Notes under the pieces: model-generated
Database searches by the model: none
Told to the model about the DNA's origin: nothing
The model's input: only the letters and a program-made list of their open reading frames with translations
In this document: positions 1 through 64,000 of the stretch, piece by piece
How the letters are laid out: every line of letters starts with the position of its first letter
How positions within the stretch are numbered: the first letter of the stretch is position 1
Position numbers and translations under genes: made by a program
NCBI RefSeq assembly: GCF_002001165.1
Contig: NZ_MUNQ01000005.1
Coordinates: 496,001-560,000, forward strand
DNA length: 64,000 nt
Direction of reading: 5' to 3'
Origin: Rhodanobacter sp. C05
GTDB lineage: Bacteria > Pseudomonadota > Gammaproteobacteria > Xanthomonadales > Rhodanobacteraceae

Positions 1-1
1 G

Positions 2-499
2 CGACCGGTGACGATCAACAACGGCATGTCGATGCGCGCCTGGTACGACATCGCCGCCTTCGATCTCAATGCGCGCCAGGATGAGGCCGGCATGCGCGCG
101 TCGGTGGCCGAGGTGGAAACGCTGATCGCCCGCGAGCATCAGCGCGGCGTGCCGAGTGAGCGAATCGTGCTGGCCGGCTTCTCGCAAGGTGGCGCGATCG
201 CCCTGGCGGCCGGACTGCATCATGCGCAAAAGCTGGCCGGCATCATTGCGCTGTCGACCTATCTTCCGACGTATGCCACACATGCCAGCGAGCGCAGTGC
301 GGCGAACGCGACCATCCCGATTTTCTGGGGTCACGGCAGCATCGATCCGGTGGTCATCCTGCAACGCGGCGTCGATTCCCGCGACGTGCTGCAGTCGCTG
401 GGCTACACCGTGCAATGGCATACCTACCTGATGGCGCACGCGGTCTGCCCCGAAGAGATCGGCGACCTGCGCCACTGGCTCGGCCAGCAGCTGGCGTAG
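2..499 (+). CDS. Alpha/beta-hydrolase carboxylesterase/phospholipase family, 5' end outside window
   Basis: This is the C-terminal part of a serine esterase of the phospholipase/carboxylesterase family. The reading frame is open to the first base of the window, so the start is missing. The nucleophile elbow GFSQGG is visible, followed by a GHGSIDPVV stretch carrying the acid residue and a late MAHAVCPEEI stretch carrying the catalytic His. That is the expected Ser-Asp-His order, and only an N-terminal strand or two should be absent. The family hydrolyses short acyl or thio-esters in the cytoplasm, and the substrate cannot be read from sequence. It ends 32 bp before the histidine kinase gene. 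Confidence 0.85.
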   Translation, partial: RPVTINNGMSMRAWYDIAAFDLNARQDEAGMRASVAEVETLIAREHQRGVPSERIVLAGFSQGGAIALAAGLHHAQKLAGIIALSTYLPTYATHASERSAANATIPIFWGHGSIDPVVILQRGVDSRDVLQSLGYTVQWHTYLMAHAVCPEEIGDLRHWLGQQLA

Positions 500-531
500 C
501 AGCCGCCTGCGCTTACGGCATACTTGCCCGC

Positions 532-1584
532 ATGCGCGCATCCACCTCCACCAGCGGCCCGCATGGCGGCGTCGAGCACAGCCCGCTGCCGGACTTCTGC
601 CGGCTGCCGGCATTGTTCGCCCTGTTCGTGGTCGGCGCACTGACGGTAACCGTGATGTGGCTGGCACGCGACAACCAGCGTGACTTGCCGGCCTACAGCG
701 TCAGCATGCTGTTTGTGACCTGGCTGGCGCTGGTGATCGCGGTGGCGCTGTGCAAGCTGCGCCCGCTGCTGCAGCGTCTGCCCGGACGCATGCCGTATGT
801 CGGCGTGTGGCTGCTGATCGTGTTGATCGTGCTGGTTGCCAGTGCGGTGGCGCGCTGGATCGACGGCTCGCTGCAGATGCACCTGATCGGCAGCAGCATG
901 GGACAGTTCGTGCGCGACAACGCGGTGATCGCCGCCCTGCTCGGAGCCGCCATGCTGCGTTACTTCTACGTGCTGGCGCAGTGGCAAGTGCGATTGGCGG
1001 CGGTCAGTCGCGCCCAGGTCGAGGCACTGCAGGCGCGCATCCGCCCGCACTTCCTGTTCAACAGCATGAATACCGTGGCCGCACTGATCCGCATCGATCC
1101 AGCGGCGGCAGAACGCACGGTTGAAGACTTGTCCGAGTTGTTCCGCGCGGCGCTTGGCCAGCACGACACTGACAACGGCACGCTGGGGGATGAGCTGGCA
1201 CTGATCGACCGTTACCTGGCGATCGAACAGCTGCGTTTTGGCACGCGCCTGCGCGTACAGCGCGCACTGGATGACCTGCCCACCGACTTTCCGTTGCCGC
1301 GGCTGCTGCTTCAACCGCTGGTGGAGAATGCGGTACGCCACGGCATCCAGCCGCTGCGCGAAGGCGGTGAAGTGAGCCTGCGCGGACAACGCGATGGCAA
1401 CGGCGTCCGCATCGAGATCAGCAACCCGCTGCCAACCACGCCGGCCGAGCCCGGCAATGGTCATGGCCTAGATAGCGTGCGGCAGCGCGTCGCCTATCGC
1501 TATGGACCGCAGGCGAAGGTGCAAGCCGGGCCGCAGGGCGATCGCTTTGTGGTGCTGCTGCAACTGCCGGGACAGCCATCGTGA
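532..1584 (+). CDS. LytS/AlgZ-type sensor histidine kinase
   Basis: A membrane sensor kinase of 350 residues with four hydrophobic segments in the N-terminal half, followed by a His_kinase (PF06580) core. The phospho-acceptor box reads RPHFLFNSMNT. The ATP-binding part has PLVENAVRHGI (N box) and NGHGLDSVRQR (G box). I chose the ATG at 532 because it precedes the first membrane segment; the frame stays open further upstream but overlaps the esterase gene. The stop overlaps the next start as TGATG, so kinase and regulator are translationally coupled. The pair resembles AlgZ/AlgR of gammaproteobacteria. The signal is unknown. Confidence 0.88.
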   Translation: MRASTSTSGPHGGVEHSPLPDFCRLPALFALFVVGALTVTVMWLARDNQRDLPAYSVSMLFVTWLALVIAVALCKLRPLLQRLPGRMPYVGVWLLIVLIVLVASAVARWIDGSLQMHLIGSSMGQFVRDNAVIAALLGAAMLRYFYVLAQWQVRLAAVSRAQVEALQARIRPHFLFNSMNTVAALIRIDPAAAERTVEDLSELFRAALGQHDTDNGTLGDELALIDRYLAIEQLRFGTRLRVQRALDDLPTDFPLPRLLLQPLVENAVRHGIQPLREGGEVSLRGQRDGNGVRIEISNPLPTTPAEPGNGHGLDSVRQRVAYRYGPQAKVQAGPQGDRFVVLLQLPGQPS

Positions 1585-2288
1585 TGCGCGTGCTGATCGT
1601 CGATGACGAACCGCTGGCGCGCACGCGACTGGCTGCGCTGCTCGGCGAGTGCGATGGCGTGGAAATCGTCGGCAGTGTCGGCGACGGCGAAGCCGCACTC
1701 GGCTCGCTCGGCGAACTGCAGCCGGACGTGTTGCTGCTGGACATCAACATGCCCGGCCTCGATGGCACCACCGTGGCACAACGTCTGGCCGGCCGCGCAC
1801 GACCACAGGTGATCTTCTGCACCGCCTATGAAGCGCATGCGCTGAAGGCGTTCGAACTGGGTGCCGTGGACTACCTGCTCAAGCCGGTGCGACTGGAGCG
1901 CCTGCGCGATGCGCTGCAGCGTGCACAACGCCGACTCGCCGATGCACCACGCGAACCGACCGCCTACCTGCACGGCCGGATGCGCGGTGAACAGGTACGC
2001 ATCGCGCTCGATGAAGTGATCTGCCTGCTCGCCGAGGAAAAGTACGTGGCCGTGCAACACCGCCGCGGCGAACTGCTGATCGAGGACTCGCTGCGCCAGC
2101 TGGAAGATGCCTACCCGGACCAGCTGATCCGCCTGCACCGCAACTGCCTGGTGCCGCCGACGCGCCTGCTCGGCGTGAAAACCCTCGCCGACGGCCGCGT
2201 ACTGGCCCGCCTCGACGGCACCGAACTCAGCCCCGAGATCAGCCGTCGCAACCTGCCTGCCGTACGCAAGCTGTTGCGGCTTGGCTGA
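1584..2288 (+). CDS. LytTR-family response regulator (AlgR-like)
   Basis: A 234-residue response regulator. The receiver domain spans roughly residues 1-120, with acidic pocket D7-D8, phospho-acceptor D53 in DVLLLDINMPG, and the conserved K in YLLKPV. A LytTR DNA-binding domain follows (about 135-234), recognisable from EVICLLAEEKYVAV and LIRLHRNCLVP. The ATG at 1584 overlaps the kinase stop by one base; a GTG three bases upstream is also possible. The partner is the adjacent kinase. LytTR regulators usually control surface, virulence or biofilm functions, but no target is visible here. Confidence 0.9.
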   Translation: MRVLIVDDEPLARTRLAALLGECDGVEIVGSVGDGEAALGSLGELQPDVLLLDINMPGLDGTTVAQRLAGRARPQVIFCTAYEAHALKAFELGAVDYLLKPVRLERLRDALQRAQRRLADAPREPTAYLHGRMRGEQVRIALDEVICLLAEEKYVAVQHRRGELLIEDSLRQLEDAYPDQLIRLHRNCLVPPTRLLGVKTLADGRVLARLDGTELSPEISRRNLPAVRKLLRLG

Positions 2289-2525
2289 ACGCGCGCAAGC
2301 GCGATACCAGCAAACATCCCAAGACAGCGACGACTATCACTCCGGATTGTGGGTGACAAGAAATAGCGCGCCAATTCGTGCGATATGCAACGACGCGACG
2401 CGTCGGTAGAGCTGTACTCCGTCGCCATCCAAAGCATTGACTCGACAAAGTTTTCATCTGCTTGACGAGCACCGGCCCAAAGCTGAACATCCGGTGCATA
2501 TGCCCCGATTTGGGGTCTACTTAAC

Positions 2526-2532
2526 GTTAGAC
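2526..2532 (+). repeat. attC-like core site at left edge of the array
   Basis: GTTAGAC fits the integron core consensus GTTRRRY and sits 21 bp before the first cassette gene. The expected complementary left half of an attC is not obvious upstream, so this may be the remnant of a deleted cassette. Confidence 0.4.
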
Positions 2533-2553
2533 AAATCAAAGGATCATCGAGAC

Positions 2554-2739
2554 GTGTCGACTGTCCAGAATCAAAAGCTCAGCGGCTATCTCTTCATGTC
2601 CGCTGGCGGCATTTTTTTCGTCGCGGCCGTTGTGGGTGCTGTCTTTGCCAGGCAACCGGCTTTCTATAGCTTCTTTGGTATCGGAGCCGCGTTTGTTGCT
2701 ATCGGAACCGCTATGTTGCATAGGGCGAAACGCAAATAA
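2554..2739 (+). CDS. Small two-helix membrane protein (cassette gene 1)
   Basis: A 61-residue protein starting at GTG 2554, with AAAGGA about ten bases upstream. Two hydrophobic helices are visible (about residues 11-31 and 36-52), separated by a short ARQPAFYS loop, and the C-terminus is basic (HRAKRK). This is the topology of a small inner-membrane hairpin protein. I do not recognise the family. The frame stays open upstream to 2437, but that part has no start signal and would run through the putative recombination core at 2526. It is the first gene of the cassette-like array. Confidence 0.6.
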   Translation: MSTVQNQKLSGYLFMSAGGIFFVAAVVGAVFARQPAFYSFFGIGAAFVAIGTAMLHRAKRK

Positions 2740-2833
2740 GGGCGAGCACATCCGTTGTCGGTCTGCGCTCGTCTCGGCCGTTCATTGTCGCCAAAACATG
2801 CTGCGTGGCCACTGTCCAACTCTAGCGTTAGGC
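2740..2833 (+). repeat. Degenerate attC-like spacer after cassette gene 1
   Basis: This 94-bp non-coding spacer ends in AACTCTAGCGTTAGGC, a match to the right arm and core (GTTAGGC) of integron attC sites. The left R box is not clear. Confidence 0.45.
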
Positions 2834-2873
2834 TCATTTTTAGTCTTTCTGTAACTGACAAATGGGGGAGGCA

Positions 2874-3122
2874 ATGCTGCAAATTCGCCCAAACTGCGAG
2901 TGCTGTGACAAGGACTTGCCTCCCGATTCGGTCGAGGCCGTCATTTGCACGTTCGAGTGCACGTTTTGCTTATCTTGCGCGCAGACCGTTCTTCGCGGCA
3001 CATGCCCAAACTGCGGCGGCAACTTCAGCCCACGCCCCATCCGCCCTGCGCATTTGTTGATCAAATACCCACCTTCGTCGGAGCGGGTGCTTAAACCAAA
3101 CGGCTGTGTTGCAGCGGCCTGA
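2874..3122 (+). CDS. DUF1272 domain protein (cassette gene 2)
   Basis: An 82-residue protein matching the DUF1272 pattern, with conserved cysteine pairs in PNCECCDKDLP, CTFECTFC, LSCAQ and GTCPNCGG. That makes it a small treble-clef/zinc-ribbon-like protein. The start at 2874 is fixed by a strong GGGGGAGG four bases upstream. DUF1272 proteins are about this long, are of unknown function, and are often found near mobile or stress genes. The stop codon is embedded in GCCTGAC, the R-box-like start of the following spacer, as is usual for integron cassettes where the stop lies at the attC edge. Confidence 0.82.
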   Translation: MLQIRPNCECCDKDLPPDSVEAVICTFECTFCLSCAQTVLRGTCPNCGGNFSPRPIRPAHLLIKYPPSSERVLKPNGCVAAA

Positions 3123-3136
3123 CTCCAGCGTCAGCC
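3117..3136 (+). repeat. Collapsed attC-like site after DUF1272
   Basis: GCCTGAC and GTCAGCC face each other across six bases (TCCAGC). The flanking ACTCCAGCGTCAG is the same right-arm sequence seen at 3519-3532. The middle of a normal attC appears deleted, leaving only the two core boxes. Confidence 0.5.
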
Positions 3137-3154
3137 ACTTCAGGAGAGTTCGCT

Positions 3155-3445
3155 GTGGAGTCGAATAAAACCTTTGTGGTATGCATCGACGAGATAAGAC
3201 AGAACTTTGTCTTTGGCGATACATTTTCTGGTGGTTACACCAGATCCGTAACGATGTCAGATGGATCTGTGCGCGAGATCGCTCTTTGTCCCATGATGAA
3301 GAATGGCCATCTTGTCGTCGAGCTCAAGGACGGTGGTCACGTGAGCTATATGGGGCCAAACGGCACTACGACTAATGGCAGTCTGATGATTTCTCTTGCA
3401 GAGATAGACGTGCTCACCGACGATTCGGCGGCGTCCACGCGGTGA
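3155..3445 (+). CDS. Hypothetical protein, cassette gene 3
   Basis: A 96-residue soluble protein starting at GTG 3155 with AGGAGA seven bases upstream. The sequence is mostly alternating polar/hydrophobic strands (TFVVCIDEIRQNF, GYTRSVTMSDGSVREIAL, GHLVVELKDGGHVSYMG), suggesting a small beta-rich fold. I do not recognise the family. It sits between two attC-like spacers, in the same orientation as its neighbours. Confidence 0.65.
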   Translation: MESNKTFVVCIDEIRQNFVFGDTFSGGYTRSVTMSDGSVREIALCPMMKNGHLVVELKDGGHVSYMGPNGTTTNGSLMISLAEIDVLTDDSAASTR

Positions 3446-3472
3446 CTCGGCTGCGCCGACGGTACTCGACCA

Positions 3473-3532
3473 GCAGCCAATCATTCGTTCACGGCGGACG
3501 GCTTCGCCCCCTGCTCGACTCCAGCGTCAGGC
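3473..3532 (+). repeat. attC-like site after cassette gene 3
   Basis: About 60 bp with a left arm similar to CAATTCATTCA (here CAATCATTCGTTCA), a GC-rich middle (GGACGGCTTCGCC) and the right arm and core ACTCCAGCGTCAGGC. This order matches integron attC sites. The left R box is poor. Confidence 0.55.
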
Positions 3533-3554
3533 ACCCAAGTCATCCAAGAGACTC

Positions 3555-3977
3555 ATGACCAAAATGAAAAGACCAGAAGATGCCCCTGGTGCATTTGAGG
3601 CTGCCTGGAACGCTCACGACATGGCTGCTTTCGGCGGTCTGTTCGATGAAGACGCGACGTTCGTAAATCGCTTCGGGCACTATGTCCAGGGCATCGATGA
3701 GATCGTGGCGCTACACGCTCCCATTCACGAAACAATCTATCGCGATTCCACGCTGGAAAATGAGCTGATCGATGTCGCTCACCTTGCTGACGGAGCGGCG
3801 GTCATACATTTCTGGAGTCGCCTGGCGGCCGGTGCCGCTCACCCGGCCGGACCACATGAGGTGGATACGCTGATCCTCGCCGTACTGACGAGACGGAACG
3901 AGATCTGGCGAATCCGAGCGCTCGAGAATGTGACCATCACAAACCCGCGGACCGGTGAGCCGGTCTTGCGCAGTTAG
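3555..3977 (+). CDS. NTF2-like/SnoaL-type (SgcJ/EcaC-like, DUF4440) protein, cassette gene 4
   Basis: A 140-residue cytoplasmic protein of the NTF2-like fold. Family hallmarks are an N-terminal helix with AFEAAWNAHDMAAFGGLFDEDATFVN, a GIDEIVALH segment and a C-terminal WRIRALENVTI strand. Such proteins bind small ligands or act as isomerases or cyclases, and the substrate cannot be predicted. No signal peptide is seen, unlike the two other NTF2-like proteins in this window (27807-28295 and 61622-62122). An ATG nine bases downstream is an alternative start. It lies in the cassette array and is followed by the clearest attC left half. Confidence 0.75.
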   Translation: MTKMKRPEDAPGAFEAAWNAHDMAAFGGLFDEDATFVNRFGHYVQGIDEIVALHAPIHETIYRDSTLENELIDVAHLADGAAVIHFWSRLAAGAAHPAGPHEVDTLILAVLTRRNEIWRIRALENVTITNPRTGEPVLRS

Positions 3978-4031
3978 TGCGGCATTGCGACGTGGATGCA
4001 TGAAGACCAAGATCGGCCACGGCGAATCTGT

Positions 4032-4092
4032 GCCTGACAATTCATTCAAGGCAAACGATTTAGCCGCCGCTTGATTCAAGCCTCAGCTGTGC
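4032..4092 (+). repeat. attC-like site after cassette gene 4
   Basis: It begins GCCTGACAATTCATTCAAGG, very close to the classical integron attC left arm, and continues with a GCCGCCGC centre and the complementary right side TTGATTCAAGCCTCAGC. The right core box is degenerate. Confidence 0.65.
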
Positions 4093-4143
4093 ATGGGCAC
4101 CTCGCAAGTTCGTAAACAGCCGTCTCAACCGGAGGACGCCCGA

Positions 4144-4533
4144 ATGAAGCGTACGTGGACAATCATCGGGGTAGGCAATGTGGCTGGCAGCTTCAAGTGG
4201 TACCAGTCGCTCTTTGGCCAGCCGGAGGCGCGGCCCGCCCATGACGACTTCGGGCAGATTCTCGACTCGGATGGCACGGTTTTGCTCTGCCTTCACGAGT
4301 GGGGTGCTCACGAACATCCTTCCCTGATGAGTCCCGATCATGGAAAGCCCGGCAACGGCCTCCTGCTGTTTTTCCGTGTGGACGATTTCGACATGGCCCT
4401 GCCAAGGGCACGCGCGCTCGTCGCTCGGCTCGAAGAGGAGCCTCACTTGAACCCGAACACAGAAACTCCGGAGTTCTCGCTCCGGGACCCCGACGGGTAT
4501 TACGTCACGATCAGTGCGCTCCCTGTGGCCTGA
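4144..4533 (+). CDS. VOC/glyoxalase-fold protein, cassette gene 5
   Basis: A 129-residue vicinal-oxygen-chelate family protein: IIGVGNVAGSFKWYQSLFG (first beta-alpha unit), ILDSDGTVLLCLHEWG, and a final LRDPDGYYVTIS, the usual metal-binding and C-terminal motif. One module pair is about 120-130 residues, so the length is complete. The ATG at 4144 follows CCGGAGGACGCCCGA, a good ribosome site. The frame is open further upstream but crosses the preceding attC-like site. Substrate unknown; members include bleomycin-resistance-like and fosfomycin-thiol-transferase-like proteins. The stop is fused to the next attC-like site. Confidence 0.8.
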   Translation: MKRTWTIIGVGNVAGSFKWYQSLFGQPEARPAHDDFGQILDSDGTVLLCLHEWGAHEHPSLMSPDHGKPGNGLLLFFRVDDFDMALPRARALVARLEEEPHLNPNTETPEFSLRDPDGYYVTISALPVA

Positions 4534-4589
4534 CAACTCCTTCAGGCCGATCGCCGCGATGCGGCGGCGGTTTAACCTGGGCGTCAGGG
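4528..4589 (+). repeat. attC-like recombination site, best preserved of the array
   Basis: R box GCCTGAC (4528-4534) overlaps the stop of the VOC gene. A CAACTCCTTCAGGCCG left arm, a GCCGCGATGCGGCGGC palindromic centre, the TTTAACCTGGGC right arm and the core GTCAGGG (4583-4589) follow. At 62 bp, its length and layout are those of an integron attC. Confidence 0.7.
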
Positions 4590-4634
4590 GCAGCAGCACA
4601 TACTGTCGACACCCGGAGATCCAAAGAGACTGCC

Positions 4635-5015
4635 ATGCATTCTTCCCGTCTTTGCGCTCTTTTAATTGATTGCCATGTATCGGATGTCGATCAGGCCGCC
4701 AGGTTCTGGGCCGATGCACTGGGCCGCGAGATAGATTCCGACCACCCAGGGACTCGCGGCAATTACCGCATGCTGGCAACACCTCCCGATGAGCCCATTG
4801 TCCAGATTCAGCGCGTCGAGCATGAGAGCAGGGTTCACATCGACATTGAAACCGACGACATTCCGGCTGAGGTAGCGCGTCTGGAAGGGCTGGGAGCACA
4901 CGTGGTTGATCGCCTGGAACGCTGGGTGGTGATGCAGGCTCCCACGGGGCAGCGATTCTGCGTTGTACGCGTCCAGCGCCCGGGATTTCCAAAGAACGCC
5001 ACGCGCTGGGATTGA
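4635..5015 (+). CDS. VOC/glyoxalase-like protein, cassette gene 6
   Basis: A 126-residue glyoxalase-like protein. It has CHVSDVDQAARFWADALGR (first metal-side unit), a middle VHIDIETDDIPAEVARLEGLG and a C-terminal MQAPTGQRFCVVR, matching the common 'glyoxalase-like domain' family (PF18029 type) rather than the preceding VOC protein. The start ATG at 4635 is preceded by AAAGAGACTGCC. It is the last recognisable cassette, followed by a partial attC start (ACCTGACAAGTAACTCA) at 5042. Confidence 0.78.
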   Translation: MHSSRLCALLIDCHVSDVDQAARFWADALGREIDSDHPGTRGNYRMLATPPDEPIVQIQRVEHESRVHIDIETDDIPAEVARLEGLGAHVVDRLERWVVMQAPTGQRFCVVRVQRPGFPKNATRWD

Positions 5016-5275
5016 GGAGTTCTTGCGGTAATGCAATCGGCACCTGACAAGTAACTCACCGACGCAGGGGGTGAAAGCTCTGCTCGCTCCTTCTGAAGGA
5101 AAATGGATACCGACCGCTGTTGCAGTGCGATGACCAGCTTCGCTGTTTTGAAGCACCTCCGGCTTGACTAGCCATTCGGCTGTTGAGAGCCGCCGGAATG
5201 ACGATGCAGGGGGCTCCCGAAAATTACTCCCTCAAAAGGCACCCAGAGCGCAGCGCCACTCCTTTCTTGGCTGCC
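5016..5275. other. Gene-free spacer with attC remnant and dispersed repeat
   Basis: No gene is seen. It holds a partial attC-like left half (5042-5060) and, at 5128-5162, a 35-bp sequence whose exact reverse complement occurs at 11721-11755. A CCGGAATGACGATGCAGGG stretch near 5190 resembles short palindromic repeats common between genes in Xanthomonadales. Confidence 0.7.
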
Positions 5276-6181
5276 TTACTCCTTCTTGATCGCATGCCCG
5301 CCAAACTCGTTGCGCATCGAAGACAACAGCTTGTCGGCGAACGAATCGTCGTCGCGCGAACGGAAGCGTTCCATCAGTGACAAGGTGATCACCGGCGCGG
5401 ACACGTTGAGTTCGAGCGCGGCATCGACGGTCCAGCGGCCTTCGCCGGAGTCGACCACGTATGGGGCGATGCCGTCCATGTTCGGGTTCTTGCTGAGTGC
5501 GTCGGTAGTGAGGTCGAGCAGCCAGGAGCGCACCACGCTGCCGTAGCGCCAGATCTCGCCGATCTGGTGCAGGTCGAGGCCGAAATCCTCCTTGTGCTTG
5601 AGGATCGAGAAGCCTTCGGCGTAGGCCTGCATCATGCCGTACTCGATGCCGTTGTGGACCATCTTGGTGTAGTGGCCGGAACCGACCGGACCGACGCGGC
5701 CCCAGCCCTGGTCCTTGCCGGGCGCCAGCGTCGCGAAGATCGGCCGCAGCGCCTCGACGGCTTTCTCGTCGCCGCCGATCATCATGCTGTAACCCTCCTT
5801 CAGACCCCACACGCCGCCGCTGGTGCCGCAGTCGACGTAGTTGAGCTTCTTGTCGGCGTAGGTGGCCGCGCGACGCAGCGTGTCCTTGTAGTTGGAGTTG
5901 CCGCCGTCGATCACGGTGTCGCCCGGCGCCAGCGCGGACAGCAGCGCATCAACCGTGTCATCGGTGATCTTGCCGGACGGCACCATCAGCCACAGCACGC
6001 GTGGCGCGGGCAGCGCCTTGACCAGCGCCTGCAGCGAGTCGGCCGACGCTCCACCCTGTGCTTCCAGCGCCTTGCGCGCATCCGCGCTCGGATCGAAGCC
6101 GGTCACCTTGTGGCCACCTTGCAGCAGACGTTCCGCCATGTTGGCGCCCATCTTGCCGAGACCGATCATGCCAAGTTCCAT
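5276..6181 (-). CDS. gnd: 6-phosphogluconate dehydrogenase (decarboxylating), short bacterial type
   Basis: A 301-residue enzyme oxidising 6-phosphogluconate to ribulose-5-phosphate plus CO2 with NAD(P)+ in the cytoplasmic pentose phosphate pathway. The Rossmann motif GLGKMGANM is at residues 5-13, the substrate loop DCGTSGGVWGLKEG near 115-128, and the catalytic helix YTKMVHNGIEYG near 168-179. At about 300 residues it belongs to the short (YqeC/GndA-like) class rather than the 470-residue enterobacterial class. The start was placed at the ATG giving MELGMIGLG; the open frame upstream has no dehydrogenase-like sequence. It lies 64 bp downstream of the GH144-like gene on the same strand. Confidence 0.93.
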   Translation of the reverse strand: MELGMIGLGKMGANMAERLLQGGHKVTGFDPSADARKALEAQGGASADSLQALVKALPAPRVLWLMVPSGKITDDTVDALLSALAPGDTVIDGGNSNYKDTLRRAATYADKKLNYVDCGTSGGVWGLKEGYSMMIGGDEKAVEALRPIFATLAPGKDQGWGRVGPVGSGHYTKMVHNGIEYGMMQAYAEGFSILKHKEDFGLDLHQIGEIWRYGSVVRSWLLDLTTDALSKNPNMDGIAPYVVDSGEGRWTVDAALELNVSAPVITLSLMERFRSRDDDSFADKLLSSMRNEFGGHAIKKE

Positions 6182-6245
6182 TGCCTGCTCCAGTGGTAAA
6201 TGAATTGGGGAAATAAACAGATTACCAGCCGCGCCGACGATGACA

Positions 6246-7595
6246 TCAGGAGCGCCGCTTGTGCTCCGCGTCCAGCCAGCCGCCGGTGAAGCCGGCGCGG
6301 CGCAGGCCATCGACGATCCAGCGGCAGCCTCGCATCAGCTCCCACAGCATGCCGCTGCGATGGTTCTCGATCATCAGCAGGATCGGTCCCTGATCCAGAC
6401 CAAAGAAGTACGGCGACTGCCAGCCCGGGCAGGATGCGTTGACGGATGCACCCGGCCAGGTCTGGTTGATGCTCGCCTTGAAGCCGTAGGGATGTTGATC
6501 GTGCAGCTGTAACGTGTGGATGAAATGGTGCACTGTCGGCAGCACGATCTCCGGTGCAAACGGCAGCGAGGCCACCACCGCCCACGGCGCGATGGTGCCA
6601 TCGTCGAGGCCGTACGGCGCGCCGCGGCCTTCGTAGTCGTAGAACTGGCGTTCGATGCCGTCGATCTTCAGCATCGCCGGGCCGGGACCGTCACTGGCAC
6701 TGATGCCCCAGCATTCGGCGCCATAACCCTTGAAGCCGAGCGGGTTGTCGATCGCATAGCGCTGCTGGATCTGGGTGGCGCGCCGGCTGTTCTCGAAATA
6801 GTCGATGCCCTTCTCGTGCATGTACGCGTCCTGGATGCCGCGAAAGTCGATCCATACCTGCGACAGCTGATGGGTGAACAACGGGCCGCAATACAGGTAG
6901 TCGATGTCGTAGCAGCGCTTCCACTCGTAGGTCGAAGCCCAGGCCACAAACGAACTCGGCGGCAGCGGATGGGTCGGCGAGCCGAGCGCCAGCACGTACA
7001 TGGCCAGGCCCTCGTCATAGCCCTGCCAGCGATGCGGGATGAAGCCGCTCTCCGGATGCCAGCCATGCCCGATGGTGCCGTCGTCGGCCTGTGCCCACGG
7101 CCACTCCGCGCGTTGGTAGAGGAAGTTGGCGAGCTCGCGGATCTCCTTCTGCTCGGGCGTATCGGCGTTGAAATACGCCGCCACGGTGAGCATGCCGGCA
7201 AACAGGAAAGCGCTGTCCACGGTAGACAGCTCGCACTGCCAGGCACGCTTGCCGGTCTGCATGTCGAGGAAGTGGTAGAAGAAGCCGCGATAACCGGTGG
7301 CGTCCGGCTCGGTGCCCTGCCTGCTGTCGCGGAAGAAGCGCAGCGTGGTCAGCGTGCGCTTGATCGCGGTGTCCTTGCTGATCAGACCGCGCTCGACCGC
7401 GACCGGGTAACCGCTCAACGCCAGCCCGGTCGCCGTGATACTGGCAGGCCAGTTCGAGTCGTCCGGTGCCGTCTTGTCCTTGACAAGTCCGTTGTGCAGG
7501 TTGGTCTCGTACTGGAAGTAAGCGAACGCCTTGTTCTGCAGATGCTGCAGTTGCTGGCCGGATTGCAGGGGATGGCTGAGCGAATGGGAGCGCAT
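6246..7595 (-). CDS. GH144-like (PF10091 glucoamylase-domain) beta-glucan hydrolase
   Basis: A 449-residue (alpha/alpha)6-barrel protein of the PF10091 type: LQNKAFAYFQYETN at the start, GRGAPYGLDDGTIAPWAVVA and SLPFAPEIVLPTVHHF in the second half, and a C-terminal WPGASVNASCPGW. This domain also occurs within cyclic beta-1,2-glucan synthase (NdvB), and stand-alone members of GH144 are endo-beta-1,2-glucanases. No signal peptide is visible from the chosen ATG (7595), so it may act in the cytoplasm; the frame is open to 7805 without export features. It is divergent from a GH94-like gene, and the two probably act on the same beta-1,2-linked glucan. The exact bond specificity is inference. Confidence 0.8.
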   Translation of the reverse strand: MRSHSLSHPLQSGQQLQHLQNKAFAYFQYETNLHNGLVKDKTAPDDSNWPASITATGLALSGYPVAVERGLISKDTAIKRTLTTLRFFRDSRQGTEPDATGYRGFFYHFLDMQTGKRAWQCELSTVDSAFLFAGMLTVAAYFNADTPEQKEIRELANFLYQRAEWPWAQADDGTIGHGWHPESGFIPHRWQGYDEGLAMYVLALGSPTHPLPPSSFVAWASTYEWKRCYDIDYLYCGPLFTHQLSQVWIDFRGIQDAYMHEKGIDYFENSRRATQIQQRYAIDNPLGFKGYGAECWGISASDGPGPAMLKIDGIERQFYDYEGRGAPYGLDDGTIAPWAVVASLPFAPEIVLPTVHHFIHTLQLHDQHPYGFKASINQTWPGASVNASCPGWQSPYFFGLDQGPILLMIENHRSGMLWELMRGCRWIVDGLRRAGFTGGWLDAEHKRRS

Positions 7596-7779
7596 GGATC
7601 TCGTCAGGGTCAGTCGCGGGAGCAACAACTTGCGAAGCGCAATCGTCGTTCGCCATGGTGGCAGCTCGGCGTCCGGCCATCCTACTCCGCCGCGGAGTGA
7701 AGCCCAGGTCGAAGCCTTGACGCCGCGCATGCCGGGATCGGTGCATGCTGGCGCTTTGCTGCCACGGTCAGGACGATCC
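7596..7779. promoter_or_regulatory. Divergent promoter region of the beta-glucan gene pair
   Basis: These 184 bp separate the two divergent start codons and must carry both promoters. AGGA about seven bases before 7780 supports the GH94-like start. No operator could be identified by eye. Confidence 0.4.
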
Positions 7780-10700
7780 ATGCCATTCCCGTCTTCGCGC
7801 ACCATCGACCCACGCCAGCATGGCCTGCTGTCGAACGGTCATTACAGCGTGATGCTGAGCAGCAGTGGTTCCGGCTACAGCCAGTGGCATGACCTGGCGG
7901 TGACGCGCTGGCGCGAGGATCCTACCCGCGATCCCTGGGGCAGTTATCTGCTGCTGCGTGACGAGGACAGCGGCGCGGTGTGGTCGACCAGCCAGCAGCC
8001 GCTTGGTATGCGCATGCCGGATGACGCGGTGGCCTTCAGCGCCGGACGCGCCAGCTTCAGCCGTCGTCACCACAGCCTGCACAGCACGCTGGACGTGGCG
8101 GTGGCGTGTGATGCCGACATCGAGTTGCGTCGCCTGACCCTGAGCAATCATGGCGACCGCACGCGCACGTTCTCGATCACCTCGTATGCCGAACTGGTGA
8201 TCGGTCCGATCGGTGCCGACAACGCGCATCCGGCGTTCTCCAAGATGTTCGTGCAGACCGAGTGGGATGCCGCGCATGGCGTACTTCTGGCCACTCGGCG
8301 CCGCCGTGCCGGCAGCGAGGCCGAAGTATGGGCGGCGCACGCGTTGCAGGTCGCGGGGCAAGCCGCCGATGCCACGCCCGAATACGAAACCGACCGCGCG
8401 TGCTTTCTCGGTCGCGGCCGCACGCTGCGCCAGGCGCAGGCGATGCAGCCACGTGCCGTGCTGTCGAACAGCGCCGGCTGCGTGCTCGATCCGGTGTTCA
8501 GTCTGCGTCGACGCGTCACGCTCGCTCCCAACGCCAGCGTGACCCTGCTGTTGTGGACGCAACTGGCCGACTCACGCGAGGGTGCGCTGGCACTGACGGC
8601 GCGATTGGACAGTGCGAATGCCGCCGAGCTGTTGTTTGCCGATGCGGCCAACCATGCCGAAGCCGAACAGCAACGGCTCGGCATCGATGGCGCCCAGGCA
8701 GCACGCTTTGCGCACTGGATGGATGCCGTGTTGAGCAGCGATCCAGGCCAACGCGCGGCGCCTGACGTATTAGCGCGCGGTCGCGGTGGCCCACCGACAC
8801 TGTGGGCCGCCGGCATTTCCGGCGACCGTCCGATCGTGCTGTTGCGGCTGGGTCACTCGGACGCATTGCCACGCGTGCAGGAGTTGTTGCTGGCGCAGAA
8901 CGTCTGGCACAGCCAGCGGCTGGCAGTCGATGTGGTTCTGTTGAATGGCGCCGACGGTACCGATGGCGATGCACTGCACGGCGTGATCGCGTCGCTGGTG
9001 AGCACGCAGCAGGCACTGTTGAAAGCCAGCGATCAGTTGCCCAAGGCCGAGTTGTTTGCATTGCGCGACAACGCGATCAGCGATGACCTGCGCAACGGCC
9101 TGCTGACGGTAGCTCGTGTGGTGCTCGACGACACGCCACCCACACCCGCCGTTGCCGCAGCAACGGCGGTGATCACTACGCCACCGGTCATCCGCGCGAG
9201 TACACCGGCGGCTGCGATGACAACGGACACCGACAAATCGGAATTCGCCAACGGCCATGGCGGCTTCAGCGACCACGGGCGCAGCTATAGGATCGACCTC
9301 GACGACAAACAGCACACACCGGCACCGTGGGTGAATGTGATCGCCAACCCCACGTTCGGCTTCCTGGTCTCGGCCGAAGGCGGTGGTTATGCGTGGTCGC
9401 TGAACAGCCAGCAGAATCCGCTGACGCCGTGGCCGAACGATCCGGTCAGCGACAGCCCGCACGAAGTGCTGTATCTGCGCGACGAGGATACCGGCGTGCT
9501 GTGGAGCGCCACCGCGCTGCCGATCCGCGTGGACGGCGCGAAGTACGCGGCGACCCACGGCAAGGGCTGGACCCGCTTCAGCAACGACGCACACGGCATC
9601 GAGCTGGAGCTGACCCAGTGCGTGCCGACGAACGACTCCATCAAGCTTTCACGACTGCGCCTGTGCAACCGCTCGGGACGAGCGCGTCGGCTGTCGGTCA
9701 CCGGCTATGTCGAATGGGCGCTGGGCGCGAACGGCACCACGCCGGCGCCGTACGTGATCACCTCACGCGATGCGCCGACCGGTGCGCTGTTCGCACGCAA
9801 TCCGTGGCGACCCGATTTCGGCGATCGCGTGGCGTTCATCGACCTGGCCGGACAGCAACATTCGATGACCGGCGATCGCCGCGAGTTCCTCGATCCGCTC
9901 GGTACGATCATGCGGCCTGCCGTGCTGCGCGATGACCGGCCACTTTCCGGCCGGCTCGGCGCCGGGCTGGATCCGTGCGGCGCGCTGCAGACACGCATCG
10001 AGCTGCCGCCGGACACGCAGATCGACATCGTCTTCATGCTCGGCGACGCAGCTTGCGAAGCCGATGCGCAGGCCCTGATCACGAAGTATCGCGCGACCGA
10101 TATCGATGCCGTGCTCGTCGATGTCGCCGCACAGTGGAACGGCCTGCTCGACACGGTGCAGGTACGCACGCCCGATCGGGCGATGGACATCCTGCTCAAC
10201 GACTGGCTGCTGTACCAGGTGCTGGGTTGCCGGCTGTGGGCGCGTACCGCGTACTACCAGGCCAGCGGCGCGTACGGCTTCCGCGACCAGTTGCAGGATG
10301 TAATGGCGCTGTGTGTGAGTCGCCCCGATCTCGCGCGCGAACATCTGCTGCGTGCTGCCGGTCGCCAGTTTGCCGAAGGCGACGTGCAGCACTGGTGGCT
10401 GCCGCCAGGTGGCCAGGGCATCCGCACGAAGATCAGCGATGACCGCATATGGCTCGCCTATGTCGCCATGCACTATGTCGGCGTGACCAGCGACAGCACG
10501 GTGCTGGATGAGGTGCTGCCGTTCCTCACCGGCCAGGCAATTCCCGACGGCGCCATCGATGCATTCTTCCAGCCGGCGGCATCGGATCAGCAAGTCTCGA
10601 TCTATGAGCATTGCGCGCGTGCGCTGGATTCCAGCCTGACCCGCGGTGCACACGACCTGCCGTTGATCGGCACCGGCGACTGGAACGATGGCATGAATGC

Positions 10701-11652
10701 GGTCGGCGAAAAGGGCCGCGGCGAAAGCAGCTGGCTCGGCTGGTTCCTGCTGAGCACGATCGCTGCGTTTGCGCCATGTGCCGCGCAGCGCGGCGAAAAC
10801 GAACGCGCCGCGCGCTGGCTGGATTACGCCGACGACCTGCGTGCTGTATTGGAACGCGCCTGGGACGGCCAGTGGTATCGACGCGGTTATTACGACGACG
10901 GTGCACCGCTCGGTTCGCACAGCAGCGATGAATGCCGGATCGACACCATCGCGCAATCGTGGAGTGTGATGGCCGGCGCTGCCGACCAGACCCATGCCGC
11001 GCAGGCAATGGCATCGGTCGACCAGCTGCTGGTCGATCGCGAGCACCGGATCGCGCGCCTGCTCACCCCGCCGTTCGACCACAGCCAGGAGAACCCCGGC
11101 TACATCAAGGGCTATCCACCCGGCGTGCGCGAGAACGGCGGCCAGTACACGCATGGCGCGACCTGGTCGATCTTCGCGTGGGCGAAACTCGGTGACGGCG
11201 ACCGTGCCGGCGGAATGTTCGATTTGCTCAATCCGATCCATCATGGCGACAACGCCGAAGCGGTGGCGCGCTACAAGGTGGAACCGTATGTCGCCTGCGC
11301 CGATGTCTATTCGGTGGGCGCACTGACCGGTCGCGGCGGCTGGACCTGGTACACCGGTTCCGCCGCGTGGCTTTATCGCGGTGGGCTGGAGGCGGTGCTT
11401 GGTTTCCACCGGCAGGGCGACAAGCTGCGGATCGATCCGTGCATCCCGAAGGACTGGCCCGGCTTTCAGCTCACTTATCAACACCGCGGCAAGCAGCACG
11501 TGAGCCGGTACGAGATCAGCGTGGAGAATCCGGGCAAGGTTTGCCGTGGTGTGGCTGGCGTTGAATTGGATGGTCGAACGCTGACTGCCGGTGATGCTGT
11601 CGCTCTGGCTGATGATGGGCAGACGCATCGGTTGCGTGTCGTGCTCGGCTAA
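7780..11652 (+). CDS. GH94-like protein resembling the C-terminal half of cyclic beta-1,2-glucan synthase
   Basis: A 1290-residue protein with two GH94/GT36 N-terminal-type beta-sandwich repeats: near residues 10-90 (LLSNGHYSVMLSSSGSGYSQ, WGSYLLLRDEDSGAVWS) and near 510-590 (NVIANPTFGFLVSAEGGGYA, LYLRDEDTGVLWS). The (alpha/alpha)6 catalytic domain follows, with YGFRDQLQDVMAL, the general-acid motif GTGDWNDGMN near residue 965, YIKGYPPGVRENGGQYTHG and a C-terminal GGLEAVLGFHRQGDKLRIDP. NdvB ends with this same double-repeat GH94 module. Here there is no GT84 glycosyltransferase part, so it is more likely a phosphorylase for beta-1,2-glucan oligosaccharides that works with the divergent GH144-like enzyme. 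ATG 7780 was chosen from ribosome-site spacing and homology. Confidence 0.85.
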   Translation: MPFPSSRTIDPRQHGLLSNGHYSVMLSSSGSGYSQWHDLAVTRWREDPTRDPWGSYLLLRDEDSGAVWSTSQQPLGMRMPDDAVAFSAGRASFSRRHHSLHSTLDVAVACDADIELRRLTLSNHGDRTRTFSITSYAELVIGPIGADNAHPAFSKMFVQTEWDAAHGVLLATRRRRAGSEAEVWAAHALQVAGQAADATPEYETDRACFLGRGRTLRQAQAMQPRAVLSNSAGCVLDPVFSLRRRVTLAPNASVTLLLWTQLADSREGALALTARLDSANAAELLFADAANHAEAEQQRLGIDGAQAARFAHWMDAVLSSDPGQRAAPDVLARGRGGPPTLWAAGISGDRPIVLLRLGHSDALPRVQELLLAQNVWHSQRLAVDVVLLNGADGTDGDALHGVIASLVSTQQALLKASDQLPKAELFALRDNAISDDLRNGLLTVARVVLDDTPPTPAVAAATAVITTPPVIRASTPAAAMTTDTDKSEFANGHGGFSDHGRSYRIDLDDKQHTPAPWVNVIANPTFGFLVSAEGGGYAWSLNSQQNPLTPWPNDPVSDSPHEVLYLRDEDTGVLWSATALPIRVDGAKYAATHGKGWTRFSNDAHGIELELTQCVPTNDSIKLSRLRLCNRSGRARRLSVTGYVEWALGANGTTPAPYVITSRDAPTGALFARNPWRPDFGDRVAFIDLAGQQHSMTGDRREFLDPLGTIMRPAVLRDDRPLSGRLGAGLDPCGALQTRIELPPDTQIDIVFMLGDAACEADAQALITKYRATDIDAVLVDVAAQWNGLLDTVQVRTPDRAMDILLNDWLLYQVLGCRLWARTAYYQASGAYGFRDQLQDVMALCVSRPDLAREHLLRAAGRQFAEGDVQHWWLPPGGQGIRTKISDDRIWLAYVAMHYVGVTSDSTVLDEVLPFLTGQAIPDGAIDAFFQPAASDQQVSIYEHCARALDSSLTRGAHDLPLIGTGDWNDGMNAVGEKGRGESSWLGWFLLSTIAAFAPCAAQRGENERAARWLDYADDLRAVLERAWDGQWYRRGYYDDGAPLGSHSSDECRIDTIAQSWSVMAGAADQTHAAQAMASVDQLLVDREHRIARLLTPPFDHSQENPGYIKGYPPGVRENGGQYTHGATWSIFAWAKLGDGDRAGGMFDLLNPIHHGDNAEAVARYKVEPYVACADVYSVGALTGRGGWTWYTGSAAWLYRGGLEAVLGFHRQGDKLRIDPCIPKDWPGFQLTYQHRGKQHVSRYEISVENPGKVCRGVAGVELDGRTLTAGDAVALADDGQTHRLRVVLG

Positions 11653-11897
11653 CCATATCGACGAGCTTTTTCGCTACTTCAGCGGCCCCCGAATCTCCGA
11701 TTTTCGTCATTCCGCGCAGGCCGGAGGTGCTTCAAAACAGCGAAGCTGGTCATCGCTCTTCAACAGCGAAGCTGTTCATTTAATCGCTTTGTCAGGCATG
11801 CGATTCCGGTCTGCGCCGGAATGGCGGCAGATGTGGGATCACCGCGAGCACCCGCGCCTCACCCCAACCCTCTCTCCGGCGGGGACAGGGGGCAAAG
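11653..11897. repeat. Intergenic cluster of short repeats
   Basis: Between the convergent GH94-like and ntrC genes. 11721-11755 is the exact reverse complement of 5128-5162 (35 bp). AACAGCGAAGCTG occurs twice (near 11736 and 11763). ATTCCGGTCTGCGCCGGAAT (11801-11820) is a hairpin. CACCCCAACCCTCTCTCCGG near 11861 belongs to a G/C-rich repeat common in proteobacterial intergenic DNA. No gene is seen. Confidence 0.7.
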
Positions 11898-13277
<1,380 letters not shown>

Positions 13278-13296
13278 GTGTTTGCCTCATCTGGCT

Positions 13297-13351
13297 CCTC
13301 CCCTGCATGCCCCGAAGAAGGGACTCCCTTCTTCGGGGCATGCAGGGGAGG
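13297..13351. repeat. Perfect 26-bp-arm palindrome between ntrB and ntrC
   Basis: The arms at 13297-13322 and 13326-13351 are perfectly complementary around a three-base centre (ACT). The arm contains CCTCCCCTGCATGCCCCGAA. Related but diverged palindromes (CCCTCCCCTGC at one end, AAGGGA/TCCCTT in the centre) occur at about 39011-39057 and 55609-55655. It is therefore a repeat family rather than a dedicated terminator, though in RNA it would form a very stable hairpin within the operon. Confidence 0.9.
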
Positions 13352-13374
13352 GAGAAAAGTGCAGAGCGCTGGCA

Positions 13375-14379
13375 TCAGCCATGTGCACGCTCCAGCGGCA
13401 GATACAACGAGAACACCGTGTCGCCCGGCCGGCTCGTGCAGCGCAGCTCGCCGCCATGCTCATGCGCGATCTCGCGTGACAGCGCCAGCCCAAGACCGGT
13501 GCCATCGGCGCGACCGGACACCAGCGGCTGGAACAGCGTGTCGCGCAACGGCACGGGCACACCCGCGCCATCGTCGATCACGTCCACCCGCAACGCCATG
13601 CGCAGCATCCGCTCGCCCAGGCGCAGGCCGTGCTCGACCCGCGTGCGCAACGTAAGTGTGCGCGCGCCGGCTTCCAGCGCATTGCGTGCGAGATTCAGCA
13701 GCACCTGCTGCAGACGGCCCGCATCGCCGAGCAGATCCGGCACGCTGGGGTCGTAATCGTGGCGCAGCTGCGGCGGCGACGGCTCGGCCTGCAGCAAGTC
13801 GGTGAGCCGCTCCAGCAACTGATGGATATTCACCGGACCGAGCTGCGGCGCGCCGTCGTGATGCAGCAGGCGGTTCGCCAATGTGCCGAGCCGATCCGCC
13901 TCGTCGATGATCAGCCCGGCGAGTGCCTGCAGGTCCGCGTCGCCAACGCGCCGTTGCAGCAGCTGCGCCGCACCGCGCAGACCGGCCAGCGGGTTCTTCA
14001 CCTCGTGCGCAAAGCCGCGCAGGGTGGCCGACAACGGCGAGCTGGTCGTCAGCGGCGCAGCCAGCGCATGCACTTCCAGCAGCAGGCCGTCGCTGAATGG
14101 CTGCAAGGCGATGTCCGCCATGATTTCGCGACCGCTGGCCGCTACCAGCGACATGCCACGCCACTGCAGCGGCCGCTGCTCGGCCAGTGCACGTGAGGCC
14201 TGCGCCAAGGCCGCCTCATCCAGCCACAGCCCCAGCGATTGCCCGATCGCACTGCGCGGCCCCAGCTCCAGCCACTCGGCCAACGCCGGATTGATCCACT
14301 GCAGACGCAGCCCGGCATCGACCCGGGCCAGCCCGGTTGCCATCTGTTCCGCCCATGTACGCCAATTGGCCTCGTTCAT
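13375..14379 (-). CDS. glnL: Nitrogen regulation sensor kinase/phosphatase NtrB
   Basis: A 334-residue soluble NtrB. A PAS-like N-terminal domain (about 1-110) precedes the dimerisation/phospho-acceptor helix RGFAHEVKNPLAGLRG with H125. The HATPase domain has NLARNALEAGA (N box), DVIDDGAGVP (G1) and GRADGTGLGLALSREI (G2). It has no membrane segments, as expected for NtrB, which is governed by PII protein. The start ATG (14379) gives MNEANWRTW; the longer frame upstream runs through the putative NtrC site. It precedes ntrC on the same strand. Confidence 0.94.
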   Translation of the reverse strand: MNEANWRTWAEQMATGLARVDAGLRLQWINPALAEWLELGPRSAIGQSLGLWLDEAALAQASRALAEQRPLQWRGMSLVAASGREIMADIALQPFSDGLLLEVHALAAPLTTSSPLSATLRGFAHEVKNPLAGLRGAAQLLQRRVGDADLQALAGLIIDEADRLGTLANRLLHHDGAPQLGPVNIHQLLERLTDLLQAEPSPPQLRHDYDPSVPDLLGDAGRLQQVLLNLARNALEAGARTLTLRTRVEHGLRLGERMLRMALRVDVIDDGAGVPVPLRDTLFQPLVSGRADGTGLGLALSREIAHEHGGELRCTSRPGDTVFSLYLPLERAHG

Positions 14380-14412
14380 TGCACCATGATGGGCAATGAC
14401 TCGAATTGGTGC
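14380..14412 (-). promoter_or_regulatory. NtrC-like binding sites directly upstream of ntrB
   Basis: TGCACCATGATGGGCA (14380-14395) resembles the NtrC operator (TGCACCA-N-TGGTGCA), and a half site TGGTGCA follows at 14406-14412. The first site touches the start codon of ntrB, which suggests autoregulation by blocking, rather than activation. The match is imperfect. Confidence 0.5.
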
Positions 14413-14454
14413 AAATGGCGCACGCTTACCTGCTTGCGCACTCGTGTCGGCACC

Positions 14455-14493
14455 CATTAACCGTGTCGCTGTCACCCTAAACCTTGTCATTGG
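14455..14493 (+). repeat. Two tandem copies of an island-edge motif
   Basis: CATTAACCGTGTCGCTG and CCTAAACCTTGTCATTGG lie 21 bp apart. They resemble the CTTAACCCTGTCG motif arrays near 25.0 kb and 27.5 kb and mark the left boundary of the lower-GC island. Confidence 0.5.
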
Positions 14494-14530
14494 CACCTAA
14501 CTCTGGCGATACCTTTCGAGTGGGGGACTC

Positions 14531-15085
14531 ATGAAGGAACAATGGACACGAATCGAGGCATTCTTAGGAGCGCACGGATGTCACGACCAAGTCGGCCTTA
14601 GGTCAGGGGCATCAGACGACCAGATTCAATCCTTAGAAGCTCATCTTGGGGTGAATTTTCCCGATAGCTTGAAAGGGTTTTTATCGGTTCACGACGGTCA
14701 GAACGGGCGAGCCGGACTCGTCAGTGGCCAACAGCTTTTGTCCGCCGAAAACATCCGCAGGGAATGGGACGTGTGGCGCTCGTTGGATGAGGCAGCGATG
14801 AATGCCGACTGCGCCGACTTCATGGCGTCGCATCCAAATGGGGCCATAAAGCCGATGTATACGAATCGCTTCTGGATACCGTTGACGAAGGACTGGGGCG
14901 GCAACCACATTGGACTGGACTTCGATCCTGATGCGCAGGGGACGGTTGGTCAGGTAATCCGTTTTGGTCGAGACCAAGATACAAAGCTGTTAGTAGCCGA
15001 AGATTTCAACGCGTTCATCGAGAAGCTCGTGGTGTCGCTCTCTGACTCGAAGTGGAACGGAGAGTACCTTGAGTCCAAGATCTGA
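14531..15085 (+). CDS. SMI1/KNR4 (SUKH) family protein
   Basis: A 184-residue protein of the SUKH superfamily: N-terminal LRSGASDDQIQSLEAHLGVNFP, PDSLKGFLSVHDGQ, then WIPLTKDWGGNHIGLDFDPD and GQVIRFGRDQD, the usual order of SMI1/KNR4 motifs. In bacteria many SUKH proteins are immunity proteins against secreted or contact-dependent nuclease toxins. No toxin gene is adjacent, so it may be an orphan immunity gene. Its codon use is AT-richer than the ntrBC genes beside it. The ATG at 14531 has only a weak upstream purine stretch (GTGGGGGACTC). Confidence 0.85.
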   Translation: MKEQWTRIEAFLGAHGCHDQVGLRSGASDDQIQSLEAHLGVNFPDSLKGFLSVHDGQNGRAGLVSGQQLLSAENIRREWDVWRSLDEAAMNADCADFMASHPNGAIKPMYTNRFWIPLTKDWGGNHIGLDFDPDAQGTVGQVIRFGRDQDTKLLVAEDFNAFIEKLVVSLSDSKWNGEYLESKI

Positions 15086-15511
15086 GCGCGATGATGCAGT
15101 GTGCTGATGAGTCCGCCACCCAACCCTGTCATTCGCTTAGAAGTCGCAAATGTCCGTTTCGCGACACAAAAGCAAACGGTCGAGCCGTCAACGGGAATGA
15201 ATCAGTTCAGCGAAAATTGGACACTTCCTATTCTTGGAAAGGTGTCACTTGATTTGCTGGCCTTTGACCACCGCAACGGTTGCGATTCAAATTTATGTAA
15301 TTCTGGACGAGGCAATACTCGAATATGGGGTTGATCGACCCCGACCAGAACCAGCCTGAGGCGAATGAGTCAAGCAGCTGCCAAACCTAAACCAGTGAGA
15401 ACATCAGCAGCAGACACAGCAATAGCAAATGCTGCTTTCACCAAGACTTACTAGCTTCGAAGACCGGTTCAGCCTAGAGGAGAATGCAGCCGTGAAGCGA
15501 AGAACGAAGCT
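15086..15511 (+). other. Spacer of 426 bp, no convincing gene
   Basis: It contains one more copy of the island motif (CAACCCTGTCATTCG, 15121-15135). A short frame at 15101-15334 lacks a ribosome site and family features. Around 15366 a 29-codon ATG frame is followed by AGAGGAGA and a three-codon mini-frame just before the next gene, which could be leader translation. Nothing else is recognised. Confidence 0.5.
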
Positions 15512-16606
15512 GTGACGGCGCTGCCGTTCAATACCATATTCACCCTTGAAGCCAGAAGCCACACGCTTCTGGAGGTCATGGCAGAACACTTCAAGATGAC
15601 CGATGAACAGGTATTTCAGGATATACAGAATTCACACCGTGAGCTGTTACAGGTGCTGGCATCAAAAGGTATCCAATATCAGGACCTACGAAATGCCCTG
15701 ATTCCAACCACCAACCGAAATGAGCGCGCTTACCTGCTCAACTGGAGCAAGGTGGATACGGCCAACTATGGACGAGTGATTATCGAACATGCTCTACCGA
15801 TTTTTGACCCTCATTCAAGTCATAGCGTCCTGCTAGGAGACTGGCTTTACCACAAGGAACACAACGGCTGGGCCATCGACGAACTCCGGAAAGCTCTTGC
15901 TGGCGCGGCAGAGCCGTATACCGGGCATGGGCATGATCTCTACATCGTCTACGTCAACAACCTGTCTGATGGTCAGGCAGACGCACTGCACAGCCGCTTC
16001 CAGGAGCTGCCGGCATACGTTGGATTTCTGGACCTGACTTTTGCGTCCGTGGTGAAGTTCTACATCTCAACCATGCTAGTACGCGCATTCATCAAGCACC
16101 GGAAGTTCGTCATCCAAGGCCATGAGGATGACCGCTCGAACTCCGAAAACATCAGCATGTTGCCCTATGGGTTCGAAAAGGCGGGATATTCCCTTCGTAG
16201 CCTGCAAAGCTTGCTCTATGGGGTTTTCCTTTCCTTCAAGATTGAGCGCCCGATATTCCTGCCTCATGACACGGACACCAAATTCTCACTGCTAGCGATG
16301 GGCGCCAGCCCTGCGGAACTGGATGAATTCGAGGTAGTGCTGGATGATCGAAAGCTGCAATACCTAAAGGAAAACCATCCGGAAGGGTTAGAGCGTTCTG
16401 GATTTGAGGAGCTCTCAGCAGCAGACATCGCCGAGCAGATACGCGGCAAGGTTAAGGCGAACTACATCTACAACTTGGCCCGCTCGGAGGATGGATCAAC
16501 CATGAAATTCAACATCCTGCTTGAGAACCCTGGCGTCGCACGTTTTCTTTGTGCCCTAGAACTTCTTCCACACGACAAGCAGCTTCGGGTGATTACGTTG
16601 TTTTAG
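15512..16606 (+). CDS. Hypothetical protein of 364 residues, possible defence-island component
   Basis: I do not recognise this family. It is a soluble, mixed alpha/beta protein with no signal peptide or membrane helix. The N-terminal half is helical (HTLLEVMAEHFKMTDEQVFQ; HRELLQVLASKGIQYQDLRN). A middle segment is strand-rich and acidic (GHGHDLYIVYVNNLSDGQAD), and the C-terminal part has EELSAADIAEQIRGKVKANY. GTG 15512 is the first usable start, but its ribosome site is weak. It ends three bases from the convergent caspase-like gene, and its base composition matches that pair, so the three genes probably moved together. Confidence 0.7.
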   Translation: MTALPFNTIFTLEARSHTLLEVMAEHFKMTDEQVFQDIQNSHRELLQVLASKGIQYQDLRNALIPTTNRNERAYLLNWSKVDTANYGRVIIEHALPIFDPHSSHSVLLGDWLYHKEHNGWAIDELRKALAGAAEPYTGHGHDLYIVYVNNLSDGQADALHSRFQELPAYVGFLDLTFASVVKFYISTMLVRAFIKHRKFVIQGHEDDRSNSENISMLPYGFEKAGYSLRSLQSLLYGVFLSFKIERPIFLPHDTDTKFSLLAMGASPAELDEFEVVLDDRKLQYLKENHPEGLERSGFEELSAADIAEQIRGKVKANYIYNLARSEDGSTMKFNILLENPGVARFLCALELLPHDKQLRVITLF

Positions 16607-16609
16607 CCG

Positions 16610-17455
16610 CTAGTTGTCCGAATCAATGAAGCTTTCAAGGTCTGCCATGCTAAAGCGGCACTGCCGTCCGATGAGAAAGCGTCCGGCATATCGGTCAAGC
16701 AGGCTCTGGTCAGGTCGCAATCCATCTTTGAGCATTTTTCTAACCCGCTTGAGATTGTCAGGCGTGTCCTCCATACCCTGAGAAAGTATCTCCGTGATCA
16801 GCCGTTCCCTTCTCGCGGCTCCGCCTTTCCCCTTGCACTGCTCTTTCAGGTAGCGCGCTATGACCATGAACAACATCTTCTCGCAATGGAAGTATTTGAA
16901 CTTGTCGGAAAGGTGCCGGGAATATGCTGTGTCGATGGAGCCAAACTCAAACAGCCCTCGATAAAAGTTCGGAACATTATCTTCCAGAAACCCGACGTTG
17001 ACCTTTTCCTCCGGCGCAAGCAGCAGAAAGAAGGGCACCGCTGTTTGAAGCGAAATCGGCTTTATGGCGCGAAAGCCGAAGCAAGTTGCGCCAACAACCG
17101 CGAGGTTGTTCTGGGTATGGATGTTGATCGCTTGAAGCTTCTCAGCAAGGGTATTCCAATCAACGAACGTATCTTCGCCATCGACATAAATGCCCGCGTC
17201 CTTATTTCCGTGTGTGTCGAAATGAATGAGAGGCTTCATATTTTGATCCCTCGCATGCACGGCAAGCTCATCGAGAAGCCCCAAAAGCTTTGCCTTGCTT
17301 GAGACGGGAACGTGCTGAAAGCCGAAACCCAATTCACTGGAGTGCACAGCCATAGCATCTACCATGCGATTGGTAGGAGGCATTTCTGCACTGGGAAGGC
17401 TGCTGATCCAAATGACCGAGTTGCAGGAGAACCCGCTGTTCAATTGCGTTGGCAT
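16610..17455 (-). CDS. Caspase-fold cysteine protease-like protein
   Basis: A 281-residue protein with the hallmark His-Cys arrangement of caspase/CHAT-type (clan CD) peptidases: hydrophobic strand then HFDTHGNKDAG (His82), and about 40 residues later a second hydrophobic strand NLAVVGATCFG (Cys125). The spacing and flanking strands fit a caspase-like core. The C-terminal third (RYLKEQCKGKGGAARRERL onward) is helical and basic. It starts four bases after the stop of the Abi_C-type gene, so both form one operon. Bacterial caspase-like proteases are often abortive-infection effectors. That role here is inference from context. Confidence 0.68.
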   Translation of the reverse strand: MPTQLNSGFSCNSVIWISSLPSAEMPPTNRMVDAMAVHSSELGFGFQHVPVSSKAKLLGLLDELAVHARDQNMKPLIHFDTHGNKDAGIYVDGEDTFVDWNTLAEKLQAINIHTQNNLAVVGATCFGFRAIKPISLQTAVPFFLLLAPEEKVNVGFLEDNVPNFYRGLFEFGSIDTAYSRHLSDKFKYFHCEKMLFMVIARYLKEQCKGKGGAARRERLITEILSQGMEDTPDNLKRVRKMLKDGLRPDQSLLDRYAGRFLIGRQCRFSMADLESFIDSDN

Positions 17456-17459
17456 TGCC

Positions 17460-18254
17460 TCACCCCAGTTTCTTCACGAGATAGTTGAACAGGGTCCGCA
17501 CAGCATTGACGACCAGCAGCGCCTCATCCTCTTCCAGCAGGTTTTCATTGGCATGGGCAACGCTGGCGTGATTCCGAAGAGTGTTCAGTGCATCCACGAT
17601 GTTGCCAAACGAGTTGAGTACCTTCACCAGTTCTGCACTGTGGACACCTAAATCCTTTAGGCTGGGGTGTCCCGTTCTGAGCGTTTTCAGCAAGGTCGTG
17701 ATGGACGCATCAGTAGCAACGGCAATTCTTGCATCAGCACATGCAGACCGCAAATAGCCGTGCAACGCAGTGTGTAGGCGATCCACCGCACTAGTGGCGC
17801 CATTACTCGCCAACAGGCTCTCCGCATCAGCCAAAGCACGTCGAACAACTTCGCTGGCTGAAATCTGCGGCAGGGGCAGAGCGGGCACATGGGCATCGCT
17901 TAATCCCAACTCCGACAACACATCCAGCGCGTGCTTTTCCAGATGTGGCCGCAACTTTTGGTGCTCCACCATTTTGTACAGCGCTGTCACATCGCGACTT
18001 ACCAGGAATTCGAGAAAATCGAATACACAGCTTCCGTAGTCTTCGTCCTGCCAGCTAAGGCTACGAAGTAGCCGCTTGTGGCTCCTGATGAAGTCCTGGT
18101 GGCCCGTGGCATAGCCGAACTCTTTCCAATCGTGTTCCTGAAAATTTTCCACGATTGCCTTTTGCAGGGCTATCAGCACTCTGCTGCGAAACTTGCTATC
18201 GAAGTGCATTTGGTCCATCAGACCCGCTCGCCCATGGAGACATTCAGTGCGCAT
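17460..18254 (-). CDS. Abortive-infection family protein with Abi_C-like C-terminal domain
   Basis: A 264-residue protein. The N-terminal part (HDWKEFGYATGHQDFI, RSLSWQDEDYGSCVFDFLEF) resembles the AbiJ N-terminal-domain type. The C-terminal part (LKVLNSFGNIVDALNTLRNHASVAHA, then EEDEALLVVNAVRTLFNYLV) matches the Abi_C pattern (PF14355), with its conserved LRN-x-H region also seen in HEPN-like RNases. It is the first gene of an operon with the caspase-like gene, which suggests sensor plus protease effector. The start is uncertain: ATG 18254 is used, and an ATG at 18218 is also possible. Confidence 0.72.
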   Translation of the reverse strand: MRTECLHGRAGLMDQMHFDSKFRSRVLIALQKAIVENFQEHDWKEFGYATGHQDFIRSHKRLLRSLSWQDEDYGSCVFDFLEFLVSRDVTALYKMVEHQKLRPHLEKHALDVLSELGLSDAHVPALPLPQISASEVVRRALADAESLLASNGATSAVDRLHTALHGYLRSACADARIAVATDASITTLLKTLRTGHPSLKDLGVHSAELVKVLNSFGNIVDALNTLRNHASVAHANENLLEEDEALLVVNAVRTLFNYLVKKLG

Positions 18255-18518
18255 TATCGCCGAATCCCTATTCTTCCCCGACGGCCGCGCTTCGGACGAT
18301 GTCCGTTATTTGGCAATTACTGGCAATTCGAACGGTCGATGCGAGCGACGGCAACTGGCCGATAGCGACCGTGCCTCGTGTCGCTACCGTGGACTTCAAA
18401 TCGGAGGACTTGAACGCGATGCTCTGCCGACTAACCTACAAAGTGCTGCTATGAATAGCATCCGCTGGTTACACTAAATTAATTCGCATCTATCGATGTG
18501 TCATCGATAGATGCAGCT
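18255..18518. other. Gene-free stretch upstream of the Abi_C/caspase operon
   Basis: About 260 bp with no supported gene. It must contain the promoter for the minus-strand Abi_C/caspase operon. A short palindrome AGCTGCATCTATCGATGACA/TGTCATCGATAGATGCAG-like sequence (ATCTATCGATGTGTCATCGATAGAT, centre near 18500) could end the small gene at 18519. Confidence 0.45.
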
Positions 18519-18725
18519 CTACCTTGAATTGAAAAGTCCATTCCCAATCGCCTGGTTGTACTGCGTATCGGTGAATCCAGGACACCGGCGACGAAGTTCA
18601 GCAACAAGACCTGATCTCCCAACTGCGGGAGGTTCGTTGGGATCGGACACGTGATTCCACTTCCCATCACGTATCTCCACCGCGAAGTCGTAGCCGACTT
18701 GCATAAGCTTTTCTATATTCTCCAC
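18519..18725 (-). CDS. Small hypothetical protein, 68 residues
   Basis: The frame is supported by GTG at 18725 with GAGGGAGAG eight bases upstream. The product is soluble with ordinary composition (VGYDFAVEIRDGKWNHVSDP; LVAELRRRCPGFTDTQYNQA). No family is recognised. It lies alone between the Abi_C/caspase operon and the NAD cluster, on the same strand as both. It could also be the fragment of a larger lost gene. Confidence 0.5.
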   Translation of the reverse strand: MENIEKLMQVGYDFAVEIRDGKWNHVSDPNEPPAVGRSGLVAELRRRCPGFTDTQYNQAIGNGLFNSR

Positions 18726-18837
18726 TCTGCAAACTCTCCCTCTTGGCCGCTGCACTCATCTCAAGTCGTGATTTAACATCGGCTCATTGCCATCAGTGCC
18801 CTATGGGCCGAATAGGGATGCCCCCGACTCTCAGCTA

Positions 18838-19776
18838 TCAATTCACCAACTGCCCAAACCTGTCGGCAAGGCTAATCGTGGCCGTCATACCGGCATTGAA
18901 CTCCAGGAAGTCAGCTTCGATGCCATCACTGAAGATCACGCCGTAACCCGCCATCTGCGACACAAGCCGCAAGGGTTGCTTGCGCGTAACCTGCCCAAAC
19001 ACCATCTCCACCTGGGTCACGCGACTGGGAAACGGCTCTCGCACCGTGAATTGCAAATGGTCGGTATCCCATGCAAACCCGTGCTCGCGCAAGGCCTGCG
19101 CAGGGCCCTCCAGCTTATGGCCAAGGATGCCAGCGGCACCCGCCAGTAGGCTCTGAAACCATCCTGTTGAACCCAGTCCTGTCGATACGATCAGTCCACT
19201 CGACGAATGCGTCTCCGACCGATCACCCTGCTGGATCTTGTAACGCGCTGATACGTGCGACCGAGGTCCGATGAAGAGGTCGTTGACAGCATGCAGCTCC
19301 TGCCCGTCACTCAACGTCGCCCGCGCCATCGTGACGCGATTAAGCGGCCGCTTCTTGGCGATCGCCTCGGGCGTGATCGCCACGAGGTCGTTGACCTCAA
19401 AGGGCAGGAGCACACCATCCCATCGCGCGGGATCCGGATTGACCCCGATGACCGGCTGCGCACCCTTGAGGTACTTGAGCGTGTTGGCCACCAAGCCATC
19501 CTGCCCCAGCACCACGACCAAGGCATCCGGCGCGAAGAGGTAATTCGACAGGAAACCGCGGTCCAGCCGCTGCACCCGGCCGAAGCGACCCAAGGTCGCC
19601 TCCGCCGTCTGCACCGCGCTTAGATAGACCCGATGCTCGGCCTCATAGTCCGAAAAGTCCGCACCCAGATGCTCGACGTAGAAGCGCGCCTGTTCGATCG
19701 TGTTGAAACGCACGATCAACTCCTCCAGCCGCGTCTTGCGAGTCACCAGCACGATTCGCTGGTTTAGCGCATCCAT
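18838..19776 (-). CDS. NAD-kinase-like protein
   Basis: A 312-residue protein with the ATP-NAD kinase fold. The usual GGDG motif appears as GQDGLVANTLKYL, and the second conserved motif (normally TPTGSTAY) as VSTGLGSTGWFQSLL. GVNPDPARWDGVLLPF corresponds to the region where NAD kinases carry NxGxxGFL. The first-Gly change and an altered substrate loop mean it may phosphorylate NAD differently or only bind it. It starts four bases after the SPFH gene and is the last gene of an operon that also encodes a NadM-Nudix enzyme, so the whole unit is centred on NAD(P). Confidence 0.78.
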   Translation of the reverse strand: MDALNQRIVLVTRKTRLEELIVRFNTIEQARFYVEHLGADFSDYEAEHRVYLSAVQTAEATLGRFGRVQRLDRGFLSNYLFAPDALVVVLGQDGLVANTLKYLKGAQPVIGVNPDPARWDGVLLPFEVNDLVAITPEAIAKKRPLNRVTMARATLSDGQELHAVNDLFIGPRSHVSARYKIQQGDRSETHSSSGLIVSTGLGSTGWFQSLLAGAAGILGHKLEGPAQALREHGFAWDTDHLQFTVREPFPSRVTQVEMVFGQVTRKQPLRLVSQMAGYGVIFSDGIEADFLEFNAGMTATISLADRFGQLVN

Positions 19777-19780
19777 GGCG

Positions 19781-20812
19781 TCAGGCCTTGGCCGGTAACT
19801 TGGCTCGCGGCTGCGTCAGCTGCTGCAACAGATCTGGCGAGATGTTGAGTTCGCCAATCCTTCCAGCGCCTTCAGCCAGTCCTTGGAAGGCCTGTGCAAT
19901 CAACACGCTCGGATCAGCCTGACCCACCATCAGAGCCTGGAGCACCTTCGGGTCGATACCTTGTACGGCTTTCATGGTGGCCGCTACCGCATAGGCCTTG
20001 GCATCGGCTTCGGTCTGCGCGTTCGCGGCACGCAAGGAGGTCAGGCTCTTGTTCTTGTCTTCCAGAGCGATGCGGCCTGCCAACTCCTGATCCTGGATCG
20101 CCTGGCGCTTGGCCAGCACGGCTTGCTCGGCTTCCAGCTGTGTTTCGCGTATCTGGCGCTTCTTGGTCTCCACCGCGATCTCAGTATTGAGCTCGTTTTC
20201 CTTGACCGCACGCTCCTGCTCGATCGCAGCATTGCGGCGTACGTACGTCGCATCGTCAGCCTGTTTGAGGATCTGCTCACGGACCTGGGCTTCGAGCGCA
20301 CGCGCCGTTTCCGGATTGGGTTTCACCGCAAGAACCGACAGGTTGACCAGTTCGAGCCCAAGGCTCGAGAGGCCGTCGGCGCGCTGCAGGCCCTGGCGCA
20401 CGACCTGGACCAGGTGATCGGAACCGCGCAGCAGCTCCTGAAGCGTTTGACCCTGCAGCACCGAACGCAACTGCACCTGTACGGCGTTGACCACTCGCTG
20501 CGGCAACTTGGTCCGGTCTTCCGAGGCATAGGTGCCATCGGGCTTGAGCGTGAAGTTCATCAGGCTCGCGAGGGTGGTCGGCGCGGACACGCGATAAGTG
20601 ACCTGTCCCTGCACGGTCACGACCTGAAAGTCGCTGCTGACTTCCTGAAACATGAAGGGGGCATCCACGCTCTCCAGCGGGATCGAGACCAGCGTGGCGC
20701 TGGGCGCGAAGTACCAGAACGTGAGGCCGGTGCCTTCGCGCACGGCTTTACCGTTCTTGTACTGGATGACGTAGGTGCTGGGACTGGCTTTGACGTAACG
20801 ATAACCGAGCAT
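19781..20812 (-). CDS. SPFH/Band 7 domain protein
   Basis: A 343-residue protein with an N-terminal SPFH (prohibitin/flotillin) domain: YVIQYKNGKAVREGTGLTFW, SSDFQVVTVQGQVTYRV and LVNLSVLAVKPNPETARALE. A long, highly charged coiled coil follows (about residues 190-290, NAAIEQERAVKENELNTEIA and following). No N-terminal membrane helix is obvious, so it may be a cytoplasmic scaffold or associate peripherally. GGGGGAT about ten bases upstream supports the start. It sits in an operon with NadM-Nudix, a 53-residue protein and an NAD-kinase-like protein. Confidence 0.85.
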   Translation of the reverse strand: MLGYRYVKASPSTYVIQYKNGKAVREGTGLTFWYFAPSATLVSIPLESVDAPFMFQEVSSDFQVVTVQGQVTYRVSAPTTLASLMNFTLKPDGTYASEDRTKLPQRVVNAVQVQLRSVLQGQTLQELLRGSDHLVQVVRQGLQRADGLSSLGLELVNLSVLAVKPNPETARALEAQVREQILKQADDATYVRRNAAIEQERAVKENELNTEIAVETKKRQIRETQLEAEQAVLAKRQAIQDQELAGRIALEDKNKSLTSLRAANAQTEADAKAYAVAATMKAVQGIDPKVLQALMVGQADPSVLIAQAFQGLAEGAGRIGELNISPDLLQQLTQPRAKLPAKA

Positions 20813-20828
20813 GATCGTATCCCCCTGG

Positions 20829-20990
20829 TTAGATGAGCTGGTTGCGCGCGCGAACCTTGGTGAAGGTCCGAGCGCGAATGAGTGTTCCGTTCTCCCACAC
20901 CGTGTCCATGGCGTGCTCCCTAACCGTGGGTCGCTTCATGTCCTCGATGGCTTGGCTATTTGTGGGTATCGCTAACTTGAGTAGTTGCAT
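20829..20990 (-). CDS. Small protein of 53 residues in the NAD operon
   Basis: A short frame fits exactly between the NadM-Nudix and SPFH genes. The ATG at 20990 has GAAGGAG seven bases upstream, one of the best ribosome sites of the operon, and the stop lies 16 bases before the SPFH start. The product is basic, and its C-terminus reads WENGTLIRARTFTKVRARNQ. No family is recognised. Operon position suggests a function tied to the SPFH or NAD enzymes. Confidence 0.65.
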   Translation of the reverse strand: MQLLKLAIPTNSQAIEDMKRPTVREHAMDTVWENGTLIRARTFTKVRARNQLI

Positions 20991-21053
20991 GACGGAAGCT
21001 CCTTCGCGTCGTGGGAAACCAGCGGTCTATCCGCTGGCGGGAGAGACAAGGGT

Positions 21054-22103
21054 TCAACCTCGTCCCAGGAAAAACTCCAGAATGGCCAGATGATCCTCGA
21101 ACAGCTGGGGACCCATCTCCAGTGCTTCGCTCACCGGAAACCAGTGCGCCTTGTCGGCATCGTCGCCACCTTTCACGGCCGGCAACTCACCGGTCGGGAA
21201 GTCGAAGTGGTAGGCGTGGGTGATGGTGCGTCCGCGCTGTGACCGCTCCGGGTGATCGAAGACGTGCTGACCCTTGATCGACCCTTTGAGCACCGGCAGC
21301 GGAAGCTTGAGGCGAGTTTCTTCGCGCAACTCGCGCAGGCAGGAAGCCAGGATCGACTCATCCTGACCCACGAAGCCGCCAGGCAATGCCCATAGTCCCT
21401 TGCCTGGCTCCGCACGACGGCGAACCAGGAGGACGTGGCCCGAGTGCACCACGACGGCATCGGTGGTGACGAACGTCGGAGGATAGGGAGCGGTCGACCA
21501 GGCGGCTCGGTAGTTCTGGATGAAACGATGCTCCGCGACCAGTTGCCCATACACGGCGGCATTCTTGCGGAAGGCTTCGAGCATCTCGAAGACGGGTGCT
21601 GGTACGTTGGCTTGCAGCATGCGCAACGCACCCCGACCCGCGTCATCCGCGGCTTCGAACAGGTAGCGACGAAGCTCCGTCGCGGAAAGCGTTTCGGTAT
21701 GGGGGAGATGCACCAGAGGCCACTGCGGGAATTCCTGCAGGTAGTAGCTGCTGGCGTCTTTCTCCCGACCAATCATCCCGACGCGTGCAACCGGTTCCCC
21801 GCCATCACCTTTGACGGCTTCCGCGACGGCCCGCTGTACGGCGGCTATCCAATGAGCTTCGTTGTAGAGGTGATCGCGCAACGGCAGGACGATCAGCCGC
21901 TCGGAAACATCTTCCAGAGCAGCGCAAATCATCACCGCGCGCTCGGCGACGGTCCAAGGATTGCGCAGCGAACGGGGGGTGTCGGCAGAACCAATCAGGA
22001 AAATGAGCTTCTTCGCGTGGCCCAGCGCATGGCGGCCGACGGCCGCGTGGCCGATGTGGAAGGGCTCAAAACGGCCAATGAAGACCAGGTACTCAAAATC
22101 CAT
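21054..22103 (-). CDS. Bifunctional NMN adenylyltransferase/Nudix hydrolase (NadM-Nudix)
   Basis: A 349-residue fusion. The N-terminal nucleotidyltransferase has FIGRFEPFHIGH (the GxFxPxHxGH motif) and a late LSATELRRYLF (ISxTxxR-like motif), as in NadM, which makes NAD+ from NMN and ATP. The C-terminal Nudix domain has the box GGFVGQDESILASCLRELREETRL (GX5EX7REUXEE), and such domains often act on ADP-ribose. Start and family length agree. It is the first gene of a four-gene NAD-related operon and is divergent from the TOTE-like gene. Placement in a defence-rich island makes phage-induced NAD repair a reasonable hypothesis, not shown. Confidence 0.9.
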   Translation of the reverse strand: MDFEYLVFIGRFEPFHIGHAAVGRHALGHAKKLIFLIGSADTPRSLRNPWTVAERAVMICAALEDVSERLIVLPLRDHLYNEAHWIAAVQRAVAEAVKGDGGEPVARVGMIGREKDASSYYLQEFPQWPLVHLPHTETLSATELRRYLFEAADDAGRGALRMLQANVPAPVFEMLEAFRKNAAVYGQLVAEHRFIQNYRAAWSTAPYPPTFVTTDAVVVHSGHVLLVRRRAEPGKGLWALPGGFVGQDESILASCLRELREETRLKLPLPVLKGSIKGQHVFDHPERSQRGRTITHAYHFDFPTGELPAVKGGDDADKAHWFPVSEALEMGPQLFEDHLAILEFFLGRG

Positions 22104-22396
22104 GAGGCTCCCTCACGGTGAATGGATTCTCGGGTCTGTCCCAAGAAGTAAAGTACATGTTACGCCGACCAGTGATGCGGTCAACTGATATGAGGCCGCT
22201 GCGGAGGTGCCATGATCTGGCCAATTGCGGCGGACCCATTTGGGCAGCAACCTGCTGCACAATTCGCCAGCTCACAACATACCCCATTCCCCACGATGCG
22301 AGCGTCCGCATCGAGCTTTTTGCACTCCAAAGGGTCAGCTGGGCCGATAGACTTGCTGACATCGCAGCGAGAGATGAAAGACGAGGCGCTTTTCCG
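22104..22396. promoter_or_regulatory. Divergent region between NadM-Nudix and TOTE-like genes, with hairpin
   Basis: These 293 bp carry both promoters. A hairpin at 22241-22261 (TGGGCAGCA, loop ACC, TGCTGCACA, one mismatch) is flanked by ATT on each side. It belongs to the same family as three hairpins downstream of the TOTE-like gene. The same DNA also reads as the peptide FGQQPAAQFAS on the plus strand. No other regulator site was recognised. Confidence 0.5.
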
Positions 22397-24769
22397 ATGG
22401 CGAACAATGTGACATTAACCGCCCTCCAGACGGAAAACGCCCGACTTGTCGCACTGTTGGAAGCTCACGGCGTTGAATGGCGCTTGCCGGCAGTGCCAAA
22501 GCCTTCGCCTGCAACTCTCGAAGATGCTGAGCGCTTGAAACTCAGCACCGCTGAGAAAGTGAGGCTCTTCCGCCGCCTGTTTCAAGGACGTACCGATGTC
22601 TATCCCGTCCGTTGGGCGAGCAAGTCCACCGGCAAGGCAGGGTACTCGCCAGCCTGCGGCAACGAATGGCACCCTGGCGTCTGTCAAAAGCCGCGCATCA
22701 AATGTTCGGATTGCAGCCATCGATTGCTTCTTCCGCTATCGGATGCTGTTCTCTATGACCATCTGGCAGGAAAGCATACGGCGGGTGTCTATCCGCTGAT
22801 GTCCGACGACACCTGTCACTTCCTGGCAGCGGATTTCGATGAGGCCGAATGGAAAGAGGACGTCTTGGCCTTTGCACGGTCCTGCCGTGACCTTGGCGTT
22901 CCTGTCGCACTTGAGATCTCCCGCTCGGGCGACGGGGCCCATGCGTGGGTGTTCTTTGCCAGTCGTGTATCTGCCCGTGATGCCCGGCGACTCGGTGTCG
23001 CCCTCATCAGCCACACCTGCGCTCGCACCCGCCAGTTGAAGCTGACTTCCTATGATCGCCTATTCCCCAATCAAGACACGATGCCCAAGGGTGGATTCGG
23101 AAACCTGATCGCACTGCCCCTGCAAAAGGAGCCTCGCGAAAATGGCTGCAGTGTGTTCGTCGACGACATGCTGCGCCCCCACCCAGATCAGTGGGCTTTC
23201 CTGGCCTCGTTGCAGCCCATGCCAGCGCACGATATCGAGCCCACCATCCTTCGCGCCACGGGTGGAGCGCATCCGCTGGATGTAACTTTCATTGATGAGG
23301 AAGATCACAAGGAGCCGTGGAAGCACTCCTCACCTTCGAGCAACAAGCTGGTCGGGGCCATGCCGAAGTCACTCACGGTCATACTGGCCAATCTCATCTA
23401 CTTCGAGAAGGCGAGGCTTCCACAACCTCTTGCCAACCGCCTGATCCGTCTGGCCGCTTTCCAGAATCCTGAGTTTTACAAGGCGCAGGCGATGCGTTTC
23501 GCCGTATGGGACAAGCCCCGCATCATTGGCTGCGCCGAGAACTACCCCAACCACATCGCGTTACCGCGCGGTTGCCTGGACGCCATCAAGGAGCTACTGG
23601 AGCTCAACGGCATCGTGTGCCATGTGCGAGATGAACGCTACGAAGGGCAGCCCGTCGAAGTGAGTTTCGCCGGCACGCTGCGCGATGATCAGGAAGCCGC
23701 GGTGGTCGCAATGTTGCATTACGATACTGGGGTACTGTGTGCACCCACGGCCTTCGGCAAGACGGTGGCCGCGGCAGCCATGATCGCCAGACGAGGCGTC
23801 AATACGCTGGTGCTCGTTCATCGCACCGAACTGCTCAAGCAATGGCAGGAGCGCCTCCAGTCTTTTCTGGGCGTCGGCAAAGGCGTGGTTGGCACCATCG
23901 GCGGCGGCAAGGCCAAGCCAACGGGAAAGATTGATATTGCCGTGATTCAATCTCTGTCGCGACAGGGCGAAATCAACTCACTGGTCGAGAACTACGGACA
24001 CGTCATCATTGATGAATGTCACCATGTCGGCGCTGTATCGTTCGACGCCATCCTGAAACGAGTCAAGGCAAAATTTGTGCTTGGCCTGACCGCTACGCCA
24101 ATACGCCGTGATGGCCAGCAACCGATCGTCTTCATGCAGTGCGGGCCGACCCGTTACACCGCCGCCCAGCCATCGAGCGCGCCGCACGATCTGGAAGTTG
24201 TGGCGCACACTTTGGGCACATCCATCGACCTGCCCCAGGAAGCCGGCATTCAAGACGTCTTCCGTCATCTCATCCATGACCCCGCGCGCACAACCGCGGT
24301 CGCCGATGCTGTACGGGACGCGTTCAATCAGGGACGCAAGGTACTTGTACTGACCGAGCGTACCGAACATCTCGATGCCTTGGCCACCGCACTCCTCGGC
24401 AAAGTGCCCACTCCGTTCGTCCTCCACGGACGCATGCCAAAGAAGCAGCGTGCCAAGGTGATCCAGGAACTCGATGAGCTGCCACCTGATCTAGCGCGGA
24501 TTCTTCTCGCCACAGGAAAGCTGGTTGGCGAAGGCTTCGACCATCCACCGCTTGATACGCTGGTGCTAGCGATGCCGATCTCATGGAGAGGGACACTTCA
24601 GCAGTATGCCGGCCGCCTGCATCGTGAGCACGCATCCAAGACCGATGTCCGCGTCATCGACTTCGTAGACACAGGCCACCCAGCGCTGTTGCGGATGTGG
24701 GACAAGAGGCAACGCGGCTATCGCGCTATGGGTTATCAGATGGCTAAACCTCACATGGGAATGTCGTAG
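22397..24769 (+). CDS. TOTE conflict-system-type primase-helicase
   Basis: A 790-residue protein. A Cys/His cluster comes first (C87, H92, C96, C103, C106). An archaeo-eukaryotic-primase-like domain follows, with the metal motif AADFDEAEW (D146, D148) and the SGDGAHAWVFF motif (H182). A superfamily 2 helicase domain has Walker A APTAFGKT (449-456), DECHH (539-543), TATP (565-568) and the motif VI QQYAGRLHR. This primase-plus-SF2 order is that of the TOTE conflict systems found in mobile and defence contexts. No nuclease domain is seen after the helicase. ATG 22397 was chosen because it gives a clean N-terminus after AAAGACGAGG. Confidence 0.85.
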   Translation: MANNVTLTALQTENARLVALLEAHGVEWRLPAVPKPSPATLEDAERLKLSTAEKVRLFRRLFQGRTDVYPVRWASKSTGKAGYSPACGNEWHPGVCQKPRIKCSDCSHRLLLPLSDAVLYDHLAGKHTAGVYPLMSDDTCHFLAADFDEAEWKEDVLAFARSCRDLGVPVALEISRSGDGAHAWVFFASRVSARDARRLGVALISHTCARTRQLKLTSYDRLFPNQDTMPKGGFGNLIALPLQKEPRENGCSVFVDDMLRPHPDQWAFLASLQPMPAHDIEPTILRATGGAHPLDVTFIDEEDHKEPWKHSSPSSNKLVGAMPKSLTVILANLIYFEKARLPQPLANRLIRLAAFQNPEFYKAQAMRFAVWDKPRIIGCAENYPNHIALPRGCLDAIKELLELNGIVCHVRDERYEGQPVEVSFAGTLRDDQEAAVVAMLHYDTGVLCAPTAFGKTVAAAAMIARRGVNTLVLVHRTELLKQWQERLQSFLGVGKGVVGTIGGGKAKPTGKIDIAVIQSLSRQGEINSLVENYGHVIIDECHHVGAVSFDAILKRVKAKFVLGLTATPIRRDGQQPIVFMQCGPTRYTAAQPSSAPHDLEVVAHTLGTSIDLPQEAGIQDVFRHLIHDPARTTAVADAVRDAFNQGRKVLVLTERTEHLDALATALLGKVPTPFVLHGRMPKKQRAKVIQELDELPPDLARILLATGKLVGEGFDHPPLDTLVLAMPISWRGTLQQYAGRLHREHASKTDVRVIDFVDTGHPALLRMWDKRQRGYRAMGYQMAKPHMGMS

Positions 24770-24814
24770 CCAACTGGATGGGCAGGCCATCACAGAGATG
24801 CCGTGATCCGGCTA

Positions 24815-24958
24815 ATGGCGATTGGTCAACAACCCGTTGACCAATTTGCGCAACAGGCTGTTGCACAAATTGCCGCCTCCTACGGCGGCAGGCTAGATGG
24901 AGATCCCTTCGCCAGCAATTTGATGACTCAATTGTCCAGCAGCCTGTTGGACAATTAG
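24815..24958 (+). CDS. Possible 47-residue protein overlapping a hairpin array
   Basis: A 48-codon frame starts at ATG 24815 and ends in TAG. Its product is Gln/Ala-rich and amphipathic (GQQPVDQFAQQAVAQIAAS, then NLMTQLSSSLLDN). It spans almost exactly the stretch that forms four hairpins, so the sequence may be constrained as RNA or DNA rather than protein. A similar peptide (FGQQPAAQFAS) is encoded upstream of the TOTE-like gene. There is no strong ribosome site, so coding is uncertain. Confidence 0.4.
   Translation: MAIGQQPVDQFAQQAVAQIAASYGGRLDGDPFASNLMTQLSSSLLDN
24821..24956 (+). repeat. Array of four hairpins downstream of the TOTE-like gene
   Basis: Hairpin 1 is 24821-24845 (ATTGGTCAAC, loop AACCC). 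Hairpin 2 is 24843-24871 (13-bp arms with one mismatch, loop GGC). Hairpin 3 is 24871-24890 (TGCCGCC/GGCGGCA). Hairpin 4 is 24930-24956 (AATTGTCCAGCA, loop GCC). Hairpins 1, 2 and 4 share the form AATT-N-G-NN-CARCA-loop-TGTTG and differ in paired positions, which looks like covariation. Confidence 0.7.
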
Positions 24959-24984
24959 ATCCTCTGAATGAGGTCGTAACTGGT

Positions 24985-25032
24985 CACTTAAACCTGTCAC
25001 TACGTGGACGAAGTTTACCTAACCCCGTCGCT
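24985..25032 (+). repeat. Tandem island motif, left of AbiE
   Basis: CACTTAAACCTGTCAC (24985-25000) and ACCTAACCCCGTCGCT (25017-25032) are two copies of the same motif about 31 bp apart. The second overlaps the stop codon of abiEii. Confidence 0.6.
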
Positions 25033-25901
25033 CATGCCTCCCAAGGCAACTCTTCATAGTAGGCACGGACAACCGAGTAGCACTGATCAAAAGCCGGGAG
25101 TATGCCCTCGTCGAGCTCGTTGGCTAGCGATGGGTATTCTTTGCGAGCCCGCTCGATTACCTCGGGATTGGCAATGGCATTTTGCGTCACATCAACGCCC
25201 CGGTCCTCTGCTTTCATTCGAAGTACTTCGAGAACTTCGAGGCGGCATTCGTCACTCCGCAAGTCGTAGTTGGATAGCAGAAAGTACAAATCGAAAACGT
25301 CCTGACGACGCGCCCGGTCACGACTCACCTGTTGGAGCATCGCGCGGTATTTCTCCGCGATTAGGGTTGTTAGTGCATAAACACGCAGTAAGCCATCACT
25401 TCCTACTTGGAAGATATCCTTTGTTGGTACACGCTCATCGAAGCTGTAGTCCATTTGGACAGCACGCCGAGCCTGGTTTCGCATGAGGTTCTTATGATCG
25501 CGGCTACCTCGCTTCGCGTATCCGATGCTTACTTTCAGATTGATCCAGAAATGCGTGAATGTCTCCTTAGGTTTGGGGTCTGGTTTTGCGGACTGGATTT
25601 TGCAATCAAGTTCATACCCTAGCCGGTCTACAGCTTCGGCCAACCCCCGGCTCAACCGTTTGACGAGATGGTCTGCTTCTTCCTGTGACCAACCCTTTGG
25701 GGTCGAGAAGTCTATGTCCTGCGTGTATCGAGGACTGTGGTAGCGGAGTGCAAGCAAAATCCCGCCCTTCATGAAGCTCATATCTGCGAGCTCACCGTCA
25801 GCTGCCATGGCACTCACAATTGTATGGATCGCTTGCCGGAACTGAAGCTCCGTTTCAGTTTTGGAAGCTCCAACCCAGCTGATTAGGTCAACGTTAGACA
25901 T
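25032..25901 (-). CDS. abiEii: AbiEii-type nucleotidyltransferase toxin
   Basis: A 289-residue nucleotidyltransferase-like toxin of the type IV AbiE system. The N-terminal core has FMKGGILLALRYHSPRYTQDIDFST, with the KGG and T-x-DID metal motif (residues 44-64) typical of AbiEii/MenT proteins. The middle contains the helical RVYALTTLIAEKYRAMLQQV and RRQDVFDLYFLL segments typical of the family. The product stalls growth by modifying RNA or nucleotides and protects the population from phage. Its start overlaps the upstream antitoxin stop by eight bases, showing operon coupling. Confidence 0.88.
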   Translation of the reverse strand: MSNVDLISWVGASKTETELQFRQAIHTIVSAMAADGELADMSFMKGGILLALRYHSPRYTQDIDFSTPKGWSQEEADHLVKRLSRGLAEAVDRLGYELDCKIQSAKPDPKPKETFTHFWINLKVSIGYAKRGSRDHKNLMRNQARRAVQMDYSFDERVPTKDIFQVGSDGLLRVYALTTLIAEKYRAMLQQVSRDRARRQDVFDLYFLLSNYDLRSDECRLEVLEVLRMKAEDRGVDVTQNAIANPEVIERARKEYPSLANELDEGILPAFDQCYSVVRAYYEELPWEA

Positions 25902-26817
25902 TGGTAGAGATCATCCAGCGGTCCGAAAACGAAGGCATGTACTCTTTCTCAGGATCCAAACGTCTCGACCCCCCTCGTTGTGCATCAATTACCCAAGCGT
26001 CGATTCGAGCATCTCGAATTCCGCAGCGCTCCTCAAGTATGTAGCCCGCGCGAACGCGGTCAATTTTTGATCCGTGCTTTTCCAGCTCGCTGAGGATGAG
26101 CGAGATATGCTCACTCGCATTCTGCTCAAAGATCTCGATGACATGGGCCATACCCCCACATAGCTCGGAGCGCCGCAGCATGTCGAGATAGGTGCGTCCT
26201 AGGGTGCTGACGCGCAACAGGCCATCTTGGGCAACCCGAAAGCCACCGCCGATCTCCTTTGTGTGCACGACATTTAAGGTCTGACCTTGAAGCTTTTCGA
26301 CCTTGTGCCGAACGAGGTTGGGAAAGTTGGCTGCTCGGAAGGCTGGGAGCTCGTCACCCAGATCACGCTCCATGCGACTGGCTGCAAGGTCCTTCCAAGC
26401 CTCAGGGGTTGGACTGGTAACGAACAGGACCTTGGGCAAGCGGTTGCTGAGTCCGTGGTAAACCATAGCGCTTAGATGCGATACGTACCCAAAGGGATCT
26501 AGAGCGCAGTAAACGACTTCGGCGTCTGGGCGGGATGTTGCTCCTGTCCTGAGGACGCTACGTGGAAGCGACTTGTCTTCTAAGAGTGCGCCACGCGCAA
26601 TCAACGTTCGCCGCACCGAAAATAGGTCTGAGCGCATTGCGATTCGACGTGCTAAGCGCAGCTCGCGGCCTTCAACCTGCCCATCGGTAACCACGCGAAA
26701 CACCAAGCGCGCCAAGTCATAGCCGGAAATTACCGGGCCTCGTATATCGCGGCGAAGTAGCAATTCCACCGCGCTAGGCAACGGAATACGGGCAGGGACG
26801 CCCAACTTAGATTTCAT
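25894..26817 (-). CDS. abiEi: AbiEi-type antitoxin/autoregulator
   Basis: A 307-residue protein. It is the first gene of the AbiE operon and overlaps the toxin gene by eight bases. It has the AbiEi layout: a winged-helix-like N-terminal region (LFSVRRTLIARGALLEDKSL), then a domain with PDAEVVYCALDPFGYVSHLSAMVYHGL and QDGLLRVSTLGRTYLDMLRR. AbiEi proteins repress their own promoter by binding inverted repeats. Two very long palindromes (26823-26865 and 26938-26982) lie just upstream, so autoregulation is strongly suggested. It is longer than the roughly 200-residue streptococcal AbiEi, as in many proteobacterial members. Confidence 0.8.
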   Translation of the reverse strand: MKSKLGVPARIPLPSAVELLLRRDIRGPVISGYDLARLVFRVVTDGQVEGRELRLARRIAMRSDLFSVRRTLIARGALLEDKSLPRSVLRTGATSRPDAEVVYCALDPFGYVSHLSAMVYHGLSNRLPKVLFVTSPTPEAWKDLAASRMERDLGDELPAFRAANFPNLVRHKVEKLQGQTLNVVHTKEIGGGFRVAQDGLLRVSTLGRTYLDMLRRSELCGGMAHVIEIFEQNASEHISLILSELEKHGSKIDRVRAGYILEERCGIRDARIDAWVIDAQRGGSRRLDPEKEYMPSFSDRWMISTNV

Positions 26818-26822
26818 TGCCT

Positions 26823-26865
26823 TAGATATACACTACGTGTCCTCAGGACACGTAGTGTATATCTA
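26823..26865. promoter_or_regulatory. 43-bp palindrome directly upstream of abiEi
   Basis: Perfect 21-bp arms surround a single central C. The core is GTGTCCTCAGGACAC, flanked by ACACTAC/GTAGTGT and TATA-rich ends. It ends five bases before the abiEi start codon, so a bound protein or the RNA hairpin would cover the ribosome site. Likely AbiEi operator 1. Confidence 0.8.
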
Positions 26866-26937
26866 GTGAATGAATTTGCGCAAGGCGAGTGACCCCGGCC
26901 TAAACATGCTACCAGCCCCTATTGCCTAGAATTCGTA

Positions 26938-26982
26938 TATCACTTACACTTTGTGTCCTAAGGACACAAAGTGTAAGTGATA
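26938..26982. promoter_or_regulatory. 45-bp palindrome, second putative AbiEi operator
   Basis: Perfect 22-bp arms surround a central A. The core GTGTCCTAAGGACAC is identical to the first palindrome apart from its centre, and outer parts are similar (TTACACTTT/AAAGTGTAA). The centres of the two palindromes are 116 bp apart. It is probably the distal operator of the AbiE promoter. Confidence 0.75.
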
Positions 26983-27113
26983 GTCTACTTTTACTGGGTG
27001 AAGCATAGCGAGCCCAAGGCCGTGGCTACCGCGCCGCTATCAGCCTCTTCAGGTCATTCTGTAGCTTGCCGTCTCGCCTGGTGATGAAGCACATGCGGCA
27101 GGTAATTTTCTAC

Positions 27114-27150
27114 GGCCTCAGCGCCTGAGTTAAGCGGCACGCGGCTTTTC
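27114..27150 (-). repeat. Orphan attC-like half site in reverse orientation
   Basis: GCCTCAGCGCCTGAGTTAAG followed by CGGCACGCGGC matches the reverse complement of the right arm of classical integron attC sites (core, then TTAACTCAGGC read backwards). No cassette gene or second half is visible nearby, so it is a fragment. Confidence 0.45.
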
Positions 27151-27479
27151 GCGCATCCACTTCCTCATGGCTACCCGCTCCTCTGTGCGATGATTTCGTA
27201 AACGACTGCCACGCCAACATCTTTGATGTCCGCTTCGGTAGCGTGCGGGTCGGAATAGCCTCGATGACCTTTGACTGCGAATGATGTGTACTAAATGTTC
27301 GTCGGTACGGAACGTATTCGATGACTCAAGAGCGCCTATACAGATCAGCGGAAGTGCTGGGTCATCGTCGTCTGCTCCGACTCGTTGCTAACGACAGAAA
27401 CAGGGCCGGCTTTCGCGAGCTTCCTCACGCTGAAGCTTGCGCTTTTTTGTTAACGCTCAATCTGCTTTTCCGATTACGG

Positions 27480-27557
27480 CTTAACCCCGTCGCCGGGCTA
27501 CAAAAAGTCACTTAATCATGTCGCTGGTCGTCAAAAGTTACTTAACCCTGTCGATGG
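27480..27557 (+). repeat. Three tandem island motifs, right of AbiE
   Basis: CTTAACCCCGTCGCCGG (27480), CTTAATCATGTCGCTGG (27511) and CTTAACCCTGTCGATGG (27541) repeat with a 30-31 bp period, separated by CAAAAAGTCA/CAAAAGTTA. An inverted copy (CGACAGGGTTAAG) lies at 27620-27632. Multiple short repeats with regular spacing are typical of transposase-bound ends. No transposase gene is present. Confidence 0.65.
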
Positions 27558-27666
27558 CAATCTCGCCCCGCGTGTGTGCGCCAAGCTAAGCTCATGATTT
27601 ATCTTCGCTTCTGACCGAACGACAGGGTTAAGCAACGCCGACACGAATCCCACTTGGACAGAGCTT

Positions 27667-27696
27667 CAAAGTCTGTAACTTCTTGTACAGACTTTG
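27667..27696. repeat. Inverted repeat with 11-bp arms
   Basis: CAAAGTCTGTA and TACAGACTTTG surround eight bases. It lies in a gene-free stretch between the island motif array and the minus-strand gene ending at 27807. It might be an operator or a weak terminator. Confidence 0.5.
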
Positions 27697-27806
27697 GCGC
27701 CATCCTTGGCGCACATGCTTTATGGCGGCCTTTGCTAACTCGGGGGGTCAATCAACTCCTGAGCACTGTCGCCCGAACGACGGTCCGGTCTTGCATCGCC
27801 AAGCGA

Positions 27807-28295
27807 TCAGAGATCCGCGCCGCTGAAGGCGAACCAGCGGCCGTCGTGGAAGGTGTAGCCGTCGACGAAATGCACCTCCTTCGGATTGCCCGCCTTGTCC
27901 GTCGTCTTGAGGATGGAATGGGCCGTCGCGGAATCTCCGTGGATCACGACGATGGTCTCGAGCTTCGGGACCTCGCGTGCGTCGTCGGCAACCTGTGGGA
28001 CGCGATCGATCACGTCCTGCCGCGAGCGGACGAGACCGGATCGGCTGGAGGTCTGGTAGTCAGGCTCCAGCAGGCACGCCAGATATTCCCGGTGGCCGTG
28101 GTATTCCGCGGTCAGCCAAGCCTGCTCGATCCGCTGGATCGTCGAGGCATCGCGTTTTTGATCGGGCGTGGCAATCCCGGCGCATGCCGCCGCGGACAGG
28201 TCCGCGGCGCGGGCCTGGAAGACGAAAGCGGAAAGGATCATGGCGCCGGCGAGCGCACTGAGGACGGTACGACTAAGCAGGGGCGAGCGAAGCAT
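27807..28295 (-). CDS. Exported NTF2-like (DUF4440-type) protein
   Basis: A 162-residue protein with a clear signal peptide (LSALAGAMILSAFVFQARAA, cleavage after about residue 28). The NTF2-like domain follows: RIEQAWLTAEYHGHREYLACLL, then a VVIHGDSATAHSIL strand and a C-terminal VHFVDGYTFHDGRWFAFSG. The start at 28295 is fixed by AAGGAGA. It would act in the periplasm; the ligand is unknown. It resembles the protein at 61622-62122 in layout. It is divergent from the DesK/NarX-like two-component genes, which might regulate it. Confidence 0.8.
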   Translation of the reverse strand: MLRSPLLSRTVLSALAGAMILSAFVFQARAADLSAAACAGIATPDQKRDASTIQRIEQAWLTAEYHGHREYLACLLEPDYQTSSRSGLVRSRQDVIDRVPQVADDAREVPKLETIVVIHGDSATAHSILKTTDKAGNPKEVHFVDGYTFHDGRWFAFSGADL

Positions 28296-28428
28296 CGTTG
28301 TCTCCTTGGTTGATGGTCGACTCAGGATTGGGCAGATCTGCCCCGCCCGATAAGTGAGTGCTGTCATGCCCGCTGCCCATGACAAGCGTCATGGGACAGG
28401 ATCGTGCCCGAGAGTTAAGGTCGGCCTT

Positions 28429-29595
28429 ATGCCCTGGCCGCGCACATCTCTGGATCGCATCCGTCTGCTCGTCCAGGCCGCGTGCGTTCTGATGCTGGCG
28501 GCGGCCGGCGGATTGGCCCTCGTGACCCGCCTGCTGCGACCGGAAACCTTTGCTGCCCATCCGCACTGGGACCTCCAGTGGACGGCCGCCTATGGCGTGC
28601 TGGTCGCGGCCTATGTCGCGGCCGAGCTGGACGGGAGCCCGGGCCTGACACCGCGCAAGGCCGCCCTGTTCTTCCTCGAGGGTTTCGCCGCGCAATACCT
28701 GGTCTGGCTCTACCCGAGCTTCCTGGTGACGAGCATGATCGTCGTGATCGCCTGGCAGGTGGCCTGGATCGCTTCCCTGCGCACGGCGCTGCTGGCGGCC
28801 GCCGCCTTGGCCGCGGCCCTGGTCGCCCAGAAGTGCGCCGTCGGCGGACAAGGCATGTCGGCGGTGATCCTGGTCTCGAGCTGCGGCTTTCAGCTCTTCG
28901 CCATCAGTGCCGCCCACCTTGCCCGCAGCGAGGCCGCAGCGCACGAGCGCCTGGCCCGCGCAAACGCGGAGCTGACCGCCGCCCAGGCCCTGCTGACCGA
29001 GAGCGCCCGCATGGGCGAGCGGCTGCGCATTTCGCGCGATCTGCACGATGTGCTGGGCCACCATCTCACCAGCTTGCACGTGCACCTCGATGTGGCCGCA
29101 CGACTGGCGCAGGGCCAGTCGGCGTCCCACCTCGGCCAGGCGCGCGAAATCGCCGGCGAGCTGTTGGCCGAAGTCCGCAAGGTGGTGAGGCAGGTACGCG
29201 TCCAGCCCGTGGACTTGCAGGCGACCCTGCTGGCATTGGCCGAAGGGGCAGCCGACCTCGACGTTCGGCTCGTCCTGCCCGAAGCACTCGGTGCACTGGA
29301 CGCGCCTCGGGCGGACGCCCTTTTGCGGTGCGTGCAGGAGCTGATCACCAATACCCGGCGGCACGCTGGCGCACGTCAGCTCCGGATAGAGCTCGCGCAG
29401 GCTCCCAACGGGGAGGTCCGGCTGACGGCCAAGGACGATGGCGTCGGAGCAGACGCAGACGTCGCCGAGGGCCAGGGCCTGGCCGGCATGCGCGAACGGT
29501 TTGAGGCCCTGGGCGGCTGGCTGGCGGTGTTCAGCCACAGCGGCGAAGGCTTCCAGGTCAGCGGCGCGATTCCGCCCGTGGGCGCGCGGCCGTGA
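28429..29595 (+). CDS. Sensor histidine kinase, DesK/NarL-partner type (HisKA_3)
   Basis: A 388-residue membrane kinase. The N-terminal region has about five or six hydrophobic segments (for example LLVQAACVLMLAAAGGLAL, SFLVTSMIVVIAWQVAWIA). The HisKA_3 motif SRDLHDVLGHHLTSLHVHLD contains the phospho-acceptor His. The HATPase part has CVQELITNTRRHAGA and a G box near KDDGVGADADVAEGQGLAGM. ATG 28429 has AAGG eight bases upstream. The last codons overlap the regulator start as GTGA, so the two are coupled. The signal is unknown. Confidence 0.9.
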   Translation: MPWPRTSLDRIRLLVQAACVLMLAAAGGLALVTRLLRPETFAAHPHWDLQWTAAYGVLVAAYVAAELDGSPGLTPRKAALFFLEGFAAQYLVWLYPSFLVTSMIVVIAWQVAWIASLRTALLAAAALAAALVAQKCAVGGQGMSAVILVSSCGFQLFAISAAHLARSEAAAHERLARANAELTAAQALLTESARMGERLRISRDLHDVLGHHLTSLHVHLDVAARLAQGQSASHLGQAREIAGELLAEVRKVVRQVRVQPVDLQATLLALAEGAADLDVRLVLPEALGALDAPRADALLRCVQELITNTRRHAGARQLRIELAQAPNGEVRLTAKDDGVGADADVAEGQGLAGMRERFEALGGWLAVFSHSGEGFQVSGAIPPVGARP

Positions 29596-30230
29596 TCCGC
29601 GTCTGCATAGCCGATGACCAGGCGCTGATCCGCAGCGGCCTCAAAGCCCTGCTGACCCTGTTCGAGGGCATCGTCGTCTGCGCTGAGGCCGCCGACGGCG
29701 AGGCCGCAGTCGCCGCCGTCATTACCGACCGGCCGGACGTCCTGCTGCTGGACGTGCGTATGCCGAAGCTGACCGGCGTGGAGGTCGTCGAGACCCTCGC
29801 CGCGCGAGGTGTCCTCCCACCCACGCTATTGCTCACGACCTTTGAGGACGATGCGGCCCTGGTGGCTGGCGTGCGGGCGGGTGCGCGTGGCTTCCTGCTC
29901 AAGGCCGTGACCGCCGAGACGCTGGTGGAGGCGATCCGCACCGTCGCCGGCGGCGGCGCGTATCTGTTCGCCCCGCTGGCGGAAGGTCTGGACGCTGCCC
30001 GCACCGGCGCCTGGCGCGATGACGCGTTCGAGACGCCCGACGCGCTCACGCCGCGCGAGCGCGAAGTCCTGAAGCTGATGACCAGCGGCATCTCCAACGG
30101 CGAGATCGCCGAGGCGCTGCGTCTCAGCGAAGGCACGGTACGCAACCACGTCTCCAGCATTCTGTCGAAGCTCGGCGTGAGCGACCGCACCCGCGCGGTG
30201 CTCCGGGCGCTGGAACGAAGGCTCGTCTGA
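29592..30230 (+). CDS. NarL/FixJ-family response regulator
   Basis: A 212-residue regulator starting at GTG 29592, which overlaps the kinase stop. The receiver domain has ADDQ at residues 7-10, phospho-acceptor in VLLLDVRMPKLTG (about D54) and FLLKAV. The C-terminal LuxR-type HTH has LTPREREVLKLMTSGISNGE and SEGTVRNHVSSILSKLGVSD. It is the partner of the upstream kinase. Likely targets are nearby promoters such as the divergent NTF2-like gene, but no operator was recognised. Confidence 0.92.
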   Translation: MIRVCIADDQALIRSGLKALLTLFEGIVVCAEAADGEAAVAAVITDRPDVLLLDVRMPKLTGVEVVETLAARGVLPPTLLLTTFEDDAALVAGVRAGARGFLLKAVTAETLVEAIRTVAGGGAYLFAPLAEGLDAARTGAWRDDAFETPDALTPREREVLKLMTSGISNGEIAEALRLSEGTVRNHVSSILSKLGVSDRTRAVLRALERRLV

Positions 30231-30527
30231 TCAGACTCGGTGACGCTCGAAGCTATCGCCCAAAGCAGCTCGTCTTATGGGGCACCAAAGTGCACAGACT
30301 TTGCGGTTCTGTCCATGTGGATGATCAAGACACCCATGTTTGCAGCAAGTGCTGCAGACATGGGGCTTCGCTCACCACCTCAAACATTGGTGTTCATGTG
30401 CCAGAAAACATGGTTTTTGGGATGGCGCCCCCGCAAAGCGCCATATCTGCATTCCTGCCTAAACAAAGCCACGACGCTGTAACGTGCCGTCCACAAGATG
30501 CGAGGCATTCCGTCAAGGGTTGCCTGC
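30231..30527. other. Gene-free stretch before the DUF5690 transporter
   Basis: About 300 bp without a supported gene. It must contain the promoter for the transporter. GTGCACAGACTTTGCGG near 30291 resembles the arm of the inverted repeat at 27667-27696. No TGTCTAG operator of the type seen at the other phosphonate promoters was found here. Confidence 0.5.
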
Positions 30528-31829
30528 ATGCGTGTCGCCTCGTGGTTTTCCGGCCAGCGCCATCATCGGATGGCGGTCAACCTGCTTGCAGGCAGTGCGG
30601 CGTTTCTGGCCTACGCCTCGATGTACGCGTTCCGCAAGCCATTCACCGCCGCCGAGTTCACCGGCATGCACTTCGCCGGCGTCGACTACAAGGTATGGCT
30701 GGTGATCGCCCAGGTCTTCGGCTACATGCTGAGCAAGGTCCGTGGCATTACCTGGGTCGCCGAGATGCAGCGGCAGAATCGCGTGCGTACGCTGGCGGGA
30801 TTGATCGGCTTTGCCTGGATCGCCTTGCTCGGCTTCGCCCTGATTCCGGCGCCGTGGAATATCGCCTGCCTGTTTCTCAACGGATTGCCGCTGGGCATGG
30901 TGTGGGGCGTGATCTTCGGCTACCTGGAGGGCCGGCGCGCTACCGAGCTGATGGGTGCCTTCATGTGTGCCAGCTTCATCGTCGCTTCCGGTGTGGTGAA
31001 AACAGTGGGCGAATACCTGATGGTCAGCTATGGGGTCAGCGAGTTCTGGATGCCGTTCACGACCGGCCTGGTGTTCGTGCCACCGCTCTGCTTTGCCACC
31101 TGGCTGCTTGAACGCCTGCCGGCACCCAGTGCCGATGATATTGCCGCCCGCAACGTGCGCACGCCGATGGACGCCGACAGCCGCAGCGCCTTCCTGGCCC
31201 GCTTTTTACCCGGCGTGATCATGATCGCGATGGCCTATGTCGCATTGACCGTGATGCGCGACTTTCGCGACAACTTCGCTGCCGAGATCTGGTCCGACCT
31301 GGGGCGCGGACACAACGCCGCGGTGTTCACGCAGACCGAGGTGCCTATCGCGCTGGCCGTGCTGTTGCTTACGGCCTGCACGATGGCGGTGCGTGACAAC
31401 CTAAAAGCGCTGATGCTCAACCATGTGATGATCTTCAGCGGCTTTGCCATCGCGGTGGGCACCACCTGGCTGCACAGCCGCGGCCTGATCGATCCGGTGT
31501 GGTGGGTCGGTGGTAGCGGATTCGGTCTGTATCTTGCCTACGTGCCGTACAACTGCACGTTCTTCGAGCGCATGCTGGCGACATTTCAGGTGGCCGGCAA
31601 CGTCGGCTTCATGATGTACATCTCCGACGCCAGCGGCTACATGGGCAGCGTCGCGGTCATCCTGTTCAAGGAATTCGGCGGCGCGCACCTGTCATGGGCC
31701 GCGTTCTACGCCAGCCTGGTCGTCGGACTTTCGAGCATCGGCATGCTGATCACGCTGGCTTCGGCCTTCTATTTCAAGGCCAAGGCCCAGCATGCCGGCA
31801 TGCCGGCCACGCTGCCGACGCTCGCCTGA
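30528..31829 (+). CDS. DUF5690 family MFS-like transporter
   Basis: A 433-residue polytopic membrane protein with about 12 hydrophobic segments. The first is followed by FLAYASMYAFRKPFTAAEFTG, a signature of this MFS-related family. GYLEGRRATELMGAFMCASF and GLYLAYVPYNCTFFERMLA are further conserved loops. ATG 30528 follows AAGGG. The YASMYAFRKPF motif recalls the organophosphate:phosphate antiporters (GlpT/UhpT branch). It is next to phnN and the rest of a phosphonate locus that lacks PhnCDE, so it is a good candidate for the inner-membrane phosphonate importer. That is inference. Confidence 0.8.
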   Translation: MRVASWFSGQRHHRMAVNLLAGSAAFLAYASMYAFRKPFTAAEFTGMHFAGVDYKVWLVIAQVFGYMLSKVRGITWVAEMQRQNRVRTLAGLIGFAWIALLGFALIPAPWNIACLFLNGLPLGMVWGVIFGYLEGRRATELMGAFMCASFIVASGVVKTVGEYLMVSYGVSEFWMPFTTGLVFVPPLCFATWLLERLPAPSADDIAARNVRTPMDADSRSAFLARFLPGVIMIAMAYVALTVMRDFRDNFAAEIWSDLGRGHNAAVFTQTEVPIALAVLLLTACTMAVRDNLKALMLNHVMIFSGFAIAVGTTWLHSRGLIDPVWWVGGSGFGLYLAYVPYNCTFFERMLATFQVAGNVGFMMYISDASGYMGSVAVILFKEFGGAHLSWAAFYASLVVGLSSIGMLITLASAFYFKAKAQHAGMPATLPTLA

Positions 31830-31866
31830 AGGTCGTTGCATCGAAAGTCAGAGGCTGCAACTGATG

Positions 31867-31897
31867 GACCATGGTCGAGACATGCTCGACCATGGTC
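31867..31897. terminator. Hairpin between convergent DUF5690 and phnN genes
   Basis: GACCATGGTCGAG and CTCGACCATGGTC form 13-bp perfect arms around ACATG. It lies in the 76-bp gap between two convergent genes, a natural place for a two-way terminator, although the T-run is weak on both strands. Confidence 0.6.
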
Positions 31898-31905
31898 ATG
31901 TCGAT

Positions 31906-32451
31906 TCAGTGGGTTTGCGTGATCGCGTCCAGCAACGCGGCGCCGGCTTCGGCAAGATCGCCGTCGTTGTGGATCACAAGGACGCCTGCCGGCATCTGGT
32001 AGGCATCGCTTCGTGCAAGTCGTGCAGCGATATCCTCGCTGGTTTCCCGGCCGCGTGAAGCCAGGCGCGTGGCCATGGTCTCGCGGCTGGCGGTAATCAG
32101 TACCGGTTGCAGCGCAGGGTAGCGTTCCAGTGCCTGCAGATACGCATCGCGCGACCCATTCACCATGACCTTGGCGCCACGTTCCAGCCAGTGCTCGATT
32201 TCGCGGCCAATGCCGTAGTGCAGCCCATGCGCGCGCCAGGTCAAGGCAAACAGGCCGCGATGCACACGCAATAGAAACTCCGCCTCGCTCAACGCCACAT
32301 GGTTTTCGCCACCGGCCTGCGCCGGACGGGTGATGTAGCGGTGCGCGCAGATCACATCATGCGAAACGCCATGCGAACGTACCCAGCCCAGCACACTGTC
32401 CTTGCCCGCACCGGATGGTCCCATCACGTAATACAGACGGCCCTCGTTCAC
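31906..32451 (-). CDS. phnN: Ribose 1,5-bisphosphokinase PhnN
   Basis: A 181-residue guanylate-kinase-like P-loop protein: VMGPSGAGKDSVLGWVR (Walker A), HRYITRPAQAGGENHVALSE (the PhnN lid/substrate segment) and GLHYGIGREIEHWLERG. PhnN converts ribose 1,5-bisphosphate to PRPP at the end of the C-P lyase pathway. I place the start at GTG 32451, which overlaps the DUF1045 stop as GTGA, rather than an ATG nine codons upstream that would overlap by 31 bp. It is the last gene of a phnF-DUF1045-phnN operon. Confidence 0.9.
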   Translation of the reverse strand: MNEGRLYYVMGPSGAGKDSVLGWVRSHGVSHDVICAHRYITRPAQAGGENHVALSEAEFLLRVHRGLFALTWRAHGLHYGIGREIEHWLERGAKVMVNGSRDAYLQALERYPALQPVLITASRETMATRLASRGRETSEDIAARLARSDAYQMPAGVLVIHNDGDLAEAGAALLDAITQTH

Positions 32452-33128
32452 GACGTGCGATCCATGCCGGGTGCGCATAACGGAATCCGTTCAAGCAGCT
32501 CGAACGCATCGCCCGGTGCAGCTTCATGACAGATCGACAGCGCATCGACGCGTGTCAACGGCAGCTCGGCCACACGCGGCTCCAGCCATTGGCGCATGAC
32601 CTGTTCTTCCGACTCGGTTGCCGGCGCGGACAAGGTGAAATGGAAGCGGTAGCGATCGAGCACATAGGGATAGCCGTAACGTTGCAGCAGGACGAGTTCA
32701 GCCGCATCGAGACTGGCGCCGCGACGATCCTGCGCCGCGTTCGGCCGGGAAGCGCGCAGCGGTTCCAATGCTTCGAGGCAGGTTGCCGCCAGCTTCTGTG
32801 GCGCGGCACCGTCGACGCCTGGGCGAAGCGCAAGAAAGCTGGCCAGCCGTTCGATCCGCAGAGACAGCTCGAACGATGCGCAGTCGCGTGCCACGGCAGC
32901 GACGGCGCGGCGTACATCGTCATAGACGACATCCGCCGCCAGCGTGAACGGGGCGCGGATGGTGGCATGCCAGCCGTAGCGACGTGCATTGGCCAGCAAC
33001 GCATCCCGTCGTTCCATGCTGATGCCGGGCAGTTCGGGCGCATCGGTTGATGCCGCAAGCCAGTCCCGACCCAGCTGTCCCAGCGCAGTGTCGTTGGCCG
33101 GGCAGAAATAGATCGCGTAGCGCATCAA
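32448..33128 (-). CDS. DUF1045 2H-phosphoesterase-like phosphonate protein
   Basis: A 226-residue protein of the DUF1045 family, long associated with phn operons. It belongs to the 2H phosphoesterase fold, and both H-x-T/S-type motifs are visible: YGWHATIRAPF (about residues 52-62) and RFHFTLSAP (about 165-173). Because no phnP gene is in this locus, DUF1045 may supply the cyclic-phosphate phosphodiesterase step of the pathway, a reasonable inference from fold and context. It overlaps the phnF stop by four bases and the phnN start by four. Confidence 0.85.
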   Translation of the reverse strand: MMRYAIYFCPANDTALGQLGRDWLAASTDAPELPGISMERRDALLANARRYGWHATIRAPFTLAADVVYDDVRRAVAAVARDCASFELSLRIERLASFLALRPGVDGAAPQKLAATCLEALEPLRASRPNAAQDRRGASLDAAELVLLQRYGYPYVLDRYRFHFTLSAPATESEEQVMRQWLEPRVAELPLTRVDALSICHEAAPGDAFELLERIPLCAPGMDRTS

Positions 33129-33856
33129 TCGCCCGCCATCAGCACGAGTTGCACCCAGTCGCCCGAAAAGCGCGCGATGCCATATTGCACCGGACCGCCT
33201 CGCGGGTCGGTGTTGATCGATTGCACATGGAGCAGCGGGCGGTTCGCCGGCAATTTCATCAACCGCGCCGTATGGGCATCGGGCAGGCGTGCGGAGACGC
33301 GGGTGTGCAGGCGGACATAGTCGCCGACACCGAACTCGTTCAACGTCTGTGTGACCGACTGGGTGCGTCGATAGACCGCCGGCAGGCCCGGAAAGCGCGT
33401 CGCCGGGAAATAGGCCGTGCTGTGGTCGATGATATGGCCATCGGCGCGGCTCAAGGAGTCGATACGGTAGACATACTCATTGCGTCCCAGGCCCAGCGCC
33501 TCCGCCACATGCGTCGGTGGGATCTCGCGTGCGTCGTCCAGGATCTCGATGTCCGTGTCGACGTTGAGGTTGCGCATGTTCTGGCTGAAGCGGGTGCGCC
33601 GGCTGATCGGGTAGTCCAGCGTCTGCTCCTGCACGAAGGTGCCGCGCCCCTGTTCCGTGCGCACCAGACGGCGCTGCTCCAGCGTCGCGATGGCCCGGCG
33701 CACGGTATGCCGGTTGACGTCGAAACGAGTGGCCAGTTCCTGCGCCGAAGGCAGCTGCTCGCTCTGCCGCAACCTTCCCTTGAAGATGTCGTCGGCAAGA
33801 ATGTCGGCTATCTGGCTCCATAGCGCCACGCCACGCCCGCGCTCGATTTCGCTCAT
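33125..33856 (-). CDS. phnF: Phosphonate-type GntR/HutC regulator PhnF
   Basis: A 243-residue regulator. The N-terminal winged helix (about 10-75) has LWSQIADILADDIFKGRLRQ, LPSAQELATRFDVNRHTVRR and GRGTFVQ. The UTRA ligand domain follows (SFSRADGHIIDHSTAYFPATR-like region and LPANRPLLHVQSIN). PhnF represses phn genes until phosphonate or phosphate status changes. A palindrome TGTCTAG-N4-CTAGACA lies 90 bp upstream of its start and again upstream of phnG, and is the likely operator. It is first in an operon with DUF1045 and phnN. Confidence 0.9.
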   Translation of the reverse strand: MSEIERGRGVALWSQIADILADDIFKGRLRQSEQLPSAQELATRFDVNRHTVRRAIATLEQRRLVRTEQGRGTFVQEQTLDYPISRRTRFSQNMRNLNVDTDIEILDDAREIPPTHVAEALGLGRNEYVYRIDSLSRADGHIIDHSTAYFPATRFPGLPAVYRRTQSVTQTLNEFGVGDYVRLHTRVSARLPDAHTARLMKLPANRPLLHVQSINTDPRGGPVQYGIARFSGDWVQLVLMAGD

Positions 33857-33945
33857 ACCACCCTTCCTTCACCGGCCTATCCACCGTCATGGCAGCGGCA
33901 CGCTGGCCAGCTGGAATGCACTGCACCGGAACGAGACGCCCGGTC

Positions 33946-33963
33946 TGTCTAGATAACTAGACA
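33946..33963. promoter_or_regulatory. Putative PhnF operator upstream of phnF
   Basis: TGTCTAGATAACTAGACA: seven-base perfect arms with a four-base centre. The same palindrome occurs upstream of phnG (44749-44766), and direct TTGTCTAG copies occur upstream of the TonB receptor gene. Confidence 0.8.
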
Positions 33964-34000
33964 ATTGTGACAAGCATAGGAAGATGCGCGGACACCTGCC

Positions 34001-36034
34001 CTAGCCTGGCGTGGTGACCCCGCTCTGGCGATAGCGCGTCCGAGCGTCGCCGAGCGCTTCTTTCAGCGGACCCAGCCAGGTCTCGTATTTCGCCCACTGA
34101 TCCATCCCGTCGCGGAATATGGGCTGACGGACCTGCTCCGAGCTGGCCGTGCGCACGCTGCGTGCGGTCTTGTGAAACTCCAGACAGGACGGCTCGAAGG
34201 CCAGTCCGCAGAAATCGAGAATTCGACGCACGCTGCTCTCGAGATCGTCGACGACGTCTTCATGATGGACACGCAGCACGCGGCCCGGCAGTACCTCATC
34301 CCAGTGTTGCATCACATCGAGATAGGTCCGGTAGTAACGCGCGATGTCTTCGACGCTGTAGGTGAATTCCTGGCCCGTGGCAAACAGCTGTTTCAGATTG
34401 CTGAAACAGCAGGCGATCGGTTCGCGCCGTACGTCGATGATCTTCGCGTTGGGCAGGATCAGATGGATCAGGCCGACATGCCGGAAGTTGTTCGGCATCT
34501 TGTCGATGAAGTACGGCGCGTTGCCGCGATAGATGCGGGTATCGCCCAGGTACTTTTCGCCAAGCCGCCGAAAATCCTCGGGCGCGAGATCGGCCAGGAC
34601 ACCCGGATAACGCGGGTTGTCGAGATCGAATTCCCGTCCCTGCAGGTCGAGCACCATGCGCGGAATCTCGCCCAGCTCATGGGTGCCTTCGACGCCCGAA
34701 TGGGATGCCAGTATCTGCTCGATCAAGGTGGAGCCGGCACGCGGCAACCCGACGATGAAGATCGGGTCCGGGCGCTGATCGCCAACGCCTTCGCGGCCGG
34801 CGAAGAACTCGCGCGTGCAGACTTCGATCTGCTGGCGCGTATTGGTTTCGATGATCTCGGCACGGTAGCGGCTCCCGGACCGTTTGAGCGCGTTGCCCTG
34901 GCTGTAATAGCGCCACGATTCGGCGTAATCACTGCGGTCCTCGAACGCCTTGCCGAGCGCGAAGCACAGATGCTGACGATCGACGGGCTGCATGGCCGGC
35001 GCTGCTTCGGCAGCGCGCATGCGGGCGATCTCCGCATCGGAGAAGCGATACGTTTTCAGGTTCGCCAGACTCCAGTAGGCATCCCCAAAATCCGGGCGTG
35101 CGGCAGCGGCGGCGCGATAGGCCTCGATCGCTTCCGCCTGCCGTCCCTGCGTCTTCAGCGAATGCGCGAGCGACAGATGCAGATCGGCCGCGCCGGGCAG
35201 CTCCTGCACAAGCTTCTGGTACAGCGTGATGGCACGCTCGTGTTCGCCCAGGCCGACGCTCGCGCTGGCGTATAGCGCCCGGTAATCGAGATGATCGGGC
35301 TCGATCGCGAGCAGCTTGCCGGCCTCTTCGCAGGCACGCTGGTACAGGTGTCGCTCGAGCAGTACGGATGCATAGTCGTAGCGTGCCGCACGATAATCCG
35401 GGGCGATCTTCAGCACGGCGTCGAGCAGGATTTCGGCATCGTCGAGCACGTCGCGCTTCAGGCCGATGCGGGCGAGCAGGCGCATCGCCTCGACATCGTT
35501 GCCGGCCCTGAGCAGATAGGCGCGGATGATCCGTTCGGCAGGGTCAAGTTCGCCATCGGAAAAATGGCTGGTCGCGTGCACGATCTCGGGTGCCAGACGC
35601 TTGAGCGTGGCAACGTGCGAGGCGGCGGTCGCCGCATTGGCGTTATCGCCCGCCATGCGGTAAAGGCCTTCGAGCAGGTTCCAGCTTGAAGGCAGCGCCG
35701 GGTTGATGTTGACCGCACGCAGCAACGCGTCGATCGCGCGCGGCGCATCGCGCTGCACCACGTAACAGTGGCCGCGCTCCTCGTGTACCCGGCTGTAATG
35801 AGGATGTTGCTGTTCCATGCGTGCCAGCGTTTGCAACGCGGCGTCGATCTGTCCCAGGTAGCGCTGGCTGCGGGCTACCAGATAGAGCATCTCGATATGG
35901 TCGGGTGTCTCGGCCAGCAACGCCTGGGCGGCCGGCAACGCGTGCGCGTGCTGCCCGTCCACCTGCAACTGACGGATGCGCTGCAGGTGAAGCTCCAGCG
36001 GCGAGAGGATCTGGTGGACTGCCGTAGTGTTCAT
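34001..36034 (-). CDS. TPR-repeat protein with C-terminal sulfotransferase domain (first copy)
   Basis: A 677-residue protein. The N-terminal 400 residues are tandem TPR motifs (for example RSQRYLGQIDAALQTLARME; HERAITLYQKLVQELPGAAD). The C-terminal domain is a PAPS-dependent sulfotransferase, with the 5'-phosphosulfate loop FIVGLPRAGSTLIEQILASH, KMPNNFRHVGLIHLILPNAK and DVRREPIACCFSNLKQLF (3'-phosphate site). No signal peptide is seen. It follows the TonB receptor gene by 84 bp on the same strand. A second, homologous sulfotransferase/TonB pair lies at 47.5-52.1 kb. The start is uncertain; a GTG/ATG frame extends to 36085. Confidence 0.85.
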   Translation of the reverse strand: MNTTAVHQILSPLELHLQRIRQLQVDGQHAHALPAAQALLAETPDHIEMLYLVARSQRYLGQIDAALQTLARMEQQHPHYSRVHEERGHCYVVQRDAPRAIDALLRAVNINPALPSSWNLLEGLYRMAGDNANAATAASHVATLKRLAPEIVHATSHFSDGELDPAERIIRAYLLRAGNDVEAMRLLARIGLKRDVLDDAEILLDAVLKIAPDYRAARYDYASVLLERHLYQRACEEAGKLLAIEPDHLDYRALYASASVGLGEHERAITLYQKLVQELPGAADLHLSLAHSLKTQGRQAEAIEAYRAAAAARPDFGDAYWSLANLKTYRFSDAEIARMRAAEAAPAMQPVDRQHLCFALGKAFEDRSDYAESWRYYSQGNALKRSGSRYRAEIIETNTRQQIEVCTREFFAGREGVGDQRPDPIFIVGLPRAGSTLIEQILASHSGVEGTHELGEIPRMVLDLQGREFDLDNPRYPGVLADLAPEDFRRLGEKYLGDTRIYRGNAPYFIDKMPNNFRHVGLIHLILPNAKIIDVRREPIACCFSNLKQLFATGQEFTYSVEDIARYYRTYLDVMQHWDEVLPGRVLRVHHEDVVDDLESSVRRILDFCGLAFEPSCLEFHKTARSVRTASSEQVRQPIFRDGMDQWAKYETWLGPLKEALGDARTRYRQSGVTTPG

Positions 36035-36118
36035 GGGGACCAAAAAAACCGTCAAATTGGGGGCAGGCTTCCAACCCACCCCCATTCTATTTGCATCGAC
36101 TTCGCACGCGATTGGCGC

Positions 36119-38767
36119 TTAGAACTTGAAGCCCACCTTCACGCCGATCACGCGCGGACGGATCGGCACCTGCGACTCGATGAACTCGGCCGAGGACGTA
36201 AACACGCTGGCGTGACTGTTGTTCAGATTGGTGCCGTATAGCGACACGTTCCAGTTGTCCTTGGCCACACCCAGCGATGCGTCGACGGTGGTATAGGCGG
36301 CCTGCAGGTAGCGCAGCTCCACCGTGGTGACGTTCGTCACGCCCGTGCCGCTCGGATAGGTTGCCGGCTGGTTGTACATCGAGCCGGTGCGGTTTGCTCC
36401 AACCTGCCAGAAGGCCTTCATGCCGTCGCCGAACGTCCAGTCGTAACGCAGGCGCAGATTGAACTGCGAACGGGGCGAGAAGGCCGGCGTGCTGCCCACT
36501 TCGCCGAACGGATTGGCGAACGACGCCACGTCGCCAATGGCTCCGGTTTCGACGATGCACGTGTTGTAGCCAGTCGACCCCGGAATATTGTTGACCAGGC
36601 ACGGCGAGTTGGTCTGCTTGGAATGGTTGAGCGAGCCCGCGCCCATGAGGGTCAAGCCATCCGTAATGCGCGCCTGGAATTGCAGTTCCAGACCCTGCAC
36701 CTTGTAGTTCGGACCATTGACCGCGAAGGTGGTGTTGCCCAGCACCAACGGGTTGAAGAACTGCATCTGCACGTTGTCCCACCGCATGTCATACACGGAG
36801 GCGTTGAACAGCAGGCGATCCTCGAGGAAGGTGCCTTTGAAACCGATTTCGTTGTTGGTCAGCGTGTCGGGCGCGTAGCTGATCGGCTTCTTGTACTGCG
36901 GCTCGCCATCAAGCTTCGCCACGTCCGAGGACGTGCGGTTGAAACCACCCGGACGGAAGCCCTGCGAGTAGGTGTAATACACCATCGTGTCCGGCGTGAT
37001 GTGCCACGTCAGGTTCGCATTACTCTTAAAGCCATTATATGTGGTGTGTGAATTTATCACCGTGTCATCGCCCACGTAGGTGCCGTTGGGGACGTTCACC
37101 TGGGCGCTGGTGGTATAGAACTCCGTACCAGTCTCCCACTCGGAGTAGTGGTAATAGCGCGTGCCGGCCGTCGCGGTCAGGACATCCGGGATGATGTCAT
37201 ACGACACCGAACCGAATGCCGCTTCCTGTTTGTAGCCACGCTGCGCGTTTTCACCGAAGGCCGTGCCAGCGGGGAGAACGACACCCGGCGAAGACTCCGC
37301 AACGGCCACGCAAGGATTACCGCCGGCGAGCGCGCTGGCGAGGTTTTGCGGCGTACAGGACGGAATCGTGTTGTAGTCGAACCGCATGTGGTCGTCGATG
37401 CTGAAGTCTTCATAGTACAGGCCGCCGATGGCACGGAAGCGATAGTCTTCCGGTGTGCTCAGGCGCAACTCGTGGCTCTGGTGCGTGCTGGCTACCTTGT
37501 CGTTCCAGTAGCCGGCCGGCGAATAGCAGGTGGGCTTGCCGGCGCTGGAAATACCCGCCGAGGTACCGGTGCATTGGTAATACATGCCACCCGCGCTGCG
37601 CGAGTAGTTGGTGTAATCCTGCTGCTCGCTGATGCGACGATTGGTGTAGCCGCCGGTGTAAACCACTGAGAGGTCGCCGATCTGGCCATTCAATGTCCAG
37701 GCGGTGTTGGTGTCATGGTCATTGTTCCAGCCCGGTACGAACGCGGTGATCTCATTGGTGCCTAGCGTCTGGCCATCCGCACCGACCGGGTACGTCGAGG
37801 ACTGGCCGTTGGCATCCATGTTCTGGTAGCTCTCGGCGATCAGGAAGTTCCAGTTATCGTTGATCTTCCACAGCCCGGACAGGCGGGCGCCCTGATAATC
37901 GACCGGATTCCAGTTGTTCTGCGCAACGCTATAGTTGTTGGCAACCGGAGTGCCGCCAGCAGCTACGTATGGAGCCATCGCACCGCCACCGTCGGTGGGC
38001 TGACGCGTGAATGTGCTCGGCACGTTGTCGATGTAACCGCCCTGATGATCGTTGAAGATGACGGCACGCACAGCGAACGTACCGGGAATGATCGGCAGGT
38101 TCAGCACCGCGTTGGCCGAATTGTTCGGGCCACCACCAGCGGTGATGCCGGTGCTGGCTTCGACGCTGCCGCTGACCTTGTCGAGATTGGGCTTGTTGGT
38201 TATGTAGCGCACCGCGCCGGCTTCGGCGCCACCGCCGAACAGGGTGCCCTGCGGGCCTTCGAGGACTTCGACGCGCTCCATGTCGGCCATGTAGATGTCG
38301 AGGTTACGCGCCGGGAACTGCATGGACTGGTCGTCAAGATAGACGGCCACGTTCGGGAACGGCGCGATGGTCGCGCTGGACTGGTTGCCAAGGAAACCGG
38401 TACTCAGGCCGCGCATGTAGATGTTGCCCTGGCCTGGACCGTTCGCGGCAAAGGTCACGTTGGGCAGGTATTTGATCAGGTCATTGAATGACGTGATGTT
38501 CAACTGCTGCAAGGTGTTGCCAGTGAAGGCCTGAATCGTGATCGGCACGACCTGGATGTCTTGGACGGTGTGCTGAGCTGTGACGGTGATCGCCTGAAGC
38601 GTGGTCGTGCTGGACGACGTATCGGCAGCCGCGGCAGCGGTTGGTGTCGCAGCGGTGGTTGCGGCCGGCGCGTTGTTGGTGGGTTTGTCGTTGTCATCAG
38701 CTGCGTAAGCCGCATGACTAGCAACCAACGCAGTCAGCACCGCGAAGGCAATCTTGTTGATTTTCAA
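36119..38767 (-). CDS. TonB-dependent receptor (phosphonate-locus copy)
   Basis: An 882-residue outer-membrane receptor. A signal peptide (IAFAVLTALVASHAAYAA) is followed by a low-complexity Thr/Ala linker, then the TonB-box/plug region (LQAITVTAQHTVQDIQVVPI; FNDLIKYLPNVTFAANGPGQ; VEVLEGPQGTLFGGGAEAGA). The long beta-barrel ends in IGVKVGFKF with the terminal aromatic residue needed for assembly. It lies between phnM and phnF, with two TTGTCTAG half sites about 180 bp upstream, so it is probably in the PhnF regulon and may import an organophosphonate or a phosphonate-containing molecule. Substrate specificity is inference. Confidence 0.9.
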   Translation of the reverse strand: MKINKIAFAVLTALVASHAAYAADDNDKPTNNAPAATTAATPTAAAAADTSSSTTTLQAITVTAQHTVQDIQVVPITIQAFTGNTLQQLNITSFNDLIKYLPNVTFAANGPGQGNIYMRGLSTGFLGNQSSATIAPFPNVAVYLDDQSMQFPARNLDIYMADMERVEVLEGPQGTLFGGGAEAGAVRYITNKPNLDKVSGSVEASTGITAGGGPNNSANAVLNLPIIPGTFAVRAVIFNDHQGGYIDNVPSTFTRQPTDGGGAMAPYVAAGGTPVANNYSVAQNNWNPVDYQGARLSGLWKINDNWNFLIAESYQNMDANGQSSTYPVGADGQTLGTNEITAFVPGWNNDHDTNTAWTLNGQIGDLSVVYTGGYTNRRISEQQDYTNYSRSAGGMYYQCTGTSAGISSAGKPTCYSPAGYWNDKVASTHQSHELRLSTPEDYRFRAIGGLYYEDFSIDDHMRFDYNTIPSCTPQNLASALAGGNPCVAVAESSPGVVLPAGTAFGENAQRGYKQEAAFGSVSYDIIPDVLTATAGTRYYHYSEWETGTEFYTTSAQVNVPNGTYVGDDTVINSHTTYNGFKSNANLTWHITPDTMVYYTYSQGFRPGGFNRTSSDVAKLDGEPQYKKPISYAPDTLTNNEIGFKGTFLEDRLLFNASVYDMRWDNVQMQFFNPLVLGNTTFAVNGPNYKVQGLELQFQARITDGLTLMGAGSLNHSKQTNSPCLVNNIPGSTGYNTCIVETGAIGDVASFANPFGEVGSTPAFSPRSQFNLRLRYDWTFGDGMKAFWQVGANRTGSMYNQPATYPSGTGVTNVTTVELRYLQAAYTTVDASLGVAKDNWNVSLYGTNLNNSHASVFTSSAEFIESQVPIRPRVIGVKVGFKF

Positions 38768-38943
38768 AGGTCTCTCCAGATGGGCTGTAGCCGGATGTCA
38801 CCAGTAAGGCGAGTGGAAATGTGCGGGCGTCTCCCTGGGTACGCCTTGCTGATGACGGCACGTACCATTTCAACCGCTTCTGATTGCACGGAGGTTGTGC
38901 GGGGATTGCGCCATGCCTTCGCGGAACCGACATCCCGGGCTGC

Positions 38944-38965
38944 TTGTCTAGACCGACTTGTCTAG
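38944..38965. promoter_or_regulatory. Direct repeat of PhnF-type half sites upstream of the TonB receptor gene
   Basis: TTGTCTAG at 38944-38951 and again at 38958-38965, 14 bp apart. Each equals the left half of the palindromes at phnF and phnG, and the first is followed by AC to give TCTAGAC. This links the receptor to the phn regulon, though the arrangement is not the full palindrome. Confidence 0.55.
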
Positions 38966-39004
38966 CAACCTGTCTGCATCACCCGCCCGCTAGCCGACAT
39001 GCGG

Positions 39005-39060
39005 ACTGACTCCCTCCCCTGCGGTCGAAGGGAGTCCCTTTCGGGGCAAGCAGGAGGAGG
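39005..39060. repeat. Degenerate G-rich palindrome between phnM and the TonB receptor gene
   Basis: CTCCCTCCCCTGCGG at the left and GCAGGAGGAGGGG at the right surround GAAGGGAGTCCCTTTC. It is a diverged copy of the palindrome between ntrB and ntrC (13297-13351). Confidence 0.7.
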
Positions 39061-39086
39061 GGTGCAAGGCATCGCACAAAAAGAAA

Positions 39087-40229
39087 TCAGAACGAGCGCT
39101 GCCCGCTCACCCACACGTTGCGCACGATGGGCAGACCATCCACATCGCGCATGCGCACCACATCGGCGCGCATGCCGGCCTTGAGTTGTCCGCGATCGTC
39201 GAAACCCAGCGCCTTCGCGGGGTTCCTGCTTACGGTGGCCATGGCGCGCGGCATCGACCAGCCCGCTTCCGTGTGCAACATGAAAGCACCGTGCAGCAGG
39301 CTGGCCGGCACGTAGTCGGACGACAACATGTCGAGACGATCGGTGCGCGCCAGATCCAGCGCCGCCACATTGCCCGAGTGCGAACCGCGACGCACCACGT
39401 TGGGGGCACCCATCACCGTGACGAGTCCATGCGCGTGAGCGGCAGCGGCTGCCTCCTGGGTGGTGGGAAACTCCGAAATCGTCACGCCGATGCGTTGCGC
39501 ATGGTCGACTTGCTGCGCATCCGTATCGTCATGGCTGGCCAGCGTCATGTTCCTGCCATGTGACATGGCAAGTACGGCGCTCTCGTGCTTGGCACTGTAT
39601 CTGGCCTGCTGCTCGGTACGGCGCTTCACCACCTCGGCGAATTCGTCTTCGGTCCAGCTCATGTGGTTCTTGCTGTAATACTTGCGGTATTGCTGCAGAT
39701 CGCGGTACTGGCGCTGACCCGGCGTGTGATCCATCAGCGAAAGCAGACGCACACTGCTGTGATCCATCAGAGGCTCCAGCGCCTCGAGCAGGCGTGGATA
39801 GGCCAGTTCGCAGCGCAGATGAATCCAGTGATCCGCGCGCAATGCCCCGCTGGCCTGCCCCGCCAGAATGGCATCGTAAGTACTGCGCAAGGTTTCGATG
39901 CGCACGCTTTCCTCTTCCAGATCGCCCACCGACAGCGCATCGAATACGGTGGTGATGCCGGCCGCCACGATCTGTGCATCGTGCGTCAGCACGGCGGACA
40001 GCGAGGGCCAGATCACGCCGGCGCGCGGCATCAGGTGTTTTTCCAGATTGTCGGTGTGCAATTCAATCAGTCCGGGAACGACGTAATCGCCCTCGCAATC
40101 AATCGCACCGGGCGCCTGGGTCGAGCCTTCTTCCACCAGCCGGATCACGCCATTGCGGGCGATCAGCGTGCCGTGCAGGACACCATCGTCGAGCACGATG
40201 CGCGCATTGGTCAGAACTAGATCATTCAT
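39087..40229 (-). CDS. phnM: Alpha-D-ribose 1-methylphosphonate 5-triphosphate diphosphatase PhnM
   Basis: A 380-residue amidohydrolase-fold enzyme removing pyrophosphate from the triphosphorylated phosphonate riboside. Motifs include the metal site VVPGLIELHTDNLEKHLMPR, DHTPGQRQYRD (the PhnM signature), SHDDTDAQQVDHA and GAPNVVRRGSHSGN. The family is about 380 residues, so it is complete. ATG 40229 follows GAGGCGACC; an ATG eight codons upstream is less likely. It lies 51 bp after phnL and is the last gene of the phnGHIJKLM operon. Confidence 0.95.
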   Translation of the reverse strand: MNDLVLTNARIVLDDGVLHGTLIARNGVIRLVEEGSTQAPGAIDCEGDYVVPGLIELHTDNLEKHLMPRAGVIWPSLSAVLTHDAQIVAAGITTVFDALSVGDLEEESVRIETLRSTYDAILAGQASGALRADHWIHLRCELAYPRLLEALEPLMDHSSVRLLSLMDHTPGQRQYRDLQQYRKYYSKNHMSWTEDEFAEVVKRRTEQQARYSAKHESAVLAMSHGRNMTLASHDDTDAQQVDHAQRIGVTISEFPTTQEAAAAAHAHGLVTVMGAPNVVRRGSHSGNVAALDLARTDRLDMLSSDYVPASLLHGAFMLHTEAGWSMPRAMATVSRNPAKALGFDDRGQLKAGMRADVVRMRDVDGLPIVRNVWVSGQRSF

Positions 40230-40280
40230 GGTCGCCTCAACGAAAGGGGTCATTTATGGACGGGCTGTCAAAACAGCCCA

Positions 40281-40982
40281 TCAGGCGGCTTCGAGAGCCT
40301 GCATCGGGAACACGCGCGTGGCGACGCGATCGCGCATGTCCTCGTCGTGGAAAATACCGAGCACGCCGGAACCGGCAGCGCGCGCTTCGGCCAGCAGCTC
40401 CGCCACCACGACCCGGTTGTCGGCGTCGAGCGAAGCGGTCGGTTCGTCCAGCAGCAGCACCGGTCGCGGCACGATCAAGCCACGCGCAATATTCACGCGT
40501 TGTTGCTCGCCACCGGAGAAAGTGCCCGGCGGCAAAGGCCACAGACGTTCCGGCACGTTCAAGCGACGCAGCAGATCGGCGGCGCGCTGGCGCGCTGCTT
40601 GCGGATCGGCGCCCGCCTGTAACAGCGGTTCGGCAACGATATCCAGCGCCGGCACGCGCGGAATCACGCGCAGGAACTGGCTTACGTAACCAAGAGTCTG
40701 GCGGCGAACCTCCAGCATCTCATGCGGCGTGGCCTTGGCCAGATCGAGCCAGCGTCCCGCGTGGCGCACGTGCACCGCGCCGTAGCTCGGCCGGTAGTTC
40801 GCATAGATCACCCGCAGCAAGGTGCTCTTGCCCGCGCCCGACGGACCGGACAGCACCACGCATTCCCCCGCATGCAGGCGCAGGTCCAGACCGCGCAGCA
40901 CGTCCAGGCGCGCGCCGTGCTGATGGTGCAATTCAAAGGACTTGCTGAGGTCGCGCAGTTCAAGCATCAAGGTCGCGGTCAT
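40281..40982 (-). CDS. phnL: ABC-type ATPase PhnL of the C-P lyase system
   Basis: A 233-residue ATPase: Walker A GPSGAGKSTLLR, Q loop YVSQFLR, signature FSGGEQQRVNIARG, Walker B VLLLDEPTASLD. PhnL associates with the PhnGHIJ core and is required for C-P bond cleavage, although it is ABC-like and not part of a transporter. The ATG at 40982 overlaps the phnK stop by four bases. Confidence 0.94.
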   Translation of the reverse strand: MTATLMLELRDLSKSFELHHQHGARLDVLRGLDLRLHAGECVVLSGPSGAGKSTLLRVIYANYRPSYGAVHVRHAGRWLDLAKATPHEMLEVRRQTLGYVSQFLRVIPRVPALDIVAEPLLQAGADPQAARQRAADLLRRLNVPERLWPLPPGTFSGGEQQRVNIARGLIVPRPVLLLDEPTASLDADNRVVVAELLAEARAAGSGVLGIFHDEDMRDRVATRVFPMQALEAA

Positions 40983-41749
40983 GTGGTCAATACCGAAGAA
41001 ACGAGCAATTGCGTATACGGATGTTGCGGATCGTCGAGGATCTGATCGGTAAGGCCGGTTTCGACCACGCGGCCGCCCTGCATCACGATCGTGCGCGCGG
41101 CGAGCAGGCGCGCCACGGCAAGATCGTGGGTCACCATCACGGCCGCCAGGCCCAGTTCGTTGACCAGTCCGCGCAACAGATCGAGGATGCGCGCCTGCAC
41201 CGAGACATCGAGGCCGGCGGTGGGTTCGTCCATGAACACCAGCCGCGGCTGCGTCACCAGCGTGCGGGCGATCTGCAGGCGCTGCTGCATGCCGCCGGAA
41301 AAGCTGGTGGGCGCATCGTCGATGCGCGCGGCGTCGATCTCCACCCGCTCCAGCCAGCTGCGTGCGATACCGCGCAGCTGACTGTAATTGCGCATGCCCA
41401 GCGCCATCAGACGCTCGGCAACGTTGGCGCCAGCGCTCACGTTGAGACGCAAGCCGTCGCGCGGATTCTGGGTCACGAAACCCCATTCCTCGCGCGCAAG
41501 GCGACGGCGGTCGGCTTCGCTCAGCGTGCCCAGCTCCAGCCATTCGCCATCGCGCTGGCGATAACGCACCGTGCCGGCACTGGGTGCCAGCTGGGCGGCA
41601 ACGGTGCTGAGCAAGGTCGACTTGCCCGAACCCGATTCGCCCACCACACACAACAGTTCGCCCGGATGCAGATCGAAGCTCACATCTTCGCAACCGATGC
41701 GTTGCCCGTAGTGACGACTCAGGCCGCGTACCTGCAGCAACGCGCTCAT
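40979..41749 (-). CDS. phnK: ABC-type ATPase PhnK of the C-P lyase complex
   Basis: A 256-residue ATPase: Walker A GESGSGKSTLLS, FVTQNPRDGLRLNVSAGANV (PhnK-specific region after the Q loop), signature FSGGMQQRLQIART and Walker B LVFMDEPTAGLDVSVQ. PhnK docks on PhnJ in the core complex. It has four-base overlaps with phnJ upstream and phnL downstream. Confidence 0.95.
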   Translation of the reverse strand: MSALLQVRGLSRHYGQRIGCEDVSFDLHPGELLCVVGESGSGKSTLLSTVAAQLAPSAGTVRYRQRDGEWLELGTLSEADRRRLAREEWGFVTQNPRDGLRLNVSAGANVAERLMALGMRNYSQLRGIARSWLERVEIDAARIDDAPTSFSGGMQQRLQIARTLVTQPRLVFMDEPTAGLDVSVQARILDLLRGLVNELGLAAVMVTHDLAVARLLAARTIVMQGGRVVETGLTDQILDDPQHPYTQLLVSSVLTT

Positions 41750-42585
41750 GCCTGCGCCTCCGCACGGCGGTCGCCGCAGAAATCGGTGTCGGAACAGACG
41801 AACATGCGCGAACCGCGGTCGTCGACGATCACTTCGTCTAGATAACTTTCAGCGGATCCACACAGCTCGCACCGATGTTCCCAGCGCTGGATCTCGAAGG
41901 GATGATCGTCGAAGGCCAGGCTCTCCACCTTCGTGTATGGCGGAATCGCGTAGAGGCGCTTTTCGCGGCCGGCGCCAAACAGCATCAGCGCGGGGGAGCG
42001 GTCCAGCTTGGGATTGTCGAACTTCGGAATCGGCGAAGGCGAGGTGAGAAAGCGGTCATCGACCAGCACCGGGTAGTCGTAACTGGTGGCGATGTGCCCG
42101 TACTGGGCGATGTCTTCGTACAGCTTGACGTGCATGAGTCCGTAGTCGGCCAGGGCGTGCAGGGTGCGTGTTTCGGCTTCGCGGGGCTCCAGCGTGCGCA
42201 GCGGTTCGGGCTCGGGCACCTGGAACACCAGGATCTGATCTTCCCGCAACGGTGTTTCAGGAATGCGATGGCGGGTCTGGATCAGGCTGGCATCGACGGT
42301 GTGCTCGGTCGTTTCCACCCCGGCGACACGGGCAAAGAAGCGGCGGATGTTCACCGCATTGGTGGTGTCGTCCGCGCCTTGATCGATCACTTTCAGGATA
42401 TCGTCACGCCCAAGCAGGGCCGCCGTCACCTGGATGCCGCCCGTACCCCAGCCATACGGCAAGGGCATTTCTCGACTGCCGAACGGCACCTGATAACCCG
42501 GAATTGCCACCGCCTTGAGCAGGGCGCGGCGCAACATGCGCTTGGTGTCTTCGTCGAGGAAGGCGAAGTTGTAGCTTGGCGTCAT
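41746..42585 (-). CDS. phnJ: C-P lyase radical SAM enzyme PhnJ
   Basis: A 279-residue enzyme that cleaves the carbon-phosphorus bond using a [4Fe-4S] cluster and S-adenosylmethionine. The C-terminal cysteine set CELCGSAE...CSDTDFC, spaced as in PhnJ, holds the cluster and the catalytic thiyl cysteine. The N-terminal LDEDTKRMLRRALLKAVAIP and PFGSREMPLPYGWGTGGIQV are diagnostic. It overlaps phnI and phnK by four bases each. Confidence 0.97.
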   Translation of the reverse strand: MTPSYNFAFLDEDTKRMLRRALLKAVAIPGYQVPFGSREMPLPYGWGTGGIQVTAALLGRDDILKVIDQGADDTTNAVNIRRFFARVAGVETTEHTVDASLIQTRHRIPETPLREDQILVFQVPEPEPLRTLEPREAETRTLHALADYGLMHVKLYEDIAQYGHIATSYDYPVLVDDRFLTSPSPIPKFDNPKLDRSPALMLFGAGREKRLYAIPPYTKVESLAFDDHPFEIQRWEHRCELCGSAESYLDEVIVDDRGSRMFVCSDTDFCGDRRAEAQA

Positions 42586-43703
42586 GGCTGGACCTCCTCG
42601 GCCATGCGCGCCGGCTCTGCATCAGCCGGCTGCACATCAACCTGCGCCGTCGCATGCTGTGCACTCAGCGTGCGCAACAACGACAGCTCGGCCTGGAAAT
42701 CCACGTAATGCGGCAGTTTCAGATGTTGCACGAAACCCGACGCCTCGACACTGTCCGAGTGCGACAGCACGAATTCCTGATTCTGCGCCGGCGCGTAGTT
42801 CGGCTCCCCCAGTTCGTCGCAGCGCAAGGCACGATCGACCAGGGCCATCGACATCGCCTTGCGTTCGCCTTCGCCCATGCTCAGCCCGTAGCCGCGCGTG
42901 AATTGTGGCGGCACGCCATTGCCGCCATGAAACTGGTTGATCATCTGGCACTCGGTCAGCTTGATCGCGCCGATCTCGATCGTGAAACCCAGTTCCTCCG
43001 GGCACACGCATACGTCCACTTCACCCATGCGGATCTCGCCCGCGAACGGATGGCTTTCCGCGTAACCGCGCTGCGTGGAATAGGCCATGCCGAGCAGAAA
43101 GCCTTCGTCGCCGCGTGCCAGGTTTTGCAGACGGGTGGCGCGGTCGGCCGGGAAGATCAGCGGTTCGCGGGTCAGATCCATCGGCTCCGGATCGTCGCCG
43201 GCATCGATGCGTTCGATCAACGCTTCTGCATCGAGCAGATCAAGCACGCGCGGCATGCAGCCGGGCAACGGCGCATCGGCGGGTTGGATGGCGACGGGCT
43301 GCGTCGCGTCGAACTCCAGCAAGCGCTGCGTATAGTCGTAAGTGGGTCCCAGCACCTGGCCGCCCGGCACGTCCTTGAACGTGCCCGACACGCGGCGATG
43401 CACGCGCATCGTGGTGGTATCCAGCGGCTCGGTGTAGCCAAAGCGCGGCAAGGTCGTGCGGTAGGCGCGCAGCAGGAAGATCGCCTCGAGCATGTCGCCC
43501 GCCGCCTGGCGGATCGCCAGCGCAGCAAGCTCTTCATCGTACAGCGAACCTTCCTGCATCACCCGCGCGACGCCCAGACGCAGCTGCTCACGGATCTGCG
43601 CAAGTTCGAGTTCCGGCACGGCGGTGTCACCACGACGTGCCTCGGCCAGCAATTCCAGCGAACGGGCAATCGCCTGCTCGCCGCCTTTCACGGCAACGTA
43701 CAT
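42582..43703 (-). CDS. phnI: C-P lyase core subunit PhnI
   Basis: A 373-residue subunit that, with PhnGHL, attaches phosphonate to the ribose of ATP, displacing adenine. Diagnostic stretches are MYVAVKGGEQAI at the start, GYTEPLDTTTMRVHRRVSGT, GFLLGMAYSTQRGYAESHPF and PPQFTRGYGLSMGEGERKAM. The start overlaps the phnH stop as TGATG. Length is normal for the family. Confidence 0.97.
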   Translation of the reverse strand: MYVAVKGGEQAIARSLELLAEARRGDTAVPELELAQIREQLRLGVARVMQEGSLYDEELAALAIRQAAGDMLEAIFLLRAYRTTLPRFGYTEPLDTTTMRVHRRVSGTFKDVPGGQVLGPTYDYTQRLLEFDATQPVAIQPADAPLPGCMPRVLDLLDAEALIERIDAGDDPEPMDLTREPLIFPADRATRLQNLARGDEGFLLGMAYSTQRGYAESHPFAGEIRMGEVDVCVCPEELGFTIEIGAIKLTECQMINQFHGGNGVPPQFTRGYGLSMGEGERKAMSMALVDRALRCDELGEPNYAPAQNQEFVLSHSDSVEASGFVQHLKLPHYVDFQAELSLLRTLSAQHATAQVDVQPADAEPARMAEEVQP

Positions 43704-44281
43704 CAGCTCTCCAGCCAGCGGGTCGTGCGCGGCAGGGCAACCACCTGCTGCGCGGTGACAAAATAAAGATCGATGCCCAGCGGCAACTGGGTCGACAGCG
43801 CAGCGCGCTGCTGCCAGAAAGGCTCGGCCAGTCCATCGATGGCCAGCGTCTGGGTATCGCGTATCCCGGGACCTGCAAAGCGGGCGCCGCTGTCGGTGCG
43901 GAAACCGTCAACCTGCACAATCAGGCTGGCGGAGCGATCGGGATAGCGCAGGTCGCCGCGGGAAAAGCTCTCCAGCGGCGGCATCGAAGCGGGCTCGGTG
44001 ATCAGCGCGAAATCGGCATCCTGCGGCTTTTCCGTCAGCTTCAGGCCAGCGTGGAAACGCAGGTGGCGTACCGCTTCCTGCTCAGGCTGCTGCAGCCACA
44101 CCGTGGTGGTGGCATCGCATAGCGTGAGCAGGATCGCCATGGCCGCCGGCGTGATCGGTGCGGGCGACGGCGGCAGCACGGGCAATCGGCGCGGCGCGGC
44201 CGGGCGGGCCATCGCCTGCAACAGCTCACGAAACGTGCGCTGGCTGTCGAAGACGGGATCGGCAAAGGCGGCCAGCATCAT
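43703..44281 (-). CDS. phnH: C-P lyase core subunit PhnH
   Basis: A 192-residue subunit of the PhnGHIJ complex. The N-terminus AAFADPVFDSQRTFRELLQAM is the standard PhnH beginning, and GPGIRDTQTLAIDGLAEPFW is the conserved late motif. Two ATG codons in tandem (44281 and 44278) can serve as start, the first overlapping the phnG stop. Confidence 0.95.
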   Translation of the reverse strand: MMLAAFADPVFDSQRTFRELLQAMARPAAPRRLPVLPPSPAPITPAAMAILLTLCDATTTVWLQQPEQEAVRHLRFHAGLKLTEKPQDADFALITEPASMPPLESFSRGDLRYPDRSASLIVQVDGFRTDSGARFAGPGIRDTQTLAIDGLAEPFWQQRAALSTQLPLGIDLYFVTAQQVVALPRTTRWLES

Positions 44282-44724
44282 TCGCCCCGCACCACGGTGA
44301 AAAACTCCACCTTGCTCGCCGCCGCCTTGCGGCTGGCGGCATCGCGGCGTTCGTCCAGCGCACGACGCAGCGGCTCGACGACCTGGGTGCGCACCTGTGC
44401 GTGCTGCTCGTCGTCCTGCAGGATCGCGTCGGCGAGCGCGGCCAGCTCCGCATGACGCACATTGCTGCCGCGCACCCAGGCATGGCCGATATGGCTACCG
44501 GCCTGCACGCTGCAACGGGTCACCGTGATCTCGCCGAAGTTGAATTGAGGCCCGGTGCCGCCGATGCGACCGCGCAGCATATAGAGCCCGGTCTGCGCAG
44601 GACGCAGCCAGGCAGCGTCGGCAGGTGGTGCGAAGGCATCCATGGACGCGGACAGTTCGGCCGGATCGGCCTGTGCCAGCAGCGACATCCATTGCGCCCG
44701 CGTCAAATGAGGGAGGGTATCCAT
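44278..44724 (-). CDS. phnG: C-P lyase core subunit PhnG
   Basis: A 148-residue subunit and first gene of the phnGHIJKLM operon. Diagnostic residues: LRPAQTGLYMLRGRIGGTG, FNFGEITVTRCSVQ, and GHAWVRGSNVRHAELAALAD. GAGGGAGGGT just before the start codon supports ATG 44724. The TGTCTAG palindrome at 44749-44766 lies 25 bp upstream of the start, well placed for repression. Confidence 0.95.
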   Translation of the reverse strand: MDTLPHLTRAQWMSLLAQADPAELSASMDAFAPPADAAWLRPAQTGLYMLRGRIGGTGPQFNFGEITVTRCSVQAGSHIGHAWVRGSNVRHAELAALADAILQDDEQHAQVRTQVVEPLRRALDERRDAASRKAAASKVEFFTVVRGE

Positions 44725-44746
44725 GCGTATTCCTGGGCTTGTTGCA

Positions 44747-44873
44747 AATGTCTAGTCATCTAGACAGATCGGGGCGCGAGGAGAGGCGCTCCATGCAAGC
44801 CATTCCAGCAGGCCAGCGTGCCGCTGCCATGACGGCGAATAGACAAGTTGAGGAATAGGTATGAGCGAAATCG
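44747..44873 (+). repeat. Inverted duplicate of the phnF promoter and leader
   Basis: From the operator onward this plus-strand sequence aligns with the minus-strand sequence 33965-33844 upstream of phnF. The alignment covers the operator, CATTCCAGC-x-GGCCAGCGTG, CCGCTGCCATGACGG, and then the start codon with ATGAGCGAAATCG (phnF codons 1-4). After 44873 the similarity stops, so the phnF coding sequence is missing here. It looks like the original divergent phnF/phnG promoter, or a by-product of an inversion. Confidence 0.8.
44749..44766. promoter_or_regulatory. Putative PhnF operator upstream of phnG
   Basis: TGTCTAGTCATCTAGACA, the same seven-base arms and four-base spacer as upstream of phnF. 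It lies 25 bp before the phnG start codon. Confidence 0.82.
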
Positions 44874-45116
44874 GGGTAGAACCCGTGTCACGAGTCAGTC
44901 GCGATGCTTTTCGCACGAACCATGCCTTATTTCGAAGCATGGGCTATGAGATTGAGGTCCATTGGAAACGACGCGTTTCCTGCAAACGCTACCAATGCCT
45001 TACCTTGTCGAGTTACATGTCTTGCGGAGCAGCCGCTTGCCTATTCCGAATACCGGTCCGGATACTCGACCACACGTGGCTGGCCAGCTGCGGGATTCCG
45101 ATTCTCCTGAGGATCC
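44874..45116. other. Spacer after the phnF-leader duplicate
   Basis: About 240 bp with no supported gene. The frame continuing from the duplicated start (MSEIGVEPVSRVSRDAFR) shows no PhnF similarity and no family features, so I do not call it. Confidence 0.5.
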
Positions 45117-45656
45117 ATGATGAAATATCTACTCGGCGCGATCGCTGCCACCTGCATGCTGGGCTCTTTCCCGGTTTCTGCGTGGTCGAACCAGGTCACG
45201 GCGGTCACGCGGGCGCCTCCGACGTCAGCAGATGCTCGTTACGACCCGCAGAATCCGTTCGCCAGGATCATTCGCGGCGAGCTGCCCGCCGACAAGGTCT
45301 ATGAAGACGTCTACGTGCTTGCCTTTCTGTCACTCGACCAGAAGGCTCCCGGCCATGTGCTGGTTATTTCGAAGACCTCGAAGGCGCGCAACATCATGGA
45401 ATTGCCCGCGCAGGATCTCGTGCGGGTGATGCTGGTCGCGCAGCGGATTGCGAGGGCCGAGCGCATCGCATTGCACGCTGACGGCGTGGTGGTCCAGCAA
45501 AACAGTGGCGCCGCCGCCGGCCAGACCGTGTTCCATCTGCATGTGCATGTGGTACCTTACTAGAACGGCAAGCCGCCATCGTTTGTACAGGACGCACAGG
45601 GACAGCTGGACCGCAAGGCGATCGCCGCAAGGATTGCCGCGGCGATCCGCGATTGA
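45117..45656 (+). pseudogene. Exported HIT-family protein interrupted by an in-frame amber codon
   Basis: The frame starts at ATG 45117 (GAGGA upstream; second ATG at 45120) with a signal peptide (LLGAIAATCMLGSFPVSA). It continues as a HIT hydrolase: NPFARIIRGELPADKVYED, APGHVLVISKTSKARN and the catalytic triad HLHVHVVP. TAG at 45561-45563 stops it one residue later. The same frame then runs on for 30 sense codons (NGKPPSFVQDAQGQ, then RKAIAARIAAAIRD) to TGA at 45654-45656, which is the normal HIT C-terminus. So a single nonsense change truncates an otherwise intact gene. The catalytic histidines are kept, so residual activity or readthrough is possible. Confidence 0.8.
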
Positions 45657-45697
45657 TGGTTGCCGCGACTCACTGACGCGCTGCGTGAGCACAAACA

Positions 45698-45723
45698 ACA
45701 ACGGGCGCCATGGCGCCCGTTGT
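45698..45723. terminator. Bidirectional terminator between HIT and glnA genes
   Basis: A 26-nt palindrome with core GGGCGCCATGGCGCCC, extended by ACAAC/GTTGT. It is followed by CTTTCACTCTTTT on the plus strand and TTGTGCTC on the minus strand. It lies 26 bp after the glnA stop and serves both convergent genes. Confidence 0.75.
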
Positions 45724-45748
45724 CTTTCACTCTTTTATTTCACCGCGA

Positions 45749-47158
45749 TCAGATCGCGTAATACATCTGGAATTCCAGTGGATGGGTGCTTGCGCGGTAG
45801 CGGGTGACTTCCTTCATCTTCACTTCGATATAGGCGTCGATGAAGTCGTCGGTGAACACGCCGCCGGCCTTGAGGAAGTCGCGGTCCTTGTCCAGCGCTT
45901 CCAGTGCCTGGTCGAGGCTGGAGCAGACCTGCGGGATGTTCTTCTCTTCTTCCGGCGGCAGGTCGTACAGATCCTTGTCCGCCGGCGCGCCCGGGTCGAT
46001 CTTGTTTATGATGCCGTCGAGGCCGGCCATCATCAGCGCGGTGAACACCAGGTAGCCGGAGTTCATCGGATCGGGGAAGCGCACCTCGATGCGGCGACCC
46101 TTCGGGCTGGCCACGTACGGGATGCGGCAGCTCGCGGAACGATTACGCGCCGAGTAAGCCAGCATCACCGGCGCCTCGAAGCCCGGCACCAGGCGCTTGT
46201 AGCTGTTGGTGGTGGAGTTGGCGAACGCGTTGATCGCCTTGGCGTGCTTGAAGATGCCGCCGATGTACCACAGCGCGGTCTGCGACAGGCCACCGTACAG
46301 ATCGCCGGCAAACAGGTTCTCGCCGTTCTTGGCCAGCGACTGATGCACGTGCATGCCCGAGCCGTTGTCACCGACGATCGGCTTCGGCATGAAGGTGACG
46401 GTCTTGCCGTTCTGGTGCGCCACGTTCTTGATGACGTACTTCATCGTCATCAGCTCGTCGGCCTTCTTCACCAGCGTGTTGAAGCGCACGCCGATCTCGC
46501 ACTGGCCGGCATTCGCCACCTCGTGGTGATGCACTTCGACTTTCTGGCCCAGCGACTCCAGCACCTTGCACATGTCGGCACGCAGGTCGCCCAGCGAGTC
46601 GACCGGGCTGACCGGGAAGTAGCCGCCCTTCACGCCCGGGCGGTGGCCGGTGTTGTCGCCGTCGTACTTGTAGCGCGAGCTCCACGCCGCTTCCTGCGAA
46701 CCGATCTCGTAGAACACGCGGCCCATGTCGTTCTGCCAGCGCACCGAGTCGAAGATGAAGAACTCGGGCTCGGGACCGAAGAACGCGGTGTCCGCGATGC
46801 CGGTGGATTTCAGGAACGCCTCGCCGCGCTTGGCGATCGAGCGCGGATCGCGGCCATAGGCCTGCATGGTCGATGGCTCCAGCACGTCGCAATGCAGGAT
46901 CAGCTGCACGTGCGAGCTGAACGGGTCGAGGTGGGCGGTGTCCGGATCCGGCATCAGCACCATGTCCGATTCGTTGATGCCCTTCCAGCCGGTGATCGAG
47001 GAGCCGTCGAACATCTTGCCGTCCTCGAACGTCGACTCGTCGATCGCGTGGGCCGGGAAGGTGACATGGTGATGTACGCCGAGCATGTCGGCGAAACGGA
47101 AGTCGACGAACTCGACCTCGTGTTCCACGATCAGATCGAGCACTTTTTGAGCAGACAT
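45749..47158 (-). CDS. glnA: Type I glutamine synthetase
   Basis: A 469-residue enzyme making glutamine from glutamate, ammonia and ATP; it forms a cytoplasmic dodecamer. Motifs: [14 protein letters not shown] near the N-terminus, [17 protein letters not shown] (flexible loop region), the ATP-binding [20 protein letters not shown] and the glutamate-binding [13 protein letters not shown]. The adenylylation tyrosine is Y398 in [10 protein letters not shown], so activity should be controlled by GlnE. Upstream are a full sigma-54 promoter and an NtrC palindrome, so transcription answers to nitrogen status through the ntrBC genes at 11.9-14.4 kb. Confidence 0.98.
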
Positions 47159-47193
47159 GGCGGAGCCTCACAGGGAAAGGGATAACGCTTTAG

Positions 47194-47209
47194 AGCAAGC
47201 CCCGTGCCA
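47194..47209 (-). promoter_or_regulatory. Sigma-54 promoter of glnA
   Basis: On the minus strand the sequence is TGGCACGGGGCTTGCT, a full match to the -24/-12 consensus TGGCACG-N4-TTGCW. The predicted RNA start is near 47184, giving a leader of about 25 nt before the glnA ATG. Confidence 0.92.
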
Positions 47210-47305
47210 TGACGTGAAATCGTTGTGGCACCGGCACTGGCAGGCTAAACGGGTATGACGAACGCCTACGGTAGCACCAACGCAACACGGAGAAATGACA
47301 CAGTC

Positions 47306-47320
47306 GCACCATCATGGTGC
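47306..47320. promoter_or_regulatory. NtrC enhancer site upstream of glnA
   Basis: GCACCATCATGGTGC is a perfect palindrome matching the NtrC consensus, centred about 130 bp upstream of the predicted glnA RNA start. A further ACACCATG follows at 47324-47331, which may be a second weaker half site. Confidence 0.85.
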
Positions 47321-47412
47321 ATTACACCATGCTGATCCCGGCCCTGCGCCATGTCGCCCAGCAGCGCGTTGGAAACCAGATTCCCGTTACGGTCGGGCCA
47401 TGGGAGCCACAT

Positions 47413-47442
47413 GAAAAGCCCCGACTCACATCGGGGCTTTTC
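47413..47442 (-). terminator. Terminator of the second TonB receptor gene
   Basis: GAAAAGCCCCGA and TCGGGGCTTTTC form 12-bp arms around CTCACA, with a T-run on the minus strand. It lies 27 bp after the receptor stop codon. Confidence 0.85.
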
Positions 47443-47468
47443 ATCCTGCGTGACAAGCAGTCGATCGT

Positions 47469-50027
47469 CTAGAAGTCCTGCTTGAAACGGATGCCAATCG
47501 TGCGCGGCTGGCTGAAGCCGGTATAGACCTGCCCATCGGGGTATTGCGGCACCACACCGTGGGCGCCGCAAATCGTTACGCCGCACTCGGTGAACTTGTA
47601 TTGCGCCGCACGCGTGTCGAACAAGTTGTCGATGTAGACGCTTACCGACCAGCTGTTCTTCTGGATGCCTGCGGAAATGTCGACGGAGTTGTAGGAAGGG
47701 AGATTGCCCAGCAGGTTGCTCTCGACCGCCCGCAGGTCGGTCGTGCGTTCACCCACATGCACGAACGCGCCCTGTACGTAGGCGTCATTGCCACCCAGGT
47801 TGAAGGCATAACGCGCGATAAGGTTGCCCTTGAATCGGGGTGTTATCGGCAATCGAGTTCCCGTGGCGGCCTGTGGCCCGTCCAGGCCCGTGGATGGGTT
47901 GATCGTACCCACGGGACAATTAGTGGACGGGTTGCCATTGGCATCGGTGAAACCGCAATACGGCGCAGTCAGCTTGGCGTCGTAAAAAGCGACGCCGGCT
48001 GTGAGAGTCAGGTTGTAGCTGGCCTGCCAGTTCAGCTGCGACTCCAGTCCGTCGATGCGGGCCGAATTGGCGTTCTCGATGATGGTCAGGCCATTCGGAC
48101 CAAGGATGTTGAACTGGAAGTGATTCCAGGTCTCGCGGAACACCGCACCGTTGAACGACAGCCGATTGTCGAGCCAGGTGGTCTTCCAGCCCAGTTCGAG
48201 ATTGGTCAGGAAATCCGCCTGGTAGGGCGGAATATCGCCGGCGCGGTTGACACCACCCGGACGGAAGCCCTCGGAACGGGTGAGATAGAGCATCTTGGAA
48301 GGCGAGATATTCCAGGTCAGGTTGTACTTTTTGAGCGAGCCGCTTTCCTTAACCTGCTTGTTGAAGTCCATGCAAGGCGCACCCAGGAACGGTTCGGGCG
48401 AGATGCAGCCGGCCTGGCCATAACTCGAGCCCGGCGAAAAGCCCGAACTGAAGCCGTAGAAGCCGTACAGATTGTTGCGGGTACGGAAATAACGATCGCC
48501 GACGGTGGCGGTGAGCACGTCGGGAATGAAGTCGTAGGACAGTTCGCCGAACACGGACTCGTCATGGTCGTAACGCATCTGCTTGGTCAGCCAGATGGTG
48601 TTCGGCCAGCCCGGCACGGACAGGTCGGACCCCAGGTCGTTGATCTGGTAGTCCTGCATGATGTCGTGCTTCTGCTTCTGCCAGAACGCGCCCGCCACCA
48701 GGCGCAGGCGATCGTCGCTGGGCGAGGCAATACGCAGTTCGTGGCTGCTGTTGGTATAGGCATCCCGGTCGGTGATGAACTCGGACGGATTGATCAGGGC
48801 ACCGCTGTTGTCATGGATATACGCACCGTAGGAGAGCAGGGTGTCGTACCAGAACGAGTAGTCGTTGTAGTCGGTTTGTTCTTCCTGATCGCGCTTGAGA
48901 TGGGCATAGGCGTAGGTCAGGTCGAAGTTGCCGATCTTGCCCTGCACGGTCAGCGCGCCCTGCCACCAGCGGTCATCGACGCGCTCGGGATAGAAGTGGG
49001 TCACCGCCAGACTGCCGATGGCCGGATCGCTGGCAAAGCTGCCATGCGAGATCGTCTGTTGCCCCATCAAGGTCGGGCTGATCGACCAGTCGTCGTTGAG
49101 ATCCACCTTCAGCGCGGCTCGTGCACCGTTGGTGTTGACGTCGTTGTAGTCCTTCCTGGCGTGCCCGACGCACTGCAGCGTCGCACTCGGCGTGCAATTG
49201 TCCGCGTTGCTGATCGTACCGCCCCAACTCGGAGGATCCGGAGGTGTGCGGTTGGGGAACGTACGCGTGCCGGCCACGTTGTCGATGTAGCCGGCATCGT
49301 GCTCATGCCAACCGACGAGCCGGACGGCCGCGTTGCTGCTGATCGGGAGATTGAGCATGCCTTCGAAGGTATCGCCGATGCCGCCGTGATCGACCTGGTC
49401 GGTGCCGACGGTGTAATTGGCCGCAAAAGCGCTGGGATCGGGCTTGTTGGTGATGATGCGAAGGGCGCCCGCCTCGGCGCTCGCGCCATACAACGTACCC
49501 TGTGGCCCGGCCAGTACCTCGATGCGGGCAATGTCGTACATGTGGATGTCGAGCGGCCCCTGGATCGTGGTGACCGGCTGGTCGTCGAGATACACGCCCA
49601 CGCTCGGCTGCGAGCCGGAATGGTTGGTGTTGCCGCCGCTGGCCACGCCGCGCATGTAGATCGTGGCGAAGCCGGGGCCGGTGGCAATGCCACCGCCACC
49701 TTGCTGGAAGGTGACGCTGGGCAGGTACTTCACGTAATCGTTGAAGTTCTGCACCTGCAGTGCCTCGAGTTGATCCTGCGCCAGCACGTTGATGCTGATC
49801 GGCACCTTCTGCAGATTCTCGGTGCGCTTCTGCGCGGTCACCGTCACCTCGCCCAGCGTCGTGGTTTTCTGCTTTGTGGCCGGTGTCGTGGTCGACGACG
49901 CTGGCGGCGCGGCGTCCTGCGCGAAGGCCGGTGCCGCCATGGCGAGACAGATCGCCGCGGCAAGCGGCAACCGGACCAGCCTCACTCGTTGCGCTCTCGT
50001 GATTTTTTTGGACTTGCTCGCGTGCAT
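47469..50027 (-). CDS. TonB-dependent receptor (second copy)
   Basis: An 852-residue outer-membrane receptor. The signal peptide is long (LPLAAAICLAMAAPAFAQ), followed by a Thr-rich linker and the plug with LGEVTVTAQKRTENLQKVPI, FNDYVKYLPSVTFQQGGGGI and RIEVLAGPQGTLYGASAEAG. The barrel ends in RTIGIRFKQDF. It is homologous to the receptor at 36119-38767 and, like it, is paired with a TPR-sulfotransferase gene, but here the sulfotransferase comes first, 42 bp upstream. No PhnF-type operator was found near it. The substrate is unknown. Confidence 0.9.
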   Translation of the reverse strand: MHASKSKKITRAQRVRLVRLPLAAAICLAMAAPAFAQDAAPPASSTTTPATKQKTTTLGEVTVTAQKRTENLQKVPISINVLAQDQLEALQVQNFNDYVKYLPSVTFQQGGGGIATGPGFATIYMRGVASGGNTNHSGSQPSVGVYLDDQPVTTIQGPLDIHMYDIARIEVLAGPQGTLYGASAEAGALRIITNKPDPSAFAANYTVGTDQVDHGGIGDTFEGMLNLPISSNAAVRLVGWHEHDAGYIDNVAGTRTFPNRTPPDPPSWGGTISNADNCTPSATLQCVGHARKDYNDVNTNGARAALKVDLNDDWSISPTLMGQQTISHGSFASDPAIGSLAVTHFYPERVDDRWWQGALTVQGKIGNFDLTYAYAHLKRDQEEQTDYNDYSFWYDTLLSYGAYIHDNSGALINPSEFITDRDAYTNSSHELRIASPSDDRLRLVAGAFWQKQKHDIMQDYQINDLGSDLSVPGWPNTIWLTKQMRYDHDESVFGELSYDFIPDVLTATVGDRYFRTRNNLYGFYGFSSGFSPGSSYGQAGCISPEPFLGAPCMDFNKQVKESGSLKKYNLTWNISPSKMLYLTRSEGFRPGGVNRAGDIPPYQADFLTNLELGWKTTWLDNRLSFNGAVFRETWNHFQFNILGPNGLTIIENANSARIDGLESQLNWQASYNLTLTAGVAFYDAKLTAPYCGFTDANGNPSTNCPVGTINPSTGLDGPQAATGTRLPITPRFKGNLIARYAFNLGGNDAYVQGAFVHVGERTTDLRAVESNLLGNLPSYNSVDISAGIQKNSWSVSVYIDNLFDTRAAQYKFTECGVTICGAHGVVPQYPDGQVYTGFSQPRTIGIRFKQDF

Positions 50028-50069
50028 TAGTGCTCCCCTCTCTAGTCCACGACAATCCAGCAGAAGTAG

Positions 50070-52124
50070 TTACGTTTGCTCCGATTCCGGCACGTCCGGG
50101 TAGCTCTCCAGCACCGGCCCCAACGCCGATTCCAGAGGCCCCAGCCATGCTGCGTAATGCCGCCAGTGATCCACCCCCTCCCGGTAGATCGGCTGGCGTA
50201 CCTGTTCCGAACTGGCGGTACGTACCGGCCGCGCGTTCTGGAAGAACCGCAGGCACGAGTCCTCGAACGGCAGGTCGCAATACTCAAGCAGTTTGCGAAC
50301 CTCCCCCTCGGTGTCCTCGACCATGCGCTCATACATGACGCGGTGGACACGCCCCGGCAGCACCGCGTCGAAATGCTCCATCAGCGCGACGTAGTCACGG
50401 TAATAGCGACCCAGATCCCCGAGCTCGTAGCTGAAGCTCTGCCCCCGTGCGAAATGCTGCTTGAAGCCGGAAAAGCAGCAGCCCAGCGGATGCCGGCGTG
50501 CATCGATGATCTTCGCGTTCGGCAGCATCAGGTGGATCAGGCCGATATGCATGAAGTTGTTCGGCATCTTGTCGATGAACAGCGGTGCCGAGGTCTTGCG
50601 CTGGATCCGGGTGTGCGCAAGATAGCGCTCGCCGAGCGCACGCAAGGCGTCGACATCGAGTGCGGCCAGTGCATCGTGGTACGGCAGCGCGCTGTCGGCA
50701 GCGCCTTGCGTACGCAGCATGCGCGTGATCGAGGTGACCTCGGGCAGCTCCATCGTGCCTTCGACCTGGCTATGGCTGGACAGGATCTGCTCGATCAGGG
50801 TGGAACCGGAGCGTGGCAGGCCGACGACGAAGATCGGATCACGCGCCGGGCTGCCCGCCCCTGCGCGCGCTGCAAAGAAGTCGCGCGTGTAATGCTCGCG
50901 GATGTGCCGCACCCGCGCGCTGGTGTCGTCGGCGCTGTAGTGCAGTTGCGCGCGGCGGATCGCATTGCCCTGGGCGTAATGCCGGAAGGATGTTTCGTAT
51001 TCGCCGGCGTCCTCCAGTGCCTTGCCGACGGCAAACTCCAGATGCAGGCGATCATCCTCGGAGAGAGCCGCCTCAGAGAGAGCCGGCCCGGCGAGATCCG
51101 CACGCGCCAGTTGTCGGCGCATCGCGGCCAGGTCGTCGGCGCTGAAGCGATACGTCTTCAGATTGGCCAGACTCCACCAGACTTCGCCAAAGGACGGTTC
51201 GAGCTCCAGGCTGCGGCGATAGGCAGCGATGGCACGGTCGGTGTGCCCTGCGGTTTTCAGCGCATGGCCGTAACTCACCCACACCTTCGCATTGCGCGGG
51301 TAGTGTTCCAGCAAGTCGGCATAGATGCCGATGGCACGCTCGTAATCGCCGATCCGGCACAGCACCGCCGCCTGAAGATTGCGGCAGCCGAGATGGCCGG
51401 GTTCCGCCGCCAGAAGACGCTCGATCTCGACCAGCGCCTGTTCCGGCTGGTTGCTGCGATGCAGGAGCAAGGCGTAGTTCTGGCGTGCGGCATGGAAACT
51501 GGGTGCCAGCTCCAGGCAGCGCGCGAGCAGGTTCACGGCGTCCTCGTTGCGACCCAGACGAGCGGCCACCTCGGCGAACATGCGAATCGCGGCAACGTCC
51601 GTCGGCGCCTGCTTCAAGTGTTCGCGCAACGAAGCCTCGGCCGCAGGGATGCGGTTCTCGGCCAATGCGATGGCGGCATCCAGCAGGCGCGGGTCGTGAG
51701 TGGAATGGCGCACGTGATTGGCATACGCCGCGTCGGCCGCATCCTGTTCGCCGGCCGCCATGAGATGGTCGCCCAGCACGCGCCAGGCTTGCGGCAGATC
51801 GGGCTTCAGCGCCACCGCGCGGCGCAACGCATCGATTGCTTCCTGCCCGCGGCCTGCATTGTCCAGGGCGAGGCCCAGATCGAGGTGGACCATCGCCCAG
51901 TTTGGCTGGGTCCGTGTCAAGGGCACGAGGATGTCGAGCGCAGCTTGCCCATCGCCCTGGATTGACCGCGCCTTCGCCAGCAGCCTCAGTGCGGCCGGAT
52001 GACTTTCGGCCACCTTCAGTACCTCGGTGAGCTGCTCGACGGCGAGTGCCGGATCGCTGTCCAGCAAGCGCGTGGCGTGAACGAGTGCCTGTTCCACCGT
52101 ACCGGTGGCAGACAGATCCGTCAC
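50070..52124 (-). CDS. TPR-repeat protein with C-terminal sulfotransferase domain (second copy)
   Basis: A 684-residue protein with the same architecture as 34001-36034. An N-terminal TPR array (LDLGLALDNAGRGQEAIDAL; YGHALKTAGHTDRAIAAYRR) leads to a PAPS sulfotransferase with FVVGLPRSGSTLIEQILSSH, KMPNNFMHIGLIHLMLPNAK and DARRHPLGCCFSGFKQHF. The C-terminal TASSEQVRQPIYREG is shared almost exactly with the first copy. GTG 52124 is chosen because GGGGAAG lies six bases upstream; another GTG at 52178 would add 18 residues. It is in an operon with the downstream TonB receptor. Confidence 0.85.
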   Translation of the reverse strand: MTDLSATGTVEQALVHATRLLDSDPALAVEQLTEVLKVAESHPAALRLLAKARSIQGDGQAALDILVPLTRTQPNWAMVHLDLGLALDNAGRGQEAIDALRRAVALKPDLPQAWRVLGDHLMAAGEQDAADAAYANHVRHSTHDPRLLDAAIALAENRIPAAEASLREHLKQAPTDVAAIRMFAEVAARLGRNEDAVNLLARCLELAPSFHAARQNYALLLHRSNQPEQALVEIERLLAAEPGHLGCRNLQAAVLCRIGDYERAIGIYADLLEHYPRNAKVWVSYGHALKTAGHTDRAIAAYRRSLELEPSFGEVWWSLANLKTYRFSADDLAAMRRQLARADLAGPALSEAALSEDDRLHLEFAVGKALEDAGEYETSFRHYAQGNAIRRAQLHYSADDTSARVRHIREHYTRDFFAARAGAGSPARDPIFVVGLPRSGSTLIEQILSSHSQVEGTMELPEVTSITRMLRTQGAADSALPYHDALAALDVDALRALGERYLAHTRIQRKTSAPLFIDKMPNNFMHIGLIHLMLPNAKIIDARRHPLGCCFSGFKQHFARGQSFSYELGDLGRYYRDYVALMEHFDAVLPGRVHRVMYERMVEDTEGEVRKLLEYCDLPFEDSCLRFFQNARPVRTASSEQVRQPIYREGVDHWRHYAAWLGPLESALGPVLESYPDVPESEQT

Positions 52125-52410
52125 GACTCGCTTCCCCGCGACGATGCGAGCTGCCGCTGTGGATCGGCTCTCAGGCACTGCTGCAGGGACATGGCGCGTT
52201 GCATGGGCGACAGCAGCTCCTCACAGGTCTTTCGGCAATCTACAACCGAATTCGGCGGGCAGATAGTAGGCGCGGACAAAATGCGATCGTCGTGCCTCGC
52301 GATCCGCAACCAGCCATCTTTCGCGCCAGCAAAACCCGTAAGCTATGCCGCTTCCTGCCGGCGCGCCAGAGCCTGTCGGCGCGCTTTCACTTTCCATCTG
52401 GACCTGTCCC

Positions 52411-53208
52411 GTGACCGATCTGATCCACGTCATCCTGCTCGGCATCATCGAAGGCATCACCGAGTTCCTGCCGATCTCCAGCACCGGCCACCTGCTGATC
52501 GCCGAGAAGTTCGGTCTCGGCGCGCGCTCGGATCTGTTCAATGTCGGTATCCAGGCCGGCGCGATCCTCGCGATCACGATGATCTACTGGAAACGCATCT
52601 GGCAGCTGTTCACGCAATGGCGCGACCCTGCCAACCGCGATTATCTGCTCAAGCTGTTCGTTGCCTTCATGATCACCGCCGTGCTCGGACTGATCGTCAC
52701 CCACTACGGCTTCAAGCTGCCCGAGACGGTGACTCCGATCGCCTGGGCACTGCTGATCGGTGGTTTCTGGATGATCGGGGCGGAAGCGATTGCCGCGAAG
52801 CAGGTGGATCGTACCCAGGTCACTTGGCGCGTGGCGATCCTGGTCGGCATCGCGCAGATGGTGGCCGGCATCTTCCCCGGCACTTCGCGTTCGGGCGCCA
52901 CGATCTTCACCGCCATGCTGGCCGGCACCAGCAATCGTGCGGCGGCCACCGAATTCTCGTTCCTGGTCGGTATCCCCACGATGTACGCCGCCACCGGCTA
53001 CGAGCTGCTGAAGGTGCTCAAGGGTGGTGACATCGCACACGAGGACTGGAGCGCATTGATCATCGGCTTCATCGTGTCGCTGATCGTGGCCTTTGTCGCG
53101 GTGAAGTGGCTGCTCGGCTACATCCGCACACACCGCTTCACCTGGTTCGCGATCTATCGCATCCTGCTCGGCGTGGCCTTGCTCGCGTTGGTGCCTACGG
53201 GCGGCTAA
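52411..53208 (+). CDS. uppP: Undecaprenyl-diphosphatase UppP (BacA)
   Basis: A 265-residue integral membrane phosphatase that regenerates undecaprenyl phosphate for peptidoglycan and other surface polymers. Signature motifs: LGIIEGITEFLPISSTGHL (N-terminal E-rich motif) and MVAGIFPGTSRSGATI (the P-loop-like PGxSRSG). Seven to eight hydrophobic segments are present. Start GTG 52411 was set by homology to the usual M-x-DLIHxxxLGIIEG beginning; the frame is open to 52345. High levels confer bacitracin tolerance in other bacteria. Confidence 0.96.
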   Translation: MTDLIHVILLGIIEGITEFLPISSTGHLLIAEKFGLGARSDLFNVGIQAGAILAITMIYWKRIWQLFTQWRDPANRDYLLKLFVAFMITAVLGLIVTHYGFKLPETVTPIAWALLIGGFWMIGAEAIAAKQVDRTQVTWRVAILVGIAQMVAGIFPGTSRSGATIFTAMLAGTSNRAAATEFSFLVGIPTMYAATGYELLKVLKGGDIAHEDWSALIIGFIVSLIVAFVAVKWLLGYIRTHRFTWFAIYRILLGVALLALVPTGG

Positions 53209-53234
53209 GGCACATCCGGCGCCGAGCACTCTAT

Positions 53235-54200
53235 TCAGGCGGCCACGCTTTCCACCGTGGCCGTCATCGGCGCCTCGACCGCTGCCGGATGCTTGGGATA
53301 AGCCGGCTCATTGGTGCGATCGAACAGCTCGCGCACCCATTCGATGAACGCCTGCACGCGGGCCGACAGGTGCTTCTTCTGCGGATAGACGATCCACACC
53401 GGCTTGCCGGTCGAGGCGGTATCGGTCATCACCAGTTCGAGCATGCCCTTCTCCAGCATGCAGGCCGCCAGCATGCGCGGCACCTGGGTGATGCCCAGAC
53501 CGGCCGCCACCGCCTGGATCACCGACTCGCCGTCATTGATCAGCATATGCGCGTCGATATCCACGGCGAGCGGACCACTTGGCGTGTCGAACTGCCACTG
53601 CCGCGGGCGACCGTTCGGGTACACATAGTTGATGCAGCGGTGGTCCTTCAGGTCATCGATGCTGCGCGGCGCACCGTACTTGCGCAGGTAGTCGGGCGAG
53701 GCGCATACCACGTTGCGCAGGTAGCCGATCTTGCGCGCGATCAGGCTCGAATCTTCCAGCTGGCCGACCCGGATCGCGCAATCGAGGCCTTCGCCGTTGA
53801 GATCCATCGGCATGTCGCTCATCGACAGCTCCAGACGGATGTCCGGGTAACGCTGCTCGAATTCGGCCAGTCGGGGAATCACGGCGGCCCGGCCGACCGA
53901 CAGCGAAATACCCACACGCAGCTTGCCGGTGGGTTTGCGGTTCGAATAGTTGAGTGCCTCGGTCGCTTCGGTCAGATCTGCAAGGATCTCCTTGCAACGT
54001 GCATGGAACGCAGCCCCATCGTCGGTTAAACGCAATGAACGCGTGGAACGGAACAGCAGCCGCGCACCGAGCTGGGTTTCCAGTCGGGCCACGGCCCGGC
54101 TGACGCCCGACGGCGTCATGCCCAGCTGGGCGGCAGCGGCGGCGAAACTCTTGGCCTCGACCACGCGGACGAAGGTCGAAATTGCTGAAAAGTCTTCCAT
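53235..54200 (-). CDS. LysR-family transcriptional regulator of the efflux operon
   Basis: A 321-residue LysR regulator. The N-terminal HTH is visible in FVRVVEAKSFAAAAAQLGMT and PSGVSRAVARLETQLGARLL. A substrate-binding domain follows (GKLRVGISLSVGRAAVIPRL; AAGLGITQVPRMLAACMLEK). It is divergent from the adaptor-RND-OMF operon, the standard arrangement for a LysR controlling neighbouring efflux genes. The shared 143-bp promoter region contains AT-rich TATACCTATTCTC near 54278, where a LysR box could lie. Confidence 0.92.
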   Translation of the reverse strand: MEDFSAISTFVRVVEAKSFAAAAAQLGMTPSGVSRAVARLETQLGARLLFRSTRSLRLTDDGAAFHARCKEILADLTEATEALNYSNRKPTGKLRVGISLSVGRAAVIPRLAEFEQRYPDIRLELSMSDMPMDLNGEGLDCAIRVGQLEDSSLIARKIGYLRNVVCASPDYLRKYGAPRSIDDLKDHRCINYVYPNGRPRQWQFDTPSGPLAVDIDAHMLINDGESVIQAVAAGLGITQVPRMLAACMLEKGMLELVMTDTASTGKPVWIVYPQKKHLSARVQAFIEWVRELFDRTNEPAYPKHPAAVEAPMTATVESVAA

Positions 54201-54343
54201 TGCCTGGATTCCTGGCCGATTCGTGATTACGAGTCATGAGTGTAGTGCGCAAGAAATGGGTTTTCTATACCGGCAAGTATACCTATTCTCTCGACCCTTC
54301 GCCGGGGATACGTGCCCGGCCTACACGGTTCTGGGAGCGCAAG

Positions 54344-55591
54344 ATGAAAAAACAATGGATGCTGGCACCGCTGGTTGCCGCCGGTGTACTGGGCAGCTGG
54401 ATTCTTCTGCATGGCAATAGCAGCCAGGCCCAGACCGCGCCCGGCGGCCCGCCACCTGAAGTAACGGTGGCGCAAGCCTTGACCCGCGAGGTCAGCGACA
54501 GCGCCGAATTCACCGGCCGCCTGCAGGCGGTCAACACCGTGCAGGTGCAGCCGCGGGTCGGCGGCTTCGTGGACTCGGTGCATTTCCAGGAAGGCGCGCT
54601 GGTGCACAAGGGCGACGTGCTGTTCCAGCTCGATCCGCGCCCGTACCAGGCCGAGGTCGACCGGCTCAGCGCCAACCAGGCGCAGGCCAAAGCCGCGTTG
54701 AGCCTGGCCGAAACCAATCAGCACCGCGCAGCGATGCTGCTGGCCCAGCACGCCGTGGCACAGCAGGAAGCCGACAGCCAGGACACCGCCGAACAGAGCG
54801 CCCGTGCGCAACTGGAAGCCAGCACGGCGGCACTGGCCGCGGCACGCTTGAACCTGGATTTCACCCAGGTGCGTTCGCCGATCGACGGCCGCGTCAGCAA
54901 TATCCGCATCACCCCCGGCAACCTGGTCACCAGCAGCGATGTGCTGACCAGCGTGGTCACCGTGAATCCGGTCTATGTCTATTTCGACGTGGATGAACAG
55001 ACCTGGCTCAAGCTCGACCATCTGCGTGCACGTGCGGCGCAGGCTGGCCGCGATGCGCGGATCGAGGCGACGATGGGCCTGGCCGACGAAGCGGGTTATC
55101 CGCATGACGGCCGCCTCGACTTCGTCGACAACCAGCTGCATACCGACTCCGGCACGATGCGTCTGCGCGCGGTGTTCGACAACCGCGATGGCCTGTACAC
55201 GCCCGGCCTGTATGCCCGTGTGCAACTGCAGAGTGGCCAGGCTCGTCCGCGCCTGCTGGTGGACGACCGTGCGATCGGCACTGATCTGGGCAACCAGTTC
55301 GTGTACGTGGTCGACAAGGACCGCAAGGTGGAATACCGCAAGGTCAGCACTGGCGCGCTGTTCCACGGCCTGCGGATTGTCGACAGCGGTCTCGACGCCA
55401 GCGACGTGGTGATCGTCAACGGGCTGCAGCACGTGCGCCCCGGCGCCGAGGTCAACCCGCAGAAGGTGGCGATGCAGTACCGCCTCGATGCGAGCGACAA
55501 GGCATTCGTCGAACGTGGCAATGCAGCGGATGCCAATGACTCGCGCACCGCACAAACCACCACGGCGACTCCAAAGATTCCACAAGGTTGA
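54344..55591 (+). CDS. RND efflux periplasmic adaptor subunit (MexE-like)
   Basis: A 415-residue adaptor with an N-terminal signal/anchor (LAPLVAAGVLGSWILLHG). It has the lipoyl/barrel-sandwich halves VQVQPRVGGFVDSVHFQEGA and LNLDFTQVRSPIDGRVSNIR, a helical hairpin between them, and a beta-barrel region with GLYTPGLYARVQLQ. It links the inner-membrane pump to the outer-membrane channel encoded downstream. ATG 54344 follows GGGAGCGCAAG. It is first gene of the efflux operon. Confidence 0.93.
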   Translation: MKKQWMLAPLVAAGVLGSWILLHGNSSQAQTAPGGPPPEVTVAQALTREVSDSAEFTGRLQAVNTVQVQPRVGGFVDSVHFQEGALVHKGDVLFQLDPRPYQAEVDRLSANQAQAKAALSLAETNQHRAAMLLAQHAVAQQEADSQDTAEQSARAQLEASTAALAAARLNLDFTQVRSPIDGRVSNIRITPGNLVTSSDVLTSVVTVNPVYVYFDVDEQTWLKLDHLRARAAQAGRDARIEATMGLADEAGYPHDGRLDFVDNQLHTDSGTMRLRAVFDNRDGLYTPGLYARVQLQSGQARPRLLVDDRAIGTDLGNQFVYVVDKDRKVEYRKVSTGALFHGLRIVDSGLDASDVVIVNGLQHVRPGAEVNPQKVAMQYRLDASDKAFVERGNAADANDSRTAQTTTATPKIPQG

Positions 55592-55608
55592 ACCCGCGCG
55601 CCCTCCCC

Positions 55609-55745
55609 CTGCGACAGAAGGAAGTTCCCTTGTGGGACATGCAGCAGGGGAAGGCTGAGGAGGGGTGAAGCCCTCCAGCGAACCGCGAAGCAAGAACAAG
55701 AGCGTTACCCCCTCCCAACCTCCCCCTGCGAGCAGGGGGAGGAGC
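55609..55745. repeat. G-rich palindromes between adaptor and pump genes
   Basis: A diverged copy of the large palindrome family (CCCTCCCCCTGCGACAGAAG...GCAGGGGAAGG, about 55609-55655) is followed by a compact hairpin CTCCCCCTGC-GA-GCAGGGGGAG at 55724-55745. Together they occupy most of the 197-bp intercistronic gap. Confidence 0.75.
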
Positions 55746-55788
55746 AAAGAAGACCGGAGCCGCAAAGGTTTCGTCGAGGATTCATTTC

Positions 55789-58700
55789 ATGAAAAACATT
55801 GCCCAGTTTTTCGTCAACCGGCCAATCATGGCCGCCGTGCTGTCGCTGCTGTTCGTGATCACCGGCAGCATCGCGGTGTTCCGGTTGCCGATCAGCGAAT
55901 ACCCCGAAGTCGTGCCGCCCACCGTGGTGGTGCATGCCAGCTATCCCGGCGCCAATCCCAAGGTGATCGGCGAAACCGTCGCCACGCCGCTGGAAGAACA
56001 GATCAACGGCGCGGAAGGCATGCTCTACACCTCCTCGCAGGCGACCAGTGATGGCGCGCTCACCTTGACGGTGACCTTCGCGCTGGGCACCGACCTGCAG
56101 ACCGCCCAGGTCGACGTGCAGAACCGCGTGGCGCAGGCGCTCCCCAAGCTGCCGGAAGAAGTGCAGCGGCTCGGCGTGACCACGCAGAAGAGTTCGCCTG
56201 ACCTCACGATGGTGGTGCATCTCACCTCGCCGGATCAGCGCTACGACATGCTGTACCTGTCGAACTACGCACGGCTGCACGTGAAGGATGTGCTGGGCCG
56301 GCTCGACGGCGTCGGTGACGTGCAGATCTTCGGTGCCGGCGAATACAGCATGCGCGTATGGCTGGATCCGCAGAAACTGGCGCAGCGCTCGCTCACCACC
56401 GGCGACGTGATCAACGCGATCCAGGAACAGAACGTGCAGGTCGCAGCCGGGGCCCTGAATGCACCGCCGGGACCGAGCAACTCGGCGTTCCAGCTCAACA
56501 TCAATACCCGTGGGCGCCTGATCAGCGAGGACGATTTCCGCAACATCATCGTGCGTACCAACGCCGATGGCGGCGTCACCCATCTTCGTGACGTCGCCCG
56601 CGTCGACCTGGGCTCGAACAACTACGCGCTGCGCAGCCTGCTCGACAACAAGCCGGCGGTGGCACTGCCGATTTTCGCGCGGCCCGGCTCCAACGCGATC
56701 CAGATCTCCAACGAAGTACGCGCCACCATGGCGCAGCTGAAGAAGGATTTCCCGCAGGGCGTCGACTACAGCATCGTCTATGACCCAACCGTATTCGTAC
56801 GCGGCTCGATCGAAGCGGTGGCGCATACGCTGCTGGAAGCGATCCTGCTGGTGGTGCTGGTGGTGATCCTGTTCCTGCAGACCTGGCGCGCCTCGATCAT
56901 TCCGCTGGTGGCGGTACCGGTGTCGCTGATCGGCACGTTCGCGGTGATGTATCTGGCCGGCTTCTCGCTGAACGCACTGTCGCTGTTCGGACTGGTGCTG
57001 GCGATCGGCATCGTGGTCGATGACGCGATCGTGGTGGTGGAAAACGTCGAGCGGCATATCGAACTCGGGCAGTCGCCGAAGGAGGCCACGCGCAAGGCCA
57101 TGCACGAGGTCACCGGTCCGATCGTGGCCACCGCGCTGGTGCTGTGCGCGGTGTTCATCCCGACCGCCTTCGTCAGCGGCCTGACCGGCCAGTTCTACCG
57201 CCAGTTTGCGTTGACCATCGCGATCTCCACCGTGATCTCGGCGTTCAACTCGCTGACCCTGAGCCCGGCACTGGCCGCCGTGCTGCTGAAGGGCCATGAC
57301 GCGCCGAAGGATCGCCTGACCCGCGGGATCGATCGCGCATTCGGCTGGCTGTTCCGTCCGTTCAACCGCGTCTTCCATCGCGGCTCGGAACGCTACGTCG
57401 GCGGCGTCAAGCGCATTGTCGGCAAGGGCAAGCTGGCGCTGGTGGTGTATGCCGGCCTGATCGCCCTGACCTGGTTCGGCTTCTCGCATGTGCCGACCGG
57501 TTTCGTGCCGGGACAGGACAAGCAGTACCTGGTGGCGTTTGCGCAACTGCCCGACGCCGCTTCGCTTGACCGTTCGGAGGATGTGATCCAGCGCATGGGC
57601 GCGATCGCACTGAAGCAGCCCGGCGTCGAGCACGCCGTGTCCTTCCCCGGCCTGTCGATCAATGGCTTCACCAACTCGACCAACTCGGGCATCGTGTTCG
57701 TCACGCTGAAGCCGTTCGAGGAACGCCGCAGCGCGGATCTGTCGGCCGGTGCGATTGCTGGTGCATTGAATCAGAAATTCGCGGCGATCCAGGACGCCTA
57801 TATCGCGGTGTTTCCGCCGCCGCCGGTGATGGGCCTGGGCACGATCGGCGGCTTCCGGTTGCAGCTGGAGGATCGCAGCGATCGTGGCTTCGACGAGCTG
57901 TACAAGCAGACCCAGGGCCTGATCGCGGCGAGCCAGAAGGTGCCGGCACTGGCCGGGCTGTTCTCCAGCTTCCAGGTCAGCGTGCCGCAGGTGGATGCCG
58001 ACGTGGATCGCGAGAAGGCCAAGGCCGAAGGTGTGAATCTGGCCGACGTGTACCAGACCATGCAGGCCTATATGGGCTCGCTCTACGTCAATGACTTCAA
58101 CCGCTTCGGCCGCACCTATCAGGTCAACGTCTCGGCTGACCCGGCATTCCGCCATTCGGCGCAGGACATCCTGCAGCTGAAGACGCGCAACGCGCAGGGC
58201 CAGATGGTCCCGCTGGGTTCGTTCGTCACCGTGCAGCAAGGCGCTGGTCCGGATCGCGTGCAGCATTACAACGGCTATCCCACCGCCGAGATCAATGGCG
58301 GCCCCGCGCCCGGTTTCAGTTCCGGTCAGGCGCAGGCGGCGATGGAAAAACTGGCGAAGGACAACCTGCCGGACGGCATCAGCTACGAATGGACCGAGCT
58401 GACCTACCAGCAGATCCTCGCCGGCAACACCGCGATCCTGGTGTTCCCGTTGTGCGTGCTGCTGGTGTTCCTGGTGCTGTCGTCGCTGTACGAAAGCTGG
58501 TCGCTGCCGCTGGCGGTGATCCTGATCGTGCCGATGGTGCTGCTGTCCGCGATCGCCGGCGTATGGCTCTCCGGTGGCGACAACAACATCTTCACCCAGA
58601 TCGGATTGATCGTGCTGGTCGGACTGGCGTGCAAGAACGCGATCCTGATCGTCGAGTTTGCGCGCGAACGCCAGCACGAAGGCATGAGCCGCCATGAAGC

Positions 58701-58980
58701 GGTGCTGGAAGCGGCGAAGCTGCGCCTGCGTCCGATCCTGATGACCTCGTTCGCCTTCATCATGGGTGTGGTGCCGCTGGTCACCTCGCACGGCGCCGGC
58801 GCCGAGATGCGGCATGCGATGGGTGTGGCGGTGTTCTCCGGCATGCTCGGTGTGACCATCTTCGGCTTGATCTACACGCCGCTGTTCTATGTCCTGATTC
58901 GTGCCCTGGTCGAGCGTCGCGAGGCATGGGCGCGCGAGCGCGCCGCCGCGCATGCCCAGCCGGCGCTGGAGAATCATTGA
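55789..58980 (+). CDS. RND multidrug efflux permease (HAE1 family, MexF-like)
   Basis: A 1063-residue inner-membrane proton-driven pump. The N-terminus MKNIAQFFVNRPIMAAVLSL is typical. The two large periplasmic loops contain NRVAQALPKLPEEVQRLGVT and SISY-type porter sequences. The transmembrane proton-relay segment GLVLAIGIVVDDAIVVVENVE carries the paired Asp residues, and the C-terminal repeat has IGLIVLVGLACKNAILIVEF. Length is normal. It partners with the adaptor upstream and the OMF downstream. Substrates are not predictable; MexF-like pumps often export chloramphenicol and quinolones. Confidence 0.95.
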   Translation: MKNIAQFFVNRPIMAAVLSLLFVITGSIAVFRLPISEYPEVVPPTVVVHASYPGANPKVIGETVATPLEEQINGAEGMLYTSSQATSDGALTLTVTFALGTDLQTAQVDVQNRVAQALPKLPEEVQRLGVTTQKSSPDLTMVVHLTSPDQRYDMLYLSNYARLHVKDVLGRLDGVGDVQIFGAGEYSMRVWLDPQKLAQRSLTTGDVINAIQEQNVQVAAGALNAPPGPSNSAFQLNINTRGRLISEDDFRNIIVRTNADGGVTHLRDVARVDLGSNNYALRSLLDNKPAVALPIFARPGSNAIQISNEVRATMAQLKKDFPQGVDYSIVYDPTVFVRGSIEAVAHTLLEAILLVVLVVILFLQTWRASIIPLVAVPVSLIGTFAVMYLAGFSLNALSLFGLVLAIGIVVDDAIVVVENVERHIELGQSPKEATRKAMHEVTGPIVATALVLCAVFIPTAFVSGLTGQFYRQFALTIAISTVISAFNSLTLSPALAAVLLKGHDAPKDRLTRGIDRAFGWLFRPFNRVFHRGSERYVGGVKRIVGKGKLALVVYAGLIALTWFGFSHVPTGFVPGQDKQYLVAFAQLPDAASLDRSEDVIQRMGAIALKQPGVEHAVSFPGLSINGFTNSTNSGIVFVTLKPFEERRSADLSAGAIAGALNQKFAAIQDAYIAVFPPPPVMGLGTIGGFRLQLEDRSDRGFDELYKQTQGLIAASQKVPALAGLFSSFQVSVPQVDADVDREKAKAEGVNLADVYQTMQAYMGSLYVNDFNRFGRTYQVNVSADPAFRHSAQDILQLKTRNAQGQMVPLGSFVTVQQGAGPDRVQHYNGYPTAEINGGPAPGFSSGQAQAAMEKLAKDNLPDGISYEWTELTYQQILAGNTAILVFPLCVLLVFLVLSSLYESWSLPLAVILIVPMVLLSAIAGVWLSGGDNNIFTQIGLIVLVGLACKNAILIVEFARERQHEGMSRHEAVLEAAKLRLRPILMTSFAFIMGVVPLVTSHGAGAEMRHAMGVAVFSGMLGVTIFGLIYTPLFYVLIRALVERREAWARERAAAHAQPALENH

Positions 58981-58981
58981 G

Positions 58982-59149
58982 ATGAAACCGTTGCTCAGGA
59001 TTGCTGCTGTCGGTGTCGCCGTAGCCTCGGAGATGCTCGGCGTCACCCTGTTCGGGCTTATCTACACGCCGTTGGTCTACGTCGTCATTCACGCCCTGGC
59101 GGAGCGCCGCGAGTCACGCGCGCACGCTGCCGGGTTGGAGAACCATTGA
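58982..59149 (+). CDS. Chimeric 55-residue micro-gene, tandem-duplication remnant
   Basis: The first 16 codons (MKPLLRIAAVGVAVAS) copy the start of the downstream OMF gene (MKPLLKIAALSAAL). The rest (MLGVTLFGLIYTPLVYVVIHALAERRE, ending LENH) copies the end of the RND pump (MLGVTIFGLIYTPLFYVLIRALVERRE, ending LENH). It starts one base after the pump stop and ends one base before the OMF start, in the same TGAGATG context. The unit is best explained as a collapsed tandem duplication of the pump/OMF junction. It would make a one-helix peptide if translated; function doubtful. Confidence 0.75.
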   Translation: MKPLLRIAAVGVAVASEMLGVTLFGLIYTPLVYVVIHALAERRESRAHAAGLENH

Positions 59150-59150
59150 G

Positions 59151-60599
59151 ATGAAACCGCTCCTCAAGATCGCCGCACTCAGCGCGGCCCTGATCCTCGC
59201 CGGCTGCGCCAGCGTCGGCCCGAACTACCACGAAGTGAAACCCGCCGCACCGCAGCTGCAGGGACTCGATGCCACGCAGGAAAGCAATGCGCAATTCCAG
59301 GCCGCGTGGTGGAAGCAGTTCAACGACCCCACGCTGGATGCGTTGATCCAGCGTGCCGCCGCGAACAACCTGGACCTGCGCATGGCGGTGGCGCGACTGC
59401 ATGAATCGCGTGCGCTGCTGAGCAGCGCGAAGTCCGATCAGTTGCCCACGGTGGATACCGATCTGAACTACACGCGCAGTCGCGAGCAGCAGCCTGGCTT
59501 CACCAGTCAACGCACCACCGTCACCACCTATCAGGCCGGTTTCGACGCGTCATGGGAACTGGACCTGTTCGGCGGCGTGCGGCGTTCGGTCGAGGCCTCG
59601 CACGCCGACCTCGGCGCCAGCGAAGCCGCCCTGCGCGATGCCCAGGTCAGCCTGCTCGCCGAAGTCGCACGCAACTATTTCGAGTTGCGCGGCAGCCAGT
59701 TGCAGCTCGACATCGCCCAACGCGACATCGACAACCAGCAGCAGACCGTGCACCTCACCGAGGTACGCAATCAGCTCGGCTCCGGTTCCGAACAGGACGT
59801 CGCCAGCGCCAAGGCCCGGCTGAGCGCGGTGCAGGCGCAACTGCCGGTATTGCAAACGCAGGTCAGCGCCAGCGAATTCCGACTCGCCGTGTTGCTGGGC
59901 GAACGCCCGGGTGAACTCGACATCGACGTCTCGCCGAAAAGCTTCACTCCAATCGCGATCAACCTGCCGATCGGCGACGCCGGCGACGTGCTGGCGCGCC
60001 GGCCCGACGTGCATGTCGCCGAACGCGAATACGCCGCCGCCACCGCGCGCATCGGCGTGGCCAAGGCGGATTTCTTCCCGCACATCACGCTGGGCGGCTT
60101 CCTCGGCTTCCTGGCCGGACGCAGCAACGATTTCGGCAGTCCGTCGACACGCGCATGGTCGCTGGCGCCGAGCATCAGCTGGCCGGGCCTGAACGTGCAG
60201 CGCGTACGCGCGAACCTGCACGCCAGTGAAGCACGCGCCGATGCGGCGCAGGCGAACTACCAGCAGACCGTGCTGCTGGCGATCGAAGACATCGACAACG
60301 CCGTCACCGGCTTCAACCAGCAGCGCGTGCGCGTCGATCACCTGATCGAACAGAGCACGCAGAGCAAGCGCGCCGCGGAACTCGCGCAGGTGCGTTACCA
60401 GGAAGGCGCCACCAGCTTCCTCGAACTGCTCGATGCCGAACGTACCCAGCTGTCGGCCGAGGACGATCTGGCCCAGGCCGAAGCGTCGATCAACACCCGC
60501 GCCGTGGCGTTGTACAAGGCACTCGGTGGCGGCTGGCAGGCTTGCGGTGATGAGCATTGCAGCACCGTTGCCAAGGCTGACCCCAGCGTCGCGCCATGA
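59151..60599 (+). CDS. Outer-membrane factor lipoprotein (OprM/NodT family)
   Basis: A 482-residue TolC-type channel protein. The lipobox is LAGC (Cys at residue 19), followed by VGPNYHEVKPAAPQ. Two OEP repeats are visible, including WKQFNDPTLDALIQRAAANN, LDLFGGVRRSVEASHADLGA and RRPDVHVAEREYAAATARIG. It completes the tripartite pump with the two upstream genes. The last bases overlap the next gene's start as ATGA. Confidence 0.94.
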   Translation: MKPLLKIAALSAALILAGCASVGPNYHEVKPAAPQLQGLDATQESNAQFQAAWWKQFNDPTLDALIQRAAANNLDLRMAVARLHESRALLSSAKSDQLPTVDTDLNYTRSREQQPGFTSQRTTVTTYQAGFDASWELDLFGGVRRSVEASHADLGASEAALRDAQVSLLAEVARNYFELRGSQLQLDIAQRDIDNQQQTVHLTEVRNQLGSGSEQDVASAKARLSAVQAQLPVLQTQVSASEFRLAVLLGERPGELDIDVSPKSFTPIAINLPIGDAGDVLARRPDVHVAEREYAAATARIGVAKADFFPHITLGGFLGFLAGRSNDFGSPSTRAWSLAPSISWPGLNVQRVRANLHASEARADAAQANYQQTVLLAIEDIDNAVTGFNQQRVRVDHLIEQSTQSKRAAELAQVRYQEGATSFLELLDAERTQLSAEDDLAQAEASINTRAVALYKALGGGWQACGDEHCSTVAKADPSVAP

Positions 60600-61327
60600 A
60601 CCGCGCGGGCAGACGCACACCGGTGACGACGCCGGTGTACCGCGTCGCACTGGTCAGCGGTGCCAACCGCGGCATCGGTTTCGAGGTGGCGCGCCAGCTC
60701 AGCGAACGCGGCATGACGGTGCTGCTGGGTGCACGCGACCTCGACAAGGGGCTGCATGCGGCGCGCAAGCTGACCGGTGCAGCGGGCGAGGTGATCGCGG
60801 TGCAGCTCGACGTAACGCATCAAGACGAAGTAGATACCCTTGCGCGCTGGATCGAGGTCACCTACGGCCGGCTCGACGTGCTGGTCAACAATGCCGGCGG
60901 TCACTACGATCACGAGACTGATGCAAGCACGCCCGACCTCGCCTCCGCGCGCGACGCACTGGACACGAACCTGTTCGGTGCCTGGCGTCTGTCCAGCGCG
61001 ATGCTGCCGCTGATGCGCAAGCACGGCTACGGCCGCATCGTGAATATCTCCAGCGGGTGCGCCACCGCATCGAGTGGCAGCAACTGCGTGGCCTACCGCA
61101 CTTCCAAGGCCGCACTCAACGCGTATACGCGGACGCTGGCGTCAGAGCTTGAAGGCAGCGGTATCGCAGTCAACGCCGTGTGTCCGGGCTGGGTCGCCAC
61201 CGAACTCGGAGGCCCCGGTGGACGGCCGGTGGAGCGCGGCGCGGCCGGCATCGTGTGGGCAGCCAGCCTGCCCGTGCCGGCACCCACGGGACGATTCTTC
61301 CGCGACGGCGAAATCATTCCGTGGTGA
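60596..61327 (+). CDS. Short-chain dehydrogenase/reductase
   Basis: A 243-residue classical SDR. The cofactor motif is SGANRGIGFEVARQL (TGxxxGIG), followed by NNAGG, the catalytic Ser region VNISSGCAT, the YxxxK motif as YRTSK, and PGWVATELGGPGG after it. Preference for NADPH is suggested by the basic residue in LLGARDLDKG. It overlaps the OMF gene by four bases and so belongs to the efflux operon. It may modify a pump substrate, but no specific reaction can be assigned. Confidence 0.9.
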   Translation: MNRAGRRTPVTTPVYRVALVSGANRGIGFEVARQLSERGMTVLLGARDLDKGLHAARKLTGAAGEVIAVQLDVTHQDEVDTLARWIEVTYGRLDVLVNNAGGHYDHETDASTPDLASARDALDTNLFGAWRLSSAMLPLMRKHGYGRIVNISSGCATASSGSNCVAYRTSKAALNAYTRTLASELEGSGIAVNAVCPGWVATELGGPGGRPVERGAAGIVWAASLPVPAPTGRFFRDGEIIPW

Positions 61328-61332
61328 ACGGG

Positions 61333-61623
61333 TAGGGATGCTCTGATCTATTCAGCACAGGCGGCATGATGACCAGAAGGCTCGCAGGGGGCGGTGCGTG
61401 GCGCAGCCAAGGCTGGCTGCCTTGGCAAGCCGCGCGCTGCCGCCTGCGGGCCTTCTGGTCATCACCCCATCACTATGTTTCAAGCAGTGGGGGCCGGTTC
61501 TGTCTGCCCACATCTCCGCGACGCACTTCCTCGACAGGCGGACGCCTGCCTTCGTCAGCGCACCACGAATCTGCGAGCAGACAGAACCGGTGACGCCTGC
61601 GCTGAATAGATCAGAGCATCCCT
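61333..61623. mobile_element. MITE-like element of about 290 bp with nested inverted repeats
   Basis: Outer arms of about 33 bp begin AGGGATGCTCTGATCTATTC (61334 on) and are mirrored at 61590-61622 with two mismatches. Inside are two further long hairpins. One spans 61369-61463, with arms starting GATGACCAGAAGGC, and contains GCCAAGGC/GCCTTGGC. The other spans 61497-61588, with arms GGTTCTGTCTGC/GCAGACAGAACC, and contains AGGCGGACGCCT. The whole folds into a three-way junction on either strand. No transposase frame fits inside. The right end touches the stop codon of the next gene. Confidence 0.75.
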
Positions 61624-62122
61624 AGCCCTTGCCGAAACCGCTGTGCTGCGAATACAGCGCATGCCAACGGCCGTCGACGTAAACGAAGATGTCGGAGGAA
61701 CGCACGCCCTGCTGCGGCCCCGACGCCGGATCGTAGAACGACAGGATCGCGGTGTCGCCATGGAGCACCACGCTCTTGCCCGACGGATGCGCCTTGATCC
61801 ACGCCTCGACCGTGCGGCGCTCGGTATCCGAGCCACGGTTCTTCGCCGCATGCGCCACGATGGCGGACTTCGGATGTGCCACACCATCGGCGCCGACCGA
61901 GCGGTAGTCGGGCAGCAGCAGATCATCCAGATATGCGGTATCGCCGCTCTCTTCCGCCTCCAGCCAGTGCTGGTCGACCGCGATCACTGCCGCCTCGTTC
62001 CTGGCGGTTTCGTCGGTACTGGTCGCCTGCATGTCGGAACTTGCCGCGAACGCACTCATGCTTCCCATCGTGGCTGCGGCAAGACACGCCATGCCGATCC
62101 TGAAGAGATACTGCTTGCGCAT
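61622..62122 (-). CDS. Exported NTF2-like (DUF4440-type) protein, second copy
   Basis: A 166-residue protein with signal peptide (GMACLAAATMGSMSAFA). The NTF2-like domain follows: AVIAVDQHWLEAEESGDTAY, LDDLLLPDYRSVGADGV, VVLHGDTAILSFYD and a final FVYVDGRWHALYSQHSG. The start ATG 62122 has GAGGACAG upstream. It shares domain, export signal and size with 27807-28295, though identity is modest. The MITE-like element ends at its stop codon, so insertion occurred right at the gene's end without breaking it. Confidence 0.8.
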   Translation of the reverse strand: MRKQYLFRIGMACLAAATMGSMSAFAASSDMQATSTDETARNEAAVIAVDQHWLEAEESGDTAYLDDLLLPDYRSVGADGVAHPKSAIVAHAAKNRGSDTERRTVEAWIKAHPSGKSVVLHGDTAILSFYDPASGPQQGVRSSDIFVYVDGRWHALYSQHSGFGKG

Positions 62123-62644
62123 ATTTCTGTCCTCGTCCGCGGCAACATGACCGCAGTCGCAGACTGCACGGCGCGGCAGTGGGCCGCATCGTTCCTGTGA
62201 CGACCGACTGCGACGGCGTGACAAACGGTCGATATGTGCCTGCCGGCGGTGATCACAGACGCGACGGTCTGACCGCGTCGGATAAAGGCATGATCCGGCA
62301 CCCATCTTCATGACTTTCAAGCCACCTGCACAGGCACTCGTACCGCTTGTCACAACCACGATGCCGATCGTCACAAGATCGGCGACGGCGATGGTCGCCC
62401 ATGCCAGCCTGTGTGAATCATCCACATCGACACCGTCGTCTGACCGGATACCCATCGGGCACGCGGCAAGAGGAAGACTGACATGCGATTGCCAGCCACT
62501 TTCGTGATCCTTGCAACTACGAGCCTGCTCGGCACCGCACGCGCCACGTCATCCGATGCCCTGCCGCTTGTCGCCCACCCACGAAAGTCCTCATGCAGGT
62601 CCATGCATCGGGACTTGCCCTGCTCATCTGTGTGGAAACGATCC
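62123..62644. other. Divergent intergenic region of about 520 bp
   Basis: It contains the promoters of both flanking genes. TTGTCACAAC and CGTCACAAG sit near 62347 and 62372. An ATG at 62483 begins a signal-peptide-like frame (LPATFVILATTSLLGTARAT) that stays in frame with the downstream gene; it may be a longer N-terminus or the relic of another exported gene. No other gene is supported. Confidence 0.4.
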
Positions 62645-63562
62645 ATGATTCCTTGTCGCCTGTTTCTGCTCCTCACCCTGTGCGCGGGTTCTGGCGCCAT
62701 ACCTGCCTGCGCGGTCGCGGCAGCATCCGGCATCGCACCTCTCGCTTCGACAAGCGCAGTAATGTCCGAGTCAGATACGCCGTGGAGCAAGCAGGACGAT
62801 GCCGATCCCGCGTTCACGCCCGACCGGAAAACAGTCGTGTTCGCGCGCGGAAACGGATTGACGCGGCACCTCTATATCGCCCATCGGGATGGCGACCTCT
62901 GGTCGAAACCGGAGCGCGCACCGTTCTCGGATCAGTGGATGGATCTGGAACCAGCGATGGCTCCGGATGGTTCGTACCTGGTCTTCATTTCCAACCGGCC
63001 GACAAAACCCGGCGGCAAATCGCTGGATGGCTACTGGAACGGCAAATCGCGACCGGGCCGCGGCGGCAATCTGTGGCGCGTGAACCTCACGGGCAACGTC
63101 TTGGGCAACCCTGAACGCCTGCCCGATATCGTCAATGCCAGTACCGCGACGTACTCGCCCGCCGTGGCCGCGGACGGAAGCGTCTATTTCACGCATCCCG
63201 ATCCGCAAACGCATCACACGCGGCTTTACGTCAGCCACTTTGCCGATGGCCGATTCCAGACGCCGCAACCGATGCCGTTCAGCGACGGCGTGGTGGCCGA
63301 TTACGATGCGGCGGTAGCGCCCGACCAGTCCTTCATCGTGTTCAGCTCGAACCGGCCGCCCACGCCGCCCAATGACAGCGACCTGTTCGTGGCGTTCGCC
63401 ACGGCCACCGGCTGGGGCCAGCCGATCCGGCTCGGGCCTTCCGGCATCGAGGCGCGTCTCGATCCGGATCTGTCCACGCTGTATTTCACGGCAGCGGACA
63501 ATCGCATCTATTGCCTGCCGATCGCCCGCTGGCTGGCGCAACATGTGGAGAAGAAACCATGA
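62645..63562 (+). CDS. Exported PD40/TolB-like beta-propeller protein
   Basis: A 305-residue protein with a signal peptide (LFLLLTLCAGSGAIPACA). Repeated PD40-type blades follow: DADPAFTPDRKTVVFAR, EPAMAPDGSYLVFISNRP, SPAVAADGSVYFTHPD and DAAVAPDQSFIVFSSNRP. These are WD40-like repeats as in TolB and usually mediate protein binding in the periplasm. The start is uncertain because the frame is open to an ATG at 62483. The stop overlaps the next gene's start as ATGA, so the two form an operon. Confidence 0.8.
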   Translation: MIPCRLFLLLTLCAGSGAIPACAVAAASGIAPLASTSAVMSESDTPWSKQDDADPAFTPDRKTVVFARGNGLTRHLYIAHRDGDLWSKPERAPFSDQWMDLEPAMAPDGSYLVFISNRPTKPGGKSLDGYWNGKSRPGRGGNLWRVNLTGNVLGNPERLPDIVNASTATYSPAVAADGSVYFTHPDPQTHHTRLYVSHFADGRFQTPQPMPFSDGVVADYDAAVAPDQSFIVFSSNRPPTPPNDSDLFVAFATATGWGQPIRLGPSGIEARLDPDLSTLYFTAADNRIYCLPIARWLAQHVEKKP

Positions 63563-64000
63563 ATGGATCATGCATTGGTCGTGCGGCGCTCACACTGCTG
63601 CTGGCCGCCGGCCTGTCTCCCGCGACCACCGCATCGGCATCGGCCGGCATGACGAATGAACTGGCACCGCTGGCCTGGTTCGTCGGCACATGGCAGTGCG
63701 CCGGCCAGTTCTCCAACGGCAGCCCGATCCATTCCCGTGAAATCTTCAGCGCTGAAATGGACGGCCACTGGCTGCGCATGCAGCACGCAGACACACCACC
63801 GAATCGCTACGCCGCGGACGAATGGTGGGGCTACGACCACGCCACCAGGCAATTCGTGGTGACCGTATTCGACAACACCGGCGGCGTGCGCCACTACGTT
63901 TCTTCCGGCTGGACGGGTACCACGCTGAGCCTGCGGAACACCGCGACCAGCGGTTACATCGATCGCTTCGTGTTCCGACGCAGCAGCGATGCGCAATACC
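63559..64000 (+). CDS. Exported protein of unknown function, 3' end outside window
   Basis: It starts at ATG 63559, overlapping the previous stop by four bases, and is open to the window end (147 codons). A signal peptide (LTLLLAAGLSPATTASASA) is followed by LAPLAWFVGTWQCAGQFSNG, MDGHWLRMQHADTPPNRY and DEWWGYDHATRQFVVTVFDN. This is the pattern of lipocalin-like DUF1579-type proteins (a 'W-x-x-G-x-W' start and repeated strands). Family assignment is tentative. Confidence 0.75.
   Translation, partial: MNGSCIGRAALTLLLAAGLSPATTASASAGMTNELAPLAWFVGTWQCAGQFSNGSPIHSREIFSAEMDGHWLRMQHADTPPNRYAADEWWGYDHATRQFVVTVFDNTGGVRHYVSSGWTGTTLSLRNTATSGYIDRFVFRRSSDAQY

Follow-up and report, generated by a model that had tools for sequence, protein, structure and literature searches.

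Gene organization of the locus

Do three closely packed genes of Rhodanobacter sp. C05 constitute a single antiphage module, as proposed in a sequence-only reading of this DNA, or do they belong to separate, neighboring defense units? The genes are located in a 64,000-nucleotide stretch of DNA that is hereafter called the window. The first gene, G1 (15512-16606, plus strand), starts with GTG and encodes a protein of 364 aa; G2 (16610-17455, minus strand) encodes a 281-aa predicted caspase-fold cysteine protease; and G3 (17460-18254, minus strand) encodes a 264-aa AbiJ protein. All three frames were confirmed at these positions and the rest of the layout described in the sequence-only reading holds as well: G1 and G2 are convergent, tail to tail, with three bases between their ends, and the stop codon of G3, which indeed matches Abi_C, is followed on the minus strand by the ATG of G2 after four bases. 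The tight packing coincides with a lower GC content, 0.51-0.53 over 15-19 kb of the window vs 0.63-0.68 over 7-14 kb. A protein-database search (E<=1e-3) yielded 96 homologues for G1, 88 for G2 and 405 for G3, 120 of the latter being listed.

The G3-G2 junction (17453-17466, minus strand) consists of GGGG, TGA (the G3 stop), ggca and ATG (the G2 start), so that a ribosome-site-like GGGG lies inside the end of G3, seven bases 5' of the G2 start codon; from this arrangement, we infer that translation of the two genes is probably coupled. The true start of G3 may be located 12 codons downstream of the called one because the closest entries among the matches listed are 252 aa long. A simple scan detected no promoter-like site 5' of G3 (one hit in the region, with 3.0 expected by chance), a point against a G3-G2 pair. 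About 230 bases upstream of G3, there is a 14-pair inverted repeat (18485-18515, minus strand) with a T-rich tail behind it in minus-strand orientation.

Genomic setting

The genes belong to a 31.3 kb region (14417-45748) bounded by ntrB and glnA (gene names assigned by eye). Three close relatives (G014, G034 and G007) lack this region at the corresponding site, where the distance from ntrB to glnA is 0.3-1.0 kb. The ntrB loci of 19 relatives were compared, with larger stretches for four of these; in the other 16 relatives, there is no glnA match inside the fetched flank, so either the site varies or the flank is too short. Profile matches identify a SUKH (SMI1/KNR4) gene upstream of G1 (14531-15085, plus strand), a TOTE primase with a helicase (22118-24769, plus strand), AbiEii (25032-25901, minus strand) and AbiEi (25894-26817, minus strand), which supports the earlier assignment of this locus to a defense island on the strength of the same neighbors. 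To the right of G3 (18838-22103, minus strand), there is an unassigned 312-aa gene that by eye resembles NAD kinase, a Band_7 gene and a CTP_transf_like-NUDIX gene, a possible NAD-linked set. From about 28 kb on, the genes of the ntrB-glnA region have ordinary GC content, and the right part of the region (about 28-45.7 kb) appears by eye to hold a phosphonate (C-P lyase) set.

G3 is an AbiJ protein with a predicted HEPN RNase domain

G3 combines an AbiJ N-terminal domain with an AbiJ/Abi_C HEPN domain, the fusion that defines AbiJ. Residues 22-102 match AbiJ_NTD5 (E 9.7e-25) and residues 195-260 match Abi_C/HEPN (E 1.6e-15), both above the Pfam cut-offs, and the PADLOC AbiJ profile is matched as well (E 9.6e-7). 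The HEPN RNase motif, R-x4-6-H, is present as R227-x6-H234 (codons 17574-17576 and 17553-17555, minus strand) in all 40 rows of an alignment that comprises G3 and 39 of the 120 homologues among the matches listed; N228 and S231 are likewise invariant.

AbiJ has been described as a HEPN family with a conserved motif that is fused to five N-terminal domains, including NTD5; the N-terminal domains were proposed to bind viral targets or to restrain the toxin, and the HEPN domain to cut RNA (Anantharaman et al. 2013, PMC3710099). The paper mentions AbiJ operons with restriction-modification genes, and the word caspase is absent from its text; it is the caspase-fold gene four bases behind G3 that sets this locus apart from the described AbiJ family. 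The published proposal is compatible with the designation of G3 as an Abi-type sensor in the sequence-only reading with respect to the N-terminal domain. The Abi_C part, however, carries the HEPN RNase motif, so that G3 is a predicted effector too rather than a sensor alone. RNA cleavage by G3 would be the predicted route to abortive infection.

G2 represents a family of predicted caspase-fold proteases

The structural model of G2 adopts a caspase-like fold by fold comparison, so that the first of the two grounds for refutation named in the sequence-only reading, the lack of such a fold, does not apply. In the caspase fold, a His-Gly pair follows the third core strand and the catalytic Cys follows the fourth one. 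In the G2 model, H82-G83 comes after strand 75-81 and C125 after strand 119-122, that is, at the corresponding positions. The His82/Cys125 arrangement that had been recognized in the sequence (predicted catalytic codons 17210-17212 and 17081-17083, minus strand) is borne out by the invariance of both residues in 40 of 40 rows of an alignment of G2 with 39 of its 88 homologues, the most distant row being 35% identical; G83 is conserved in 39 of the 40. G2 is therefore predicted, on the basis of the model, to be a cysteine protease that acts via His82 and Cys125. In addition to the usual caspase pair, G2 has another invariant His-Cys, H190-C191, which is conserved in all 40 rows and located at the last core strand.

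The sequence family of G2 is unnamed in Pfam, NCBIfam and PADLOC. No Pfam family, Peptidase_C14 and CHAT included, reaches its cut-off with G2, and Peptidase_C14 is touched by only one of the 40 alignment members, at E 0.024. At the sequence level, residues 60-277 match phrog_38219 (E 8.4e-23), a viral family of the PHROGs collection without a described function. The fold match to SAVED-CHAT (PDB 8tl0) covers only residues 11-195, which are aligned at 12% identity to residues 305-505 of the chain; this CBASS effector contains the SAVED sensor in the same protein, whereas in the 281-aa G2 Pfam finds no families, SAVED included.

Among the known systems, Type IV Thoeris, in which an immune caspase-like protease is encoded in an operon with an activator TIR protein (Rousset et al. 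2025, as cited in PMC12847820), resembles the proposed G3-G2 pair in that a bacterial immune caspase-like protease is placed beside its activator. The comparison extends to the operon partner only, and the partners differ, TIR in one case and AbiJ in the other; none of the eight window proteins scanned has a TIR match. Caspase-like peptidases are also found in bacterial conflict operons of the EACC1-caspase and EAD-caspase systems (Kaur et al. 2020, 2021; PMC7159879, PMC8195603). A G2 relative that is followed by a TRADD-N-associated transmembrane gene (L020) resembles these systems; G2 differs from the peptidases of those systems in being free-standing and single-domain, with no Pfam domain found.

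Neighborhoods of G2 relatives

Defense or conflict families are encoded near G2 relatives in 10 of 24 places, a count that is based on hand-picked scans at 15 of the places, with no background rate. In two of these places, the G2 relative directly follows an Abi or sensor gene, namely, putAbiC in L008 and, 57 bases upstream, a NACHT gene (Avs3a in PADLOC) in L009. Other genes close to G2 relatives include the TRADD-N-associated gene of L020, 71 bases downstream, another NACHT gene about 290 bases downstream (L006, where the Cap4 match is below the cut-off) and Dsr1 about 295 bases downstream (L011). At greater distances, there are mREase_IV (1.3 kb, L077), Hp2 (1.7 kb, L007), PDC-S28 (1.8 kb, L001), a SMODS cyclase and a patatin (1.8 kb and more, L023), and AAA genes with TmtA (within about 3.5 kb, L012). 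No defense family was counted in the scans of L003, L005, L010, L022 and L029; a SUKH gene at a distance of 1.3 kb in L003 and weak helicase matches in L005 were not included. The scans left aside L002, L004, L013, L014, L021, L031, L032, L033 and L041. Many G2 relatives, e.g., those in L002, L003 and L021, have no tight partner, which counts against the pair.

Distant G2 relatives (about 25% identity) are present on 16 Klebsiella plasmid records, most of which are 109-117 kb long. In the one record fetched (L022:7890-8843), the gene is located between a replication gene and a metallophosphoesterase gene. This record also contains RepB, nrdA and nrdB and in this respect resembles phage-plasmids. 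A reverse transcriptase next to the G2 relative in Rhizobium sp. CCGE532 (L029:4407-5901) was considered as a partner and rejected: the reverse transcriptase, with a weak match to group II intron maturases, abuts a G2 frame from which the initial portion found in its R. tropici counterpart (L020) is missing, so that the apparent partnership likely results from insertion or truncation.

G2 and G3 as a candidate two-gene system

We tentatively favor, with a confidence that falls slightly short of an even chance, the view that the locus holds two neighboring antiphage units: a G3-G2 pair that stops the infected cell by cutting both RNA and protein, and a separate, convergent G1. Under this scenario, the N-terminal domain of G3 would detect a phage component, in line with the published proposal for AbiJ, and the HEPN domain, with its intact motif, would then likely cut RNA. 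G2, likely produced from the G3 message by coupled translation at the junction, would be switched on in the same cell and cleave host or phage proteins via the invariant His82 and Cys125 of its predicted fold. Acting together, G3 and G2 would likely kill or stall the virus-infected cell, with G1 likely outside the pair, on its own or with other partners. The abortive logic of an Abi-type sensor and a protease effector that was suggested at the outset is in part retained, in accord with the fold of G2 and the AbiJ_NTD5 domain of G3; the division of labor it implied is at odds with the HEPN motif, which makes G3 a predicted effector too.

The distribution of the genes is the principal challenge to this view. 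Outside its own genome, G2 is found with G1 or G3 in 0 of 24 places; G3 is accompanied by G1 or G2 in 0 of 12 loci, and G1 by G2 or G3 in 0 of 7. In the loci read, the expectation that the three-gene set would recur in other genomes failed. The 24 G2 places include all 14 loci that the G2 alignment picked out in the contigs of 84,980 species genomes, five of 20 plasmid records (the 15 left out are from Klebsiella), three weak matches among 197 relatives and two places in one genome among 369 of the class. The seven G1 loci are both of two viral contigs and all five plasmid records, after one 39-residue match was dropped. The 12 G3 loci, several of which are partial or distant, come from three of 120 plasmid records, three of four genomes and six of 10 further matches; L076 was dropped as having no match at E<=1e-5. 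These counts cover genomes, plasmids and viral contigs, with metagenome contigs outside their scope, and at least one flank is shorter than 1.6 kb in L004, L009, L010, L013, L014, L031, L041 and L074. Among the 197 relatives, a strong G2 match occurs in its own genome only; the three weak ones are within the family. The nearest relative of G3 among the family loci read (L089, in G090) stands without G2, which also counts against the pair.

The G3-G2 pair being seen nowhere else, the strongest rival is that G2 and G3 are independent solo defense genes, each with its own trigger, that came to lie four bases apart in the island by chance. AbiJ_NTD5-Abi_C proteins are indeed common on their own, judging by the 405 homologues and by loci such as L024, L025 and L089. 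Conversely, the four-base gap with the ribosome-site-like GGGG inside the G3 end and the location of G2 relatives directly after other Abi or sensor genes (L008, L009) argue against chance, and we consider this possibility a serious one, though on balance doubtful. It appears improbable that G2 is a regulator that cuts G3 or a bound inhibitor and so switches the RNase on or off, leaving G3 as the sole effector. Such a role is compatible with the operon order, and proteolytic activation by caspase-like peptidases has been proposed for other bacterial conflict systems (PMC7159879, PMC8195603), but the relatives of G2 and G3 occur apart, so that neither needs the other in general.

G1 most likely is a separate unit

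G1 belongs to no family in Pfam, PADLOC, NCBIfam or PHROGs. Its model is of high quality (pLDDT 90.7, pTM 0.90) and has no matches at E<=1e-3 in PDB or BFVD; there are two weak structural leads, a ferredoxin-like core at residues 67-178 and a C-terminal stretch resembling one chain of a contact-dependent toxin-immunity complex. The residues that are invariant in 42 of 42 aligned rows, among others G109, D110, N149, N150, K182, K243, E245, D255, Y318 and T362, may point to an enzyme. Among 45 genomes of the genus, G1 is present in one, its own.

Plasmids of Burkholderia stagnalis, B. savannae and Robbsia andropogonis share a piece of DNA that holds a DUF5677 gene and G1 (L018:6927-9278, L019:6937-9281 and L027:6928-9277). 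When the fetched 17-kb stretches are compared at E<=1e-10, this piece, 2.34-2.36 kb long and 96.9-99.5% identical, is the only one they have in common; G1 and DUF5677 appear to travel together as a unit of two genes. On a Pseudomonas aeruginosa plasmid (L017), G1 is located beside genes annotated as DUF3322, ATP-binding, DUF4194 and DUF3375, which we take to be the Wadjet set. Another relative (L016:9989-11080) lies immediately after a primase-helicase that combines Zn-ribbon, Toprim and D5 domains and is presumably of the kind found in P4-type satellites. In a viral contig (L015:9092-10168), a Mu-like I gene and a virion-morphogenesis gene flank the G1 relative, which runs on the opposite strand, an arrangement expected of an accessory gene. 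A nearby Mu F-like protein in this contig carries a PBECR2 nuclease domain.

Since neither G2 nor G3 accompanies its relatives in the DNA of phages, satellite-type elements and plasmids, G1 likely acts alone or with other partners. It resembles an accessory gene in its own right, probably one with an immune role, and is most likely a unit separate from the proposed G2/G3 pair; being convergent, it does not share a transcript with these genes. An indirect hint of a link between G1 and G2, rather than between G3 and G2, is that the longest contig is exactly 6221 bases both for a homologue of G1 (P0091, 90%) and for one of G2 (P0006, 86%); with shifted lengths, 0.045 such coincidences are expected when contigs above 5 kb are considered and 0.68 when all lengths are. 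That G1, G2 and G3 form one undescribed three-gene module, as first proposed, is very improbable and is rejected here given the co-occurrence counts: the tight packing and the shared 6221-base value speak for it, but none of the other loci read contains more than one of these genes, and G1 is paired with DUF5677 on three plasmids and stands without G2 and G3 in the Mu-like and primase-helicase contigs.

Implications

The first reading is thereby corrected, in that the 364-aa protein is most likely part of another unit, accompanied on some plasmids by DUF5677. Caspase-like immune proteases are already known in bacteria, but the sequence family of G2 is nameless in the family databases given above; the open-access library searched contains no paper with AbiJ, HEPN and caspase together, and a published account of the G2 family may exist elsewhere. 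It is conceivable, albeit rather unlikely, that G2 founds a family of free-standing caspase-fold immune proteases common to unrelated alarms, AbiJ in this locus and putAbiC, Avs3-like and other NACHT, SIR2/Dsr1 and TRADD-N-associated membrane genes elsewhere. If so, bacteria would possess a common protease "executioner" that is called on by different sensors and, with G2 beside a HEPN RNase, one alarm would destroy both RNA and proteins in this operon's host. Should G2 prove to be proteolytically active and to act for several sensors, it would offer a compact and testable model for the wiring of a caspase-like executioner to different alarms, and the AbiJ-caspase operon would represent a two-armed suicide system.
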